In this document: one piece after another, positions 1 through 64,000 of the stretch | Numbering within the stretch: position 1 is the stretch's first letter | Layout: each line of letters starts with the position of its first letter | The notes under the pieces: model-generated | Seen by the model: only the letters and a program-made list of their open reading frames with translations | Databases searched by the model: none | Told to the model about the DNA's origin: nothing | DNA from: Blattabacterium cuenoti | GTDB taxonomy: Bacteria > Bacteroidota > Bacteroidia > Flavobacteriales > Blattabacteriaceae | DNA: 64,000 nt | Assembly: GCF_014252275.1 (NCBI RefSeq) | Contig: NZ_CP059214.1 | Span: forward strand, 403,637-467,636 | Reading direction: 5' to 3' | Translations under genes and position numbers: made by a program

Positions 1-51
1 AAACACGAAAAACAAATATTAGAAAATAATTTTATTTTTTATCTTAATTAA
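1..51 (+). CDS. possible 3' end of a CDS cut by the window edge
   Basis: From the first base, one plus-strand frame is open for 16 codons and ends in TAA at 49-51, ten bases before aroC. The residues (Lys, Asn, Phe, Leu rich) look like the C-terminus of an AT-rich gene on the same strand, which would put it directly upstream of aroC and miaA. Sixteen codons cannot identify a family, and in such AT-rich DNA this could be chance. Confidence 0.3.
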
Positions 52-61
52 GATTTTTGCT

Positions 62-1150
62 ATGGCAGGTAATATTTTTGGAAAATTATTTAGAGTAAGC
101 ACGTTTGGAGAAAGTCATGGATTAGCTTTAGGAGGAGTCATTGATGGATGTCCTTCAGGAATAACAATTAACATAGATAAAATTCAATTTGATCTCAACA
201 GAAGAAAACCGGGACAATCATCAATCGTTACTCAACGAAAAGAAAAAGATAGAGTACAGATTCTATCTGGTATATTTGAAAATAAAACTACTGGAACTCC
301 TATTGGATTTCTAATATATAATAAAGATCAAAAATCAAAAGATTATGATCATATAAAACATGCTTATAGACCTTCTCATTCTGATTTTACTTATGAAAAA
401 AAATATGGAATAAGAGATTATAGAGGAGGAGGAAGATCTTCAGCTAGAGAAACTGTTTGTAGAGTTGTAGCAGGATCAATTGCAAAACAATTATTAAAAA
501 ATGTAAGCATAATATCTTATGTGTCTAGTGTTGGAAATATTTCTATTGAAAAATCTTATGAAGAATTGGATTTATCTTTAACGTCAATTGAAAGAAGTCC
601 TTTAAGATGTCCTGATTCAAAAACATCCAATAAAATGATTAGCGAAGTGGAAAAAATAAAAAAAAATGGAGATTCTATTGGTGGAATTATCACATGTGTG
701 ATAAAAAATCTTCCTGCAGGAATAGGAGAACCAGTATTTGAAAAATTACATGCTGAATTAGGAAAGGCGATGCTTTCTATTAATGCTGTAAAAGGATTTG
801 AATATGGAAGTGGTTTTGATGGTACAAAACTTTTAGGATCACAACATAACGACTTATTTTATTCAAATGGAACTACATCAACAAATTTTTCTGGAGGTAT
901 CCAAGGAGGAATATCCAATGGAATGGATATTTATTTTAGAATAGCTTTTAAACCAGTAGCAACAATTATGAAAAAACAACGTACTATTAATAAAAAGGGA
1001 GAAACTATATATATAGAAGGAAAAGGTAGACATGATCCATGTGTATTGCCAAGAGCTGTTCCTATTGTAGAATCTATGACTGCACTAGTATTGGTTGATT
1101 ATTGTATGTATTCCAATTTATCAAAATATTTTCCTCTTTTTAAAGAATGA
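62..1150 (+). CDS. aroC: chorismate synthase
   Basis: Catalyses the last common step of aromatic amino acid synthesis, converting 5-enolpyruvylshikimate-3-phosphate to chorismate with reduced FMN in the cytosol. The 362-residue length is normal. Visible family signatures are the N-terminal FGESHG (about residues 15-20), the phosphate-binding Arg-rich stretch around RRKPGQS, the [12 protein letters not shown] block near residue 120, and the C-terminal [13 protein letters not shown] motif. The ATG at 62 fits the family N-terminus ([19 protein letters not shown]). Its TGA overlaps the miaA start by four bases (ATGA), so the two are translationally coupled. With aroE in the same window it supports synthesis of aromatic amino acids by the symbiont. 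Confidence 0.97.
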
Positions 1151-2094
1151 AAAAAAAACTTCTTGTTATGATTTTAGGCCCAACTTGTGTGGGAAAAACT
1201 TATCTATCTATTTTTTTAGCAAAAAGGATTAAAACTGAAATTCTTTCTTTAGATTCTAGGCAATTTTATAGAGAATTAAAAATAGGAACTTCAATGCCAA
1301 ATGAAAAAGATCTTATTTCCATTCCCCATCATTTTATAGGACACTTAGGCATTAATCAATATTATAATGCTAAATGTTTTGAGAGAGATTTTTTAAAAAA
1401 GTCTCATGAATTATTCATGAAATACTCTATTCTTATTTCTGTTGGTGGATCTAGTTTGTATCAAAAAGCAATATCAGAAGGATTATCTGAAATTCCTGAA
1501 ATTGATTTAAAAGTCCGTAATAATCTAAATAATCAATTAAAAGAAAGAGGGATTGAATTTTTACAGAAAGAATTTAAAAAAATAAAAAAAAAGGAAGATG
1601 TTTTAGATATAAAAAACCCTAGGCGTATCATTCGATATTTAGAAATATTTCAGTCAACAGGGTATCATCCATCTTTTTTTTTTAAAAAAAAAAATAAAAA
1701 AAGACCATTTTCAATCTTAAAAATTGGAATCACTTTATCTAAAGAAGAAATTTCTGATAGAATCCATAAAAGAGTAGAAACTATGATGGAAAAAGGATTA
1801 TTACTTGAAGCAAAAAATTATTATCCTTATAGAACATTAAATAGCTTAAAAACTATCGGATATCAAGAATTATTTTCATTTTTAGAAAAAAAAGGAAATA
1901 ATCTTAAAACATCTATAGAAAATATAAAAATCAATACTATGAAATATGCAAAGAAACAAATGAAATGGTATAAAAATGAAAAGGATATCATTTGGTTCCA
2001 TCCAAAAGAAAAAGATAAAATTCTTAATTTTATATTAGAAAATATAAAGAAAATGGGCAATACTGGATTTGAACCAGTGACCTCCTGCGTGTAA
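1147..2094 (+). CDS. miaA: tRNA dimethylallyltransferase
   Basis: Transfers a dimethylallyl group to N6 of adenine 37 in tRNAs that read codons starting with U. The Walker A motif [10 protein letters not shown] is at residues 11-20, followed by the conserved [13 protein letters not shown] block and the [11 protein letters not shown] segment. The body of the family ends around [14 protein letters not shown]. The last dozen codons (about 2056-2094) lie on the antisense strand of tRNA-Val and read [12 protein letters not shown], a typical antisense-tRNA peptide. The native stop has therefore probably been lost and the frame has run on into the tRNA gene. The start overlaps the aroC stop (ATGA). 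Function is confident; the exact C-terminus is odd. Confidence 0.95.
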
Positions 2095-2129
2095 AACAGA
2101 TGCTCTAAACCAAACTGAGCTAATTGCCC
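2054..2129 (-). tRNA. tRNA-Val (anticodon UAC)
   Basis: On the minus strand a 76-nt cloverleaf can be drawn. The acceptor GGGCAAT pairs with ATTGCCC, the discriminator is A, the D-stem is GCTC/GAGC, the anticodon stem is TCTGT/GCAGG with loop TTTACAC (anticodon UAC), and the T-arm is built on GGTTCAAATCC. CCA is not encoded. It lies 12 nt downstream of folC on the same strand and overlaps the 3' end of miaA on the other strand. Confidence 0.95.
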
Positions 2130-2141
2130 ATGAGAAATAAA

Positions 2142-3398
2142 CTATTCAAATTTATGAAAAAAAAGAACTTCAGATACGACAAAAGTACTTCCGCTAATTA
2201 AAATTAAATCATTTTTTTTAGATTTTTTCCTTGCGTATAAAAAAGCATCTTTTACAGTAACATGAAAACTTATTGTTTTTCTATTGAAAAAAAAATTATT
2301 AGCTATAATCTTTAAACATTCAATAGGATATTTTCGTTTTATATTAGGCTGACAAAAATAAATATATGATTTATCAGGTAAATACTTAAAAAAATCTTTA
2401 ACATTTTTTTCTTTTACAAAACCTAAAACTAAATGTAATTGTTTATAGAATTCTTTTTTCAGTTGTTTATTTATCATACAAAATCCTTTTTCGTTGTGAG
2501 CAATATCACAAATAATTTTTGGATCCTTCTCTTTAAGAATATGCCAACGACCTCTAAAACTTGTATTTTTTATTACATTTTTAAATCCTTCTTTTATTGA
2601 TTTATTAGAAATTATAAATCTTTTTTTCTTGTTTATAATATTTATAACATTTATTACCGTATCCCTATTAATAGATTGATAATCTACTTGAAAAGGAATT
2701 TTATATTTTATATTTTTTTCATTACTATCTGTAAAATAGATAGGAGAATGTTTTTTAAAAGCTTCTTTTAAAAAAAAATATTTTAATTGTTTTGATTTTA
2801 TTCGTCCTATAACAACTGGTACCGTATTTTTAATAATTCCTGCTTTTTCATAAGCAATTTGAATTGTTTTTTCTCCAAGAATTTCTGTATGATCTTTACT
2901 AACATTCGTAATTACGGATAATTCAGGATGGATAATATTTGTTGAATCTAATCTTCCTCCCAATCCTACCTCAATTATAGCAATATTTATTTTTTTTTCT
3001 TTAAAATATTGAAAAGCTAAAGCAGTATTCATTTCAAAAAATGAAATACTTTTTTTTTCTATAAATTGTTTATGTTCTTCAATGAAATGTACTATAAATT
3101 TTTTTTCTATTAAAATTCCATTATAAATAATCCTTTCTCTAAAATCTATTAAATGAGGAGAAATAAAAAGTCCTGTATTATATCCCTCTTCTTGAAAAAT
3201 AGAAGACAACATATGTGCAGTAGATCCTTTTCCATTTGTTCCTCCTATATGAATACTTTTGAAATATTTTTGAGGATTTCCTAAATATGAACAAAAATCT
3301 TTTATTCTTTCTAAACCAGGTTTATAAAATTTTATTCCATTATCCTGATCAATCGGAGTATATTCCAATATCCATTGAATAATATTTGAATAATTCAA
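2142..3398 (-). CDS. folC: folylpolyglutamate / dihydrofolate synthase
   Basis: Mur-ligase family enzyme that adds glutamate to folates (and, in bifunctional forms, to dihydropteroate). The ATP-binding P-loop GGTNGKGSTAHML is at about residues 52-64, followed by the GLFISPHL segment, the NTALAFQYF block, and the Mur-ligase IIEVGLGGRLDSTN motif near residue 141. The C-terminal glutamate ligase domain carries SFRGRWHIL and CDIAHNEKGF. At 418 residues it is of normal length. The ATG at 3398 is the only sensible start. The gene is divergent from glnS, with about 107 AT-rich bases between them, and is followed by tRNA-Val. It works in the same pathway as the 5-formyl-THF cyclo-ligase near 52 kb. 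Confidence 0.95.
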   Translation of the reverse strand: MNYSNIIQWILEYTPIDQDNGIKFYKPGLERIKDFCSYLGNPQKYFKSIHIGGTNGKGSTAHMLSSIFQEEGYNTGLFISPHLIDFRERIIYNGILIEKKFIVHFIEEHKQFIEKKSISFFEMNTALAFQYFKEKKINIAIIEVGLGGRLDSTNIIHPELSVITNVSKDHTEILGEKTIQIAYEKAGIIKNTVPVVIGRIKSKQLKYFFLKEAFKKHSPIYFTDSNEKNIKYKIPFQVDYQSINRDTVINVINIINKKKRFIISNKSIKEGFKNVIKNTSFRGRWHILKEKDPKIICDIAHNEKGFCMINKQLKKEFYKQLHLVLGFVKEKNVKDFFKYLPDKSYIYFCQPNIKRKYPIECLKIIANNFFFNRKTISFHVTVKDAFLYARKKSKKNDLILISGSTFVVSEVLFFHKFE

Positions 3399-3505
3399 TT
3401 TTTAACTGATTAACTATTGTAACATTAATTAAAATTAAATAAAAGTATTTTTTTAAAAAAAATTAATTGTATTATATTACAATAATTGATTAAAATTTTT
3501 TTCGT

Positions 3506-5131
3506 ATTACTCATTTTAATTTCATTGAAAAAATTATAGAGAAAGACATCAAAGATGGATTTCCTTTAGAAAAAATAAAATTTCGTTTTCCTCCGGAACC
3601 AAATGGATATTTACATATTGGTCACGTTAAAGCAATATGTTTAAATTTCGAATTAGGAAGAAAATATAAAGCTCCAGTTTATTTACGATTTGATGATACC
3701 AATCCTACTGTAGAAAATGAAAAATATGTAAAATCAATAAAAAAAGATTTGTTATTTTTAGGATTTCGGTGGAATAAGGAAAGTTATGCTTCTGATTATT
3801 TTCAAAATCTTTATGAATGGGCAATAAAATTAATCAAAAAAGGATTTGCATATATTGATACGCAATCAAAATATGATATAAAATTTCAAAGAAAAGATTC
3901 TTTTGAATCTGGAATTAATAGTATTAATAGAAAAAGATCTATAAATGAAAACTTAGATCTTTTTGAAAAAATGAAAAATGGATTTTTTCGAGAAGGAACA
4001 TGTGTTTTGAGAGCTAAAATAGATATGAGTTCTCCAAACATAAATATGAGGGATCCAATAATGTATAGAATTCTTTATAAAACACATCACAAAACCGGAT
4101 CAAAATGGTGTATTTATCCTACATATGATTGGACACATGGTCAATGTGATTATATTGAACAAATATCACATTCTTTATGTTCATTAGAATTTGAAAATAA
4201 AAGACCTTTGTATAATTGGTTTTTAGAGAAAATTAATCTTAATACATCAAAAATAAGACCAAAACAAATAGAATTTTCAAGACTTAATATAAGTAATACT
4301 GTAACAAGTAAAAGAAAAATTCAATATTTAATTAAAAAAAATATTATCTATTCTTGGGATGATCCACGTATACTAACAATATGCGGATTAAAAAAAAGAG
4401 GATATCCCTCTATTGCTTTAAAAGATTTCATTCATAAAATAGGAATTACAAAAAGAAATAGTATGATTGATATCTCTTTATTGGAATATTGGGGAAGAAA
4501 ACATTTAAACAAAATTTCTACAAGAGTAATGGTAGTATTAAACCCTGTTAAAATCATTATTGATAATTATTGTTCAAATAAAATAGAATGGATCAAATTA
4601 AAAAATAATCCTGAGGATAAACATTCAGGAATACGAAATGTTCCATTTTCTAAAAATATATATATTGAAGAATCAGATTTTTTAGAAGAAAAAAAAGACA
4701 ATTTTTTTCGTTTATTTATTGGGAATAAGGTAAGATTAAAAGGATCTTATGTTATTGAAGCAAAATATGTTGTAAAAAATGAAAAAGGAAAAATTAAAGA
4801 AATCCACTGTAATTATTTTTCAAAAACAGAATCTATAAAAAAAATTAGAAGTACTTTACATTGGGTTTCGATTCCTCATATTTTTCCTATAAAAATAAAT
4901 ATATATAAAACATTATTTTTGAAAAAAAAAAATAATAAACTACTCGATGAGTATGAAATCAATCCAAATTCCAAAAAAACTATTATAGGATATGCAGAAC
5001 CATTTTTAAAAAAAGTTAAAAAAGGAGATTATTTACAATTTCAACGAATCGGATATTTCTGTGTAGAAGAAGTACATAATGGAAAAATCATTTTAAATAA
5101 AACATTATCTATCAAAAATAAATGGGAATAA
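3506..5131 (+). CDS. glnS: glutaminyl-tRNA synthetase, apparently with a non-canonical start codon
   Basis: Class I aminoacyl-tRNA synthetase charging tRNA-Gln. The catalytic HIGH motif (GYLHIGHVKA) lies at 3605-3634, and the KMSKS-like loop reads VTSKR where family members have VMSKR. The anticodon-binding beta-barrels follow, to the stop at 5131. The reading frame is continuous with the family N-terminus (NFIEKIIEKDIKDGFPLEKI), but that frame opens only after TAA at 3491-3493. It then contains no ATG, GTG or TTG until TTG at 3749, which lies well inside the catalytic domain. I place the start at ATT 3506, giving about 541 residues, normal for GlnS; ATT 3524 is another choice. A shift in the seven-T run at 3496-3502 from TTG 3486 is a less likely alternative. 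It converges with rpoC, leaving six bases between the two stops. Confidence 0.85.
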   Translation: MTHFNFIEKIIEKDIKDGFPLEKIKFRFPPEPNGYLHIGHVKAICLNFELGRKYKAPVYLRFDDTNPTVENEKYVKSIKKDLLFLGFRWNKESYASDYFQNLYEWAIKLIKKGFAYIDTQSKYDIKFQRKDSFESGINSINRKRSINENLDLFEKMKNGFFREGTCVLRAKIDMSSPNINMRDPIMYRILYKTHHKTGSKWCIYPTYDWTHGQCDYIEQISHSLCSLEFENKRPLYNWFLEKINLNTSKIRPKQIEFSRLNISNTVTSKRKIQYLIKKNIIYSWDDPRILTICGLKKRGYPSIALKDFIHKIGITKRNSMIDISLLEYWGRKHLNKISTRVMVVLNPVKIIIDNYCSNKIEWIKLKNNPEDKHSGIRNVPFSKNIYIEESDFLEEKKDNFFRLFIGNKVRLKGSYVIEAKYVVKNEKGKIKEIHCNYFSKTESIKKIRSTLHWVSIPHIFPIKINIYKTLFLKKKNNKLLDEYEINPNSKKTIIGYAEPFLKKVKKGDYLQFQRIGYFCVEEVHNGKIILNKTLSIKNKWE

Positions 5132-5137
5132 AAAATT

Positions 5138-8100
5138 TTATTCTAAAAGATCTACATGAATATTTTCATACTCTTTTATTCCTGTTCCTGCAGGAATTTT
5201 ATGACCGACAATAACGTTTTCTTTTAATCCATGCAATGCATCAGTTTTTCCACTTATTGCCGCTTCACTCAATACCTTAGTAGTTTCTTGAAAAGAAGCT
5301 GCAGATATAAATGATTTTGTTTGAAGAGCAGATCTCGTAATTCCTTGCAATATCGGTCTACCTGTAGCAGGGATAGCATTCCTTACTTTCATTAAAATCT
5401 TATGATTATATTTTAATATAGTATTTTCATTAATAAAATCTCTATTACTAATCAGATCTCCATTATTAAAATTAGAATCTCCAGAATGTTCTACTATTTT
5501 CATATTAGATACTCGATCATTTTCTTCCATAAAATCATCTTTATATTCAATATTTCCTTCCAAAAACTTTGTATCGCCAACATCTATTACTTCTACTTTT
5601 CTCATCATTTGTAAGACAATCACTTCAAAATGTTTATCATTAATCTTTACACCTTGTAAACGGTATACTTCTTGTATTTCTTGAATAAGATATTCTTGTA
5701 CAGCTCTAGGACCTCTGATATTAAGAATATCATTAGGTGTAATTGCTCCATCTGATAAAGGCATTCCAGCTTTTACATAATCATTTTCTTGAACCAAGAT
5801 TTGACTAGATAATTTAACTAGATATTTTCTAATTTCTCCTGTTCTAGATTCTACAATTATCTCTCTATTCCCTCTTTTTATTTTTCCATGGCTTACAATA
5901 CCATCCATTTCAGAAACAACAGCAGGATTTGATGGATTGCGTGCTTCGAATAATTCAGATAATCTAGGTAATCCACCAGTAATATCTCCAGATTTAGCTG
6001 ATTTTCTAGGAATTTTTACTAGTGTTTGACCCTTTTCTATTTTATCTCCATCTTCCACTATTAAATGTGCACCTACAGGTAGGTTATATGTTTTTAAAAC
6101 TTCTTGAGAATCATCAATAATTTGTAATGTAGGAATTAAATTTTTATTTCTTACTTCTGTAATTACCTTTTCTTGAAAACCTGTTTGTTCGTCTGTTTCA
6201 ACCTGAAATGTTGTTCCTTTTTCTATATGTTTATAAGAAACATATCCATCAAATTCAGAAATAATAATTGCATTATATAAATCCCATTTACAAATAATGG
6301 TATCTTTTTTTAATTTTGTTCCATCCTTTACATATAAAGAAGATCCATAGGGAATATTATTAATCATTAAAATAGAAGATTTATCTTCATTCAATAATTT
6401 CATTTCTGCAGTTCTTGATACAACTATTCCAATTTTTTTATCGTCTTTTTTTGTCTCTACAAATTTCAAATCATCAAATACTATCCATCCATCATATTTT
6501 GCTTTTATTTGTGATGATTCAGCAATATTTCCTGCTGTTCCACCAACATGAAATGTACGTAAAGTTAACTGTGTTCCTGGTTCTCCTATAGATTGTGCGG
6601 CAATAACACCTACTGCTTCTCCTTTATGAGCCATTTCTCCTGTAGATAAATTTCTTCCATAACACTTAGAACAAATTCCCATTTTTGCTTCACATGTAAG
6701 AGGAGAACGTACCATAACCATTTCAATATTACATGATTCAATAGTTTTTGCAATTTCTTCATCTATCATTTCACCAGAAGAAATAATTAAATTATTCGTT
6801 TCCGTATGATAAATATCATATAAAGATGTTCGTCCTAAAATTCTGTTAAACAATGTTTCAATGACTTCTTCATTTTTTTTTAATGCGACCATTTCTAATC
6901 CTCTCAAGGTATTACAGTCTTCCATTTTAATAATTACATCTTGTGCTGCGTCGACTAATCTCCTTGTAAGATATCCAGCATCTGCTGTTTTTAGAGCAGT
7001 ATCAGCTAACCCTTTTCTTGCTCCATGAGTAGAAATAAAATACTCTAAAATAGATAGACCTTCTCTAAAATTAGATAAAATAGGATTCTCAATTATCTCA
7101 CCTCCAGAAGCACCTGTTTTTTGAGGTTTTGCCATTAAACCACGCATTCCTGAAAGTTGTCGAATTTGTTCCTTTGAACCTCTTGCTCCAGAATCTAACA
7201 TCATATAAACAGGATTAAACCCTTTTCGATCTTCAGACATATGTTTCATTACTTGTTCCGTTAACATAGTATTTGCATTAGTCCATATATCAATCACTTG
7301 ATTATAACGTTCATTATTCGTGATCAATCCCATATTATAATGATTTTTTACATTATCAACTTTATTTATGGCATCTTCAACCATTTCTTTTTTATTATTA
7401 GGTGTTATAATATCTCCTAATCCAAACGAAAGACCACCTTTAAAAGCATTATAAAAACCTAATTCTTTGATATCATCTAAAAAATTTGAAGTAGTAGGAA
7501 CATCGGTTAAATACAATATTTTTCCTATAATTTCTCTTAAAGATTTTTTAGTAAGTGATTCATTGATATATCCTACTTTTTTAGGAACTACTTGATTAAA
7601 TAAAACTCTTCCAACTGTAGTTTCTATAATTTTTTTATACAAGGTTTTATTTTTACGTATGTTTACTTTTACCTTGATTAAGGCATGTAAATCTACTATT
7701 TTTTGATTATATGCTATTTCTACTTCTTCAGGAGAATAAAAAATTTTACCTTCTCCTTTTATTTTTTTATTATCATCAGATAAAAGTGGTTTTGTCATGT
7801 AATATAAACCTAGTACCATATCTTGAGAAGGGACTGTTATAGGTGATCCATTTGCAGGATTTAAAATGTTTTGAGATGCTAACATTAATAATTGTGCTTC
7901 TAATATAGAAGCATAAGATAATGGTAAATGAACGGCCATTTGATCTCCATCAAAATCTGCATTGAATGCAGCACAAACTAGAGGATGTAATTGAATTGCT
8001 TTTCCTTCTATCATTTTAGGTTGAAAAGCTTGAATTCCGAGTCTATGTAAAGTAGGTGCTCGATTTAATAAAACAGGATGCCCCTTTAAAACATTTTCCA

Positions 8101-9370
8101 AAATATCCCATATAACAGGATTTCTTTTATCGATAATTTTTTTAGCTGATTTTACCGTTTTAACTATACCTCTTTCAATTAATTTCCTTATTACAAAAGG
8201 TTTATATAATTCTGCAGCCATTTCTTTAGGTAAACCACATTCATGTAGTTTTAAATGAGGACCTACTACAATAACAGATCTTGCAGAATAATCAACTCTC
8301 TTACCAAGTAGATTCTGTCTAAAACGTCCTTGTTTTCCTTTTAAAGAATCTGATAACGATTTTAATGGTCTATTTGCCTCTGATTTTACTGCAGATACTT
8401 TCCTTGAATTATCAAATAAAGAATCTACAGATTCTTGTAACATTCTTTTTTCATTTCGAAGAATAACTTCTGGAGCTTTAATTTCTATAAGCCTTTTTAA
8501 ACGATTATTTCTTATCAGAACTCTTCGATATAAATCAGTCATGTCCGAAGCTGCATACCTTCCCCCATCTAAAGGAACTAAAGGCCTTAGTTCTGGAGGA
8601 ATGACTGATAAGACATGAACAATCATCCAAGATGGATCTCCACCATTTTTTTTTCCCTCTCTAAAAGATTCCACGATTTGTAATCGTTTTAATGCCTCTA
8701 TTCTTCTTTGTTTAGACGTTTCATTTTTCGATTGATCTCTTAATTCAAAAGATAATTTATCCAAATCAATACGATTTAATAAATCTTTAATACATTCCCC
8801 TCCCATCTTAGCAATGAATTTATTAGGATCATTATCTTCTAAATCTTGATTATTGTTCGGCAATCTATCTAAAAAATATAAATACTCTTCTTCTGTTAAA
8901 AAATCTCCTTTTTTTAAAAAACTTCCATCTGAACGTTTTGCAAGACCTCCTTGAATAACAACATATCTTTCATAATAAATAATCATTTCAAGTTTTTTTG
9001 ATGGAAATCCTAATAAATATCCTATTTTATTAGGAGAAGAACGAAAACACCAAATATGTACTACAGGAACAACAAGACTAATATGTCCCATACGTTCCCT
9101 TCTTACTTTTTTTTCAGTAACTTCTACCCCACATCTATCACATACAATTCCTTTATAACGAATTCTTTTATATTTACCACAAGCACATTCATAATCTTTT
9201 ACTGGTCCAAAAATACGCTCACAAAATAATCCATCACGTTCTGGTTTGTGAGTACGATAATTTATTGTTTCTGGCTTTAATACTTCTCCATGAGATTGTT
9301 TTAAAATGACTTCTGGAGATGCTAATCTAATAGTAATTTTATTAAATTTGGTAGTTTTTTTTCTATTCAT
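5138..9370 (-). CDS. rpoC: DNA-directed RNA polymerase subunit beta'
   Basis: Largest subunit of the core RNA polymerase. The N-terminal zinc ribbon ([20 protein letters not shown]) is at about residues 62-81. The catalytic NADFDGDQM, whose Asp residues bind Mg2+, is near residue 470. The trigger-loop/bridge-helix region ([19 protein letters not shown]) and the second zinc site (C-x6-CSKC) are also present. At 1410 residues it has the size usual in Bacteroidota. It is the last gene of the tuf-secE-nusG-rpl-rpo unit, starting 17 bases after the rpoB stop. It ends six bases from the converging glnS stop, so there is no room for a private terminator; no hairpin is visible there. Confidence 0.99.
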
Positions 9371-9387
9371 TTTTTACAAAAAATTCA

Positions 9388-12300
9388 TTATTGTTCTAAA
9401 TTGATATCCAATCCTAGACCTTTTAACTCATAACAAAGAACATTAAAAGATTCTGGATTATTAGGTTCTGGCATTTCTATCCCCTTTACTATAGATTCAT
9501 ATGTTTTTGATCGTCCTACAACATCATCTGACTTTACAGTTAAAATTTCTCTCAAAATGTTGGATGCACCAAAAGCTTCCAATGCCCAAACTTCCATTTC
9601 ACCAAAACGTTGTCCTCCAAATTGTGATTTTCCACCTAAAGGTTGTTGAGTAATCAATGAATAAGGACCTATTGAACGAGAATGCATTTTATCGTCGACC
9701 ATATGACCTAATTTCAACATATATATAACTCCAACCGTAGCAGGTTGATCAAATTTTTCTCCTGTTGATCCATCAAATAAATGTGTAGTACCGAAATTTG
9801 GTATTTTTGCTTTTTTAGTATATTCTGATATTTTTTTTAATGTAGCACCATCAAATATAGGAGTAGAAAATTTTATATTTAATTCTTTTCCTGCCCAACC
9901 TAATACAGTTTCATAGATTTGTCCTATATTCATTCTTGATGGTACTCCTAATGGATTTAATACGATATCTACTGGACTTCCATCTTCTAAAAAAGGCATA
10001 TCTTCTTCTCTTAAAATTCTTGCTACTACACCTTTATTGCCATGTCTTCCTGCCATTTTATCTCCTACCTTCAATTTTCTTTTTTTCGCTACGTATACTT
10101 TAGCCATTTTTACAATACCTGAAGGCAATTCATCTCCAATTGTTATGGAAAATTTTTTGTGTTTTAATTCACTATTCAAATTATTTAATAAGACTTTATA
10201 ATTGTGCAATATTTTCAATATTAAATCATTGATTTTTTGATCTTCCGTCCAATGATAGAAAAAAATGTTAGAATAGTCAATAATAGTTGAAAGTAAAATT
10301 TTATTAAATTTTATTCCTTTTTGTATGACTTTTACTTTTTTTTCATTAAAAATGTCATAATGACAACTCTTATTCTTCAAAAGAAAAGATAATTTATTAA
10401 TTAAGATGCTTCTTATTAAAGAAAATTTTTCTTTATATTTTTTCTCTAAAATTTCTATGCTAACTTTATCTTTTTCTCTAGTATTTTTATCCTTAATACT
10501 TCTTGTAAATAATTTAGTATCAATTACTACACCAAATAAAGATGGTTCTGCTCTCAATGAAGCATCTTTAACATTTCCTGCTTTATCTCCAAAAATTGCT
10601 CTTAATAATTTTTCTTCTGGAGTAGGATCCGATTCTCCTTTTGGAGTAATTTTACCAATTAAAATATCTCCGGGTTTCACTTCCGCTCCAACACGGATAA
10701 TTCCATTTTCATCCAAATCTTTTGTTGCTTCTTCACTAACATTAGGAATGTCATTGGTAAGTTCTTCCATTCCCAATTTTGTATCACGTACTTCTAAAGA
10801 ATATTCTTCTATATGTATAGAGGTAAACCAATCTTCAGTAACTACTTTTTCAGAAATTAAAACAGCATCTTCAAAATTATATCCATTGCATGGAATAAAT
10901 GCAGCTTTTAAATTTCTCCCTAATGCTAATTCTCCATTTTCTGTTCCATACCCTTCACACAATATTTGTCCTTTATGAATTTTCATTCCTTTTTTGACTA
11001 TAGGTCTTAAATTAATACATGTATTTTGATTTGTTTTTCTAAATTTAATAAGATTATATATACGAGTATTCGATTCAAAATTCACTAGTAATTCTTCTTC
11101 TGTTTGATGATACTTTATAACTATTTTTTTAGCATCTACATAATCTACAACACCATCTTTTTCTGCATTAATTAAAATTCTTGAATCTATAGCAACTTGA
11201 CTTTCTAATCCTGTCCCAATAATAGGTGATTCAGGTTGTAAAAGTGGTACTGCTTGTCTCATCATATTAGAACCCATAAGTGCTCTATTTGCATCATCAT
11301 GTTCTAAAAAAGGAATTAAAGAAGCAGATATTGAAGCTATTTGATTAGGTGCAACATCAATATAATCAACTTGAGTAGGATTGACAACAGGAAAATCTCC
11401 ATCTTTACGTGAAATAATTCTTTCAGAAATAAATCTACCAAATTTATCTATGGAATTTGATTGAGCAATTGATTTTCCTTCCTCTTCTTCAGCACTTAAA
11501 TATCTCACAGAAGATGGGTCTAATCTAACTATTCCATTCGTTACCATTCTATAAGGAGTTTCTACAAATCCCATATTGTTAATTTTAGCGAAGACAGAAA
11601 GTGAAGAGATTAAACCAATATTTGGACCTTCAGGAGTTTCTATAGGACATAATCTACCATAATGAGAATAGTTAACATCTCTTACTTCAAATCCTGCTCT
11701 CTCTCTAGATAATCCACCTGGTCCCAAAGCAGAAAGTCTCCTTTTATGAGTAATTTCAGATAAGGGATTTGTCTGATCCATAAATTGAGATAACTGATTA
11801 GTACCAAAAAAAGTATTTATAACAGAAGAAAGAGTTTTCGCATTAATAAGATCTGAAGGCATAAAAACTTCATTATCACGAACATTCATTCTTTCTTTTA
11901 TAGTACGAGACATCCTCGCTAGTCCTATATTAAATTGAGTATATAATTGTTCACCTACAGATCGTACTCTACGATTAGATAAATGATCAATATCGTCAAC
12001 TTCTCTTTTTGAATTGAATAAATCGTTTAAATGTTCAATAATAGCAATAATATCTTCTTTACTAAGAACTAAATGATTAGGATCGATCTTTAATCCAAGA
12101 CGTTTGTTTAAACGATATCTTCCAACAGGTCCCAAACTATATCGAGTATCGGAGAAAAAAAGTTTTTCTATAATCCCCTTTGCTGTTTCTTCGTCTGGAG
12201 GTTCTGTATTTCTCATTTGTTTATATATATATTCTACAGCTTCTTTTTCAGAATTAGTAGGATCTTTGTGGAGAGTATTATAAATAATAGAGTAATCTTT

Positions 12301-13218
12301 TTGAATTCCACTTGTTTTATGAAGTAAAATACTAGTAATTTCATAATTATTTATAATATCTATATGTTCTTGTTTTAAAAGGACATCTCTATCAATAAGA
12401 ATTTCATTTTTTTCCATTGAAATGACTTCTCCTGTATCTTCATCTACAAAATCTTCATGCCAAATTCTCAATATTCTTTCAGCCAATGTCCTACCTAAAA
12501 TATTTCTATTATTAGTATGATCCATTTGAATTTCTTCTGCTAGATTGAATATTTTTAATATATCCTTATCTCTTTCATATCCTATTGCACGTAATAAAGT
12601 AGTCATTGGAAGCTTTTTTTTACGGTCAATATATGCATACATCACATTATTAATATCCGTTGCAAATTCTATCCATGATCCTTTAAAGGGAATAATCCTT
12701 GCGGAATAAAGTTTTGTTCCATTTGCATGATGCGATTGACCGAAGAATACACCAGGAGAACGGTGTAATTGTGATACGATTACCCTTTCAGATCCATTGA
12801 AAATAAAAGATCCGGAAGGAGTCATATATGGATATGTACCTAAATATACATCTTGATAAACTGTTTCAAAATCTTCATGTTCTGGATCCGTACAATATAA
12901 TTTTAATTTTGCCTTTAATGGTACACTATATGTTAATCCTCTTTCAAGACATTCTTCTATTGAATATCTAGGAGAATCTATAGAATAACCTTTAAATTCT
13001 AAAACAAAAGAATTCCTTGCATCAGAAATAGGAAAATTATCTGAAAAAGCTTTAAACAATCCTTCATTTTTTCTATTTTCCGGTTTTGTATCTAATTGAA
13101 AAAATTCTTTAAAAGATTCAATCTGAACATCTAAAAAATCAGGATACTTATATTTTTTTGCTACTGAAGAAAACGTAATTCTTTCTGAAATATTGTTGGT
13201 ATTCACGAATTCATCCAA
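9388..13218 (-). CDS. rpoB: DNA-directed RNA polymerase subunit beta
   Basis: Second large core RNA polymerase subunit, forming the other half of the active-site cleft. Recognisable blocks are [10 protein letters not shown] near the N-terminus, the rifampicin-region segment ([20 protein letters not shown]), [34 protein letters not shown], the [12 protein letters not shown] hinge and the C-terminal [20 protein letters not shown]. At 1276 residues it is full length. A Lys/Ile-rich insert of roughly 100 residues sits between KLFTRS and [16 protein letters not shown]; it is looser and more AT-rich than the rest. The Ser/His/Arg residues of the rifampicin site look wild-type. Twelve bases separate it from rplL upstream. 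Confidence 0.99.
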
Positions 13219-13230
13219 TTATTAAAATTA

Positions 13231-13602
13231 TTACTTTAATTCAATTTCTGCACCAAGATCTTCAAATTTCTTTTTGATGTCTTCCGCTTCTTTTTTATCT
13301 ACCGATTCTTTAATAATGCTTGGAATATTGTCAACTAAATTTTTCGAATCTTTTAATCCTTTTCCTGTTATTTCTTTTACTAACTTTACTACAGATAATT
13401 TAGAATTTCCTGAAGATTTTAGAGAAATATTAAAGATACTTTGTTCTTTTTTTTCAGAAGTTTTTTCTTTTTCAGAAGTTTCTTCTAAACGATATGATGA
13501 ACTTTGAGGTTGTATTCCATATTTTTCTTTCAGAATAGAAGATAATTCATTTACTTGTTTTACCGTTAAATTCACCAATTGTTCTGCTAATTTTTCGATC
13601 AT
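13231..13602 (-). CDS. rplL: 50S ribosomal protein L7/L12
   Basis: Stalk protein that recruits GTPase translation factors to the ribosome. The 123-residue sequence has the N-terminal dimerisation helices (LAEQLVNLTVKQVNELSSIL), a Ser/Glu/Lys-rich flexible hinge at about residues 36-58, and the C-terminal factor-binding domain (KLSVVKLVKEITGKGLKDSK...EDIKKKFEDLGAEIEL). It starts one base after the rplJ stop, consistent with co-translation of L10 and L12 in the conserved rplJL pair. Confidence 0.98.
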   Translation of the reverse strand: MIEKLAEQLVNLTVKQVNELSSILKEKYGIQPQSSSYRLEETSEKEKTSEKKEQSIFNISLKSSGNSKLSVVKLVKEITGKGLKDSKNLVDNIPSIIKESVDKKEAEDIKKKFEDLGAEIELK

Positions 13603-13603
13603 T

Positions 13604-14182
13604 TTATTTTATTTTATTTTTTAATCCTGTTCCTTTATTTGTAGAATTAAGGGAAAAAATATTTAAAATTTTAAATATTTTATTTTTTGTTGATTCTTCT
13701 AAAGAAAGAATTAGATTTTGTATAGGATTTTTTAAATTTGACAAAATGTATACAATCATATCTTCCTTAGATTTCATACTCATGAGTAATTCTAAACTTT
13801 TATTTCCAAAATAAAATAAGTCATGAACATATGCTGCTTTTAAATATGGTTTTTCCATATCTTCTTTAAGATGAAATTTTTTAATTATTTTCGACATTAT
13901 ATTCCACGAATTTTCATTTGAAAACAAAATAGTTGTATTTCCACGCAAAATAGAAAAAAATGAACGAAATTTATTTTTTTCAACTTTTTCCATAGCTTTC
14001 TTGAGAATGGTATTTTTCACTAGTTTCATATGAATGAAATTCTTGTAAAAAGATTTTCGTAAAAAAAATATTTGATTGGAATTTAATCCAGAAATATCAA
14101 TCAAATATATTACTTTATTATTAGATAATATTTTGAACAAACTTAATAATTCTTTTTGCTTTTGTGATTTTTCTTTTTTCAT
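13604..14182 (-). CDS. rplJ: 50S ribosomal protein L10
   Basis: Base of the ribosomal stalk; binds 23S rRNA and L12 dimers. At 192 residues it shows the L10 fold: IYLIDISGLNSNQIFFLRK, then KLVKNTILKKAMEK and the LRGNTTILFSNE strand. The C-terminal helix that holds L12 is short and Lys/Asn-rich. In many bacteria L10 binds its own leader; I see no clear RNA leader in the four bases between rplA and rplJ, so any such control would have to act from within rplA. Confidence 0.96.
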   Translation of the reverse strand: MKKEKSQKQKELLSLFKILSNNKVIYLIDISGLNSNQIFFLRKSFYKNFIHMKLVKNTILKKAMEKVEKNKFRSFFSILRGNTTILFSNENSWNIMSKIIKKFHLKEDMEKPYLKAAYVHDLFYFGNKSLELLMSMKSKEDMIVYILSNLKNPIQNLILSLEESTKNKIFKILNIFSLNSTNKGTGLKNKIK

Positions 14183-14186
14183 TTAC

Positions 14187-14882
14187 TCAAAAAACTTTTA
14201 GATCTATTGATATAGAACGACTCATAGTAGTGGATAAATATATATTCTTTATATAATCTCCTTTGTAAGAATTAGGTTTATTTTTTATGATAGTTTTTAC
14301 AAAAACTATTATATTTTCTAATAAATGTTCATTTGAATATGATTTTCTTCCTATCGAAGAATGAATGGATCCAAAACGATCCGTTTTGAAAAATATTTTT
14401 CCAGACCTAATTTCTTTTACAGATATTTCTGGATGAATAGATATGGTATCAAGATTTGAATTGGGCATCAATCCTTTAGGTCCTAAAATTTTTCCTAAAT
14501 CGACTAATTGATTCATCATACTAGGCATTGTTACAATAATGTCAAAATCTATCCAACCAGATTGTATTTTTTCAATATAATCCATTCCTCCTGCATAATC
14601 AGCTCCTGCTTTTTTCAATTCTTCTTCTTTTTCTTTCGATACGATAGCTAAAATACGTATTTTTTTCCCTGTACCATAAGGTAATTTCACAGATCCTCGC
14701 AGGTTTTCATTAGAAGAATGATTTTTATTTTTTCCTAAATGAATAGAGATATCTACAGATTCATCAAATTTTGCAAAACTTAATTCCTTAAGAATCGGAA
14801 TTCCTTCTTTTAAAAGATAAGAACTTTTTAATACTTTAGAAAGATTTTTTTTTTTATTTCTGGTTAGTTTTCTTTTAAACAT
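14187..14882 (-). CDS. rplA: 50S ribosomal protein L1
   Basis: Forms the mobile L1 stalk next to the E site. Family signatures include SVDISIHLGKNKN, the LRGSVKLPYGTGK strand, the ADYAGGMDYIEKIQSGWIDF segment and ILGPKGLMPNSNLDT. The 231-residue length is normal. It begins 13 bases after rplK, in the standard rplKA order, within the long ribosomal/RNA polymerase unit. Confidence 0.98.
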   Translation of the reverse strand: MFKRKLTRNKKKNLSKVLKSSYLLKEGIPILKELSFAKFDESVDISIHLGKNKNHSSNENLRGSVKLPYGTGKKIRILAIVSKEKEEELKKAGADYAGGMDYIEKIQSGWIDFDIIVTMPSMMNQLVDLGKILGPKGLMPNSNLDTISIHPEISVKEIRSGKIFFKTDRFGSIHSSIGRKSYSNEHLLENIIVFVKTIIKNKPNSYKGDYIKNIYLSTTMSRSISIDLKVF

Positions 14883-14895
14883 ATTTATTAGTTAT

Positions 14896-15324
14896 CTAAT
14901 CTATCTCAATCCCCATTGATCTCGCTGTACCACACACCATAGATATTGCAGATTTAATGGAAAAACAATTCAAATCTTCCATTTTATTACTTGCAATTTT
15001 CTTAATATTATTCATACTTATTTTTCCAATTTTCGTACGGTTAGATTCTTTAGACCCTTTTTTTTTATTTATTGCATTTAATAGTTGTATAGATACAGGA
15101 GGATTTTTAATAATAAAAGAAAAAGATTTATCCTCATACACTGTAATCAATACAGGACATAATTGATCAATTTTATCTTTTGTTTTAATATTGTATTGTT
15201 TACAAAATTCCATAATATTTACTCCGGAACTTCCTAAGATTGGACCTATAGGAGGAGATGGATTCGCTTTTCCTCCATATATTTTACAAATTTTTATTTT
15301 TTTTATTATTCTTTTTTTTATCAT
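14896..15324 (-). CDS. rplK: 50S ribosomal protein L11
   Basis: Binds the GTPase-associated centre of 23S rRNA. The sequence shows ICKIYGGKANPSPPIGPILG near the N-terminus and NIMEFCKQYNIKTKDK, and ends in the rRNA-binding domain with AISMVCGTARSMGIEI. The usual N-terminal KKVAGYIKLQI is replaced by a very Ile/Lys-rich version (KKRIIKKIKICKIYGGKANP), a sign of AT pressure. Twenty-one bases separate it from nusG upstream. Confidence 0.97.
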   Translation of the reverse strand: MIKKRIIKKIKICKIYGGKANPSPPIGPILGSSGVNIMEFCKQYNIKTKDKIDQLCPVLITVYEDKSFSFIIKNPPVSIQLLNAINKKKGSKESNRTKIGKISMNNIKKIASNKMEDLNCFSIKSAISMVCGTARSMGIEID

Positions 15325-15345
15325 ATTTTTTAATAAAAATAAATC

Positions 15346-15900
15346 TTAAATTTTTTCTATCTGTGTAAAATTTAATTCTAGTGGAGTTTTTCTACCAAAA
15401 ATTAAAACAGCTAATTCTATTTTTCTTTTTTCTTCATGTATCTTTTCAATAGTTCCATTAAATCCACTAAATGGACCATCGATTACTTTAATTGTTTCTC
15501 CTACAACAAATGGAAGATGTAATGGATCAACTTTCTCATAAAGTTGATCCATTTTTCCTAACATTCGATTGACTTCTTCTTTTCTCATTGGAGTAGGATG
15601 AGCCGTATTTCCTTTTCCTTCACTTAAGACAGTAATAACTCCAGAAACATTTTTTATTTTATGATAAGTTTCTCCTTCTAGATTTGCTTCAATCATAACG
15701 TAACCAGGATAATGGACTTTATCTCTATAAATTTTTTTTCCTTTTCTCATTTGAACTATTTTTTCAATAGGAACTAAAATTTTTCCTATAGAATTTTGAA
15801 ATCCATTATCTCTAATTTCATTTTCAATATACGACTTTACTTTATTCTCCTGACCACTCATGGTTTTTATCACATACCATTTTTTTTTTAAATCTTCCAT
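15346..15900 (-). CDS. nusG: transcription antitermination factor NusG
   Basis: Universal elongation factor that binds the RNA polymerase clamp and couples transcription to translation. The 184-residue protein has the NGN domain (KKWYVIKTMSGQENKVKSYI, then HYPGYVMIEANLEG) and a C-terminal KOW domain (VGETIKVIDGPFSGFNGTIE). It lies between secE (three bases away) and rplK, the usual context. Confidence 0.98.
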   Translation of the reverse strand: MEDLKKKWYVIKTMSGQENKVKSYIENEIRDNGFQNSIGKILVPIEKIVQMRKGKKIYRDKVHYPGYVMIEANLEGETYHKIKNVSGVITVLSEGKGNTAHPTPMRKEEVNRMLGKMDQLYEKVDPLHLPFVVGETIKVIDGPFSGFNGTIEKIHEEKRKIELAVLIFGRKTPLELNFTQIEKI

Positions 15901-15903
15901 ACT

Positions 15904-16089
15904 TTATAAAGAAAATAATATTTTTACTATTAAAATAAATATTCCATCGATAACATATAAAAATATTGACAAAAATATAGAAAGAAAAAAAATTAATATT
16001 GTTTTATCTTTTAATTCTTTCCATTTTGGCCAACTAATACAATGAAAAAATTCATAGTATAATTCTAAAAAAATAGAACGTTTTTTCAT
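15904..16089 (-). CDS. secE: preprotein translocase subunit SecE
   Basis: Small essential clamp of the SecYEG channel in the inner membrane. The 61-residue product has the amphipathic helix with the conserved W-P-K-W-x-E-L motif (SWPKWKELKDKT) followed by a single membrane helix (ILIFFLSIFLSIFLYVIDGI). I chose ATG 16089 over the GTG at 16110, because the upstream GTG would overlap the 3' end of tRNA-Trp and adds only seven unconserved residues. Position next to nusG confirms the call. Confidence 0.93.
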   Translation of the reverse strand: MKKRSIFLELYYEFFHCISWPKWKELKDKTILIFFLSIFLSIFLYVIDGIFILIVKILFSL

Positions 16090-16109
16090 ATTATATTTTA
16101 AAAAATACA

Positions 16110-16183
16110 CACGGATGGTAAGAATCGAACTTACGACCTTCGGTTTTGGAGACCGATGCTCTACCTAACTAAGCTACATCCGT
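16110..16183 (-). tRNA. tRNA-Trp (anticodon CCA)
   Basis: A 74-nt minus-strand cloverleaf. Acceptor ACGGATG pairs with CATCCGT, the discriminator is G, the anticodon stem is TCGGT/ACCGA around loop CTCCAAA (anticodon CCA), and the T-arm contains GTTCGATTC. CCA is not encoded. It lies between tuf and secE, an arrangement also known from other bacterial phyla. Confidence 0.95.
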
Positions 16184-16212
16184 TTGTTAAAAAACATGAT
16201 AATAAAATCTTT

Positions 16213-17400
16213 TTATGAAATAATATTTACTACTTGTCCAGCACCTACTGTTTTCCCTCCTTCACGAATAGCAAAACGTAACTTTTCACTTAATGCAACA
16301 GGTTGATGTAATTGTACCTCCATTGATACATTATCACCTGGCATCACCATCTCTATTCCTTTTGAAAGATGTATTTCCCCTGTTACGTCGGTAGTTCTTA
16401 AATAAAATTGAGGACGATATTTATTATGAAAAGGAGTATGTCTACCACCTTCCTCTTTAGTGAGAATATAAACTTCTGCATTAAATTTTTTATAAGACTT
16501 TACAGAACCTGGAGAAGAAATTACCATTCCTCTACGAATATCTTTTTTTTCTATTCCTCGTAATAATAAACCAACATTATCACCAGCTTGTCCTTGATCT
16601 AATATTTTTCGAAACATTTCTACTCCTGTAATAGTTGATGATAATTTTTTTTCTATCATTCCAATAATATCTACTACATCTCCAGTATGAATTATTCCAC
16701 TTTCGATACGTCCAGTAGCTACTGTTCCTCTCCCTGTTATAGTAAAAACGTCTTCTACAGGCATTAAAAATGGTTTATCCATTTCTCTTACTGGTTCTGG
16801 AATATACTCATCTAAAACATTCATCAATTCTTTTATTTTTTCAATCCATTTCTTATCTCCATTTAATGCACCCAATGCCGATCCTTGTACAATGGGAATA
16901 TTTTCTCCATCATATTCATATTTAGAAAGTAAATCTCTTATTTCCATTTCTACTAATTCTAATAGTTCTGGATCATCAACTTGATCAACTTTATTCATAA
17001 AAACTATTATTTTTGGAACTCCTACTTGACGTGCTAATAAAATATGTTCTCTAGTTTGAGGCATTGGACCATCTGTAGCCGCAACAACTAGAATAGCACC
17101 GTCCATTTGTGCCGCTCCAGTAATCATATTTTTAATATAATCTGCATGACCAGGACAATCCACATGAGCATAATGCCTTTTTATAGTTTCATATTCCACA
17201 TGAGAAGTATTAATAGTAATTCCTCTTTCTTTTTCTTCTGGTGCATTATCGATTGCATCAAAACTTTTTTCCTCAGCTAACCCGTCTTGGGATAATACTT
17301 TCGTTATTGCTGCAGTAAGAGTTGTTTTTCCATGATCTACGTGTCCAGTAGTTCCTATGTTTAAATGTGGTTTGTCTCTTTTAAATTTTTCTTTTGCCAT
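16213..17400 (-). CDS. tuf: elongation factor Tu
   Basis: GTPase that delivers aminoacyl-tRNA to the ribosome. The P-loop GHVDHGKTT starts at residue 19, the effector-loop segment [15 protein letters not shown] follows, then DCPGHADY (G3) and NKVD (G4). Domains 2 and 3 are complete to GAGQVVNII. At 395 residues it is full length, and the sequence is much less AT-eroded than its neighbours, as expected for a highly constrained protein. It sits between a four-tRNA cluster and tRNA-Trp/secE, the same context as E. coli tufB. Only one tuf copy is visible in this window. Confidence 0.99.
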
Positions 17401-17428
17401 TATAAAATATTATAGATTTTCACAAAAA

Positions 17429-17500
17429 AGCCAATGGCGGGAATTGAACCCGTGACCTCTTCCTTACCAAGGAAGTACTCTACCACTGAGCTACATTGGC
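17429..17500 (-). tRNA. tRNA-Thr (anticodon GGU)
   Basis: A 72-nt minus-strand cloverleaf: acceptor GCCAATG/CATTGGC, anticodon stem CTTCC/GGAAG around loop TTGGTAA (anticodon GGU), T-arm with GGTTCAATTCC, discriminator U. It is the tRNA closest to tuf and the last of four upstream of it, as thrT is in E. coli. Confidence 0.95.
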
Positions 17501-17523
17501 CATATACTTATGATGTTATGCAG

Positions 17524-17599
17524 AGCGGAAGACGGGATTCGAACCCGCGACATTCAACTTGGAAGGCTGATACTCTAAAACCAACTGAGTTACTTCCGC
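17524..17599 (-). tRNA. tRNA-Gly (anticodon UCC)
   Basis: A 76-nt minus-strand cloverleaf: acceptor GCGGAAG/CTTCCGC, anticodon stem TCAGC/GTTGA around loop CTTCCAA (anticodon UCC), T-arm with GGTTCGAATCC, discriminator U. Third of four tandem tRNAs leading into tuf. The stem pairs C with G but also has a G-U pair near the loop end. Confidence 0.94.
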
Positions 17600-17610
17600 T
17601 TCAATTTCAA

Positions 17611-17695
17611 TGGGGAGAGCAGGATTCGAACCTGCGAAGGTAAATACCAACAGATTTACAGTCTGTCCTCGTTAACCAGACTTGAGTATCTCCCC
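17611..17695 (-). tRNA. tRNA-Tyr (anticodon GUA)
   Basis: An 85-nt minus-strand class II tRNA with a long variable arm. Acceptor GGGGAGA/TCTCCCC, anticodon stem ACAGA/TCTGT around loop CTGTAAA (anticodon GUA), T-arm with GGTTCGAATCC, discriminator A. Second in the Thr-Tyr-Gly-Thr cluster. Confidence 0.95.
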
Positions 17696-17702
17696 AAAAA
17701 AA

Positions 17703-17776
17703 AGCCGGTAGAGGGATTCGAACCCACGACTTCGAGATTACAAATCACGTGCTCTGACCAACTGAGCTACACCGGC
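17703..17776 (-). tRNA. tRNA-Thr (anticodon UGU)
   Basis: A 74-nt minus-strand cloverleaf and the first gene of the operon. Acceptor GCCGGTG/TACCGGC, anticodon loop TTTGTAA (anticodon UGU), T-arm with GGTTCGAATCC, discriminator U. The anticodon stem CGTGA/TCTCG has an unpaired U-U at the middle position (29/41), which is unusual. The rest of the molecule is regular, so I treat it as functional. Confidence 0.93.
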
Positions 17777-17813
17777 TTATATTTCATTCGTAATAATGAA
17801 AATCAGATTGATA

Positions 17814-17843
17814 CAAATCTATAGAGATTTTTATAATTATCAA
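17814..17843 (-). promoter_or_regulatory. promoter of the tRNA-tuf-secE-nusG-rpl-rpo unit
   Basis: On the minus strand TTG at 17843-17841 is followed after exactly 19 bases by TAGATTTG at 17821-17814. This matches the known Bacteroidota primary-sigma promoter (TTG at -33, TAnnTTTG at -7) at every fixed position and in spacing. Transcription would start roughly 30 bases upstream of the first tRNA. It is the clearest promoter I could find in the window and precedes its most highly expressed genes. Confidence 0.8.
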
Positions 17844-17858
17844 AAAATAATGCAAACA

Positions 17859-18527
17859 TCAAAAAAATTTCCCATAACATTGAATTTTTGTTTTAAAAAA
17901 AATTAACAAAATGATTCCAATAAATATTATAACATCAGAAAAATTAAAAACCGTTTGAAAAAATTGCACTTGATCTCCTCCAAAAAAAGGGATATATCCA
18001 GGAATATGGAAATTTTTTATATGAAAAAAAAATAAATCGACAACACAGCCTTCCATAAAAGTAGCATATCCACTTTCTTTTCCAAAAATTATTCTAGATA
18101 TTCCAGAATAAGGCATCCATTTTTGATTTTCTTTATTATAAATAGTTCCTTTATCAAAAAAGGATCCATACAAAGCACTATCTAAAAAATTTCCTATAGC
18201 ACCTGATAAAATTAAACTAGTAGGAATAATAAGATATTCTTTTTTTTTTTTCTCTTTCTCAAGTTTTTTAATAATTTTAAAATGAAAAAAAGAAATAATA
18301 ATAATCAAAAAAAAACGAATTACACTAAGTAATATTTTCCCATAATATCCTTTTCCTAAAAGCATTCCATATGCCATTCCAGGATTTTCTATAAAAACAA
18401 TCCAAAAAAAAGAAAATAATGGAAATATTCCTCCTAGTTTAAAATGAGTTTTTACATATATTTTTAAAATATGATCAATTAACAGAGTAAATAAAATAAT
18501 AAAAAAAGTCTTTCGAAAAAGATTCAT
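17859..18527 (-). CDS. lspA: lipoprotein signal peptidase (signal peptidase II)
   Basis: Inner-membrane aspartic protease that cuts the signal peptide from prolipoproteins after diacylglyceryl transfer. Four hydrophobic segments are visible. The two catalytic-Asp motifs are present: GAIGNFLDSALYG and, later, VVDLFFF, followed by NFSDVIIFIG. The stretch between the motifs carries the insertion typical of Bacteroidota LspA, with a gap-like run of charged and aromatic residues. I prefer ATG 18527 (MNLFRKTFF) over the upstream TTG at 18545. Its presence implies that lipoproteins are still made; the small lipoprotein at 26524 is one possible substrate. It follows ileS on the same strand after 49 bases. 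Confidence 0.93.
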   Translation of the reverse strand: MNLFRKTFFIILFTLLIDHILKIYVKTHFKLGGIFPLFSFFWIVFIENPGMAYGMLLGKGYYGKILLSVIRFFLIIIISFFHFKIIKKLEKEKKKKEYLIIPTSLILSGAIGNFLDSALYGSFFDKGTIYNKENQKWMPYSGISRIIFGKESGYATFMEGCVVDLFFFHIKNFHIPGYIPFFGGDQVQFFQTVFNFSDVIIFIGIILLIFFKTKIQCYGKFF

Positions 18528-18576
18528 AATTTTTAATGTTATCAATTTATTGATGGATTTTAAAAACTTTTTATTA

Positions 18577-21500
18577 TTAACTTTTCAATTTGTTTATTTT
18601 TATGTAAAAGATATGATTATTCATGGAAATTTTTTTCATATCTTTTTGAAAATCAAAAAGAATTTTTTTTGCAAGAATTTCTTTACAAATAAGAGGTTGA
18701 TTCTGTTTTATAAAAGATTTATAAGTAAAATCCTTGACTTGAACAAAAAGTACGATTCTATCAACTACATGGTAGTTATTTTGTTTTCTCAAAATTTGTA
18801 TATTTCTTATAAATTCTCTAATAAATCCTTCTTCTTCAAGATGATGAGAAATACGTAAATCTAAAGCAACTGTCATGTTTTTTCCTTTTAAAATAGACCA
18901 ATTTTTATAAGGAGTTGAAATAATTATTACGTCTTCTAATGAAATAGAAATTTTTTCTCCTTCCAAAGGAATAAAAATGGATTGATTTTTCTCTATTTTT
19001 TCAATTTCTTTTTGAGTAAATTGATTAATAATTTTAGATATTTTATTTGTTTTATTTCTAAATTTAGGTCCTAAAACTTTATAATTAGGTTTTATATTTT
19101 TTTCCATTTCTAATTTTTGAAAATTAGTAATAAAATCTATTTTTTTTACATTAGATTCTTTTAAAAGAATTCCTTCTAACTCATTTAATTCTTTTTTTTT
19201 AGGAAGATGATTTGGATTATAGATAAATATTAGTCCCTTTTTTATAGGTTGTTTAATTTTTATATTATTTTTTTTTCTTAACGAAAAAATCATTCCAACT
19301 ATTTGTTGAATAAATAACATATTTTTTTCTAATCTTTTATTGATAAATTGATTATCATACTTTGGAAAATCACTTAAATGAACACTAATTAATTCTTTTT
19401 CCTCATATGGAATACGTAAATCTACGTACATTCTTTCTGAAAAAAAGGGAATTATTGGAGAAGATATTTTTGATATATTAATCAAACAATAATAAAGGAT
19501 CCGATAGGCACATTCTTTATTTTTTGAATATTCTTCTTTCCAAAATCTTCTTCTACATAATCTTACATACCAATTACTTAATTGATTTAAAACAAAATAG
19601 AAAATTAATCGAGCAGATTGGTGTGGATTAAATATTTTATAGGATTCATTGGTTTTCTTGATCATTGTATTCAATTCGGAAAGTATCCATAAATCTAAAA
19701 TTGTACAATCCTTAAGTATTATTTGTTTTTCTTTTTTATGAGAAAATCCATCTATATTGGCATATAAAGAAAAAAATTTATAAACATTAAACCATGTAAC
19801 AAAAAACTTTTTAATTGATGAATCAATTCCATCCAAATTAAATTTTAAATTTTCCCATTGAGGAGAATTGTAAACAATATACCAACGAATAGCATCAGGA
19901 CCGTACTTTTCAAGTAAATCAAAAGGATTAATTGAATTTCCCTTACTTTTTGACATTTTTTGTCCATATTTATCCAATACAAGTCCTGTACAAACCACAT
20001 TTTTATAGGCAATAGTATCAAATACCATACTACTTATTGTATGTAAGGTAAAAAACCATCCTCTAGTCTGATCTATTCCTTCTGATATAAAATCACATGG
20101 AAATAATAATTTATTATCTATCATTTCTTTATTTTCAAAAGGATAATGAATTTGTGCATAAGGCATCGATCCAGAATCAAACCATACATCTATTACATCT
20201 GACTCTCTTTTCATTGGTTTTCCTTTTGAAGAAACTAAAATAATTTTATCTACAATATGTTTATGTAAATTTATATTTTCATAGTTTTCATTGCTCATAT
20301 CGTCCAATATAAAATCCTTAAAAATATTTATTTTCATAAATCCTTTATCAATAGATTTTTGTATTTCTGAATATAATTGTTTAATAGATCCAATAACTTT
20401 TTTTTCATCTCCTTCTTGAGTAGTCCAAATAGGAATCGGGGTCCCCCAGTATCTAGAACGTGATAAATTCCAATCTTTCAAATTTTGTAACCAAGAATGA
20501 AAACGTTTATTTCCTATGAAACTTGGATGCCATTTAATAGTTTTATTAAGAAGAATAATTTTTTCTTTTATTTTTGTAGTACTTAGAAACCATGAATTTA
20601 ATGGGTAATAAAATATTGGTTTTTCCGTTCTCCAACAATAAGGATAAAAATGAGAATACATTTCCGTTCTTAAAATACAATTATTTTTTTTTAGAAAAGA
20701 AATCATTTCATCATCTACTGATGTTTTTTGTATTCCATATGGATCATATTCATTTTTTATGTATTTGCCTCCGAATCCAAAAGGTAAAATATTAAGAAAT
20801 CTTCCTTGAAGATCTACCAATGGAATGGGTTGATTCTTTTCATTTAATACTAACATCAATGGAATATTATATTGTTTTGATAGAGAAAAATCATCCATGC
20901 CAAATGTTGGAGCTATATGAACAATTCCAGTACCTTCTTTTTCCTTTATAAAATCTCCATTTACAATTTTAAATGCATGATCTTTATTATAATAAGGTAA
21001 AAACCAAGGTAATAATTGTTCGTATTTACTGTTGAACAATTCCTTTCCTTTAAATTCGTTTATAATTAAAAAAGGAATTTTTCCATCATAACAAAGATCT
21101 AATTCATTTTCTTTAAAAACTTCGTAATATTTTTTGGATATTAATACATGATGAATGGATTGTTTAGAAAGGATTAATAATTCTTTTTTATGGGTATTTT
21201 TATTATATGTTTTGATCAACACATAGTATATATTATTTCCTACAGCTAATGCTGTATTAGATGGTAAAGTCCAAGGAGTTGTCGTCCATGATACCAAATA
21301 AATATCTTCTTTGATATTTTTAAACTTTTCAGGTAATGATTTCTTGATAGATTTAAATTTCAAAAAAGGAGAAGGTTGTATTACCTTTCTATAAGCTCCT
21401 TGCATATTGAGTTCGTTATAGCTAATTCCTGTACCTGCAGAAGGAGAATAAGGTTGTACCGTATATCCTTTATAAAGAAAATTTTTATCATGTAATTTTT

Positions 21501-22002
21501 TAATTAATGACCAAACGCTCTCGATGTACTTGGCATTACAAGTGATATATGCATTTTCTGTATCAATCCAATAACCAATTTTTTCTGTAAAAGAAATCCA
21601 TTTTTTTAGAGATTGTTTTACAAACTTATAACATAAATCGTTATATTTTTTTATACTTATTTTTTTCCCAATATGATTTTTGTTAATTCCAATTTTTTTT
21701 TCTATAGCAATTTCAACTGGTAATCCGTGAGTATCCCATCCAGCTTTTCTAAAAACATTGTTTCCTTTCAAAGCATGAAATCTGCAAAAAATATCTTTTA
21801 TAGTTCTACTTAACATATGATGAACCCCTGGTTCTCCGTTTAAAGATGGTGGTCCTTCGTATAAAACATATTTTCTACATTTTTTTTGATATAAATTTCT
21901 GAAACTACGTAAAATAATCTTATTTTTTTTCCAATATTGAAAAATTTCTTCTGTTATTTTTTTTATATCTAATTTTTTATATTCTCTAAACTTTTTTAGC
22001 AT
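18577..22002 (-). CDS. ileS: isoleucyl-tRNA synthetase
   Basis: Class I synthetase for tRNA-Ile with a post-transfer editing domain. The HIGH-equivalent is NGEPGVHHMLSRTIKDI near residue 55, in the eukaryote-like form usual for Bacteroidota IleS. The editing domain contains VSWTTTPWTLPSNTALAVG. The DVWFDSGSMPYAQIHYPFE segment and the KMSKSKGN loop are intact, followed by the anticodon-binding domain. At 1141 residues it is full length, although the C-terminal third is very Lys/Ile/Asn rich. ATG 22002 is well placed. It is divergent from mutS with about 100 bases between them. Confidence 0.98.
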   Translation of the reverse strand: MLKKFREYKKLDIKKITEEIFQYWKKNKIILRSFRNLYQKKCRKYVLYEGPPSLNGEPGVHHMLSRTIKDIFCRFHALKGNNVFRKAGWDTHGLPVEIAIEKKIGINKNHIGKKISIKKYNDLCYKFVKQSLKKWISFTEKIGYWIDTENAYITCNAKYIESVWSLIKKLHDKNFLYKGYTVQPYSPSAGTGISYNELNMQGAYRKVIQPSPFLKFKSIKKSLPEKFKNIKEDIYLVSWTTTPWTLPSNTALAVGNNIYYVLIKTYNKNTHKKELLILSKQSIHHVLISKKYYEVFKENELDLCYDGKIPFLIINEFKGKELFNSKYEQLLPWFLPYYNKDHAFKIVNGDFIKEKEGTGIVHIAPTFGMDDFSLSKQYNIPLMLVLNEKNQPIPLVDLQGRFLNILPFGFGGKYIKNEYDPYGIQKTSVDDEMISFLKKNNCILRTEMYSHFYPYCWRTEKPIFYYPLNSWFLSTTKIKEKIILLNKTIKWHPSFIGNKRFHSWLQNLKDWNLSRSRYWGTPIPIWTTQEGDEKKVIGSIKQLYSEIQKSIDKGFMKINIFKDFILDDMSNENYENINLHKHIVDKIILVSSKGKPMKRESDVIDVWFDSGSMPYAQIHYPFENKEMIDNKLLFPCDFISEGIDQTRGWFFTLHTISSMVFDTIAYKNVVCTGLVLDKYGQKMSKSKGNSINPFDLLEKYGPDAIRWYIVYNSPQWENLKFNLDGIDSSIKKFFVTWFNVYKFFSLYANIDGFSHKKEKQIILKDCTILDLWILSELNTMIKKTNESYKIFNPHQSARLIFYFVLNQLSNWYVRLCRRRFWKEEYSKNKECAYRILYYCLINISKISSPIIPFFSERMYVDLRIPYEEKELISVHLSDFPKYDNQFINKRLEKNMLFIQQIVGMIFSLRKKNNIKIKQPIKKGLIFIYNPNHLPKKKELNELEGILLKESNVKKIDFITNFQKLEMEKNIKPNYKVLGPKFRNKTNKISKIINQFTQKEIEKIEKNQSIFIPLEGEKISISLEDVIIISTPYKNWSILKGKNMTVALDLRISHHLEEEGFIREFIRNIQILRKQNNYHVVDRIVLFVQVKDFTYKSFIKQNQPLICKEILAKKILFDFQKDMKKISMNNHIFYIKINKLKS

Positions 22003-22103
22003 GCGTATTTTTTATTATAACAAAAATCAATGTTAATAGTGAAAAAATCTATTATTTTATAAAAATAAAATTCAATTTATATACACTTTATATAAACATA
22101 GAT

Positions 22104-24629
22104 ATGAGTAAAAAAAAAGAAAATACTCCATTAATTCAACAATACAATGATATAAAAAAACAATATCCAGACACCATTTTACTTTTTCAAGTTGGAGATT
22201 TTTACGAAGCGTTTGGCAAAGATGCAATTGTCTGTTCTCAAACACTTCATATTGTATTAACAAAACGATTGAATCATATTCAATTATCAGGATTTCCATG
22301 CCATTCTTTAAATATCTATTTACCAAAATTAATTCATGCAGGATTTCGTGTTGCTATTTGTAATCAACTAGAAGAACCTAAAAAAGGAAAAAACCTTGTA
22401 AAAAGAGGAGTAGTAGAACTGATTACTCCTGGAATAAATACTTATGATAATGTTTTACCGAGTAAAAGTAACAATTTTTTGGCGTCAATTCATGTAGAAA
22501 AAAATTTTTTCGGATTAAGTTTATTAGATATCTCAACGGGAGAATTTTTTACAACAGAAGATAAACAAGATAATATTTTAAGATATATAAGAAATTTTGA
22601 TCCCAGTGAAATTCTTATTCAAAGAAAAGAAAAAAACCTTTTTCAAAAATTATTAAAAAATAAATATTACACATTTCTAATGGAAGATTGGATTTTTGAA
22701 TATTCCTTTGCATATGAAAAATTAATATCACATTTTAAAACAAATTCGTTGAAAGGTTTTGGAATCAATAATTTAAAACTTGGAATTATATCATCAGGAG
22801 TAATATTATGTTATCTTCATGATACAAATCACTTTAAAATCAATCATATATATAATATTCATCCCATAAAAAAAGAAGAATCAGTTTGTATAGATGACTA
22901 TACATTTCAAAACTTAGAAATATTTCAACCTTTTAATAAAGAAGGATTTTCTTTATTAAAAATATTGGATCAAACAATTACTCCCATGGGTGGAAGACTT
23001 TTAAAAAAATGGATTCTTTTTCCTTCATCGAAAAAATATATTATCGAAAAACGTCAAAAAATAGTTAAGGAATTATGTGAAAACAACTCTTTACGAATTT
23101 TTATAAACAAACAAATGAAACAATTATGTGATATAGAAAGAATAACTTCAAAAATTTCTTTGGAAAAAGTTTCTCCTAGAGAAATAGATTTATTGGGAAA
23201 ATCGATTATATCCATTGATAAAATGAAAAAGGAAATTCTTATTCATAAAAAAAAAAGTGTACTAACCCTTATTTTTTCATCTTTGAAAGATTGTTTACAT
23301 ATATCTGATAAAATTCGAAAAACAATACAAGAAAATCCACCATCTTCTATAGAAAAAGGGAAAGGTAACGTCATTATGAAAGGAGTTTCAAAAGAGTTAG
23401 ATAAAATGCGTGATTTATATTTCTCCCAAAAAGAATACGTTGAAAAATTATGCTTATCAGAAAAATTAAATACAGGGATATCTAATCTTAAAATAGGATA
23501 TAGTAAAATATTTGGATATTATTTTGAAATAAAAATCCACGAAAAAAAGAAAATTCCTCATCATTGGATTGAAAAGCAACGATTATCTCATTGCAAAAGA
23601 TATCTTACAAAAGAATTAAAAGATTTTGAATCAAAAATATTACATGCTTCAAACAATATTTTTTATATAGAAAAAAAAATTTTTTCTTCTTTTATTAAAG
23701 AAATTTCAAAAGAAATAAAAGATTTAAAAAATAATGCAAAAAAAATTGGAAAAATTGATGTACTGTGTTCTTTTTCTTCAGTAGCTTTAGAAAATAATTA
23801 TACTATGCCTACAATTACGAATCATAAAGGAATATCCATTGTAGATAGTCGACATCCTGTAATTGAAAAAACAATAATGAGTAAAAACTCATATATCCCT
23901 AATGATATTTTTCTTGACAAAGAAATTCAACAAATTTTAATGATCACAGGTCCAAATATGTCTGGTAAATCTGCATATTTACGTCAAATTGCAATTATCA
24001 TATTAATGGCACATATAGGTAGTTTCATTCCTGCAAAAAATGCAAAAATAGGGATAGTAGATAAAATATTTAGTAGAGTTGGTGCATATGATAATATATC
24101 TATAGGTGAATCCACTTTTATGGTAGAAATGAATGAAACGGCAAATATATTGAATAACATAACTGCAAGAAGTTTTATTATTTTGGATGAAATAGGAAGA
24201 GGAACAAGTATGCAAGATGGAATTTCTATAGCTCAATCAATCGTAGAATTTTTACATGAACATTCATGTCGTCCTTTTACTTTATTTGCTACTCATTATC
24301 ACGAAATTACGAAAATGAATCGCTTCTTCAAAAGAATCAAAAATTTTTATATTTCTGTAAAAAAAATAGATGAAGAACTCATTTTTATGAGAAAATTAAT
24401 GACTGGTCATTGTAAAAACAGCTTCGGAATTCATATTGCAAAAATGGCTGGAATTCCAGAAAAGGTTATTTATAGAGCAAAAAAAATATTCAAAACAAAT
24501 TTGAATAATTCTGATCTAGAATCTCATAAACAAATTCTCACAATTTCTATAAAAAAAATGAATGATATTATCCATTTATTATCTAATGAAAAAATAAAAG
24601 TTAATGATATAATTAATTCATTAAAATAA
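22104..24629 (+). CDS. mutS: DNA mismatch repair protein MutS
   Basis: Mismatch recognition ATPase. The N-terminal mismatch-binding domain retains the F-x-E motif (QVGDFYEAFG, residues 27-36). The core and clamp regions follow, then the ATPase with Walker A GPNMSGKSAYLRQ, the signature TFMVEMNETANIL, Walker B IILDEIGRGTS and the ATHYHEIT switch. At 841 residues it is slightly shorter than free-living relatives but complete. No mutL lies in this window. Retention of mismatch recognition is worth noting in a genome so rich in mononucleotide runs. It is followed by two tRNA genes on the same strand. Confidence 0.97.
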   Translation: MSKKKENTPLIQQYNDIKKQYPDTILLFQVGDFYEAFGKDAIVCSQTLHIVLTKRLNHIQLSGFPCHSLNIYLPKLIHAGFRVAICNQLEEPKKGKNLVKRGVVELITPGINTYDNVLPSKSNNFLASIHVEKNFFGLSLLDISTGEFFTTEDKQDNILRYIRNFDPSEILIQRKEKNLFQKLLKNKYYTFLMEDWIFEYSFAYEKLISHFKTNSLKGFGINNLKLGIISSGVILCYLHDTNHFKINHIYNIHPIKKEESVCIDDYTFQNLEIFQPFNKEGFSLLKILDQTITPMGGRLLKKWILFPSSKKYIIEKRQKIVKELCENNSLRIFINKQMKQLCDIERITSKISLEKVSPREIDLLGKSIISIDKMKKEILIHKKKSVLTLIFSSLKDCLHISDKIRKTIQENPPSSIEKGKGNVIMKGVSKELDKMRDLYFSQKEYVEKLCLSEKLNTGISNLKIGYSKIFGYYFEIKIHEKKKIPHHWIEKQRLSHCKRYLTKELKDFESKILHASNNIFYIEKKIFSSFIKEISKEIKDLKNNAKKIGKIDVLCSFSSVALENNYTMPTITNHKGISIVDSRHPVIEKTIMSKNSYIPNDIFLDKEIQQILMITGPNMSGKSAYLRQIAIIILMAHIGSFIPAKNAKIGIVDKIFSRVGAYDNISIGESTFMVEMNETANILNNITARSFIILDEIGRGTSMQDGISIAQSIVEFLHEHSCRPFTLFATHYHEITKMNRFFKRIKNFYISVKKIDEELIFMRKLMTGHCKNSFGIHIAKMAGIPEKVIYRAKKIFKTNLNNSDLESHKQILTISIKKMNDIIHLLSNEKIKVNDIINSLK

Positions 24630-24677
24630 ACTAATTTGCTAGATATACTAAACTATTTTTAAATTAGTTATCTCATT

Positions 24678-24751
24678 GCGAGAATAGCTCAGTTGGTTAG
24701 AGTACGACCTTGCCAAGGTCGGAGTCACGGGTTCGAATCCCGTTTCTCGCT
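24678..24751 (+). tRNA. tRNA-Gly (anticodon GCC)
   Basis: A 74-nt plus-strand cloverleaf: acceptor GCGAGAA/TTCTCGC, D-stem GCTC/GAGT, anticodon stem CGACC/GGTCG around loop TTGCCAA (anticodon GCC), T-arm with GGTTCGAATCC, discriminator U. Together with the UCC isoacceptor near 17.5 kb it covers the glycine codons. A nine-base inverted repeat (24629-24637 and 24661-24669) lies between mutS and this gene. Confidence 0.95.
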
Positions 24752-24763
24752 TTAAATAAATCT

Positions 24764-24848
24764 ATCCGGGTGGTGGAATTGGTAGACACACAGGACTTAA
24801 AATCCTGTGATCATTTTGATCGTACGGGTTCAACTCCCGTCCCGGGTA
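24764..24848 (+). tRNA. tRNA-Leu (anticodon UAA)
   Basis: An 85-nt plus-strand class II tRNA with a long variable arm. Acceptor ATCCGGG pairs with CCCGGGT (one U-G pair), the anticodon stem is CAGGA/TCCTG around loop CTTAAAA (anticodon UAA), the T-arm contains GGTTCAACTCC, and the discriminator is A. It ends two bases before the stop codon of guaB, which converges on it. Confidence 0.94.
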
Positions 24849-24850
24849 CT

Positions 24851-26308
24851 TTATTTGCTGTAATTAGGTGATTCTTTTATAATGTTTACACTATGTGGAT
24901 GATTTTCTTTCAATCCAGAATTTGTAATAACTACAAACTTTCCCGTTTTCTTTAAATTTTTTATGGTTGGTGTTCCACAATATCCCATTCCAGATCTCAA
25001 TCCTCCACATATTTGATAAAGTACATCTTTCATTGTTCCTTTGTATGGAACAATTGCTTCAATTCCTTCTGGAACATATTTTTCATTAAATTGAAAATAT
25101 CGATCTCTACTTCCTCTTTTCATAGCAATTAGAGATCCCATCCCTACATAACTTTTAAATTTTCTTCCTTGAAGAATTACTTCCTCTCCAGGAGATTCAT
25201 CCGTTCCAGCGAATAAACTTCCAATCATTACTGCACTAGCTCCAGAAGCAATAGCTTTTACAATATCTCCGGAATATCTAATTCCACCATCAGAAATAAT
25301 ATGAACGTTTCGAGTTTTTGCATATTCATAAACATCATTGATCGCTGTAATTTGAGGCATTCCTACTCCTGCTATCACTCTAGTGGTACAAATAGATCCA
25401 GATCCAATTCCTACTTTTAAAATAGTAGCTCCTGAATCAATCAAATCTTTAGCTCCTTGAGGAGTGACTATATTTCCTACTAATAAAGCCATGTTAGGAT
25501 AAGCATTTCGAATTTTTTGAACTATATTTAATACTCTTGAAGAATGTCCATGTGCAGAGTCTATTGCAATAAGATCAATACTTTTTTTATGTAAAGATTC
25601 TACCCTATTCATTGTCTCTTTATTTATCCCTACAGCCGCACCTACACGTAGACATCCTTTTGAATCTTTACATGCATTTGGATATTCAATGACATTATCA
25701 ATATCTCTAATTGTTATTAAACCAATTAATTTATTTTTTTCATCTACAATAGGAAGTTTTTCAATTTTTTCTTTTAATAGAATATTTTTTGCTTCTTCCA
25801 TATTTATATTCTTTTGAGAAGTAATTAATTTTTCTTTTGTCATAACATCTTCAACCAAAGAATCTAAATTTTTACGATATTTTATATCTCTTTTTGTAAT
25901 GATTCCTAAAAGATATTGATTTTTTTCTACTACAGGTAATCCAGAAATTTTATATTTTTTCATAAGATATTGTGCTTGTCTTAGTGTGGAATTTCTAGAA
26001 AGAGTGATAGGATGATCAATCATTCCATTTTCGCTTCTTTTTACCTTATAAACTTCTTCTGTTTGACTTTTTATATTCATATTTTTATGAATAATCCCAA
26101 TCCCCCCTTCTCTTGCAAGAGAAATTGCAAGAGAAGATTCAGTCACAGTATCCATAGCAGCGCTTAATATTGGAATATTGAGTTTTATATCTAGTGTAAG
26201 ATCAACTTCAAGAGATACTTCCGAAGGTAAAATGGAAGAATAATTGGGTACAAGCAAAACATCGTCAAAAGTTAACGCATTCTTCAAAATTTTTTCATTT
26301 AAAGACAT
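24851..26308 (-). CDS. guaB: inosine-5'-monophosphate dehydrogenase
   Basis: Converts IMP to XMP with NAD+, the committed step to GMP. At 485 residues it has the barrel start ([17 protein letters not shown]), two CBS domains in the middle (about residues 95-205), the NAD-binding AIDSAHGHS, and the catalytic-Cys loop [15 protein letters not shown] near residue 300. The flap with the conserved YRGMGS-like segment reads [11 protein letters not shown], and the C-terminal [11 protein letters not shown] block is complete. ATG 26308 is clear. Its stop lies two bases from the 3' end of tRNA-Leu on the other strand, so read-through would be antisense to that tRNA. Confidence 0.97.
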
Positions 26309-26523
26309 AATTTTTTGTTTTTAAAAAATTTTTATCAAATAATTCTCTAATTAATTAAGATATTTTATGTAACATTCTTTCTATGCAAAAGAAAAATGAA
26401 AAAATAATAAGTTATTTTATTTTTTATTGTAAAATACAAATAATGATATATTTTTTCATTTAAAATTTTTATATAAATTTGTCCAAAATATTGATTAACT
26501 AATAACAGAAATATCTTTTGATT
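26309..26523. other. intergenic region between guaB and the small lipoprotein gene
   Basis: About 215 very AT-rich bases between divergent genes. It must hold both promoters. On the plus strand TTG at 26491-26493 is followed after 18 bases by TATCTTTT at 26512-26519, a near match to the Bacteroidota TTG/TAnnTTTG promoter, and lies so close to ATG 26524 that the message would be nearly leaderless. I see no matching element for guaB, no tRNA-like fold and no coding remnant. Confidence 0.45.
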
Positions 26524-26841
26524 ATGATGAAAAAAATAAGAATTACGTTTACTACAATTTTATTAGCAATATTTTTGTTTACCGTAAGTTGTAATAACAA
26601 AAATAAAAGTGAAAGCGGATCTTCCCCTTCTAACAATAATAATGGAACATTATCCGAAGAAGAAAAAACAAATAATGAAGGACAAAACAATGATTTGCCA
26701 CCTACTACTCCACCTACAACATCAAATAATGAAGAATCTTCTTCTAAAAAAAGTAGTAATGATGAAACAAGTGGAAGTAACGTAACCTCTGATAAAGAAA
26801 AACCAAATACTGAAAATAACGTTAAAGATAATAAACAATAA
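26524..26841 (+). CDS. predicted low-complexity lipoprotein, unknown function
   Basis: I do not recognise this gene. It encodes 105 residues: Met-Met-Lys-Lys-Ile-Arg, a hydrophobic stretch (ITFTTILLAIFLFTV), then VSC with the putative lipid-attached Cys at residue 23. After that come about 80 residues made almost only of Asn, Ser, Glu, Lys, Thr, Pro, Asp and Gly, with two PPTTPPTT-like repeats and no hydrophobic core, so the mature part should be disordered. The basic start, hydrophobic core and terminal Cys fit a type II signal peptide, although the lipobox (TVSC) is weak. It has its own possible promoter (26491-26519) and a strong terminator hairpin directly after the stop. A longer open frame on the opposite strand is judged a shadow. 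It could be a surface spacer-like or lineage-specific lipoprotein; no function is assigned. Confidence 0.7.
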   Translation: MMKKIRITFTTILLAIFLFTVSCNNKNKSESGSSPSNNNNGTLSEEEKTNNEGQNNDLPPTTPPTTSNNEESSSKKSSNDETSGSNVTSDKEKPNTENNVKDNKQ

Positions 26842-26853
26842 ATAAAAAATTGG

Positions 26854-26893
26854 AAAAGCAAAAAAGAGAGATATTCTCTCTTCTTTGCTTTTT
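26854..26893. terminator. strong, symmetric intrinsic terminator hairpin
   Basis: An 18-bp stem (26854-26871 against 26875-26892) with one A-C mismatch and a three-base TAT loop, containing GAGAGA/TCTCTC and AAGC/GCTT blocks, flanked by A and T runs. The T run falls at the 3' side on both strands, so it can stop transcripts from the lipoprotein (plus) and, from the other side, reduce read-through out of rplS (minus). It is the most stable simple hairpin I saw between two genes here. Confidence 0.8.
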
Positions 26894-26901
26894 ATTATTT
26901 T

Positions 26902-27249
26902 CTAATTTTTTACTTTTGCTTTTTTACCTCTAAGAAAACGAAAATAAAATATTTTTGACCTTCGGACTTTTCCTCGCTTATTGAGATCTACTTTTTTTAT
27001 ATTATGTTGATTGATTCCGAATGTACGTTCAACTCCAATTCCACCAACACTTGTTTTTCGAACAGTAAATGTTTTTGTTAGTCCTTTTCCTTGTTTTTTT
27101 ATTACAATTCCTTTAAAAGATTGAATTCTTTTTTTTTCTCCTTCTTTAATTTCAAAATATACGGTAATTGTATCTCCAGAACGAAAAGAAGGAAACATTT
27201 TTTTATCGATAAATTTATTTTCTATATACTCAATGATTTTTTGTGACAT
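26902..27249 (-). CDS. rplS: 50S ribosomal protein L19
   Basis: Large-subunit protein at the 30S-50S interface. The 115-residue sequence carries FRSGDTITVYFEIKEGEKKR, the FKGIVIKKQGKGLTKTFTVRK strand pair, and GVERTFGINQHNIKKVDLNKRGKVRRSKIFYFR. It overlaps the 3' end of glmM by 28 bases on the same strand and ends next to the 26.85-kb hairpin. Confidence 0.98.
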   Translation of the reverse strand: MSQKIIEYIENKFIDKKMFPSFRSGDTITVYFEIKEGEKKRIQSFKGIVIKKQGKGLTKTFTVRKTSVGGIGVERTFGINQHNIKKVDLNKRGKVRRSKIFYFRFLRGKKAKVKN

Positions 27250-28640
27250 AATGAGATAAAATTTTTTATATACAATATCATATTTTTTGATAACGAATCA
27301 GATCGTTTTTTTGATATACTTTCTGAGTAAATTCGAAGAATATTTTCCGTATTAGATTTTCTAACATGAGTCCATTCATATTTTGAATAGTATATTTTAA
27401 TTCCATCACTAAAGTCCATTTTATTATCTATATATTTTTCTTTTATTTTTCTAAATAAAATATCGTGATTATATGCATATTGAATTTTTTTTTTAGATAT
27501 AAAAGAATGAAAATATTTTTTTTTCAATTCAGATAATAAGATAGAAGATTTTTTTGCAATTTGTGTTAAAAATAAGGCAATACCTACTAAAGCATCTCTT
27601 CCATAACGGAAATTGGGATAAATAATTCCTCCATTTCCTTCTCCTCCAATCACAGCATTTGTTTCTTTCATTTTGTTTATAACATTTATTTCTCCTACAG
27701 GAGTTTCATAAAAAGGAACATTTTTCTTAATTGAAAGATCTTTAAGTGCGTAAGAAGAAGATAAGGTTGACACTACTGGACCTAAAGTATTTTCCAGCAC
27801 AAAATCTGCGATAGAGACTAATGTATATTCTTCTCCAAAAAAATCACCATTTTCACAGATAAAAACTACACGATCGACATCAGGATCTACAGAAATTCCC
27901 ATATTTGCTTGAATATCAGGAACTTTTTTACAAATTTCTTTTAAATTTCTTTGAATAGGTTCAGGATTATGCATAAATTCTCCATTTGGATTACAATATA
28001 TCTTAACAATTTCTACTCCTAAACGTTTCAAAAGAATAGGTACGGCAATTCCACCTGTAGAATTAATTCCATCTACCACAATTTTTAATTGTAATTTTCT
28101 AATTAGATTGACATCTATAATAGGTAAAGATAAAATTTTATCTACGTGTTTTTGAATACAATTATTTTGATATAAATATTTTCCTAATTTTTTATAAGGA
28201 GCAAAAGGAAACCATTGTTGTTCGGATAATAAAAAAAGTTTTTTAAATTCTTTTCCAGATAAAAATTCTCCAAAAGAATCGAATAATTTTAATCCATTCC
28301 AATTTTTTGGATTATGACTAGCAGTCACCATCATTCCTCCATCAGCTTTCTCATTAACCACAGAAATACCTACAGTAGGTGTAGTAGATAATCCAATATC
28401 AATAACATCCACTCCTATACATTGAAGAACATTAATTAAAATATTTTGTAGAAGTTTAGATGTTCCTCGTCCATCTCTTCCAGAAATAATTAAGTATTTT
28501 TTTTTATTTTTTTTATATTTGATTTTCATCCAAGAAACAAATCCTACAGATAATTGGATAACTTCAAAAGGAGTGAATCCCATTCCTTTTCTTCCTCCTA
28601 AGGTTCCTCTAATTCCGGATGAAGATTTTACAAGTATCAA
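27222..28640 (-). CDS. glmM: phosphoglucosamine mutase
   Basis: Interconverts glucosamine-6-phosphate and glucosamine-1-phosphate on the way to UDP-GlcNAc, feeding peptidoglycan. The alpha-phosphohexomutase signatures are present: the catalytic-Ser loop MMVTASHNPKNWNG, the metal-binding DPDVDRVVF, the sugar-binding GEGNGGIIYP (GEGNGG form) and the C-terminal phosphate loop region near the end (RIYSESISKKR). Of 472 residues, all domains are accounted for. The start is a TTG at 28640; the family N-terminus (LVKSSSGIRGTLGG) follows immediately, and a TAA lies three codons upstream, so no ATG is available. Its tail overlaps rplS by 28 bases. Confidence 0.95.
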   Translation of the reverse strand: MILVKSSSGIRGTLGGRKGMGFTPFEVIQLSVGFVSWMKIKYKKNKKKYLIISGRDGRGTSKLLQNILINVLQCIGVDVIDIGLSTTPTVGISVVNEKADGGMMVTASHNPKNWNGLKLFDSFGEFLSGKEFKKLFLLSEQQWFPFAPYKKLGKYLYQNNCIQKHVDKILSLPIIDVNLIRKLQLKIVVDGINSTGGIAVPILLKRLGVEIVKIYCNPNGEFMHNPEPIQRNLKEICKKVPDIQANMGISVDPDVDRVVFICENGDFFGEEYTLVSIADFVLENTLGPVVSTLSSSYALKDLSIKKNVPFYETPVGEINVINKMKETNAVIGGEGNGGIIYPNFRYGRDALVGIALFLTQIAKKSSILLSELKKKYFHSFISKKKIQYAYNHDILFRKIKEKYIDNKMDFSDGIKIYYSKYEWTHVRKSNTENILRIYSESISKKRSDSLSKNMILYIKNFISLCHKKSLSI

Positions 28641-28668
28641 AAAATATTATGTTTTTTATATAGAAATA

Positions 28669-28676
28669 CAAATTTA
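28669..28676 (-). promoter_or_regulatory. possible -7 element for glmM
   Basis: TAAATTTG on the minus strand matches the Bacteroidota -7 box TAnnTTTG and lies 29 bases upstream of the glmM start codon. I find no TTG at the expected 19-base distance, so this is a partial match only. Confidence 0.35.
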
Positions 28677-28747
28677 ATTTTTTTTCTATATTTAAATATT
28701 ATAATTCAATGTTTATTTTTGTATTTTAATATTTTTATTAGGAATAA

Positions 28748-30217
28748 TTATCGAGAAAAATTTCCTTCTTCGTAAGGAGGTATAAATTCATTTTCTTTTT
28801 CAATCACATTTTTTTTATAATCCTCTTCCCAAACTAAAGGAATATATTTTTTTTCTTCTATATTTTTAAACTTCGATTGATCCCCTATAAATCTTAATCG
28901 AAAACTACCTAATCTTCCATTTCTATGTTTCGCTATAATAATTTCTGATTGACCAATACAAGAATCATTTTCTTGATTAGAATCCCAATAATTAAATCCA
29001 TAATATTCTGGCCTATAAATAAATAAAACAATATCTGCATCTTGTTCAATAGAACCAGATTCTCTTAAATCGGATAATAAAGGTCGTTTATTTCCTCCTC
29101 TTGTTTCTACTGCTCTTGATAACTGTGATAATGCAATAATAGGTAAATTAAGTTCTTTAGCCATTGATTTCAAATTTCTAGATATCAAAGATATTTCTTG
29201 TTCTCTATTTTGAAATTTATTTTCATAATCATTTGTATTCATTAATTGCATGTAATCTACAAATATCAATCTTACTCCATATTGAGTAATTAAATAACGA
29301 CATTTTGCACGTAAGTTAAATATCGATAAAGATGGAGTATCATCAATAAATAAAGAAGATTCTTTTAAATCTTTAGTTCTACTTATTAATAAATCGTATT
29401 CTTCCATGGATAAATTAGATTTTTTTAATTTATCTAAAGACAAACATGTTTCTGAGGAAATTAATTTAGTAATTAATTGTATTGAAGACATTTCAAGAGA
29501 AAAAATAACAGAAGGAATTTTTTTTTTAACTGCAATATTCTGTATCATAGATAACATAAAAGTTGTTTTTCCCATTCCCGGCCTTGAAGCTATAATAATC
29601 AAATCAGAATTTTGCCATCCTGAAGTAATATCATCTAATTTTTGAAATCCTGTAGAAATTCCTATTATTCCATTTTTTTTAGTTGTTTTGATTCTATCAA
29701 TAGCTTGCTGAACAAGATCTTTTGTATTTTCATATTTTTTTTTTACCAAATATTTTTGATTTATCTCAAATACTTTGGATTCTGCAAAATTTAATATATT
29801 AAAAACATCAGTTTTTTCTTCATAACATTTTCTTGTAATTTCAAAAGATAAATTGATTAATCTTCTTAAAAGAAACTTTTGAATCACTATTCGACAATGA
29901 TATTCAATATGTGCAGAAGAAATAACTTTCTGTGTTAATTCAGCCAAATATAACTCACCACCTATAATTTCTAACTTATCTATTCTTTTTAATTCGTTTG
30001 ATAATGTGTATAAATCGACTGGATGAGATTCAATATATAATTTTTTGATAGTTTCAAATATTATTTGATGTTCCTTTTTATAAAATACTTCATAAGGAAT
30101 TAGATCAATAATATCATCTAATGCCTTTTTATCTACTATAATAGCACCGATGATCGCTTCTTCTAAATCTATCGATTGAGGAGGAATTATTTTTTTTATA
30201 TGATTATTAATAATAAT
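28748..30217 (-). CDS. dnaB: replicative DNA helicase, apparently with a non-canonical start codon
   Basis: Hexameric replication-fork helicase. The C-terminal RecA-like domain has Walker A ASRPGMGKTTFML, Walker B RLIFVDYMQLM, and the DLRESGSIEQDADIVLFIYR segment. The N-terminal primase-binding domain is fully encoded upstream of the first TTG (29947). The same frame reads PPQSIDLEEAIIGAIIVDKK and GGELYLAELTQKV without interruption. Between the in-frame TAG at 30265-30263 and 29947 there is no ATG, GTG or TTG at all, so translation must start at ATT or ATA. I place it at the first ATT of a triplet at 30217, giving about 489 residues, normal for DnaB; 30214, 30211 and ATA 30199 are alternatives. 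It follows accA after about 50 bases. Confidence 0.85.
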   Translation of the reverse strand: MIINNHIKKIIPPQSIDLEEAIIGAIIVDKKALDDIIDLIPYEVFYKKEHQIIFETIKKLYIESHPVDLYTLSNELKRIDKLEIIGGELYLAELTQKVISSAHIEYHCRIVIQKFLLRRLINLSFEITRKCYEEKTDVFNILNFAESKVFEINQKYLVKKKYENTKDLVQQAIDRIKTTKKNGIIGISTGFQKLDDITSGWQNSDLIIIASRPGMGKTTFMLSMIQNIAVKKKIPSVIFSLEMSSIQLITKLISSETCLSLDKLKKSNLSMEEYDLLISRTKDLKESSLFIDDTPSLSIFNLRAKCRYLITQYGVRLIFVDYMQLMNTNDYENKFQNREQEISLISRNLKSMAKELNLPIIALSQLSRAVETRGGNKRPLLSDLRESGSIEQDADIVLFIYRPEYYGFNYWDSNQENDSCIGQSEIIIAKHRNGRLGSFRLRFIGDQSKFKNIEEKKYIPLVWEEDYKKNVIEKENEFIPPYEEGNFSR

Positions 30218-30271
30218 TGTTTTATTTATTTTCCAATAAAAAATGTTATTGTTATCTATAAACTAAAATGA

Positions 30272-31228
30272 TTAGTTTTCAAACAATCCTATGGAAATAT
30301 ATTTATTTTTCCTATTTCTAACAACAGATTGTATATCTAATTTAGATAAATGTTCGTAATGTTTAATAATTCTCTTTTTAACAAATTGACAGGCCTCTTT
30401 TGGACAAAAGTGTGCCCCACCAAGAGGTTCTTTTATAATATCATCAATAAGATTTAATTTAAACATATCTTCCGATGTTAATTTTAATGATTCTGCCAAT
30501 TTTTCTTTTTTATCCCAATTTTTCCATAATATTGTTGAACAACTTTCTGGAGAAATAACGGAATACCAAGAATTTTCCATCATTAATACTCGATCTCCTA
30601 TTCCAATTCCTAATGCTCCACCACTCGCCCCTTCTCCAATGATCAAAACAATAATAGGAACTGTTAAACACATCATCTCATAAATGTTTTTTCCTATTGC
30701 TTCTCCTTGTCCTCTCTTTTCTGCATCAATTCCTGGATATGCACCAGGAGTATCAATAAAAGTAACAATTGGTTTATTAAATTTTTCTGCTAATTTCATC
30801 AAACGTAAGGCTTTTCTATATCCTTCTGGATTTGGCATCCCAAATCTCCTATATTGTCTATCCTTAGTATTTTTTCCTTTTTGAGTTCCTATCAACATAA
30901 AAGTAATATTTTCTATTTTTCCAAACCCACCTACCATTGCCTTATCATCCCCGAAACAACGATCGCCATGTAATTCTATGAAAGAATTTTCTTCTGTAAT
31001 AGATTTTATATAATCTAAAGTGTATGGTCTATTAGGATGTCTAGATAACTGAACTCTTTGCCATGGCGTCAAATTTTTGTGTAATTTTTTGATTGTTTCT
31101 TCTAATTTAAATCGTAGCTGTTTACGAATTTTCCTCATATTAATTCCACTTTTCTTTTCTATAAGAATACAATTAATATATTGTTCTCTGATTTCTTGAA
31201 TAGGTTTTTCAAAATCTAAATATTCCAT
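30272..31228 (-). CDS. accA: acetyl-CoA carboxylase carboxyltransferase subunit alpha
   Basis: Alpha half of the carboxyltransferase that makes malonyl-CoA, the first step of fatty acid synthesis. Crotonase-fold signatures are visible: [70 protein letters not shown] and [14 protein letters not shown] chose ATG 31228 ([13 protein letters not shown]), which matches the family start. The upstream TTG at 31273 would overlap sdhB and adds an unconserved stretch. This gives 318 residues. Neighbours sdhB and dnaB are on the same strand, so it may be transcribed with the sdh genes. Confidence 0.96.
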
Positions 31229-31257
31229 AAGGAAAAGAAATTTCTTAATCATTTTAA

Positions 31258-32013
31258 TTAAGTGAAAGAACAAATATATTCTTTATTTAGTATTGATATG
31301 TATTCTGTAGATATCCCTTTGGGACATTCTACTTCACATGTTTTATTATTAGTACATGATCCAAATCCTTCTTCATCCATTTTTTGAACCATTTTTCTTA
31401 CTCGATTTTTTCTTTCTATTTTTCCTTGAGGTAAAAAGGAAAATTGTGCTACTTTTGCCGCAACAAATAACATTGCAGACTTATTTTTACATGCGGCTAC
31501 ACATGCTCCACATCCAATACAAGTTGCAGCATCAAATGATTTTTCAGCCTGTTCTTTCGGAACAGGAATTATATTTCCATCTATTGTTTTTCCAAATGTG
31601 TTTACAGAAATAAATCCACCTGAAATAATAATACGATCAAAAGCAGATCGATCAACGATAAGATCTCGAATAATAGGAAATGATTGTGATCTCCATGGCT
31701 CAACATATATCAATTGATTATTCTTAAATTTACGCATATGTAATTGACAAGTAGTAATTAAATGATCTGGACCATGAGCTCTTCCATTGATATATAATGA
31801 ACACATGCCACAGATTCCTTCGCGACAATCATGATCAAATGATATTGGAAAATCTTGTTTACTACGAACAATTTTATCGTTTAAAATATCAAGCATTTCT
31901 AAAAAAGAACTATTCGGAGATATGTTTTCTATTGTATAAGATTGAAAATATCCTTTTGTTTGATGATTCTTTTGTCTCCATATTTTGAGTTTAAAATTGA
32001 GAAGTTTTTTCAT
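31258..32013 (-). CDS. sdhB: succinate dehydrogenase iron-sulfur subunit
   Basis: Carries electrons from the flavoprotein to quinone. The [2Fe-2S] ligands are in [16 protein letters not shown] and the distal TCQLHM. The bacterial ferredoxin-like cluster is [12 protein letters not shown], and the last Cys set is [15 protein letters not shown]. At 251 residues it is the B558-family form used with a single cytochrome b subunit. Order sdhC-sdhA-sdhB on the minus strand is the usual one in Bacteroidota. Its stop is 29 bases before the accA start. Confidence 0.97.
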
Positions 32014-32037
32014 AAAAAAATTTTTATTTAATGTTTT

Positions 32038-34086
32038 TTATTTGTAAGAACGTGATTGAAGTTTAACAAATTCAAAATTCAACTTTTCTTTATACATAAT
32101 TTCTTTATCAATCGATTGATGATTTTTGTATTTCCACAAAGAAACATATTTATAATGTTCATCATCACGAAGAGCTTCTCCATCTTTTGTTTGATATTCT
32201 TCTCTAAAGTGACTTCCACAAGATTCCTTTCTTTTTAATGCATCCATTGCCATCAGTTCTCCAACTTCTAAAAAATCAATGACTCGAATTGCTTTTTCTA
32301 ATTCTGAATTACATCCTTCGTCAACATGCCCTGGAACAAAAACGTTTTTACAAAAATCATAACGTAATTCTTTAATTTGATGAATAGCTTTTAACAAACC
32401 TGAATGGTTTCTTATCATACCTACATTTTTCCACATAATTTTCCCCAATTCTTTATGAAAAGAATCCACAGAAATTTTTCCGTTATTTTGAATTAATAAC
32501 TTTATACCATCTTTTACAATTTCTTCTGATTGTTCAAAGGCTTTATGTTTAATCAATAAAGAATTTTCTAAACGTTCCCTTTTTTTTATAATATGTTCAG
32601 ATAGATAGTCTGCTATAGTATATGGAAGAATAAAATATCCATCCGCTAATCCTTGCATTAATGCCGATGCGCCTAGACGATTTGCTCCATGATCAGAAAA
32701 ATTAGCTTCTCCGATTATAAAACATCCTGGTATAGAAGACATTAAATTATAATCTACCCATAATCCTCCCATAGTATAATGGACAGAAGGATAAATTTTC
32801 ATAGGACTTTGATAAGGATTTTCATCGGTAATTTTTTTATACATATGGAATAAATTACCATATTTTGACTCTATTATTTGTTTCCCAAATTTATTGATAG
32901 ATTCATCATCTAATTTGGTGTAACCAAGTTCATTACATATTTCTATTCCATATCTTTTTATTGCATGATGAAAATCCAGATAAACTCCTTCATTAGTATC
33001 ATTATTTTCTATTCCAAATCCTTGATCACAACGTTCTTTAGATGCTCTTGAAGCAACATCTCTAGGAACAAGATTTCCAAAAGAAGGATAACGCCTTTCT
33101 AAAAAATAATCCCTATCATTTTCATGAACATCATTAGGAATCTTTTTTCCTTTTCTTATTAAATCAGCATCTTCCAATTTTTTAGGTACCCATATTCTTC
33201 CATCATTCCTCAATGATTCAGACATTAATGTTAGTTTTGACTGATAATTTCCATGTACAGGAATACAAGTGGGATGTATTTGAGTAAAACAAGGATTTGC
33301 AAAAAATCCTCCTTTTTTATGAACTTTCCAAATAGCACTAGCATTTGCTCCCATTGCATTAGTAGATAAAAAGAAAACATTTCCGTATCCTCCCGAAGCA
33401 ATCACAACTGCATGAGATGCATGTTTCTCAATCTTTCCGTTAATTAAATTTCTTGCAATAATCCCACGAGCATATCCATCTATCACCACTAGATCCAACA
33501 TTTCATGACGATTAAACATTTTAATTCTTCCTTTTCCTATTTGTCGAGACATAGCAGAATAACATGCTAATAAAAGTTGTTGACCAGTCTGACCTTTAGC
33601 ATAAAACGTTCTAGATACTTGAGTTCCACCAAAAGATCTAGTTTCTAAATATCCAGCATAATCTCTAGCGAATGGAACCCCTTGAGCAACACATTGATCA
33701 ATGATATTAGAAGATATTTCAGATAAACGATAAACATTGGATTCTCTTGATCTATAATCTCCACCTTTTATAGTATCATGGAAAAGTTGATAAATAGAAT
33801 CATTATCTCCTTTATAATTCTTAGCTGCATTTATTCCTCCTTGTGCGGCAACAGAATGTGCTCTTCTTGGAGAGTCTTGATAACAAAAAGTTTTTACTTG
33901 GTATCCTAATTCTGCTAAAGAAGCTGAAGCAGCACCTCCAGCTAATCCTGTTCCAATTACTATAATTTCAATGTTCTTTCTATTACTAGGAGATACGAGT
34001 TTTAATGTCTCTTTGTGATTTTTCCATTTATTTTTTAGATTACCTGATGGTATTTTTGCATCTATATCAAAAACTTCTTTCATCAT
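32038..34086 (-). CDS. sdhA: succinate dehydrogenase flavoprotein subunit
   Basis: Oxidises succinate to fumarate with covalently bound FAD, linking the citric acid cycle to the respiratory chain. The FAD-binding [18 protein letters not shown] is near residue 46. The FAD-attachment His segment [17 protein letters not shown] and the substrate region ([18 protein letters not shown]) are intact. The active-site block RDVASR and the C-terminal [10 protein letters not shown]-type motif ([13 protein letters not shown]) follow. At 682 residues it is full length. It starts 17 bases after sdhC. Confidence 0.98.
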
Positions 34087-34103
34087 TCATATAAAATATT
34101 TTA

Positions 34104-34745
34104 TTAATTAAAAAAAAACCAAATAGCAATCATGGAAAAACCTGAACATATAATGAAGAGATAGATCAAACATAATCTTTGTATCCATAAAAATCTTTTT
34201 TTATTAGATAATCCCAAAGATTGAAACCCCGATTGAAATCCATGATGTAAATGAATACCTAACATAAAAAATGAAAAAACGTATACAATAGTATAATAGG
34301 GATTCTTAAATAAAGAGGTAACTAAATGATAATCGGATCTTCCTGAAAGATATTTCATAGGAATCATAAAATTTATCAAATGCAAAATTAAAAAACAAAG
34401 AATAGAAATTCCAGTATATATCATAGTACGACTGCTAAAACTTGTAGTAATATGAGAAGCATTAACAGCATAATCTATTGTATTATTTTTCTTCTTATTT
34501 TGAATATGTAATTTAATTCCCATGATAATATGAATTAAAAATCCTAATGCTAGAACATATTCAAATAATCTTATGATGAAATGTGTCCTCATGAATATTA
34601 CGGCTTCATTAAAGGATTCTTCTCCACGAAATAAGAAAAGATTAATGGTTAAATGAAATAATAAAAAAATCATAAGAAAAATACCTGTTAATGCCATAAC
34701 AATTTTCTTACCAATAGAAGAGCGAAAAAAAATATAACCACTCAC
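34104..34745 (-). CDS. sdhC: succinate dehydrogenase cytochrome b558 subunit
   Basis: Membrane anchor that binds heme and quinone for SdhAB. The 213 residues contain five hydrophobic helices. Conserved His residues lie in LLFHLTIN, GFLIHIIMG, LILHLINF and GIHLHHGFQSGFQSLG, the last being the hallmark of the single-subunit b558 family. The start is GTG at 34745 (SGYIFFRSSIGKK), in the right place for the family. First gene of sdhCAB; a cysteine desulfurase lies 46 bases upstream on the same strand. Confidence 0.95.
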   Translation of the reverse strand: MSGYIFFRSSIGKKIVMALTGIFLMIFLLFHLTINLFLFRGEESFNEAVIFMRTHFIIRLFEYVLALGFLIHIIMGIKLHIQNKKKNNTIDYAVNASHITTSFSSRTMIYTGISILCFLILHLINFMIPMKYLSGRSDYHLVTSLFKNPYYTIVYVFSFFMLGIHLHHGFQSGFQSLGLSNKKRFLWIQRLCLIYLFIICSGFSMIAIWFFFN

Positions 34746-34791
34746 TTTACAGTATTCATTTTTTGATTTAAATATAATAAGATATTTGAAA

Positions 34792-35967
34792 TTATAAAAT
34801 GTTTTTGTATTTTCCTATTTCATTTAAAGAATGAATCAACATATCTATATCTTCATTTTTATTAAAAATTCCAAAAGAAATCCTTATAGGCATTGTTTTC
34901 TTCAAAATTGAATTTTTGACAATTGACCGAATAACATGAGAAATTTCTTTTGTATTTCCACTATTACAAGAACTCCCGTTAGAGACAGAAATTCCCATTA
35001 AATCTAAACGAAAATAAAATAGATTATCTATTTTTTTTACGGGAAATAAAAAATTTATAATAGATGGAATACTTTTTTCGTAATGATCAGAAAGACCATT
35101 AAATAGAATATTTTTATTCATTTTTATTAATTGTTGAATACAATATTTTTTCAATTTTTTTAATTGATCTATATGATGAAAATGATTTGTTTGAAATAAA
35201 CGAAATGCTTCAGAAATTCCTGCAATACCAGATATATTTTCTGTTCCTGATCGTAAACCTTTTTCTTGCAATCCTCCAAGGATGGATCCTTTTATTTTTA
35301 CAAGAAGAGACTTTTTTATAAAAACAAATCCTATTCCTTTAGGACCATAGAATTTATGAGCACTTGCTGTTGCAAAATCAAAGGATAATTTTTTTATATC
35401 CAATGGATAATTTCCAATAAATTGAATTGTATCTGAATGAAAATATGCATTATATTTCTTACAAAGGAAGGAAATATTATTTACTTCTAAAATATTTCCG
35501 ATTTCATTATTAGCATACATTAAACTAACCATCATTTTCTTTTGTTTATATTTTTTTAGTAAAAATTCTACATGATTTATATCATGGACTCCTTGACTAT
35601 TAAATTGTACGAAGTGTATAGATATTTTATGTTTATAAGATAAGTCATGAATCGGTTGTAATACCGACAGATGTTCTAATTTAGAAGTGATAATATGTTC
35701 TACTCCTAAATCAAAAACAGAAGATCGTAGTATCATATTGTTTGCTTCAGTACCTCCAGAAGTAAAAATAATTTCTTCAGGAAACGCATTAATACAATTT
35801 GCTATAAATATTCTAGATTCTTCAATTAAAGATCTTGATTTTCTTCCATCACTATGTTGAATTGAAGAAGGATTTCCAAAAGAGTATTTCAAGCTATTTA
35901 TCATTACTTTTATAACCTCATTTTTCATTGGAGTTGTTGCTGCATTATCTAAATATACTCGTTTCAT
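34792..35967 (-). CDS. cysteine desulfurase (NifS/IscS family)
   Basis: PLP enzyme that takes sulfur from cysteine for Fe-S clusters and tRNA thiolation. The N-terminus YLDNAATTPM, the EIIFTSGGTEANNMIL block, the PLP-Lys segment ATASAHKFYGPKGIGF and the catalytic-Cys loop NGSSCNSGNTKEISHV are all visible. At 391 residues it is of normal length. The SCNSG loop is of the group I (IscS/NifS) type. It sits directly upstream of sdhCAB, whose B subunit needs three Fe-S clusters; this could be chance co-linearity. Which paralogue name applies cannot be decided from the sequence alone. Confidence 0.93.
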   Translation of the reverse strand: MKRVYLDNAATTPMKNEVIKVMINSLKYSFGNPSSIQHSDGRKSRSLIEESRIFIANCINAFPEEIIFTSGGTEANNMILRSSVFDLGVEHIITSKLEHLSVLQPIHDLSYKHKISIHFVQFNSQGVHDINHVEFLLKKYKQKKMMVSLMYANNEIGNILEVNNISFLCKKYNAYFHSDTIQFIGNYPLDIKKLSFDFATASAHKFYGPKGIGFVFIKKSLLVKIKGSILGGLQEKGLRSGTENISGIAGISEAFRLFQTNHFHHIDQLKKLKKYCIQQLIKMNKNILFNGLSDHYEKSIPSIINFLFPVKKIDNLFYFRLDLMGISVSNGSSCNSGNTKEISHVIRSIVKNSILKKTMPIRISFGIFNKNEDIDMLIHSLNEIGKYKNIL

Positions 35968-36151
35968 TTTAAATTATTTTTAACGTACGTTATTTACTTT
36001 ATTTACTTTTTATAATATACTAATTTACTGATCATTACTAAGCTCCTTAATAAGGATATATCATGCTTAAATATGGGGTACTTATTCAAAAAATTTCCTT
36101 AATCAAAATTGTTTTTTGTTTCAAAAAAATATGGGTTTTAAATAGGATTAA
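35968..36151. other. intergenic region between cysteine desulfurase and rny
   Basis: About 184 AT-rich bases between divergent genes. It contains two short perfect palindromes, AACGTACGTT and TCCTTAATAAGGA, which could be operator-like or chance. No full TTG/TAnnTTTG promoter is visible on either strand, and no open frame of interest. Confidence 0.3.
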
Positions 36152-37762
36152 ATGTCTATTTTATTTTTATTTAAATTGAAAAATATGGAAAAAAATGTTG
36201 GAATTTCGTTCTTAATGGGGTGGTTGATAGGCATTATAATCTGTTATCTTTTTGTAAAAAAAATTATACTAAAAACACATATTCATCAGTTAAAAAAATC
36301 AAAAATACAATTAAGAAAAATTATTAGAAATGCAGAAAAAGAAAGAGAATTTCTAAAAAGGAAACAAATGATTCAGGTAAAAAGAAAATTTATAGAACTT
36401 AGAATACAACATGAAAAACATGCACGTTTTAGAGAAAAAAAAACAATAAAAATAGAGAATCAAACGATAGAAAAAGATGAACATCTTTCTAAAGAAATAG
36501 AAATTTACTTAGAAAAAAATGATCGTTTAAAATTACAAATACAAGATTACGAAAGTAAATATAATATTCTTAAAAATAAACGAATAGAGTTTAAAAATAT
36601 TCATATTCGACAAGTTGCACTTTTAGAAAAAATCTCTAATTTATCAACTTGTCATGCTAGAGATAAACTAATAGAAATTTTACAAAGAAATATAAAGGAA
36701 CAAGCTAAATTATATATAAGAGAAATTCTCGATAAATCAAGAAAAAATGCAGAAAAGGAAGCAAAGAAAATCTTAATTCAGTCAATTCAAAGAATTGGAA
36801 AAGAACAATCCATTGAAAATTCCGTATCAATTTTCAATATTAATTCAAATGAAGTAAAAGGACGCATCATTGGTAAAGAAGGAAGAAATATTAGAGCGTT
36901 AGAAAAAGCAACAGGAGTAGAAATTATTGTAGATGATACTCCACAAACTATTCTTTTATCATGTTTTAATCCCATACGAAGAGAAGTAGCAAGAGTTTCT
37001 CTTACTAAATTAGTAATAGATGGTAGAATTCACCCAGCGAAGATTGAAGAAATAGTAAGAACTACGGAAAAAAATCTTGAAAAAGACATTCTAGAAATAG
37101 GTAAAAAAAATTTAATAGAATTAGGAATTTATGATATGCATCCAAAATTAATTAGTATGATAGGAAAAATGAAGTATCGTTTTTCTTATGGACAAAATCT
37201 TTTACAACATTCTCGTGAAGTTGCGCATTTATCATCGATGTTATCTTCTGAATTAGGATTAAATGCAAAAATTGCAAAACGTGCTGGATTATTACATGAT
37301 ATAGGAAAAATTCCTGAAACAGAATTAGAATCAGAATTTCCTCATGCTATTTTGGGAATGAAATGGGCAAAAAAATATGGAGAAACAATAGAAGTTTATA
37401 ATGCAATAGGGGGACATCATGACGAAATTGAAATGACTGGACTCATAGGACCCGTTATACAAATTTCAGATGCCATCAGTGGATCACGTCCAGGAATTCG
37501 AAAAAATTCATTCGAATCTTATTCAAGAAGATTAAAAGAATTAGAATCTATTGCTTTCAGTTTTAATGGAGTAAAAAAAGCATTTGCAATACAAGCAGGG
37601 AGAGAACTAAGAGTTTTAGTAGAAAGTAATAAAATTAATGATAAACAATCCCTACAACTTTCTTACGACATCATGAAGAAAATAAAAAATACAATCATTT
37701 ATCCTGGTCAAATAAAAGTCACAGTAATTAGAGAAATTAGATCAATACAAGTCATTAGATAA
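36152..37762 (+). CDS. rny: ribonuclease Y
   Basis: Membrane-anchored endoribonuclease that starts mRNA decay. A single N-terminal membrane helix (ISFLMGWLIGIIICYLFV, about residues 18-36) is followed by a long charged coiled coil to about residue 220. Then comes the KH RNA-binding domain (GRIIGKEGRNIRALEKATGV) and the HD hydrolase domain (RAGLLHDIGK, then IGGHHDEIEMTGL). The C-terminal QAGRELRVLVES block is intact. The ATG at 36152 adds eleven residues before a second ATG at 36185 (MEKNVG), which may be the real start. The coiled coil is unusually rich in Lys and Ile. The gene is divergent from the cysteine desulfurase. Confidence 0.96.
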   Translation: MSILFLFKLKNMEKNVGISFLMGWLIGIIICYLFVKKIILKTHIHQLKKSKIQLRKIIRNAEKEREFLKRKQMIQVKRKFIELRIQHEKHARFREKKTIKIENQTIEKDEHLSKEIEIYLEKNDRLKLQIQDYESKYNILKNKRIEFKNIHIRQVALLEKISNLSTCHARDKLIEILQRNIKEQAKLYIREILDKSRKNAEKEAKKILIQSIQRIGKEQSIENSVSIFNINSNEVKGRIIGKEGRNIRALEKATGVEIIVDDTPQTILLSCFNPIRREVARVSLTKLVIDGRIHPAKIEEIVRTTEKNLEKDILEIGKKNLIELGIYDMHPKLISMIGKMKYRFSYGQNLLQHSREVAHLSSMLSSELGLNAKIAKRAGLLHDIGKIPETELESEFPHAILGMKWAKKYGETIEVYNAIGGHHDEIEMTGLIGPVIQISDAISGSRPGIRKNSFESYSRRLKELESIAFSFNGVKKAFAIQAGRELRVLVESNKINDKQSLQLSYDIMKKIKNTIIYPGQIKVTVIREIRSIQVIR

Positions 37763-38281
37763 AAAATATTTTATATTTTGCTTTTTTATAAAAATATTTT
37801 CTTCATTTTAACGAACTAATTTTACATGAATCATCAATAGCATACAAAAATCCTAATAAAAAATAATGGAAAAACAATGCTGAATTTATAAGGATCAATA
37901 ACTACTGCAAAATTAAGAAAAATTTTATATAAAATGATTCGAAAAATCAAATATAAATTATTTCTTGTACATGAACGTCTAGGACAACAAATAAAATTTA
38001 ATAATTCATTCATATAATAGAAAGATTCTTATAATTGTAGAAACTTAACATCTGATAATAAGAACGAATCTTCTTTTTTTTTAATAAAGGATTATTTTGA
38101 ATTATCGATTTTTGTATTTATGAAGAACAATCATCTAAATGATGAAAAAATACATTTGTAAAGAAAACTTAAAAAAATACTATAATCTTCATTCATTAAA
38201 TCATATTCTTCTATTGTAGAAGCATTAATCTTTGTATATGTATTAAATATGTAATTTTATTTTTTAAAACTTATTATTACT
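37763..38281. other. gene-poor stretch with decayed reading frames
   Basis: About 519 bases without a convincing gene, the longest such gap in the window. The plus strand is riddled with stops. The minus strand holds short, overlapping, hydrophobic fragments in different frames (see the entry at 37834-38013), as expected of a gene eroded by indels. I searched for tmRNA, RNase P RNA and 4.5S RNA hallmarks (T-arm GGTTCGA, the RNase P GAGGAAAGTCC core) and saw none. Confidence 0.6.
37834..38013 (-). pseudogene. possible remnant of a membrane protein gene
   Basis: A 59-codon ATG frame encodes a hydrophobic peptide with Cys residues (start MNELLNFICCPRRSC, later LNFAVVIDPYKF). Upstream (38013-38130) another frame reads a protein-like stretch ending in the TGA that overlaps this ATG. 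Near the 3' end a shifted frame continues as FLLGFLYAIDDSCKISSLK past the stop. Together they look like one gene broken by single-base indels. I cannot name the family, and a small live gene is not excluded. Confidence 0.35.
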
Positions 38282-39703
38282 ATGAATAATTTATACGATG
38301 TTGTCATCATTGGTTCTGGACCAGGAGGATATGTTTCTGCTATTCGTTCAAGTCAACTTGGATTTCGTACCGCACTTATAGAAAAAAATAGAAAAATGGG
38401 AGGAACCTGTTTAAATGTTGGATGTATTCCTTCTAAATCATTACTTGAATCTTCAAAACATTTCTTTCTTGCAAAAGAAAATTATCATTCACATGGAATT
38501 TTTTTTGATAAATTATCTTTTGACTTTCAAAAAATGATGGAAAGAAAAAATAGAATTATACAAAATCTTAATAAAGGATTAGAATTTTTGATGAAAAAGA
38601 ACAAAATTGATATTTACAAAGGAATTGGATCATTTGAAACAAAAAATACTCTATCTGTTAAAGATTATTCTTCTTTAAAAGAACAGAAAAAAATTCATTT
38701 TAAATTTTGTATTATTTCTACAGGATCTTATCCCACTCCATTTCCTGGAATTAATTTTAATAATAAAAAAAATATTTTTTCATCTAATGATCTTTTAAAT
38801 ATTCAAAAGATTCCTAATAAAATGATTATTATAGGTGGAGGAATTATTGGATTAGAATTTGGATCAATTTTTAGTAGACTAGGAAGTAAAATTACTATTG
38901 TAGATTCCATGGATAATATTCTTTCAAATATGGATCCTTCTATTAGTCAAGGAATGAAAAATATTTTAGGAAAGCATATGGATATAAAAACTTCTATTTC
39001 TATATCTGATATTTTCTATAAAAAAGAAAAAATATATATCATTGCTTCATATAAAAATAAACCATTTACAATAGAAGGAGATTGTTGTCTTATTTCGATA
39101 GGAAGAAATCCTTATACTAAATATTTAGATTTAGAAAATATAGGAATCAAAAAAGATGATAAAGGATTTATCATAGTAAATGATTATTTCCAAACTTCCG
39201 TGAAAAACATATACGCTATCGGAGATGTGATTGGTGGTAAAATGTTAGCTCACAAAGCAGAAGAAGAAGGATTACACGTTCTAGAACATATTAGTGGAAA
39301 ATTTAGAAATACAACATTAAGATTAAACAATTATTTAATTCCTTCAGTTGTTTATACGTACCCTGAAGCTGCTAGTATTGGATATACAGAAAATGAAATT
39401 ATCGAAAAAAATATTAAATATAATATTGGAATATTTCCTATGAAATCGTTAGGAAGAGCACAATCGATTGGATGTACTGATGGATTTGTAAAAATGATTA
39501 CTGAAAAAAAAACAGATGAAATATTAGGAATTCATATTATTGGAGATCACGCTGGAGATTTAATTATGGAAGGTGCTGTTGCAATGTCATTTTATGCATC
39601 TTCTGAGGATATCTATAAAATTTGTCATCCTCATCCGACTTTAAGTGAAGCGTTTAAAGAAGTATCCTTATTAAATTTTGAGAACAGAGCAATTCATATG
39701 TAA
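38282..39703 (+). CDS. lpd: dihydrolipoyl dehydrogenase
   Basis: E3 flavoenzyme of the 2-oxoacid dehydrogenase complexes, reoxidising dihydrolipoyl groups with NAD+. It has the FAD motif IIGSGPGGYVSAI, the redox-active disulfide GGTCLNVGCIPSK (about residues 41-53), the NAD-binding GGGIIGLEFGS, the second FAD segment YAIGDVIGGKMLAHKAEEEG, and the catalytic His-Glu HPHPTLSEA at the C-terminus. At 473 residues it is complete. It stands alone between the decayed stretch and ung. No E1 or E2 genes are in this window. Confidence 0.98.
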   Translation: MNNLYDVVIIGSGPGGYVSAIRSSQLGFRTALIEKNRKMGGTCLNVGCIPSKSLLESSKHFFLAKENYHSHGIFFDKLSFDFQKMMERKNRIIQNLNKGLEFLMKKNKIDIYKGIGSFETKNTLSVKDYSSLKEQKKIHFKFCIISTGSYPTPFPGINFNNKKNIFSSNDLLNIQKIPNKMIIIGGGIIGLEFGSIFSRLGSKITIVDSMDNILSNMDPSISQGMKNILGKHMDIKTSISISDIFYKKEKIYIIASYKNKPFTIEGDCCLISIGRNPYTKYLDLENIGIKKDDKGFIIVNDYFQTSVKNIYAIGDVIGGKMLAHKAEEEGLHVLEHISGKFRNTTLRLNNYLIPSVVYTYPEAASIGYTENEIIEKNIKYNIGIFPMKSLGRAQSIGCTDGFVKMITEKKTDEILGIHIIGDHAGDLIMEGAVAMSFYASSEDIYKICHPHPTLSEAFKEVSLLNFENRAIHM

Positions 39704-39712
39704 TGGTCTACA

Positions 39713-40366
39713 TTACCAAATGATTTTTGATTTTCCAATTTTTACGAGGAAGTTATTGGTTTTTAAAAAATGTTTTGATCCGAAAAATCCCATTCGTACA
39801 GATAAAGGAGATGGATGAGATGTGGTTAATATAAAATGTTGATTATTCACAGATTTAATTAAATGATATTTTTTTTTTGCTTCTATCCCCCATAAAAGAA
39901 AAACAATGTTTTTTTTCTTTTTAGAAAGATATTGTATTATGTGATCTGTGAAAATTTCCCAACCCTTTTTTTTATGAGAACCAGCAGTTCCTTCTCTTAC
40001 GGTTAAAATAGAATTTAAAAGTAATACTCCTTGTTTAGCCCAACGAATTAAAGAACCATTTTGAGGAATTTTTTTTTCAGGAAAACAATGATGAACTTCT
40101 ATAAAAATATTTTTCAGTGAAGGAGGAATGGTGGTACCAACTGGAACAGAAAAACATAATCCATCTGCTTGATTTTTTTTATAGTAAGGATCTTGTCCTA
40201 AGATAACAACTTTTAAAATTTTTATAGGACAATACTTTAAAGCAGATAAAATTTCATTTTTTTTTGGAAAACAATAATAATTACTATATTCTTTATTAAG
40301 AAAATTTATTAGACGAATAAAATAACTTTCTTTATATTCTTTTTTCAAAAAATTATTCCAATTCAT
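39713..40366 (-). CDS. ung: uracil-DNA glycosylase
   Basis: Removes uracil from DNA, the first step of repair after cytosine deamination. Family I motifs are complete: the water-activating GQDPYY, the GLCFSVP segment, LLLNSILTVREG, and the minor-groove HPSPLS loop. I use ATG 40366 (MNWNNFLKKEY), which gives an N-terminus close to the family; an upstream in-frame ATG at 40396 would overlap ferredoxin by 17 bases. It is interesting that an AT-biased genome keeps this enzyme, since its loss would favour C-to-T change. It converges with lpd, nine bases apart. Confidence 0.95.
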   Translation of the reverse strand: MNWNNFLKKEYKESYFIRLINFLNKEYSNYYCFPKKNEILSALKYCPIKILKVVILGQDPYYKKNQADGLCFSVPVGTTIPPSLKNIFIEVHHCFPEKKIPQNGSLIRWAKQGVLLLNSILTVREGTAGSHKKKGWEIFTDHIIQYLSKKKKNIVFLLWGIEAKKKYHLIKSVNNQHFILTTSHPSPLSVRMGFFGSKHFLKTNNFLVKIGKSKIIW

Positions 40367-40379
40367 ATTAACTAAACAA

Positions 40380-40703
40380 TTATTTTTTTGCATCATGTAA
40401 AAATAATTTTTTTTTCAAAAGATTTTCTTTTGTTTCTATATTTTGATCATCTTTTATACAACAGTTCATAGGACAGATCAATACACATTGTGGCTCCTCA
40501 TGAAATCCTACACATTCTGTACATTTTTCTGAAACAATAAAATAAGTATCTTTCTTAATTGGATTATGTGATAATGTATCATGACATAAAGAGGTTCCAT
40601 CTGATATTTTCCATTTTTTTCCTCCTTCATAAATAGCATGATTTGGACATTCTGGTTCACATGCACCACAATTAATGCAATCATCAGTAATGGTTATTGA
40701 CAT
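40380..40703 (-). CDS. 4Fe-4S dicluster ferredoxin
   Basis: Small electron carrier of 107 residues. The first cluster motif is CINCGACEPECP near the N-terminus and the second is CTECVGFHEEPQCVLICP, with the insert typical of the YfhL/Alvin-type ferredoxins. A short Lys-rich tail follows. The redox partner is not evident from the neighbours (ung and ribD). The name fdx is often used, but the subfamily is uncertain. Confidence 0.92.
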   Translation of the reverse strand: MSITITDDCINCGACEPECPNHAIYEGGKKWKISDGTSLCHDTLSHNPIKKDTYFIVSEKCTECVGFHEEPQCVLICPMNCCIKDDQNIETKENLLKKKLFLHDAKK

Positions 40704-40725
40704 GTTATAAATTAATTTTAAAAAA

Positions 40726-41736
40726 TTATTTATTATAAATATAAATTAATTGATGTTTTTTGTTATTAAAAACTGTTTTATGAAATATTTTTTTTTGTAT
40801 GTCAGGTATTCTTAATCCATTTCCTATAAAAACTTTATGCAATAAAATTCTACATTCATTCCATATATTTTTTTTTAAAAAAATTTTTAACATTTTTAAT
40901 CCAACTTCAACAAGTAACGATTGTACTTTGTTTCGATATAAAAAACGTAAAATATTTTTAATGTTATTAGTCTCATGAGAGAATAAAAAAAAATTACCAA
41001 TTTTTGGGTATATATTTTTTAATTGTTTTTTGTTTTTATAATAATATTTAGCAATAGTGAAGATCCTATATTTAATTTTATCAGAATCAATTTTTAAATT
41101 TTCTTTATTATAATAATTCATTAATACCTTATATTCTAATAAACATCCATGTTCTTCATATTTCCATTTTTTATGAAATATTTTATTATAATAGTGATTA
41201 TTATTTATTATAAAACCATCTAAACTTTGATTCCATTTTAAAATAATATAAGGACGTAATTTTTTTCGAAAAAGAAAAAATCGTCGGTTTAAAAAAAAAC
41301 ATTGTTTTTTTAAACAATTTTCTAAGACTAGAATTCCATTTTTTCTTAAAGATTTTATCCATAGACCTTTTTCTTTAAGAAGGTAATTTTTCATCCCTAT
41401 TACAACTGTATGAATTTGATGTTTTATAATTAAATCAATGCATGATTGATAAGAAAGAATGGGTTCCATTGTTATATACAATGTCGAAGATAAAAGAATT
41501 TTTTTCTTTTCTATTTCATTATTTATCCTCTTTTTTAAAGAAAAGAACATTTCATTATGATTTTTGTTACAATACCAATCTTCTAATATTACTTTTCCTT
41601 TTTTTTCTATTACGTATCCAACTAATGGATAAAAATGATCCATTAAAAAAAAACCATTATAAGCTAATTGAATAGCTCTTCTCATGAAAACTTCATTAAT
41701 CACATTTATGTTTTTTAAGAATTCCATATTTTCCAA
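40726..41736 (-). CDS. ribD: degenerate RibD-like riboflavin biosynthesis protein
   Basis: The two-domain order matches RibD (pyrimidine deaminase then reductase), which makes 5-amino-6-ribitylamino-uracil phosphate. It aligns along MRRAIQLAYNG, PLVGYVIEKKGKVI, TLYITMEP, CIDLII, VVIGMKN, RFFLFRKKLRPYIILKW and QSLDGFI. Several catalytic features are damaged. The zinc motif HAE is HNE; the EPC-x-GRTPPC zinc loop is shortened to EPILSYQSC with the first Cys replaced by Ile. The reductase NADPH-site signature (LVGxxTxxxDxP) has no counterpart where it should follow DGFI. The frame is intact over 336 residues, so this is an open but probably inactive, or functionally narrowed, RibD. It overlaps aroE by 22 bases. 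Confidence 0.75.
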   Translation of the reverse strand: MENMEFLKNINVINEVFMRRAIQLAYNGFFLMDHFYPLVGYVIEKKGKVILEDWYCNKNHNEMFFSLKKRINNEIEKKKILLSSTLYITMEPILSYQSCIDLIIKHQIHTVVIGMKNYLLKEKGLWIKSLRKNGILVLENCLKKQCFFLNRRFFLFRKKLRPYIILKWNQSLDGFIINNNHYYNKIFHKKWKYEEHGCLLEYKVLMNYYNKENLKIDSDKIKYRIFTIAKYYYKNKKQLKNIYPKIGNFFLFSHETNNIKNILRFLYRNKVQSLLVEVGLKMLKIFLKKNIWNECRILLHKVFIGNGLRIPDIQKKIFHKTVFNNKKHQLIYIYNK

Positions 41737-42482
41737 GATTCTTCTGCTTGAAGATGAAGCATTTCTAATCCATTTTTAATAATTGATCCATATTCTTCTC
41801 CTCTTTTCAGGAAAAGAGATTTTTCAGGATTATAAACCAAATCATAAAGAATATGTTCTTGAGAAATATATTGATAAGGTAAAGGAGGACAAGTATGAAT
41901 ATTTGGAAATGTCCCTATTGGTGTACAGTTAATAATGATTTGAAACTCTTGTATAATCTCTTTTCCGACATCTTTGTAAGATATAATTGTTTTCCCGATT
42001 TTTTTTCGAGATACATACAAATATGGTATATTCATTTTTTCTAGTACAAAAACAATAGTTTTTGAAGCACCACCCGTTCCTAATACCAATGCTTTCAAAT
42101 TTTTTTTGAAAATTTTTTTTAAAATATTTTTTAAAGAAATTTCAAATCCTGTGATATCTGTATTAAATCCAATTTTTTGTTTTTTATGAATTTTGATAAC
42201 ATTAATAGAACCGATGGATTTTGCTAATGAATCTATTTGATTTAAAAAAGGAATAATCTTAATCTTATAAGGAATAGTTACATTACATCCTTTTACATTG
42301 GAATTTTGAAATATTTTATGTACTTCTTCTATCTTTGGAATATCGTAAATTTCATAAGTAGTATTATGAATAGATTCATCTTTAAATTTTTTTAAAAAAA
42401 AATTTTTTGAAAAAGAATAATTAATATTTCTACCAATTAATCCAAAAATAGATATATCTTGATTTTTGATGTTATTTAACAT
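41715..42482 (-). CDS. aroE: shikimate dehydrogenase
   Basis: Reduces 3-dehydroshikimate to shikimate with NADPH. The substrate-binding Ser pair is in GRNINYSFSKNFF, the catalytic Lys in NVTIPYKIKI, the NADP loop in VLGTGGASKTIVFVLE, and NCTPIGTFPN and GLEMLHLQAEESWKIW close the protein. At 255 residues it is a short but complete form. Its product feeds the pathway completed by aroC at the left edge. It starts eight bases after rpsU and overlaps the following ribD. Confidence 0.95.
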   Translation of the reverse strand: MLNNIKNQDISIFGLIGRNINYSFSKNFFLKKFKDESIHNTTYEIYDIPKIEEVHKIFQNSNVKGCNVTIPYKIKIIPFLNQIDSLAKSIGSINVIKIHKKQKIGFNTDITGFEISLKNILKKIFKKNLKALVLGTGGASKTIVFVLEKMNIPYLYVSRKKIGKTIISYKDVGKEIIQEFQIIINCTPIGTFPNIHTCPPLPYQYISQEHILYDLVYNPEKSLFLKRGEEYGSIIKNGLEMLHLQAEESWKIWNS

Positions 42483-42489
42483 TATAAAT

Positions 42490-42687
42490 CTATCCTTCTT
42501 TTTTTAATCTTATACGTTGTCTATGTCTTGCTCTTAATATTTCATTTCTTCTCCATTCTGATGGTTTTACATATTGCTGTCTTTCTCTAAATTCTTTTAA
42601 AACACGAGTTTTTTCAAACTTTTTTTTATTTTTTTTTAAGGCTTTATCAATAGATTCGCCTTCTCTTACTGTCGTGATTAGAACCAT
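42490..42687 (-). CDS. rpsU: 30S ribosomal protein S21
   Basis: Small basic protein near the anti-Shine-Dalgarno end of 16S rRNA. The 65 residues contain VREGESIDKALKKNKKKFEK, VLKEFRERQQYVKPSEWRR and a basic C-terminus. It lies between tRNA-Val (upstream on the same strand, 27 bases) and aroE. Bacteroidota S21 helps hide the anti-Shine-Dalgarno sequence, which fits the lack of such sites in this window. Confidence 0.95.
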   Translation of the reverse strand: MVLITTVREGESIDKALKKNKKKFEKTRVLKEFRERQQYVKPSEWRRNEILRARHRQRIRLKKEG

Positions 42688-42714
42688 AATAACTTTTGAT
42701 AATGATTTTTTTTG

Positions 42715-42789
42715 TGGACACTATCGGATTTGAACCGACGACCTCTACCCTGTCAAAGTAGCGCTCTAAACCAACTGAGCTAAATGTCC
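42715..42789 (-). tRNA. tRNA-Val (anticodon GAC)
   Basis: A 75-nt minus-strand cloverleaf: acceptor GGACATT/AGTGTCC (one U-G pair), D-stem GCTC/GAGC, anticodon stem CTACT/GGTAG around loop TTGACAG (anticodon GAC), T-arm with GGTTCAAATCC, discriminator A. A second valine isoacceptor besides the UAC tRNA at 2.1 kb; reading GAC as Val rather than an offset GUC (Asp) rests on placing the seven-base loop between the five-pair stem. Confidence 0.85.
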
Positions 42790-42859
42790 TTTTGAAACCT
42801 TTAAATTTTTACATTATTTATTCCACGAAATTAAGTATTTTTTATCAAAATATTAATAA

Positions 42860-44932
42860 ATGTGCGTCAATAATATTTTAAAAAAATCGATCAAACATGT
42901 ACAAGGATTAAGTAAAAAAAAAGTTCATTTACTTAATTCAGAACTAAATATTTATACATATGAAGATTTTCTTCTTTTTTATCCGAAAACATATATTTAT
43001 ACACCAATAAAAAATATATCAGAATTAGAACAAAAAAAAAATCAAAATTGTATTGTACAAATAATAGGAACAATCGAAAAAATACGAGAGATTTCATATC
43101 AAAATAAACCAGGAAAAATAATGGTTGTTTCTTTCAAAGACGATACTGGATCGATTGAACTGATATGGTTTTATAAATATCATTTTTTACGAATTTTAAA
43201 AAAAAATTATAAATATTTAGTTTCTGGAAGAACTAATTTTTTTCAAGAAAAAATTCAAATTATACATCCTAATATTAAGGAATTAAGAATTTGCAAAAAC
43301 ATTTTATTCATACATCCTATTTATCGTATATCTAAAAAATTAGAAGAAAATGGAATTAATAATTCGATGATAATAAATGTATTATCAAATATTATAAAAG
43401 AATTCAAAAAAAATTCTATAGAAGATTTTTTTTTTCAGGAATTCCTGAAAAAAAAAATAATGCCAAGAAATCAAGCTTTAGTTCAAATTCATTTTCCTAA
43501 ATCTTTCCAAGATTTATTTAAAGCAAAATATTCATTAAAATTTGAAGAAATTTTCTTGATAAAATTATTCTTTTTATACGAAAAAAAAAAAATATGTAGT
43601 AAACCTATTTATAAATTTGGAAAAAAATTTTATCATTTTTACAAATACTTCTTACCTTTTAATTTAACTCATGATCAAAAAAAAGCTTTTAAAGAAATAT
43701 TAAATGATTTAAAAAAGCCTATTCAAATGAATAGGTTATTACAAGGAGAAGTAGGTAGTGGAAAAACCATCGTAGCTATGTTATCCATGTTGATTGCATT
43801 AGATAATGGATTTCAATCATGTTTCATGGTTCCTACTGAAATTTTAGCAATTCAACATTATCACTACGTAAAAAAAATGTTTTCAAAAATTGATGTTAAA
43901 ATTGCTTTATTAACAAGTTCTATTTCGAAACCTTTAAAAAAACAAATTTACCATAATATTGTTAAAGGAACAGTAAATATTGTAATAGGAACTCATGCAT
44001 TAATACAAAAAAAAGTAAGCTTTCATAATCTAGGCTTAGCGATAATAGATGAACAACATCGTTTTGGAGTTGAACAAAGAAAAAAGATCTGTAATCATTA
44101 CCGATACCCACCCCATGTTTTAATCATGTCTGCCACTCCTATTCCACGTACACTTGCTCAAGTACTTTATAAAAATTTATATATTTCTATATTAAAAAAA
44201 ATTCCTGATGGAAGAAAACCTGTTCGGACAATTCATATTTTGAATGAAAAACGTGATCAAGCATGGAAAATCATCGAACAACAGATCCTAATAGGAAGAC
44301 AGATTTATATTGTTTATCCCACTATTAACAGATCAAAAAAAAATAAGTATCATCATTTAATGAATGGATACAAAAAAATTAAAGAGAGATTTAAAGATGT
44401 AGAGGTAGGCATTTTACATGGTTCTATGAAAGAGAACGAAAAAGAAATGCAAATGCATCAATTTTGTAATGGAAATACTAAAATTATTAATACAACGACA
44501 ATTATAGAAGTAGGTATTGATATTCCAAATGCAACAGTTATTTTAATAGAAAATGCTAATTGTTTTGGATTATCTCAATTACATCAAATGAGAGGTAGAG
44601 TAGGAAGAGGAAAATCCCAAAGTTATTGTATTCTTATGACTGATAAAAATATGAGTGAAGAAGGATTTTTAAGAATAACAAAAATGTGTAATACTAATAA
44701 TGGATTAAAAATAGCAAAAGAAGATTTGAAATTGAGAGGAAGTGGAGATTTAATAGGAATTAAACAAAGTGGAAAACATTATCTACGAATTACAAATTTT
44801 TGTAAAGATTATAAATTCATCAAAAAAGTGATACAAATAGCTGAAAATTTTTCAAAAAAAAATCCGAATTTTTTTAATGATAAATCAAATTTTCACTATC
44901 AAAAAAAAATCAAAAATTTATTCATAACATGA
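42860..44932 (+). CDS. recG: ATP-dependent DNA helicase RecG
   Basis: Remodels stalled replication forks and Holliday junctions. The N-terminal wedge/OB domain covers about residues 1-240. The helicase core has Walker A GEVGSGKTIVAM, the DEQHRFGVEQR box (DExH), MSATPIPRTL, and the motif VI region MRGRVGRGKSQSYC. The C-terminal segment DLKLRGSGDLIGIKQSG is the RecG hallmark. At 690 residues it is complete. Its stop overlaps the uvrD start by four bases (ATGA), so the two helicases are translationally coupled. Confidence 0.96.
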   Translation: MCVNNILKKSIKHVQGLSKKKVHLLNSELNIYTYEDFLLFYPKTYIYTPIKNISELEQKKNQNCIVQIIGTIEKIREISYQNKPGKIMVVSFKDDTGSIELIWFYKYHFLRILKKNYKYLVSGRTNFFQEKIQIIHPNIKELRICKNILFIHPIYRISKKLEENGINNSMIINVLSNIIKEFKKNSIEDFFFQEFLKKKIMPRNQALVQIHFPKSFQDLFKAKYSLKFEEIFLIKLFFLYEKKKICSKPIYKFGKKFYHFYKYFLPFNLTHDQKKAFKEILNDLKKPIQMNRLLQGEVGSGKTIVAMLSMLIALDNGFQSCFMVPTEILAIQHYHYVKKMFSKIDVKIALLTSSISKPLKKQIYHNIVKGTVNIVIGTHALIQKKVSFHNLGLAIIDEQHRFGVEQRKKICNHYRYPPHVLIMSATPIPRTLAQVLYKNLYISILKKIPDGRKPVRTIHILNEKRDQAWKIIEQQILIGRQIYIVYPTINRSKKNKYHHLMNGYKKIKERFKDVEVGILHGSMKENEKEMQMHQFCNGNTKIINTTTIIEVGIDIPNATVILIENANCFGLSQLHQMRGRVGRGKSQSYCILMTDKNMSEEGFLRITKMCNTNNGLKIAKEDLKLRGSGDLIGIKQSGKHYLRITNFCKDYKFIKKVIQIAENFSKKNPNFFNDKSNFHYQKKIKNLFIT

Positions 44933-47070
44933 ATAAAAATATAAATAATATTCAACAAAAAATTATCGAAACTATTAATGGGCCAATTATAGTTATTGCA
45001 GGTGCAGGATCAGGGAAAACTCGTGTAATTACATATCGAATAGCACATATGATTAAAAATATAAAAATACATCCTAAAAATATACTGGCTTTAACTTTTA
45101 CAAATAAAGCTGCAAAAGAAATGCAAAAAAGAATCTCGTTGATGATTCCTAAAAAAGATTTACAAAAAATAACAATAGGAACCTTTCATGCTATTTTTTC
45201 ATCTATTTTAAGGAAAGAAGCATATCGTTTAGGATTTACATCAGAATATACTATTTATGATCGACAAGATTCTGAAAACGTTATCAAGAAAATATTAAAG
45301 GATATCAACATTGAAACAAAATTAAATGTTAAAGATATAAGAAATAGAATTTCTGAATACAAAAATAATTTATTCTTACCTAGTAAAAAAAATGAGTTTT
45401 TTTCAAAGATATATCAATTATACAATCAACGATGTTTTCATTCTAATTCTTTAGATTTTGATGATATATTACTATATACAAATCAATTATTCTCCTATTT
45501 TCCTAACGTATTAAAAAAATATCAAAATCAATTTCAATATATTCTTGTTGACGAATATCAGGATACAAATCTATCACAAAATTTTATAATAAAAAATTTG
45601 TCTTATCCATCGAACAACCTATTTGTTGTAGGAGATGATGCACAGAGCATTTATTCTTTTCGAGGAGCAAATATTTCAAACATATTAAATTTTCATAATG
45701 AGTATCCTCATGCAAAAATATTTCGATTAGAACAAAACTATCGTTCTACAAATGTTATTGTACAAGCATCAAATGCAATCATTTCATTCAATACAAATCA
45801 AATTATTAAAAATATTTGGACAAGAAATGAAAAAGGAGAAAAAATCAATATATATGGAGCGATTTCTGATATAGAAGAAGCAAAATACATAGCATCTTCT
45901 ATTGTTTCTTTAAAAAAAGAAAAAAGAATGAATTATAAAGATTTTGCAATTCTTTATCGAGTAAATTCACAATCGAAACTGATTGAATATGCATTAAAAG
46001 AAAGAAATATTCCTTACAAAATATATGGAAATATCTCATTTGAAAATCGAAAAGAGACAAGAGATTTATTGTCCTATTTTAGGATTGTGATTAATCCTAA
46101 CGATGAAGAAGCATTATATCGAATTCTTAAAAATCAAATAGGATACAAAAAAACTTTAAATACGTTATTTTCCTTTTTTCAACAAAAAAAAACAGAAAAT
46201 AAAAATATATATAATATTATAAAACATATTGATATATATCATGAATTTAAAAAAATAAAACAAAATACAAGAAATAAATTAAAAAAAATTTTTTTAAATG
46301 TTGAAAAAATACATAAAGAAGTAAATAACAAAGATGCTTATCAAATAGCAAAAAATATAATTGATTTCTTTTGTAACGAAAATCAATTCTATAATAAGAA
46401 AGTGATAGATTTCCAATATTTGATTGAGAATATAAACTATTATGTTAATAATCAAAACAAAATGATTCCTAAAGGAGATCCTAGTTTGTCAGGATTTTTA
46501 CAACATTTTTATCTAAAAGAATATAATGATCAAAATAATTTGATAAATAATAGTAAACATGAAAATAATGAAGTGTCATTAATGACAATTCATTTATCGA
46601 AAGGCCTAGAATTTTCTATTGTATTTATTTCAGGATTAGAAGAAAATTTGTTTCCTTCAAAATCAAATTTGAATGATCCATCAAAAATAGAGGAAGAACG
46701 TCGATTATTCTATGTTGCTTTAACAAGAGCACAAAAAATTGCAAGATTAACTTATGCAAAAAATAGATTTATTTGGGGAAAAAAACGAAAAACTAAACCC
46801 AGTCGTTTCATAAATGAAATAAATAAAAAATTCCTAAAAACAAAAAATATTCCTTCCTTTAAAACAAAATCATTAAAATATTATAAATATCATACATATG
46901 AAAAAAATAACATAAATTTTGAAAAAGGAAATCAAGTATTTCATGAATCCTTTGGATTGGGAATTATTTTAGACATACAAAAAAATCAACAAATTGTTAC
47001 TGTATATTTCAAAAAATTTGGTAAAAAAAAGATCTTATTAAATTTAAATAAATTAAAGATTTATACATAA
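44929..47070 (+). CDS. uvrD: UvrD/PcrA-type superfamily 1 DNA helicase
   Basis: 3'-to-5' helicase for nucleotide excision repair and removal of proteins from DNA. Motif I is AGAGSGKTRVITYRI, Ia is ALTFTNKAAKEMQKR, motif II is LVDEYQDTN, III is VVGDDAQSIYSFRGAN, V is SLMTIHLSKGLEFSIVF and VI is FYVALTRAQK. At 713 residues the C-terminal region is a little short but ends in the Tudor-like GNQVFHESFGLGIIL segment. It overlaps recG by four bases. The gene could equally be called pcrA. Confidence 0.95.
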   Translation: MNKNINNIQQKIIETINGPIIVIAGAGSGKTRVITYRIAHMIKNIKIHPKNILALTFTNKAAKEMQKRISLMIPKKDLQKITIGTFHAIFSSILRKEAYRLGFTSEYTIYDRQDSENVIKKILKDINIETKLNVKDIRNRISEYKNNLFLPSKKNEFFSKIYQLYNQRCFHSNSLDFDDILLYTNQLFSYFPNVLKKYQNQFQYILVDEYQDTNLSQNFIIKNLSYPSNNLFVVGDDAQSIYSFRGANISNILNFHNEYPHAKIFRLEQNYRSTNVIVQASNAIISFNTNQIIKNIWTRNEKGEKINIYGAISDIEEAKYIASSIVSLKKEKRMNYKDFAILYRVNSQSKLIEYALKERNIPYKIYGNISFENRKETRDLLSYFRIVINPNDEEALYRILKNQIGYKKTLNTLFSFFQQKKTENKNIYNIIKHIDIYHEFKKIKQNTRNKLKKIFLNVEKIHKEVNNKDAYQIAKNIIDFFCNENQFYNKKVIDFQYLIENINYYVNNQNKMIPKGDPSLSGFLQHFYLKEYNDQNNLINNSKHENNEVSLMTIHLSKGLEFSIVFISGLEENLFPSKSNLNDPSKIEEERRLFYVALTRAQKIARLTYAKNRFIWGKKRKTKPSRFINEINKKFLKTKNIPSFKTKSLKYYKYHTYEKNNINFEKGNQVFHESFGLGIILDIQKNQQIVTVYFKKFGKKKILLNLNKLKIYT

Positions 47071-47094
47071 TAATAATTGTTCTATAGATTGCCC

Positions 47095-48126
47095 ATGAAT
47101 CATTCCAAAAAAATACAATCAAATTTTTTTTTACAAAAAGTTATTCTTTTTGTATCCATTTTTTTTTTCTTTGTAAAATGGATTGCATGGAAACTAACTT
47201 ATTCACTATCTATTTTTAGTGACGCTATGGAAAGTTTAATTAATGTTATTAGTGGATCTATCGGATTATTCTGTCTTTATATTTCTTCTTTACCAAAAGA
47301 TCAAAATCATCCTTATGGACACGGAAAAATAGAATTTATTTCTACAGCGATAGAGGGAGTTATGATTTTTATAGCAGGAATTATAATTTTTTCTAATACA
47401 TTTACAAAATGGAAAGGATCTATGAATTATAGAGTTTTCTATTCTAAATTAGATCACGGAGTTGTTTTAATGTTAATAACCGCTATCATCAATTATTCTT
47501 TAGGATATTGGGCTTGTAAATTAGGTAAAAAAAATAATAATATTATTCTTGTTGCTAGTGGAAAACATCTTCAAATAGACACTTATTCTACTATTATTAT
47601 TATTATAGGTTTAATCATACTAAATAAAACAAAACATGTATGGATCGATCCATTATTATCCTTAATATTTTCTTCTATCATTTTATACACTGGATTTAAA
47701 CTCATAAGAAATGCAACGGCTGGAATTATGGATGAATCAGATAAAGAATTATTAAACAAACTATCTCTTTATCTGAATCAAAAAAGAAATGTTTATTGGA
47801 TTGATCTACATCATTTAAAAATGATTAAATATGGAAGTGCATTACATATTGATTGTCATTTAACTGTTCCTTGGTATTTTAATATTAAAGAAGCTAATAG
47901 AGAAGTAGAAAATTTGATACAATTAACTAAAAATAAATTTGGATCAAAAGTAGAATTTTCCGTTCATGTAGATGCATGTAAAAATCATCATTGTACATTT
48001 TGTTTTCATGATTCTTGTAAAATGAGAAAAAATTTTTTTCATAAAAAAATTTTATGGACATTGAATGTCGTATCATATAAAAACAATGAAACTAAGAAAC
48101 TATCACATATAAAAAACACAGAATAA
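47095..48126 (+). CDS. cation diffusion facilitator family transporter
   Basis: Inner-membrane divalent-cation/proton antiporter, probably for zinc, iron or manganese. Six hydrophobic segments are visible. The metal-site motif on helix 2 is SDAMES (family HDxxxD) and on the loop side DQNHPYGHGKIEF; helix 5 carries the second DTYST-type site (QIDTYSTIII). The cytosolic domain follows from about residue 210, with HHLKMIKYGSALHIDCHL. A Cys/His-rich tail (CKNHHCTFCFHDSCKM) may bind metal. I chose ATG 47095 rather than TTG 47077. It is one base from the DUF4290 start. The exact metal cannot be told from sequence. Confidence 0.9.
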   Translation: MNHSKKIQSNFFLQKVILFVSIFFFFVKWIAWKLTYSLSIFSDAMESLINVISGSIGLFCLYISSLPKDQNHPYGHGKIEFISTAIEGVMIFIAGIIIFSNTFTKWKGSMNYRVFYSKLDHGVVLMLITAIINYSLGYWACKLGKKNNNIILVASGKHLQIDTYSTIIIIIGLIILNKTKHVWIDPLLSLIFSSIILYTGFKLIRNATAGIMDESDKELLNKLSLYLNQKRNVYWIDLHHLKMIKYGSALHIDCHLTVPWYFNIKEANREVENLIQLTKNKFGSKVEFSVHVDACKNHHCTFCFHDSCKMRKNFFHKKILWTLNVVSYKNNETKKLSHIKNTE

Positions 48127-48127
48127 T

Positions 48128-48781
48128 ATGGAATACAATACTAATCGTTTGAAATTAATTATCCCAGAATATGGGAGAAATATTCATAAAATGATATCTT
48201 ACGCCATAAAAATAAAAGATCGTGATAAAAGAAATCGTTGTGCACTGGGAATTATCAAATTAATGACAGATTTTGTTTTAAATCATAGACTAAGAAAATC
48301 TATTCCTTTTTTTCAACAAAAACTTTGGAATCAATTAATGATTATGTCTCAACATAAATTAGATATTGATCTTCCTTTTCCTAAAAAGGAGTCAGAAAAA
48401 TTTAAATCTTTTGAAAAAAAAATTACATATCCCGAATCACTAAATAATTTTCGACATTATGGAAAAATCATAAGAAATATGATTCATGTGGCTATTCAAT
48501 GTAAAGATAGAAAAAAAAAAGAAGGATTGTTTTATGCAATAGCTAATACAATGAAAAAAAATTATTTAAGATGGAATAAAAGTCTAGTCGAAGATGATAC
48601 TATTTTTAATGATTTAAAAAAACTTTCTAAGGGGAAAATATGTTTAAAATATAACGGAAAAAAGCCTTATCCATTATTACAATACTCAAAAATTAAAAAA
48701 TATAGAAATGATGGGGATATTCAAAATCAAAGGAGGGATTCCTTTAAAAGGGGTCATTTTTCCTCAAGGAGCAAAAAATGA
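48128..48781 (+). CDS. DUF4290 family protein
   Basis: A Bacteroidota-restricted protein of unknown function, recognised by its start (EYNTNRLKLIIPEYGRNIHK) and the repeated helical segment with GRNI/GKIIRNM. It is 217 residues, helical, with a basic tail. The two halves (about residues 15-70 and 105-155) resemble each other around the GRNIHKMISYAIKIKD and GKIIRNMIHVAIQCKD motifs, suggesting an internal duplication. Its last 74 bases overlap the start of murA. The same pairing with murA is common in flavobacteria, which hints at a role with the cell envelope, but that is inference. Confidence 0.9.
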   Translation: MEYNTNRLKLIIPEYGRNIHKMISYAIKIKDRDKRNRCALGIIKLMTDFVLNHRLRKSIPFFQQKLWNQLMIMSQHKLDIDLPFPKKESEKFKSFEKKITYPESLNNFRHYGKIIRNMIHVAIQCKDRKKKEGLFYAIANTMKKNYLRWNKSLVEDDTIFNDLKKLSKGKICLKYNGKKPYPLLQYSKIKKYRNDGDIQNQRRDSFKRGHFSSRSKK

Positions 48782-50021
48782 ATCATTACAAATATTATGT
48801 GCTACACTATTAACTTCAGAAGAAGTAAGAATTAAGAATATTCCACAAATAGGAGATGTTAAATGTATTATTCAAATTTTGAAACATTTAGGAGTTATCA
48901 TAAAAAAAAATGGAATTAAAGATTATACTTTTCATGCAAAAAATATAGAAATAGAATCTCTTAATGAAAAGCCATTTCAAAAAAAAATTCAATCTATAAG
49001 AGGATCTATTATGCTTGCTGGACCTCTTCTTACAAGGTTAGGAGCAGTATGTATTCCTACTCCTGGAGGAGATCGAATAGGTAGAAGACGTTTAGATGCT
49101 CATTTAAACGGATTACAATTATTGGGATGTAACATCCATTACAATAATAAACATAAATGTTTTTATTTATATTCGAAAAAAAGATTAAGTGGAACATATA
49201 TTTTAATGGAAGAAGCTTCCATCACGGGTACAGCAAATGTAATTATGGCATCGACTCTTGCGAAAGGAAAAACAATTATTTATAATGCTGCATGTGAACC
49301 TTATATACAACAGTTATGTAAAATGTTGAATAAAATGGGTGCAAAAATAAAAGGAATAGGGTCGAATTTATTAGAAATTATTGGGGTTAAAAACTTAAAT
49401 GGATGCGTCCATACTATATTACCCGATATGGTAGAAATAGGAAGTTGGATTGGTTTATCGGCTGTTACTTGTTCTGAAATACGAATAAAAAATGTTAGTT
49501 GGAAAAACTTAGGAATCATTCCATGTACATTTCAAAAAATGGGAATAAAAATAATTAAAGAAAAAGATGATATTTTTATTCCATTGCAAGAATCTTATAA
49601 AATTTCTAGATCATTTAATAATACTATATTAACCATCTCAGATGCTCCATGGCCTGGATTTACACCAGATTTATTAAGTGTACTCATTGTTGTTGCAACA
49701 CAAGCAGAAGGAAGTGTATTAATTCATCAAAAAATGTTTGAAAGTCGTTTATTTTTTGTAGATAAATTAATTGAAATGGGTTCTCAAATTATATTATGTG
49801 ACCCTCATAGGGCTACTGTTATTGGATTAAATCATAAGTCTTTTTTACAAGGATCTATTTTAAACTCTCCAGATATTAGAGCAGGAATTTCTCTTCTTAT
49901 TGCAGCTCTTTCTGCAAAAGGTACAAGTATTATAAAAAATATCGAACAAATCGATAGAGGTTACGAAAATATAGATGAACGATTACGATCGATAGGTGCA
50001 AATATTGTAAGAATAGAATAA
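48708..50021 (+). CDS. murA: UDP-N-acetylglucosamine 1-carboxyvinyltransferase
   Basis: First committed step of peptidoglycan synthesis, transferring enolpyruvyl from PEP to UDP-GlcNAc. The substrate-binding Lys-Asn pair is in PQGAKNESLQI, and the active-site loop is TPGGDRIGRRRLDAH. The residue that is Cys in most MurA enzymes is Asp here, the known form with natural resistance to fosfomycin. The DAPWPGFTPDLLS and C-terminal DIRAGISLLIAAL segments are intact. At 437 residues it is full length. The ATG at 48708 or 48711 (MGIFKIKGG) starts within DUF4290. Confidence 0.96.
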   Translation: MMGIFKIKGGIPLKGVIFPQGAKNESLQILCATLLTSEEVRIKNIPQIGDVKCIIQILKHLGVIIKKNGIKDYTFHAKNIEIESLNEKPFQKKIQSIRGSIMLAGPLLTRLGAVCIPTPGGDRIGRRRLDAHLNGLQLLGCNIHYNNKHKCFYLYSKKRLSGTYILMEEASITGTANVIMASTLAKGKTIIYNAACEPYIQQLCKMLNKMGAKIKGIGSNLLEIIGVKNLNGCVHTILPDMVEIGSWIGLSAVTCSEIRIKNVSWKNLGIIPCTFQKMGIKIIKEKDDIFIPLQESYKISRSFNNTILTISDAPWPGFTPDLLSVLIVVATQAEGSVLIHQKMFESRLFFVDKLIEMGSQIILCDPHRATVIGLNHKSFLQGSILNSPDIRAGISLLIAALSAKGTSIIKNIEQIDRGYENIDERLRSIGANIVRIE

Positions 50022-50205
50022 ATGATCAATGAAATGAATCAATTAACAATGATTTGTATTATTGTATGATTCTTCAATAAAATTAAAGAATATAAAAATT
50101 TGTAATTTTATGTATATGAAATAAATCCATTTTTAAAAAAGTTTCATGGATGAATAAAATTCATTTTCTTTTTTTTTCAAAAAAATGAAATATAACTCGA
50201 AAATC
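50022..50205. other. intergenic region before greA
   Basis: About 184 AT-rich bases after murA. A TTCATTTT/AAAATGAA inverted repeat with a T-rich loop lies at about 50159-50190, just upstream of greA. I see no clear promoter and no coding signal. Confidence 0.3.
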
Positions 50206-50688
50206 ATGAAAAAATTTGAATATATAACAGAGAAAGGATTGAAAAAACTACAGAAAGAAATAGAAAGACTTGAAAATATAGAACGTCCTAAAATATCCAT
50301 GCAAATAGCAGAAGCCAGAGATAAAGGAGATTTATCAGAAAATGCAGAATATGATGCCATCAAAGAAGCACAAGGATTATTGGAAATGAATATAGCAAAA
50401 TTAAAAAAAAAATTACAAATCGCACGTGTAATAGATGAAACAAAAATAAAAAAGAATAGAGTTTCTATTCTATCCACAGTAAGAATAAAAAATTTAACTT
50501 ATGGAGGAGAACAAATATATACTTTAGTACCTGAAGGGGAGGCAGATTTACAGTCTGGAAAAATATCCATTAATACTCCTATATCTTCTGGATTACTAGG
50601 GAAACAGGTGGGAGAAACTGCAAGAATTAAATTACCAAATAATATGGTTCTTGATTATGAGATTTTAGAAATTGCGTTTAATGAATAA
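50206..50688 (+). CDS. greA: transcription elongation factor GreA
   Basis: Binds the RNA polymerase secondary channel and triggers cleavage of backtracked RNA. The N-terminal coiled coil (KGLKKLQKEIERLENIERPK) holds the acidic tip GDLSENAEYDAIKEAQG, and the C-terminal globular domain ends in VGETARIKLPNNMVLDYEIL. I use ATG 50206 (MKKFEYITEKGL), since it gives the family distance to the first helix; ATG 50185 adds seven residues. The stop overlaps the start of the HIT gene, which suggests coupling. Confidence 0.96.
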   Translation: MKKFEYITEKGLKKLQKEIERLENIERPKISMQIAEARDKGDLSENAEYDAIKEAQGLLEMNIAKLKKKLQIARVIDETKIKKNRVSILSTVRIKNLTYGGEQIYTLVPEGEADLQSGKISINTPISSGLLGKQVGETARIKLPNNMVLDYEILEIAFNE

Positions 50689-51085
50689 AAATATATTTCA
50701 AAAAATTATTGAAAATGAAACTTTTTCCTACAAAATAGTAGAAAATGAAGATCATTTAGCTTTTTTAGATATTTATCCGATAAAAATTGGACATACCTTG
50801 GTTATAACGAAAAGACATAATAGAGATAAAATCTTTTCCCTTTCAGAGAAAGATTTTATCTCTATTATGTCTTTTTCTAGGAAAGTTGCAATAGGAATGG
50901 AAAAAACTATCCCTTGCAAACGAATAGGTTTATTTATTATGGGATTTGAAATTCCTCATATTCATATTCATCTAATTCCTATGGATCATGAAAATGATGC
51001 AAATTTTTTAAAAAAAAGAATCAATATTTCTCAAAAAAAACTAGAGTTTTTATCAAAAGAAATAAAAAAGAATATCAATTTATAA
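50681..51085 (+). CDS. HIT family protein (histidine triad nucleotide-binding)
   Basis: Nucleotide hydrolase/transferase of 134 residues in the HINT branch. The catalytic histidine triad is HIHIHLI near residue 105, preceded by PCKRIGLFIMGFEIP. The early segment FLDIYPIKIGHTLVITKRH is typical of the family. ATG 50681 overlaps greA by eight bases. Its middle third (50810-50875) is a 27-bp perfect inverted repeat, described separately; the protein still aligns across it. Confidence 0.92.
   Translation: MNKNIFQKIIENETFSYKIVENEDHLAFLDIYPIKIGHTLVITKRHNRDKIFSLSEKDFISIMSFSRKVAIGMEKTIPCKRIGLFIMGFEIPHIHIHLIPMDHENDANFLKKRINISQKKLEFLSKEIKKNINL
50810..50875. repeat. 27-bp perfect inverted repeat inside the HIT gene
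   Basis: Bases 50810-50836 are the exact reverse complement of 50849-50875, with a 12-base loop (plus a possible extra G-U pair). The arms start AAAAGACATAATAG and its mirror. The mRNA would fold into a hairpin far stronger than anything expected in coding sequence. It is fully within the frame of the HIT protein. Confidence 0.95.
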
Positions 51086-51120
51086 ATTGATAGAATCAAT
51101 ATATTATTTTTAAAATCAAG

Positions 51121-51141
51121 ATTCTTTAGATAAAGAATTTT
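51121..51141 (+). terminator. possible terminator after the greA-HIT pair
   Basis: An eight-bp stem ATTCTTTA/TAAAGAAT with a two-base loop is followed by a T-rich stretch, 36 bases after the HIT stop and just upstream of the hydrolase gene. A second, weaker repeat (ATTGAT/ATCAAT, 51086-51100) lies right after the HIT stop. Both are AT-only, so stability is modest. Confidence 0.35.
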
Positions 51142-51147
51142 ATTATA

Positions 51148-51951
51148 ATGTTTATCAATAATATTTATATAAAGAAAAATTTTTCGCTTAATCACAACAA
51201 AAACGTTCCAGTTCTTATTTTTTTACATGGATTTATGGGAAGTTCATTCTTATGGAATGGAATTTGTCAATCTCTTCAAAAAGAATACAAAATTATTTCC
51301 ATAGATCTACCAGGACATGGAAAAAGTATTTACAAAATAAAAAAAGAAGTTATTTCCATGGAGTGGATGGCAGATGTATTGAAAAATATTATAGAAGCTT
51401 TATTTATAAAAAAAGCAATATTCATTGGGCATTCTATGGGTGGATATATTTCTTTAGCATTTGCAGAAAAATATCCAGAAATTTTATTAGGTTTATGTTT
51501 ACTTCATTCCACTGCAAAAAAAGATTCATTTAAAAAAATGAAACAACGTGTTCAATCAATACGTATGGTAAAATCCAATTATTATTCATTTATAAATCAA
51601 ATAGTACCTAAATGGTTTAACCAAAAAACAATTTTTTTCCTTAAAAAGGAAATTTCCTTAACGAAAAAAATTGCTTATTCTACAAATCAACATAGTGTTA
51701 TTTCTTTTTTAAAAGGAATGATTATTAGAAATGATCGAGAATTTTTATTAAAAAAAAAGTTATTTCCTAAATTATATATTTTTGGGATCTATGATTCTAT
51801 TTTAGAGGAAAAAGAAATTGATGAAGAAACAAAAAATGGATATCGAACATATGTAGAAAAAATATATACGGGACATATGGGACATGTAGAAAAACCTGAG
51901 GTTATAAAAAACATACTGAGTTCATTTATCAATCAATGTATAAGTGGATAA
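51148..51951 (+). CDS. alpha/beta hydrolase, possibly MenH-like
   Basis: Soluble alpha/beta-hydrolase fold enzyme of 267 residues. It shows LIFLHGFMGSSFLWNG, DLPGHGKS, the nucleophile elbow FIGHSMGGYISLAF, and the catalytic His near the C-terminus (TGHMGHVEKPEVI). This pattern fits the group that contains MenH (menaquinone synthesis), but the substrate cannot be read from the sequence, and no men gene is nearby. It is followed by the 5-formyl-THF cyclo-ligase gene after 18 bases. Confidence 0.88.
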   Translation: MFINNIYIKKNFSLNHNKNVPVLIFLHGFMGSSFLWNGICQSLQKEYKIISIDLPGHGKSIYKIKKEVISMEWMADVLKNIIEALFIKKAIFIGHSMGGYISLAFAEKYPEILLGLCLLHSTAKKDSFKKMKQRVQSIRMVKSNYYSFINQIVPKWFNQKTIFFLKKEISLTKKIAYSTNQHSVISFLKGMIIRNDREFLLKKKLFPKLYIFGIYDSILEEKEIDEETKNGYRTYVEKIYTGHMGHVEKPEVIKNILSSFINQCISG

Positions 51952-51969
51952 TAAAAATAAAATTTTGAT

Positions 51970-52542
51970 ATGAATGAAAAAGAAATAATCAGAAAAAAAT
52001 TTTTAGAAAAAAGAAAATTACTAAACAAGATATATATTAAAAAAATGAGTTATAAGATCTCTCTTCGTATGAATAGAATTATTCCTTATAACAAAAAACA
52101 TTATAATATTTTTTTACCTATAAAAAATAATAATGAATTCAATACATTTTTTATTATAGACTTTCTTCTGAAGAAAAAAAAATGCATTACTGTTCCTTAT
52201 TCTAATTTTAGAAATTTTTCGATAAAGAATTGTATATATAATAAAAAAACAATTTTAAAAAAAAATCCATTTGGGATAATGGAACCAGTTTATAAAAAAA
52301 TCATTCCAAATCATCTAATTGAAGTTATTTTTATACCATTAATTATATTTGATATTAATGGATATCGTATAGGATATGGAAAAGGTTTCTATGATAGAAT
52401 GATCCCTTTATGTAAAAAAAACCTATTGAAAATAGGTATGAGCTTTTTTCATCCCATAAAAAGTATTGGATCTATTCATAAACATGATATTTATTTAGAT
52501 ATAGGAGTTACTCCTGATTCCATTTTTTTCTTTAAGAAATAA
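51970..52542 (+). CDS. 5-formyltetrahydrofolate cyclo-ligase
   Basis: Recycles 5-formyl-THF to 5,10-methenyl-THF with ATP. The 190-residue protein has the N-terminal REKFLEKRK-like basic segment (RKKFLEKRKLL), the NPFGIMEP loop, and the hallmark GYRIGYGKGFYDRMI. Sequence between these blocks is heavily Lys/Asn/Ile substituted. It overlaps the converging rseP stop by 11 bases. Works with folC in one-carbon metabolism. Confidence 0.9.
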   Translation: MNEKEIIRKKFLEKRKLLNKIYIKKMSYKISLRMNRIIPYNKKHYNIFLPIKNNNEFNTFFIIDFLLKKKKCITVPYSNFRNFSIKNCIYNKKTILKKNPFGIMEPVYKKIIPNHLIEVIFIPLIIFDINGYRIGYGKGFYDRMIPLCKKNLLKIGMSFFHPIKSIGSIHKHDIYLDIGVTPDSIFFFKK

Positions 52543-53863
52543 AAAACACTTTAAAAACATCCCAAACAACAACCAATATCATTAGTATACTGACTATGAA
52601 AAAACCAACAATAGTACTACGTTCCAAAATTTTTTCACTTAATTTTTTTCCCATAAATATTTCCATGATTATAAACAATATATATCCTCCATCTAATGAT
52701 GGAATAGGAAAAATATTAATAAAAGATAACCAAATAGATAAAGTAGCTGTCAAATTCCAAAAAATTTCCCAATTCCACACAGATGGAAACTCTTTAGCCA
52801 TGGATAAAAAACTTCCTACTTGTTTATAAGCTCCAGTTTCCGTATGAAATATATTTTTAAAAAGATGAATTTGATTTTTTAAAACGGAACAAGTTCTCAT
52901 ATATCCATATTGAATACTTTTAAATAGAGAATAATCCATTTTTTCAAAACAAAAAATATTACTTAAATCCATCCCATTTTGAATCCTCATACCTAAAAGT
53001 TGATTTATATTTACATATATATGTTTTTGTATAAATGTTCCATTTCTATTAATAGAAAAGATCCATTTTTTGTTATTTTCTTTAAATATCATATTTTTTA
53101 TTTGATCAAAAAATAAGATATGATCATTATCCATTGATAATATTTCATCATTAACTTGAAATCCACATTTTTCTGCTATTTTATATTTTTCAATATGATA
53201 AATAATCGATGGAATTCTAGGTTGAAAAGTAAACGTTTTATTTTTTTTTCGATTAAAAATAAGTTTTTTTGTTTTATTATTTATCGATAAATTTATTACA
53301 TTTCCCATTCGATTGATCAAAATTTTTTTTCCAAGTAATAAGGATTTAGGAAGTTCACTAAAATAGTGTACATTTTCTCCATTGATCGATAAAACTTTAT
53401 CCCCATTCATAAATCCAATTTTTTTACCTAATGAACCAACTTCAACACCATATTGAATATTTTTGATTGGTAGATTAACTTCTCCATAATAAAAAAATAA
53501 GAAAGAAAAAATTGTAATAGATAGTAAGGCATTTGCAATAATTCCTCCAGAAATAATGAAAAGTCTTTGAAATGATGATTTTGAATTAAAACTGTATTTG
53601 TTTTTCTTTTCCAAAGAAGTTTTTGATTGATGGTTGAGTCCATTTATTTTTACATATCCTCCTAAAGGAATCCATCCAATTCCATAAGTAGTATTTCCTA
53701 TTCTTTTTTTAAATAAAGAAAACCATGGATTAAAAAACAAAAAAAATTTTTCAACGTGAACGTTAAAAAATTTTGCGAAAAAAAAATGACCTAATTCATG
53801 AATCACAATTAACATAGAAATACTGATTAATAATTGTATTAATTTTATAAAAAAAAATGTCAT
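52532..53863 (-). CDS. rseP: site-2 protease RseP (membrane zinc metalloprotease)
   Basis: Intramembrane protease that cleaves anti-sigma factors or leftover signal peptides. The zinc-binding VIHELGHFFFAKFF is in the first membrane helix and the partner LDG motif in the last (PIPSLDGGYILFI). The membrane-re-entry GYVKIN segment follows the first helix, and two PDZ-like regions fill the middle (around GFMNGDKVLSINGE and KCGFQVNDEILSM). At 443 residues it is full length. No anti-sigma/sigma pair lies in the window, so its substrate here is unknown; signal peptide removal is one possibility. It is divergent from feoA. Confidence 0.95.
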   Translation of the reverse strand: MTFFFIKLIQLLISISMLIVIHELGHFFFAKFFNVHVEKFFLFFNPWFSLFKKRIGNTTYGIGWIPLGGYVKINGLNHQSKTSLEKKNKYSFNSKSSFQRLFIISGGIIANALLSITIFSFLFFYYGEVNLPIKNIQYGVEVGSLGKKIGFMNGDKVLSINGENVHYFSELPKSLLLGKKILINRMGNVINLSINNKTKKLIFNRKKNKTFTFQPRIPSIIYHIEKYKIAEKCGFQVNDEILSMDNDHILFFDQIKNMIFKENNKKWIFSINRNGTFIQKHIYVNINQLLGMRIQNGMDLSNIFCFEKMDYSLFKSIQYGYMRTCSVLKNQIHLFKNIFHTETGAYKQVGSFLSMAKEFPSVWNWEIFWNLTATLSIWLSFINIFPIPSLDGGYILFIIMEIFMGKKLSEKILERSTIVGFFIVSILMILVVVWDVFKVFFIS

Positions 53864-53929
53864 TTTAATAGTTTAAATAAAAAAGATAAATTTAATTTTT
53901 TATTTTACTATTGAAAATTTATTATTTAT

Positions 53930-54203
53930 ATGAAAGAAAAAAAAAAAAATATATAGGTTATCTGATCTGAATAAAGGAGATGTTGGAATTATTCATGGGT
54001 ATAAAAATGAAGATGTACCAATAAAATTAATAGAGTTAGGAGTGTTACCAGGAATCAAAATTGAAGTATTATTCGTTTCTATTTTTCATGATCCATTATG
54101 TATAAAATGTGAAAAATCCTATTTAATTTTTAGAAGAAAAGAAGCAAAAAATATTTTAATAAAACCTATTATTAAAAATAAAAAATTATGCAAGGAAGAT
54201 TGA
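53930..54203 (+). CDS. feoA: ferrous iron transport protein A, frame broken at an A13 tract
   Basis: Small cytosolic SH3-like partner of FeoB. From 53955 the frame reads RLSDLNKGDVGIIHGYKNED and continues through IELGVLPGIKIEV, DPLCIKCEKSYLIF and RRKEAKNILI to TGA 54201-54203, a clear FeoA. It has no ATG in that frame. The ATG at 53930 is in another frame, and the two are separated by a run of 13 A (53937-53949). Deleting a single A joins them into a 90-residue protein. Slippage of RNA polymerase or ribosomes on the A tract could supply this; otherwise ATA 53949 would have to serve as start. It overlaps feoB by 16 bases. Confidence 0.8.
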
Positions 54204-56296
54204 TAAAATTAGCCCTTTTAGGAAATCCTAATGTAGGAAAAACTTCTTTGTTTAATAAACTTACAGGACTTAATCAAAAAATAGGGAATTACTTAGGAGT
54301 TACAGTAGAAAAAAAAATAGGATTTTTTTGTGATCAAAAAATAAGCTATCAAATAATAGACTTACCAGGAATTTATAGTATATATCCTTCATCTGAAAAT
54401 GAAGAAATCATTAGTACATTCTTATTGAATCAAAAGATAAAGGATCATCCAGATTATATTCTTTTTGTTGTTGATGCTTCTAACATAAAAAAAAGTCTCC
54501 TTTTATTTAGACAAGTACAAGATCTTGGTTTTTCCATGTTCATTGTTATAAATATGTTAGATGAAGCTAAAAAAAAGGGAATATATATTAACATAAAAAA
54601 ATTAGAAATAATTGTTAATACAAAAATTACTCTTATAAATGCTAGAAATGGAGATGGAATCCAAGAAATGAAGAATCAATTAAAAATTCTAATTCAAAAA
54701 AAAATTCGATCATTACGAATAAAATCTTTATCCTTTTCTATAAAAAAACAATATTTTCATGCTATTCAAGAAGTCAAAAATCATTTTCATATAAAGAATC
54801 CTTATGAAGCTTGGTATCATTTAGCATGTGACAAAAAATTTGTCAAACAAAATCCTTTGTTAAAGGAGATTCGAAAAAAGTATAAAATTATTTCAAAAAG
54901 ATTACAAGTCAAAGAAATATTAGATAGATATGAAGAAATTGGAAATATATATTCTAAAACTGTTTCTGAATTTATTTCTGAAAAAACGAAAAATCGTTTA
55001 GAATTTTTAAAAAAATTAGATAAATCACTAATTCTACATCCTTTTCTAGGATATATAGTATTTTTCTTTTTATTATTTTTTGTTTTTCAATTGATATTTT
55101 TTTGGTCAGAATTTCCTGTAAGGTTTATTAAATTTTTTTTTTCTTACATACAACAAAATGTAGAAAATATTTATACGGGTCCATTAAGTAATTTTTTTTT
55201 ACAAGGATTTTTGCCAGGAATCAATACTATTATTAGTTTTATTCCACAAATTTTTATTTTATTGTTTTTCCTTCTTCTTATGGAAGAAAGTGGATATATA
55301 AGTCGAGTTATATTTTTAATGGATAAAATTATGCGTCCATTTGGTTTAAATGGAAAAAGTATTGTTCCTCTTATTTCCGCTATTTCTTGTTCTATTCCTG
55401 CAATTATTTCATCGAGACATATAGAAAATTACCGAGATCGTTTAATTACTATCCTTGTAACTCCTTTTATGACTTGTTCAGCAAAGTTACCAATTTATAC
55501 TATTATCATATCTTTAATCATACCAAACATCAAATGGGGATTTTTTCAATTGAGAGGGATCATATTAATGATGATGTATATTTTAGGTGTAATTACATCT
55601 CTTTGTGTTGCTATGATATTTCATAAATATTTAAAAAAAAGTTATGATAGTCATTTAATTATGGAAATTCCTACTTATAAAATTCCTGTATTAAAAAATA
55701 TTTTCATTAGTTTATGGTTACATATTAAATCTTTTATTTTAAATACGGGAAAGATTATTTTATTAATTAATGTATTGATTTGGGTATTAGGAACTTTTGG
55801 TCCTTCTGAAAATAATTTTTTTAAGAAAAATCATTCTTTTTTATATCCTATAAATATAGAAGAAAGAAAATTAGAAAATTCTTATTTAGGACTGTTTGGA
55901 AAAAAAATAGAACCTATCATTTCTCCTTTAGGATATGATTGGAAGATTGGAATAGGATTATTATCTTCTTTCGTAGCAAGAGAGGTTTTTGTAAGTACTA
56001 TGAATTCCCTTTATAAAATAGAAGGACCAAAAAATATCAATAAAAATGAAATGCATAAAAATATTTATAATAATAAGTTTGTTTGCAACGTTCCTACAGG
56101 AGTTTCTTTATTATTTTTTTATGCATTTTCTATGCAATGTATGAGTACTGTATCAATCATGAGAAAAGAAACAAAGTCTTGGAAATGGCCAATTACACAA
56201 TTTGTTTTAATGACATTACTAGCATATGTATTTTCTTTTATAAGTTATCAAATACTCATAAAATTCATGGATCATCATGGGAATATATCATTATAG
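54188..56296 (+). CDS. feoB: ferrous iron transport protein B
   Basis: Inner-membrane Fe2+ transporter with an N-terminal G domain. G1 is [19 protein letters not shown]2 lies around LGVTVEKK, G3 is DLPGIYSI, and G4 is NMLDEAKK. The membrane part has two Gate motifs: ISAISCSIPAIISSRHI (first) and FVAREVFVSTM (second). About eight hydrophobic helices are visible. At 702 residues it is complete. The start overlaps feoA. A possible small Cys-rich partner begins at its stop. Confidence 0.97.
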   Translation: MQGRLIKLALLGNPNVGKTSLFNKLTGLNQKIGNYLGVTVEKKIGFFCDQKISYQIIDLPGIYSIYPSSENEEIISTFLLNQKIKDHPDYILFVVDASNIKKSLLLFRQVQDLGFSMFIVINMLDEAKKKGIYINIKKLEIIVNTKITLINARNGDGIQEMKNQLKILIQKKIRSLRIKSLSFSIKKQYFHAIQEVKNHFHIKNPYEAWYHLACDKKFVKQNPLLKEIRKKYKIISKRLQVKEILDRYEEIGNIYSKTVSEFISEKTKNRLEFLKKLDKSLILHPFLGYIVFFFLLFFVFQLIFFWSEFPVRFIKFFFSYIQQNVENIYTGPLSNFFLQGFLPGINTIISFIPQIFILLFFLLLMEESGYISRVIFLMDKIMRPFGLNGKSIVPLISAISCSIPAIISSRHIENYRDRLITILVTPFMTCSAKLPIYTIIISLIIPNIKWGFFQLRGIILMMMYILGVITSLCVAMIFHKYLKKSYDSHLIMEIPTYKIPVLKNIFISLWLHIKSFILNTGKIILLINVLIWVLGTFGPSENNFFKKNHSFLYPINIEERKLENSYLGLFGKKIEPIISPLGYDWKIGIGLLSSFVAREVFVSTMNSLYKIEGPKNINKNEMHKNIYNNKFVCNVPTGVSLLFFYAFSMQCMSTVSIMRKETKSWKWPITQFVLMTLLAYVFSFISYQILIKFMDHHGNISL

Positions 56297-56394
56297 GATT
56301 TTTATTTTTTTTTGCAATAGGGTGCTTTATAAGAAAAATATTTTATTTTTTCTCATCACCCTATTGCAAAAAAAAATGTCGTTGTAAATTATAA
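56290..56394 (+). CDS. possible FeoB-associated small Cys-rich membrane protein
   Basis: Starting at the feoB stop, a frame encodes about 34 residues: a hydrophobic helix (IIGFLFFFAIGCFIRKIFYFF) and a tail with four Cys and several Lys (SPYCKKKCRCKL). This is the layout of the small Cys-rich proteins that often follow feoB in Bacteroidota. The frame has no ATG nearby; the start would be ATT 56290 or ATA 56293, which overlaps the feoB TAG. A perfect 20-bp inverted repeat lies in the middle and could itself explain the sequence, so this is tentative. Confidence 0.45.
   Translation: MIGFLFFFAIGCFIRKIFYFFSSPYCKKKCRCKL
56305..56376. repeat. 20-bp perfect inverted repeat after feoB
   Basis: Bases 56305-56324 are the exact reverse complement of 56357-56376, with a 32-base spacer. 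The arm core GCAATAGGGTG is unusually GC-rich for this region. The T9 run precedes and the A9 run follows the hairpin, so it lacks the trailing U tract of an ordinary terminator on either strand. It sits between converging feoB and ddl. Confidence 0.93.
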
Positions 56395-56405
56395 AATATA
56401 TTATG

Positions 56406-57380
56406 TTATTTATTCATTGAATAATTGATAAAATCAGAAAAAAAATCAGATAAAGATATATTTGCTACTTTTAATTGTTTTGGAAAAATACTTTCGATAG
56501 ATAATCCTGGAATTGTATTGATTTCTAAAAAATATGGCTTATCATGACAAATGATAAATTCCGATCTAGAAATTCCGGAAAGATTAAGGATTTTATATAT
56601 TTTTTTGACCATTCTTTTCACACGATTAGTAACTTTAACAGATAAATTTGCTGGAGTAACCTCTTGTGATTTTCCAGAATATTTTGATTCAAAATCAAAA
56701 AAATCGTTTTGACTAATTATTTCAGTTATAGGTAATACAGTAATTTCATTTCCAAATGAAAAAACTCCTACGGAAATTTCTTTTCCTTGAAGAAAGGATT
56801 CAATAATAATTTCTTCATCATATTGGAAGGCATCTTTTATAGAATTATGTAGATCTTCTTGTTTATAAACTTTACTTACTCCTATACTCGAACCTGATTT
56901 GCTGGGTTTTACAAAACAAGGAAGACCAACACGTTTCAATATTTTTTCTTCAGAAAAAAATTGATCTTTATTAAGAAACATCGATTTTGCAATGTTAATT
57001 CCAAAACATTTCAATAGTGATAAACAATATTTCTTATTAAAAGTTAAATTAGAATATTGTTGATTACAACCTGTATATGGAATATTCAACAAATCAAAAT
57101 ACGAAGGTAATATTCCATCTTCCCCAGGAGTTCCATGAATCGTATTAAAAATACAATCAAATGTTAAAATTTCTTCATTTAATTTTACAGAAAAATCATG
57201 TTTATTAATTATGTATTCTCTATTTTGATCATCTTTCATAAACCATTTATCTTTGAAGATATATACACGATATGGCATGAAATGTTTTCTACACAAATTT
57301 TCATATACAATGTTTCCACTTTTCAAGGAAATGCTGGACTCTTTAGAGTATCCTCCCATAATAACTGCAATTTTTTTCAT
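56406..57380 (-). CDS. ddl: D-alanine--D-alanine ligase
   Basis: Joins two D-Ala for peptidoglycan. ATP-grasp enzyme with the N-terminal AVIMGGYSKESSISLKSG, the TIHGTPGEDGILPSYFD segment, FVKPSKSGSSIGVSKV for ATP binding, and the C-terminal FLEINTIPGLS metal site. At 324 residues it is complete. Its ATG and that of the PASTA gene are only 14 bases apart on opposite strands. With murA and glmM it supports a maintained, reduced wall. Confidence 0.96.
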   Translation of the reverse strand: MKKIAVIMGGYSKESSISLKSGNIVYENLCRKHFMPYRVYIFKDKWFMKDDQNREYIINKHDFSVKLNEEILTFDCIFNTIHGTPGEDGILPSYFDLLNIPYTGCNQQYSNLTFNKKYCLSLLKCFGINIAKSMFLNKDQFFSEEKILKRVGLPCFVKPSKSGSSIGVSKVYKQEDLHNSIKDAFQYDEEIIIESFLQGKEISVGVFSFGNEITVLPITEIISQNDFFDFESKYSGKSQEVTPANLSVKVTNRVKRMVKKIYKILNLSGISRSEFIICHDKPYFLEINTIPGLSIESIFPKQLKVANISLSDFFSDFINYSMNK

Positions 57381-57394
57381 GATATTTTATTTTT

Positions 57395-57994
57395 ATGAAA
57401 AGATATATTTTAATTTTTATGACTCATCTATTAATATCCTTTTTTTTTATTTATAAAATAACTCAATACTCTCTAAAATGGATGAATACATACACTCAAC
57501 ATGACTCATGCATAATAATGCCCAATTTATGTCGTTATACTTTGCCACAATCTATTTCGATATTAAAACGTCTTCATTTGAAATATCATATTTATCGACT
57601 AGAATATTATCATCCTTTTTATAAAAGAAATCAAATTATTTCATTTTCACCAAAAGCAGGAAATTACATAAAAAAAGGAAGATGTATATATCTTATTGTA
57701 AATTCTAATGTATTAAACTATAATCGTAAATATTATGAATTACTAAAGAATAATTTAGAATTAAGAAATGATATGTCAGATAAAAGATTTCATACAATAT
57801 TACCTCCTAACATTTCTTGGAATGGAGAAGAACCTTCTCTTTTGGAAAAATCAAAAGAGAATTTAATCGATGATCCATTAACCTGTGATTCGACCAATCA
57901 TAAATGTAAAAAAAAATCCATTTTAAAAAAAAATAAAAATATCGGTAAATCCAATGAAAAAAATAGTAATAAAATTATGGATAATAAAAAATAA
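57395..57994 (+). CDS. membrane-anchored single PASTA-domain protein
   Basis: A 199-residue protein with one N-terminal membrane helix (LIFMTHLLISFFFIYKITQ), then one PASTA domain at about residues 42-108 (IIMPNLCRYTLPQSISIL, then IISFSPKAGNYIKKGRCIYL). A Lys/Asn-rich tail follows with no clear fold. PASTA domains bind muropeptides or act near penicillin-binding proteins. The ddl / PASTA / rluD neighbourhood is standard in flavobacteria. A start at ATG 57419 is also possible. The tail is likely disordered. Confidence 0.85.
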   Translation: MKRYILIFMTHLLISFFFIYKITQYSLKWMNTYTQHDSCIIMPNLCRYTLPQSISILKRLHLKYHIYRLEYYHPFYKRNQIISFSPKAGNYIKKGRCIYLIVNSNVLNYNRKYYELLKNNLELRNDMSDKRFHTILPPNISWNGEEPSLLEKSKENLIDDPLTCDSTNHKCKKKSILKKNKNIGKSNEKNSNKIMDNKK

Positions 57995-58033
57995 TCTATA
58001 ATAAATTTTGTATACAAAGAAAATCTAATCCAT

Positions 58034-59038
58034 ATGAGAATTATTACGGATAAAAATCAACATTCTATACGTATAGATAAATTTTTAATGAACAAACTAC
58101 AAAACATCAGTCGAAATCAGATACAAAAATTTTTAAAGTATGGAAATATTTATGTCAATAATCAAATAATTAAAAAAAATTACAAAATAAAACCGTTTGA
58201 TTCTATCGAATGCAAATTTTTTTCTTCTATAAAAAATGTGTTAGAACTAGAACAAAAAAATCTCCATGAGAAAATAATGAATAATATGAATATTATTTTT
58301 TATGAGGATAAAGATATTATTATTGTAAATAAACCATCTAACATGGTAGTTCACCCTGGATGTGGAAACGAAAAAAATACGCTGATACATTATATGATAC
58401 AACACCATCCTTATTTATCTAGATTAGATCGATTCGGATTAATTCACCGATTAGATAAAAATACTACTGGATTATTGGTTTTTGCTAAAAATATAGATAC
58501 TCAAAAATTTTTGAAAAAACAATTTCAATTAAAAATCATTAGAAGAAAATATATTGCATTAGTATGGGGGGATTTGAAAAATGAAAAAGGACATATAAAA
58601 GGATTTATTGGAAGAAATCCAAAAAATAGAAAAAAAATGATGGTATTTCCAGATAATAAAGAAATGAAAAAAAATAAAAAGTATTCTGTTACACATTATA
58701 AAGTTTTAGAAAGATTCAAAGATTTATATTTAACATGTGTTTCTTGTGAATTAGAAACAGGAAGAACTCATCAAATAAGAGCACATTTTAAACACTTAGG
58801 AAATCCTATCTTTGGTGATGAAGATTATGGAGGTAGAAAAATTTTTATGAAAAAAAGATATAAAAAAAAATACATTAAATTTTTTGATGATTGTTTGAAT
58901 CTATTAAAAAGACAAGCATTACATGCAATTTCTCTTCATTTAATCCATCCAAAATATGGAAAATGTTTTTTTTCTTGTCCTATTCCAAATGATTTTGATT
59001 ATGTTATTCAACAATGTCAACAATTTTTATTACAATAA
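58034..59038 (+). CDS. rluD: ribosomal large subunit pseudouridine synthase (RluD family)
   Basis: Makes pseudouridine in 23S rRNA. The N-terminal S4 RNA-binding domain (RIDKFLMNKLQNISRNQIQK) is followed by the RluA-type catalytic domain. It has NKPSNMVVHPGCG, the catalytic-Asp motif IHRLDKNTTGLLVFAK, and ELETGRTHQIRAHFKHLGNP. At 334 residues it is complete. RluD specificity is inferred from the S4 domain and neighbourhood. It overlaps the 3' end of mgtE by nine bases, tail to tail. Confidence 0.93.
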   Translation: MRIITDKNQHSIRIDKFLMNKLQNISRNQIQKFLKYGNIYVNNQIIKKNYKIKPFDSIECKFFSSIKNVLELEQKNLHEKIMNNMNIIFYEDKDIIIVNKPSNMVVHPGCGNEKNTLIHYMIQHHPYLSRLDRFGLIHRLDKNTTGLLVFAKNIDTQKFLKKQFQLKIIRRKYIALVWGDLKNEKGHIKGFIGRNPKNRKKMMVFPDNKEMKKNKKYSVTHYKVLERFKDLYLTCVSCELETGRTHQIRAHFKHLGNPIFGDEDYGGRKIFMKKRYKKKYIKFFDDCLNLLKRQALHAISLHLIHPKYGKCFFSCPIPNDFDYVIQQCQQFLLQ

Positions 59039-60413
59039 AGTTCCATGCAAAAGAGTATAAGATATTGAAAAATATATAATTAACCCTATTACATCAACAA
59101 TAGTTGCAACAAAAGGAGCAGATGAAGTAGCTGGATCTCCCTTAAATTTTTTAATAATAAAAGGCAACATTGATCCACTCAATGTTCCCCATAAAACTAT
59201 ACCAATAAGAGAAAAAAAAACAGAAATTCCAACAAGAATCCAATGTGGCCCATAATTAAATAATTTTGCATTATGCCAAACAACAACACGTAAAAATCCT
59301 GTTAATCCTAAAATACTTCCTAAGAAAAATCCACAAACAATTTCTCTTTTCATTACGATCCACCAATCTTTTATTTTTACTTCTCCTAAAGCCATAGCTT
59401 GAATAATTAAACTAGATGCTTGAGATCCACTATTTCCTCCACTTGATACTACTAAAGGAATAAATAAAGCAAGAACAACCGCTCTTTCTATTACACTTGA
59501 AAAGTTTTGCATGACTGTTGTTGTAAACATTTCTCCTATAAAAAGAAGTATTAACCAGCCTGCTCTTTTCTTTATCAAACTATATAATGGAATATTCATG
59601 TAAGATTGATTTAAAACTTCCACTCCTCCTATTTTTTGAAAATCTTCCCTATAATTTTCGTTTAATACCCAAAGTATATCATCTACAGTAACTATTCCAA
59701 GTAAATAATTGTAATGATCTACAACAGGTAATGAAACACGATTGTTCATGGAAAATATTTTGGTTGCCTCTTCTTCTGTATCAGTAACCTTTAGTGAAAC
59801 AGTAGATTTTTTTTTCATGATATAAGAGACTTTTGTTTTTGGATCAACCAATAAAAATTCTTTAATTTTAATATCGTCTATTAGTTTTCCTTTTTCATCT
59901 ATGACATAAATAATCTCTATAAAATCACTGTTTTTTACTTCTTTTCGTATATGATCTAATACATCTTGGACTTTCCAAGTTTTTTTTACTGCAAGATAGT
60001 AGGGAATCATCAATCGACCAACACTATTTTCTGGATAACCCAAAGATACCAACGTTTTTTTTTTTTCTTCTGGATTCAAATATTTAATTAAATCTTTGAG
60101 GAAATGATTGGGAAGATTTTCTAAAAAAGAAACACGATCATCTACAGATAGATTATTCAATAATTCCATTTTCTTAATCAAAGGTAATTGATCTATAACT
60201 TTTTTTTTAATAGTAAGATCTAATATTCTAAATATAGAAATAGATTTATAAAGATTTAATAATCTAAATATTTTTCCAACAAGAATAGGATTTTTATGAA
60301 TTATTTTAATTAATTCATCGATATTTTTGTTATTTAAAAATTTTTCATTTAAAAAATCATTTTTATTCTCATTAAACTTTTTTTTTTTTTTTAAAAAAAT
60401 TATTTTTAATCAT
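59030..60413 (-). CDS. mgtE: magnesium transporter MgtE, frame broken at an A15 tract
   Basis: Mg2+ channel of the inner membrane. The cytosolic N domain (ILDLTIKKKVIDQL, LSVDDRVSFLENLPNHFL), two CBS domains (PVVDHYNYLLGIVTVDDI), and the five-helix membrane domain with GGNSGSQASSLI and the TIVDVIGLIIYF signature are all present. Much of the N domain lies upstream of the first in-frame start (TTG 60181). The N-domain frame is open back to TGA 60412-60410 without any ATG. An ATG at 60413 in another frame is joined to it if one A is dropped from a run of 15 A (60378-60392 on the plus strand as T). This gives 460 residues, the normal size. The overlap with rluD is nine bases, converging. Confidence 0.82.
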
Positions 60414-60476
60414 TTATCTCCTTGTTCTAATTAAGAAAATATTAAAATTACATAATAAAATTTATTGTAATTTTTT

Positions 60477-63269
60477 ATGAAATATGTAAAAAAAATGGAT
60501 ACAGAATATAATTTTAGAAAAATAGAAAAATATTGGCAAATATATTGGGAAAAACATCATGTATTTCTAGGAGAAGAAAACAATAAAAAAAAATATTATA
60601 TACTGAATATGTTCCCATATCCATCAGGATATGGACTACATGTAGGACATTGTTTAGGGTATATATCTTCGGATATATATGCAAGATATAAAAGAATAAA
60701 AGGATATAATGTATTACATCCTATTGGATTTGATTCTTTTGGTTTACCTGCAGAACAATATGCTATTCAAACAGGAAAGCATCCATTAGATACAATTAAA
60801 GAGAATGAAAAAAAATATACTAATCAAATCAAAAAAATTGGGATATCGTTTAATTGGAATAGAAAAATAAGCACTAGTTCTCCTCAATATTATCGTTGGA
60901 CTCAATGGATGTTTATTCAAATTTTCCATTCTTGGTATGATAAAAATTACGAATCTGCTAAACCAATACATTTACTTATTCAAGAATTTAATCAACATGG
61001 AAATGTGTTAGTTAATGCTATAACTTCATATCAAGAAAAATTTAGTAGTACTACTTGGAAAAAATTCAATGTTCAAGAAAAAGAAAATATATTGCAGAAT
61101 TATCGATTAGCTTATTTATGTCAAAATATTGTAAACTGGTGTCCTTATCTTGGTACTGTTTTAGCAAATGAAGAAATAAAAAATGGAAGAAGCATAAGAG
61201 GAGGATATCCAGTTTATAAAAAAAATATGCTTCAATGGCATATAAGAATTAGTGCTTATGCAGAACGATTATTAAAAGGGTTAGATAATATTAAATGTTC
61301 TGATTCTTTAAAAAAAATTCAAATTCATTGGATAGGAAAGAAACATTGTTTTTCTATTTTTTTCAAAGTACGTCTTCATGAAAGTGAAGAAAAAATCATT
61401 GAATGTCTTCTTTTTGAACCTGAAAAAATATTCGGTATTACCTTTATCATTTTATCTCCATATCATCCTTTTTCAAAAAGGATAAGCACATCCCATAAAG
61501 ATAAAAAAAATGTATCAAAATATCTTTTAACCCATTTTCTCATAAAAAATAATTTTTCAAAAAGTATATCTGGAGTTTTTACAGGAAACCATGTTATACA
61601 TCCATTTACTAAAAAAAAAATTCCTATTTATATTAGTAATTTTTTTCCTTTAGATCATAGAACAAAATCCATGATAGGCATTCCAGGACATGAAAAAAGA
61701 AGTTACCAATTTGCAAAAAAATTTGGATTAAAATCCGTTAAAGTAGTGAAATTTTGCATAAAAGAAAATAAAAACATATGTATAAGATCTCATTTTTTAA
61801 ATGGACTTTCCTTGAATCAAGCGAAAAAAAAAGTCGTAAAAATTTTACGAGAATCTCTTATTCCAAAAAAAAGTTATAAAATTCATGATGCTATTTTTTC
61901 TAGACAAAGATATTGGGGAGAACCTATTCCAATTTATTTCGAAAATAACATCCCTAAAACTATTCCTGTTGATTATTTACCATTACTTCTTCCAAAAAAG
62001 AATCATTTTAATCATGAAAAATTACTAAAGAAATGGGCTTGGGATAAAAAGAAAAAAAGAGTAGTTGAAACCCATTTAATTGATCATCAAACAATCTTTC
62101 CTATAGAAACTAGTACTATGCCTAGTTGGGCAGGTTCAAGTTGGTATTTTTTGCGGTATATGGATGTTGAAAACAATAACTTTTTTATAGACAAAAAAAA
62201 AGAAATGTATTGGAAAAATATTGATTTATATATTGGAGGATCAGAACATAGTACTGGACATTTAATTTATTCTCGATTTTGGCACAAATTTTTAAAAGAT
62301 AGAGGTTGGGTACAAACAGAAGAACCATTTAAAAAAATATTAAATCAAGGAATGATTTTAAGTTATTCTTTTACTATATTGAAAGTGATTGGAAAAAATA
62401 TATTTGTATCTTATAATCTTAAAAATCGAAAAAAAACATTTTTCTTATTTCAAGAACTTTATATCAGTCATACTTGTATAAAAGAGAAAGATAAGTTAGA
62501 TATAAATCAATTTAAATATCATTATCCCGAATTTTACAATCCGATATTTATTCTCAAAAATGGAGAATTTTTTTGCAAAAGACAATTAGAAAAAATGTCT
62601 AAATCAAAATACAATGTAATTAATCCTGAATTAATTTGCGAACAATATGGAGCGGATACATTTCGTATGTATGCAATGTTTTTAGGTCCAATCGTTCAGT
62701 CTAAACCTTGGAGTTTACAAAAAATCATTGGAATAAAAAATTTCTTAAGAAAATTATGGAATTTATTTCATAAAAATGGAATTTTTCAAGTAAATGAAGA
62801 AAATCCAACTAATGAAGAATTTAAAATTTTACATACTTTAATCAAAAAAATTGAAAAAAAAATACAATTATTTTCCTTTAATACATGTATCAGTCATTTT
62901 ATGATTATGGTAAATCAATTAATTTTTTTAAAATGCAATAAAAGAAAGATCCTAGAACCCCTGATTCAATTAATTTCTCCTTTTGCTCCTCATATATCTG
63001 AAGAATTATGGATGAAATTGGGGAAAAAAAAATCTATTATTTATTTTCCTATACCTTCTCTTCAAGAACAATACCTTTTAAATGATAAACAAATAACATA
63101 TAAAATTATGATAAACGGAAAATTCAAATTTTTGGAAAAATTTGATAAAAAACTTAGTATGAAACAAATAGAAAAAAACATCCTAAATCATAAAAAAATA
63201 AAAAATACAGAAAAAAGAATAAAAAAATTAGTAATCATCCCAAAAAAAATAATTAATATTTTATATTGA
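60477..63269 (+). CDS. leuS: leucyl-tRNA synthetase
   Basis: Class I synthetase for tRNA-Leu. The HIGH motif is in GYGLHVGHCLGYIS, near residue 60. The CP1 editing domain occupies the middle, the STMPSWAGSSWYFLRYM block follows, and the KMSKS loop is KMSKSKYNV. The anticodon-binding helices and the C-terminal domain run to residue 930. ATG 60477 gives six extra residues before MDTEYNF; ATG 60495 is the family-like start. Divergent from mgtE with about 63 bases between. Confidence 0.97.
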   Translation: MKYVKKMDTEYNFRKIEKYWQIYWEKHHVFLGEENNKKKYYILNMFPYPSGYGLHVGHCLGYISSDIYARYKRIKGYNVLHPIGFDSFGLPAEQYAIQTGKHPLDTIKENEKKYTNQIKKIGISFNWNRKISTSSPQYYRWTQWMFIQIFHSWYDKNYESAKPIHLLIQEFNQHGNVLVNAITSYQEKFSSTTWKKFNVQEKENILQNYRLAYLCQNIVNWCPYLGTVLANEEIKNGRSIRGGYPVYKKNMLQWHIRISAYAERLLKGLDNIKCSDSLKKIQIHWIGKKHCFSIFFKVRLHESEEKIIECLLFEPEKIFGITFIILSPYHPFSKRISTSHKDKKNVSKYLLTHFLIKNNFSKSISGVFTGNHVIHPFTKKKIPIYISNFFPLDHRTKSMIGIPGHEKRSYQFAKKFGLKSVKVVKFCIKENKNICIRSHFLNGLSLNQAKKKVVKILRESLIPKKSYKIHDAIFSRQRYWGEPIPIYFENNIPKTIPVDYLPLLLPKKNHFNHEKLLKKWAWDKKKKRVVETHLIDHQTIFPIETSTMPSWAGSSWYFLRYMDVENNNFFIDKKKEMYWKNIDLYIGGSEHSTGHLIYSRFWHKFLKDRGWVQTEEPFKKILNQGMILSYSFTILKVIGKNIFVSYNLKNRKKTFFLFQELYISHTCIKEKDKLDINQFKYHYPEFYNPIFILKNGEFFCKRQLEKMSKSKYNVINPELICEQYGADTFRMYAMFLGPIVQSKPWSLQKIIGIKNFLRKLWNLFHKNGIFQVNEENPTNEEFKILHTLIKKIEKKIQLFSFNTCISHFMIMVNQLIFLKCNKRKILEPLIQLISPFAPHISEELWMKLGKKKSIIYFPIPSLQEQYLLNDKQITYKIMINGKFKFLEKFDKKLSMKQIEKNILNHKKIKNTEKRIKKLVIIPKKIINILY

Positions 63270-63285
63270 TAACAATTTATTCATA

Positions 63286-63305
63286 ATACAGGATGCTTTC
63301 TGTAT
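63286..63305 (+). terminator. weak hairpin after leuS
   Basis: ATACAG pairs with CTGTAT around an eight-base loop that can partly close, 16 bases after the leuS stop, with a T-run a few bases further on. It could be a leuS terminator or part of the gdhA leader. Confidence 0.3.
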
Positions 63306-63346
63306 CATGTCTAAATTTTTTTAGAAATGTGTAAAAACTTTTTTTT

Positions 63347-64000
63347 ATGTCAAAAAAAAACCAAAATAAAATTAATTCATATAGTTTTTTTAATTGTATA
63401 GAAAAAAATTTTGATAAGGCATCCCGATATCTCTCCATTGAACAAGGACTTTTAAACCAAATTAAATCGTGTAATTCCGTTTATAGAATTCACTTTCCTG
63501 TGAAAATAGGAAAAAACATTGAAGTTATTGAGGCCTATAGAGTTCAACATTCTCATCACAAACTTCCTTGTAAAGGAGGAATACGATACAGTACTAAAGT
63601 TAATCAAGATGAAATTATGACTTTATCCGCTTTAATGACCTATAAATGTGCAATAGTTGATGTTCCTTTTGGAGGAGCTAAGGGGGGGATTAAAATAGAT
63701 CCTCAAAAAATGTCGGAAGAAAATATAGAAACGATTACACGTCGTTATACTTTAGAATTAATTAAAAAAAATTTTATTGGTCCAGGAATTGATGTCCCTG
63801 CCCCTGATTATGGAACTGGAGAGAAAGAGATGAGTTGGATTTTTGATACCTTCTCATCGATTCGTCCAGGAGATATAGATGCATTAGCTTGTGTTACTGG
63901 AAAACCTGTCTCTCAAGGAGGGGTAAGAGGAAGAAAAGAGGCTACAGGACTAGGTGTTTTTTATGGAATCCGAGAATTATGTCAAATGAAGGAAGATATG
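63347..64000 (+). CDS. gdhA: glutamate dehydrogenase, 3' end outside the window
   Basis: Interconverts 2-oxoglutarate plus ammonia and glutamate. The first 218 codons are present and the frame is open to the window edge. Substrate-site Lys lies in [15 protein letters not shown]; the [14 protein letters not shown] loop, [16 protein letters not shown] and the [12 protein letters not shown] segment are all visible, marking the hexameric NAD-type form found in Bacteroidota. In Blattabacterium this enzyme, together with urease, is known to turn host nitrogen waste into glutamate. The start ATG 63347 precedes the AAA-rich SKKNQNK end. The coenzyme domain is not in the window. Confidence 0.95.

Follow-up and report, generated by a model that had tools for sequence, protein, structure and literature searches.

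How is feoA translated in a genome in which its reading frame begins without a usual start codon? The window (the whole 64,000-nucleotide stretch of DNA analysed) belongs to genome G000, a single contig of 561,052 bases with 26% GC. Genome size, base composition and gene content suggest Blattabacterium, the symbiont of cockroaches. At the 5' end of feoA, on the plus strand, an ATG (53930-53932) is followed by AAAG, by exactly 13 A (53937-53949; A13 in the following) and then by TATATAGGTTATCTG. Reading from this ATG gives the eight residues MKEKKKNI and a stop (53930-53956), out of frame with feoA. The FeoA frame itself is open from 53934, after a TGA at 53931-53933, to the TGA at 54201-54203 (89 codons; translation KKKKKIYRLSDLNKG...). 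It scores 49.6-50.2 bits with the Pfam FeoA profile (PF04023; cut-off 23), and no ATG, GTG or TTG is found in this frame upstream of a GTG at 54042. The downstream feoB gene (54188-56296, plus strand) is intact, encodes 702 amino acids and shares its first 16 bases with the 3' end of feoA.

On the plus strand of the window, no run of A is longer than A13. It falls within the length of about nine or more asked of slippage-rescued frameshifts, and it joins two parts that are offset from each other, ATG 53930 and the FeoA frame. With 12 A instead of 13, the ATG would open a FeoA of 90 amino acids (MKEKKKI followed by 83 residues). The original prediction described this arrangement as a feoA gene shifted out of frame directly behind its own ATG and rescued by transcriptional slippage. 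Its description of the run, of the single open FeoA frame and of the 90-residue product obtained by removing one A was borne out by the sequence and its translation. The premise that the ATG is the start of the gene was not supported by the comparison with relatives.

The start codon of feoA in related genomes

The comparison set comprised 48 other genomes of the same genus (49 with G000), and strands were corrected before the starts were compared. The feoA gene is present in all 48. It starts at one homologous codon throughout, which is TTG in 47 genomes and ATG in one, and which precedes the motif Leu-(Ser/Tyr)-x-Leu-Lys. In G000 the homologous codon is TAT (53952-53954); from here, the coding frame extends to the stop at 54203. 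The closest relative, G009, has the TTG start and shares 61% identity with G000 in FeoA, 77% in mgtE and 84% in glnS. Even G024, the feoA of which is broken further on, has kept the TTG. A protein scan of genome contigs with FeoB as query provided no useful relative.

The position of A13 lies upstream of the start in all 48 relatives, and the codon used there is TAT in G000. Comparison of the 49 genomes thus shows that the primary event at feoA was the loss of the ancestral UUG start codon and not an insertion behind the start. By position, A13 and the upstream ATG fall into a region that is the A-rich untranslated leader in the relatives, although the leader itself aligns only loosely. Within 30 nt upstream of the feoA start, the longest A run measures 3-9 in the 48 relatives, and an ATG occurs in only five of them. 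The part upstream of the run is hence not a conserved part of the gene, and the proposed comparison of the tract among relatives speaks against an ancestral start at the ATG. An A run at the 5' end of a gene is not always a slippage site, and feoA may serve as a warning in this respect.

A candidate AUA start and further genes without usual start codons

One codon 5' of the ancestral start position and in frame with it lies an ATA (53949-53951). Following the loss of UUG, this near-cognate AUA, directly behind the A-rich leader, would probably allow low-level translation. The predicted product has 84 residues, i.e. the ancestral N-terminus plus one codon, and would need no frame correction. 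As the statistics below show, FeoA has lost part of its constraint but not all of it, so that the gene may be on its way to loss. Taken as a whole, the account of a lost UUG, weak translation from AUA 53949, weakened constraint and possibly impending loss is the best explanation at hand, and it is put forward tentatively.

Initiation in Bacteroidia relies on adenines at positions -3, -6, -12 and -13 and on the lack of a nearby AUG, and not on Shine-Dalgarno pairing (PMC9976891). Three of these adenines (-3, -6 and -12) precede the ATA at 53949, while the ATG at 53930 has T at -3. No notable RNA structure was predicted locally at A13 and the leader (z 0.4 to 0.6). The AUA start is favoured because its context matches this signature, because the leader is not notably structured and because the ancestral UUG was already a weak start. 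In Staphylococcus aureus, AUA and AUU starts reach about 10-30% of AUG (PMC13009471). Where the Feo system has been tested, FeoB failed to transport iron when FeoA was missing (PMC8749426), so FeoA is normally needed where FeoB is kept; in G000, FeoB is intact and evolves at a normal rate. Several points count against the AUA start. At 26% GC, an in-frame ATA close to the start is not a rare chance event, the AUG 19 bases upstream would compete, and faster evolution of FeoA fits a dying gene as well. The conserved frame without ATG, GTG or TTG at its 5' end is what a non-AUG start would leave, but the relatives carry TTG or ATG, and no near-cognate codon, at the start position.

A reassigned AUA or an unusual initiator was considered and rejected: G000 has TilS and three genes for tRNA-Met(CAU), no odd anticodon was seen in the 30 tRNA loci scanned, and decoding looks normal.

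The AUA start gains plausibility because other genes seem to initiate without ATG, GTG or TTG as well. Three more genes of the window, namely mgtE, dnaB and glnS, are open and conserved and lack these codons at their 5' ends. The glnS gene (3509-5131, plus strand), which encodes an essential synthetase, is without such a codon in 22 of 30 genomes, and a single fixed codon position carries ATA in 23 of the 30 (AUU in G000), so that the near-cognate codon is conserved in this gene. In G019, an in-frame stop stands directly before the fixed ATA. Together, the fixed position and this stop are good evidence that glnS is AUA-started through most of the genus. The dnaB gene is essential. On the minus strand (28748-30184, first TTG at 29947), it starts with ATG in 29 of 30 genomes; G000 alone lacks ATG, GTG and TTG and offers only ATA and ATT as near-cognates, with ATT ATT ATT AAT in place of the ATG CTT ATG AAT of G009. 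The infC gene of G000 also lacks a usual start codon, which is common for infC, the gene of IF3. An automatic start-codon census covered 164 of 561 kb and was polluted by antisense open reading frames; only feoA, mgtE and dnaB survived inspection, with glnS added from the separate comparisons.

In every gene of the genus named here, AUA initiation is something that we infer. The genus could conceivably initiate routinely at AUA or AUU (genus-wide in glnS; in infC, dnaB and feoA of G000), the A-rich leader outweighing the identity of the start codon, so that canonical starts can disappear without loss of the gene; this generalization is somewhat more speculative than the account of feoA itself. 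If feoA, dnaB and glnS truly start at AUA or AUU, gene callers restricted to ATG, GTG and TTG would miscall starts or report false pseudogenes. The genus would then also be a natural test of start-codon relaxation where initiation depends on an A-rich leader.

Selection on FeoA and competing explanations

When both proteins are placed on a common tree, the branch leading to G000 has a length of 0.724 in FeoA and 0.476 in FeoB. The ratio of 1.52 is the highest among 47 genomes, compared with 0.57 overall. Twice the log-likelihood falls by 7.3-11.8 if the FeoA branch is held at the expected 0.27-0.34. The share of the tree taken up by the G000 branch is 16-19% for FeoA, 7-8% for FeoB, 4.3% for MgtE, 10.3% for DnaB and 6.0% for GlnS; the latter four are not accelerated, and FeoA alone shows the effect. 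These data indicate that feoA is still under weak selection: FeoA evolves at about double the expected rate, with constraint relaxed and not gone. The original prediction had regarded everything downstream of the run as conserved and under selection. The frame does remain coding-like, but FeoA is the fastest relative to FeoB of the 47 genomes, and the statement goes too far.

These rates bear on the possibility that feoA is an early pseudogene, which lost its start recently and yields no useful product, with FeoB acting alone or next to follow. Besides the branch ratio, 7 of 37 near-invariant FeoA residues are changed in G000, compared with 0-4 in other long branches. In G024, feoA and feoB are both wrecked by several frameshifts and stops each, so Feo is dispensable in the genus. 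Against an early pseudogene, 30 of the 37 residues are kept, and neither a stop nor an internal frameshift interrupts the 83 codons of the frame, for which the chance is about 0.03 if all excess change is neutral (substitutions only). The intact feoB with its normal rate, and the dependence of FeoB on FeoA mentioned above, do not fit either. A gene without a useful product is rather doubtful. Probably, feoA either keeps a low level of expression, with the AUA as the simplest start, or is at an early stage of decay.

Transcriptional slippage would make use of the upstream AUG: translation would start at 53930, and RNA polymerase would slip in A13, so that some transcripts with 12 (or 15) A encode the 90-residue FeoA. 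Genes split at A runs do occur in G000. Five of them are interrupted internally at runs of A11 to A17 with the frame intact beyond, and each is one A short: atpH (A17), rnhA (A12), and at A11 a dCMP deaminase gene, a SpoU methyltransferase gene and a GHMP-kinase-like gene (named from motifs recognised by eye, with no Pfam match at the threshold applied). In rnhA, the Pfam RNase H match reaches profile position 60 ahead of the run and continues from position 59 behind it. Among the 49 genomes, atpH is split at this place only in G000 and G027. Relatives carry further run-split genes, namely topA (A11) and coaD (A9) in G013 and a thioesterase gene in G009; feoB of G016 is split near a T11. In aphid and ant symbionts, slippage corrects 12-50% of the transcripts of such genes (PMC5009743).

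A parallel to feoA lies in the window itself. At the 5' end of mgtE (minus strand, 60378-60413), an ATG (60413-60411) after AAGGAG is followed by an A15 run (60392-60378) with one A extra for the MgtE frame, and the ancestral ATG has become AAG. The MgtE protein evolves at a normal rate, and mgtE is a better slippage candidate than feoA. For FeoA, by contrast, the doubled rate is at odds with the undiminished constraint expected of a slippage-rescued frameshift. Moreover, the ancestral start was not the ATG at 53930, the context of which is poor. The direction matters as well. The five internal cases would be cured by insertion of one A, whereas feoA and mgtE have one A too many, a direction (+1) that is also found in topA of G013. 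Among the transcription errors of Buchnera, homopolymers hold 151 of 157 insertions but only 16 of 57 deletions (PMC5574713). Since transcription errors in these homopolymers are mostly insertions, rescue would come easily to the five one-A-short genes; feoA would have to gain two A to profit in the same way. At feoA, slippage that starts from the upstream ATG is thus possible but not favoured, and we regard it as unlikely. Of the original proposal, it still stands that G000, like insect endosymbionts in general, has genes that are intact apart from a poly(A) frameshift; the correction required at feoA (minus one A or plus two) belongs to the rarer class, the start-based premise is not supported, and the AUA at 53949 needs no slippage. 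A feoA that is weakly started at AUA, or waning, is favoured over slippage rescue.

Runs of at least 11 A or T are found at 69 places in G000, within the range of 24-178 for the genus. About 45 coding runs of 11-22 A are in frame, which rejects frameshifts as a general property of long runs. Loss of mismatch repair as the origin of the runs was rejected as well, as G000 has intact mutS and mutL genes and the run count is ordinary for the genus. Near position 523,835 of G000, a coding frame ends in a cluster of A11, A20, A20, A38 and A14, which could be a low-complexity tail or an assembly problem.

The same survey bears on a sequencing or assembly error, or variation in the population, by which the true or commonest allele would have 12 A and ATG 53930 would be in frame, replacing the lost UUG. 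Length errors usually sit in long runs, the A15 of mgtE shows the same +1, and an in-frame upstream ATG would explain why loss of the old start was harmless. Yet with about 45 runs in frame and the five internal out-of-frame runs off in the opposite direction, there is no uniform length bias, and an error of this kind is improbable. Programmed -1 ribosomal frameshifting was rejected, since +1 is needed at feoA.

Comparison with known systems

The slippage-rescued poly(A) frameshifts of Buchnera and Blochmannia (Tamas et al. 2008; Wernegreen et al. 2010; as cited in PMC3017870) share with feoA the AT-rich genome of an insect endosymbiont, the long A run and the intact frame beyond it. In those cases, the run lies inside a gene with a conserved start, whereas feoA has lost its start, carries the run in what used to be leader, is off by +1 and would be no more than a putative slippage site. 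The five internally split genes of G000 resemble the Buchnera and Blochmannia cases, which makes slippage plausible in principle in this genome.

Erosion of feoAB in reduced symbiont genomes, as in G024, offers a second parallel: in G000, too, a Feo gene is losing an essential signal and evolves faster. In contrast to G024, the coding frame of feoA is uninterrupted and feoB is intact.

The favoured AUA start would place feoA beside infC, pcnB and the S. aureus genes ccpN and citZ, for which AUA or AUU starts are described (PMC13009471). Different from these, feoA has no extended Shine-Dalgarno sequence and an A-rich leader of the Bacteroidia type, and its AUA is a predicted start. In common with them, it combines a conserved open frame that lacks ATG, GTG and TTG with an in-frame AUA at about the expected position.

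What the first reader, a model, noticed from the sequence alone, without database searches (positions are those of the whole stretch)
59030..60413. mgtE has the same defect at an A15 tract near its start
The N domain of MgtE is coded upstream of any start codon in its frame. An ATG seven codons before an A15 run is in the wrong frame by one base; a single-A loss gives a full-length 460-residue MgtE. The longest T or A runs I noticed in this window fall here and in feoA, both right behind the start codon of a metal transport gene.
Basis: partly seen in the sequence, partly recalled or inferred. Interest (0 to 1): 0.75.

Follow-up and report, generated by a model that had tools for sequence, protein, structure and literature searches.

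The report
Magnesium transporter gene lost its start
In a cockroach's bacterial partner, the gene for a magnesium transporter has lost its ancestral start codon and sits behind a run of 15 A's that is one base out of step with the next start codon upstream; the protein still looks well preserved, so the cell probably reads it by 'slipping' on the run, as other insect symbionts do, or from an unusual start codon.

Summary
The window is Blattabacterium (561,052-bp genome G000). The mgtE frame (minus strand, 60409-59030) has no ATG/GTG/TTG before TTG 60181; ATG 60413 lies seven codons before A15 (60392-60378), and one A fewer gives exactly 460 residues. The interpretation needs correcting. Alignment with congeners shows that the run is the gene's A-rich leader and that the ancestral ATG has become AAG (60379-60377): a lost start codon, not an indel in an old coding tract. 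feoA likewise lost its ancestral TTG. MgtE shows no decay. In a 244-kb sample, G000 has four other genes frameshifted between conserved halves, all at A11-A17, none at 435 shorter tracts (A8-A10). Sister genomes show the same in atpH (A12, T10), mgtE (A10) and, right behind the start, nth (A10). This matches the poly(A) frameshifts with transcriptional slippage known from Buchnera and Blochmannia. Best reading: AUG 60413 plus slippage (about 0.5). Main rival: AUA/AUU initiation in frame (about 0.25), because glnS in this genus starts at a conserved AUA and dnaB here has only AUU/AUA. Sequencing error or recent decay remain possible. No read or RNA data were available.

The parts
59030..60409 (-). 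mgtE reading frame, stop to stop (459 codons plus TAA 59032-59030); N domain, CBS, transmembrane MgtE domain
   Evidence: TIGR00400, 325 bits; Pfam MgtE_N, CBS, MgtE
60378..60392 (-). A15 run (T15 on the plus strand), the former A-rich leader of mgtE
   Evidence: longest A/T run in the window
60377..60379 (-). AAG at the position of the ancestral ATG start codon
   Evidence: 43 of 48 aligned sequences have ATG in this column, the window alone AAG
60372..60413 (-). Upstream ATG (60413-60411) and the 13-residue ORF it opens; runs into the A15 one base out of the MgtE frame
60410..60412 (-). TGA stop that bounds the MgtE frame upstream (overlaps the ATG)
60398..60403 (-). In-frame ATA (60403-60401) and ATT (60400-60398), candidate non-AUG starts that need no slip
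60179..60181 (-). First canonical in-frame start codon, TTG; judged unlikely to be used
60441..60450 (-). TAATTTTAAT, promoter-like stretch (GTAATTTTAAT) that recurs by eye upstream of mgtE in several congeners
   Evidence: by eye; promoter role is inference
53930..54203 (+). feoA: ATG 53930, A13 (53937-53949), then the FeoA frame whose ancestral TTG start is now TAT; in-frame ATA 53949. Same layout as mgtE

Best explanation
mgtE in this Blattabacterium has lost its ancestral ATG: the codon just behind the A-rich leader is now AAG (shown). Translation most likely starts at AUG 60413 upstream, which is out of frame in the genomic A15 version. RNA polymerase slips on the 15-A tract and makes a mixed pool of transcripts; those with one A fewer (or two more) join AUG 60413 to the MgtE frame and give a 460-residue transporter with a foreign N terminus, while the rest make a short peptide (inferred). 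The gene is probably functional but expressed at reduced efficiency. The state arose by drift in an AT-rich, clonal endosymbiont and is tolerated because slippage partly restores the frame. feoA has the same layout.
For: Start loss. No decay of the protein or of the N segment upstream of TTG 60181 (pN/pS against G009 0.20 for the body and 0.43 for the N segment, within the range of other pairs). In a 244-kb sample of this genome four conserved genes are frameshifted between intact halves and all four junctions are poly-A tracts (atpH A17, GHMP kinase A11, trmH A11, rnhA A12), with none at 435 tracts of A8-A10. Same kind of lesion in other genomes: mgtE of G032 (A10), atpH of G027 (A12) and G006 (T10), nth of G009 (ATG plus four codons before an out-of-frame A10, the same layout). 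Published precedent: 12-50% of transcripts corrected at such tracts in Buchnera and Blochmannia (PMC5009743); eight such genes in Blochmannia vafer (PMC3017870).
Against: No RNA or read data. The upstream ATG is not ancestral. The AAGGAG before it is no support, because genes of this genome hardly use Shine-Dalgarno sites (0-1 of 173 with AGGAG). Its context score is only at the 19th percentile of real starts, no better than ATA/ATT. In-frame AUA/AUU would need no slip at all.
Confidence: 0.5

Rival explanations
1. Non-AUG initiation: the ribosome starts at AUA 60403 or AUU 60400, which are in the MgtE frame with A15 as it stands. No slip is needed and there is no frame defect. In feoA the start would be AUA 53949.
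For: glnS has no canonical start between the upstream stop and its conserved N terminus in 23 of 30 loci, and a conserved ATA at the start position (23 of 27). dnaB in this genome has no ATG in any frame near its start, only ATT/ATA in frame. infC lacks a canonical start here too.
Against: ATA/ATT codons are so common in this genome that finding them in frame says little. In mgtE they lie 7-8 codons upstream of the native start, not at it. AUA/AUU are weak initiators elsewhere and IF3, which counters them, is present. The layout ATG / few codons / out-of-frame A run in mgtE, feoA and G009 nth would be coincidence.
Confidence: 0.25
2. Assembly or base-calling error: the true run has another length, or the T of ATG directly behind the run was misread as A, so the gene is ordinary.
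For: Long homopolymers are error-prone. G003 shows A14-TG at the same place, so a single misread base would give the window's sequence.
Against: About two dozen coding tracts of A11 or longer are in frame in the sample, including A13 and A15, and further ones elsewhere in the genome. feoA's start change (TTG to TAT) does not touch the end of its run. The same kind of lesion occurs in other assemblies.
Confidence: 0.12
3. Early pseudogene: the start was lost recently and mgtE is no longer made.
For: The genome is among the smaller ones of the genus, and gene loss is ongoing in such symbionts (general knowledge).
Against: 459 codons open, no rate increase; mgtE kept in 49 of 49 genomes; housekeeping genes such as atpH show the same kind of lesion.
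Confidence: 0.1
4. Translation starts at TTG 60181 and makes a 383-residue MgtE with a truncated N domain.
For: It is the first canonical in-frame start.
Against: Context at the 6th percentile of real starts. The codon at this column is mostly TCT/TCA/CCA in other genomes, none ATG/GTG/TTG. It removes about half of the MgtE_N match. The segment upstream keeps conservation typical of the genus.
Confidence: 0.03

Closest known systems
Poly(A)-tract frameshifts rescued by transcriptional slippage in Buchnera and Blochmannia (Tamas et al. 2008; Wernegreen et al. 2010, both cited via PMC3017870 and PMC5009743)
   Same: AT-rich insect endosymbiont; otherwise intact gene out of frame at a long A tract; several such genes per genome; no rate increase
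   Different: Here the tract is the A-rich leader between a non-ancestral upstream AUG and a lost native start codon; genus is Bacteroidota; no transcript data
Non-AUG initiation (AUU/AUA), as at infC
   Same: Genes without a canonical start read from near-cognate codons; glnS and dnaB here
   Different: For mgtE only a candidate; ATA/ATT are not at the native start position
Phase-variable homopolymer (contingency) loci
   Same: Homopolymer near a start codon, frame depends on its length
   Different: Ordinary transport gene, no surface or defence role, no population variation tested; a drift origin fits better

Membership tests
Poly(A) frameshift with slippage rescue | Single frame break located in a long A/T tract with intact, conserved frames around it | tested here: met
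   the 5' side is a non-ancestral leader, not conserved coding sequence, so met for the MgtE side only
Poly(A) frameshift with slippage rescue | Gene under purifying selection without rate increase | tested here: met
Poly(A) frameshift with slippage rescue | Mixed-length transcripts that restore the frame | not testable with these tools
   no RNA data
Poly(A) frameshift with slippage rescue | Frameshift kept over time in related strains | tested here: inconclusive
   No congener shares the window's lesion; nearest genome is 84% identical in the query protein
MgtE magnesium transporter | N domain, CBS and transmembrane MgtE domain in order | tested here: met
Non-AUG (AUA/AUU) start | Near-cognate codon conserved at the start position with no canonical start available | tested here: inconclusive
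   Met by glnS; in mgtE ATA/ATT are in frame but not shared with relatives
Phase-variable contingency locus | Run length varies within a population and switches expression | not testable with these tools
   single consensus genome

The most novel reading that the evidence does not exclude
Blattabacterium tolerates loss of AUG start codons on a noticeable scale. Some genes are kept alive by an upstream AUG plus polymerase slippage on the A-rich leader that these bacteria use in place of a Shine-Dalgarno site; others (glnS genus-wide, dnaB here) have settled on AUA/AUU starts. A-rich leaders would then be a ready-made rescue device for lost starts.
Probability: 0.3. Interest if true: 0.65.

Novelty: new member of a known kind. 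Interest (0 to 1): 0.42.

Why it matters
It extends poly(A) frameshift tolerance, best known from the gamma-proteobacterial symbionts Buchnera and Blochmannia, to cockroach symbionts, and adds a start-codon version of it. It also warns that annotation of Blattabacterium can miss or truncate functional genes: a caller that accepts only ATG/GTG/TTG would mis-call mgtE, feoA, dnaB and glnS in this window. With 49 genomes of one genus, the balance of drift, slippage and non-AUG initiation becomes testable by RNA-seq and proteomics of the symbiont.

Tried and rejected
Mismatch-repair loss as cause of the long runs: mutS and mutL are found in 49/49 genomes. IF3 loss as cause of non-AUG starts: infC found in 49/49. 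Shine-Dalgarno support for AUG 60413: AAGGAG is there, but such sites are essentially unused in this genome. Start-context scoring to separate AUG 60413 from ATA/ATT: no discrimination. Rfam element over 60300-60600: none. Strain-level run-length variation: no genome closer than G009 (84% identity). The paper on Blattabacterium gene loss that I looked up by a DOI from memory and the two original slippage papers are not held; the latter are cited through other papers.

Full report
IDENTITY. The window is positions 403637-467636 of a single-contig 561,052-bp genome (G000). mgtE has one strong match in each of the 49 genomes (the extra weak hits cover only the CBS region).

OBSERVATION. On the minus strand: ATG 60413, six further codons, A15 (60392-60378), then GTTTAATGAG. 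Read as it stands the ORF stops after 13 residues; with one A fewer it runs 460 residues. The MgtE frame is open from an in-frame TGA at 60412-60410 and has no ATG/GTG/TTG until TTG 60181. The family is certain (TIGR00400, 325 bits; MgtE_N, CBS and MgtE domains). A15 is the longest A/T run in the window and A13 in feoA the second longest; a Markov-1 model expects 0.13 runs of 15 or more.

WHAT CHANGED. In most congeners the gene begins (A)n-ATG-TTTAATGA; in the window the same stretch is A15-G-TTTAATGA. In the codon alignment 43 of 48 sequences have ATG in that column and only the window has AAG. The run is therefore the A-rich leader usual in this genus, fused with the remains of the start codon. 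One congener (G003) has A14 directly before TG. Another (G024) has also lost the native ATG but has an in-frame ATG a few bases downstream. G032 keeps the ATG but is frameshifted inside the N domain at an A10 where most others have A11. feoA parallels mgtE: the 30 congener loci inspected have TTG (one ATG) before their conserved TTA start region, while the window has TAT there, preceded by A13 and an out-of-frame ATG 53930.

IS THE GENE DEAD? There is no sign of it. From TTG 60181 onward, identity to 40 congeners is 0.784, the highest of eight lineages compared. The segment between the old start and TTG 60181 is as conserved as in other lineages (0.51; range 0.48-0.56). pN/pS against G009 is 0.20 for the body and 0.43 for the N segment. 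A start at TTG 60181 would halve the N-domain match, is not a start codon in any other aligned sequence, and has a poor context.

IS IT ISOLATED? No. I compared 244 kb of G000 (the window plus positions 1-180000) with G009. Four conserved genes are split into two frames, each at a poly-A tract: atpH (A17; ATP synthase delta), a GHMP-kinase-like gene (A11), a trmH-like gene (A11) and rnhA (A12) (the last three names come from reading the sequence). At most 26 tracts of A11 or longer lie inside aligned coding segments in the same sample, a figure that includes the A17; 435 tracts of A8-A10 show no interior frameshift. Other genomes have lesions of their own: atpH at A12 in G027 and T10 in G006, against a single open frame in most others, and nth in G009, where ATG plus four codons precede an out-of-frame A10. 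Frame breaks confined to slippery tracts, with both sides conserved, in several lineages, are what slippage tolerance predicts; general decay predicts neither the confinement nor the length threshold. Homopolymer miscalls could mimic it, but many equally long tracts here are in frame. The literature gives 12-50% restored transcripts for such genes in Buchnera and Blochmannia (PMC5009743) and eight such genes in B. vafer (PMC3017870); a flavobacterial symbiont paper mentions the possibility too (PMC3971599). My searches of the held library found no report of it for Blattabacterium; the library is incomplete.

THE RIVAL THAT NEEDS NO SLIP. In this genus glnS has no canonical start in most loci and a conserved ATA at the start position (23 of 27). 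dnaB in this genome has only ATT/ATA near its start, and infC lacks a canonical start near its N terminus, as is common in bacteria (general knowledge). mgtE has ATA 60403 and ATT 60400 in frame; feoA has ATA 53949. Context scores do not separate these from AUG 60413. I favour AUG plus slippage for three reasons. A 15-A template is expected to give transcripts of mixed length, and AUG is a much better initiator (both general knowledge). The layout ATG / few codons / out-of-frame A run also recurs in feoA and in G009 nth. The margin is modest.

SHOWN AND INFERRED. Shown: the sequence, the frames, the start loss, the conservation, and the genome-wide and genus-wide pattern. Inferred: slippage itself, the start codon actually used, and reduced expression. 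The missing tests are DNA reads, RNA reads and N-terminal peptides.

Noticed in passing
window 3494-5129 (+), glnS, and L112-L141: glutaminyl-tRNA synthetase has no ATG/GTG/TTG near its start here and in 22 of 29 other loci; a codon ATA is conserved at the start position in 23 of 27. A genus-wide AUA start codon in an essential gene.
   Followed up: partly
window 30262-28750 (-), dnaB: Replicative helicase gene with no canonical start in its first 89 codons and no ATG in any frame just upstream; starts must be ATT or ATA.
   Followed up: partly
L089 8158-8693 (G000 68158-68693), atpH: ATP synthase delta frameshifted at A17; atpH is also frameshifted at A12 in G027 and T10 in G006.
   Followed up: partly
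G000 92201-91243, 116467-116951, 117709-116977: GHMP-kinase-like, rnhA and trmH-like genes each frameshifted at A11-A12 with conserved halves.
   Followed up: partly
L080 (G000 523858-524003), prfB: Release factor 2 gene carries an A-rich insert (A20, A20, A38, A14) with in-frame TAA codons in its normal frame; another frame is open across the insert. Expansion with paired slips, or misassembly.
   Followed up: partly
G009 54760-54830, nth: Endonuclease III gene: ATG plus four codons, then an out-of-frame A10, no canonical in-frame start; the same layout as mgtE.
   Followed up: partly
49 genomes: Number of A/T runs of 14 or more per genome varies from 0 (G021, G034, G042, G046) to 17 (G003, G032) at similar genome size, although mutS and mutL are present in all.
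   Followed up: no
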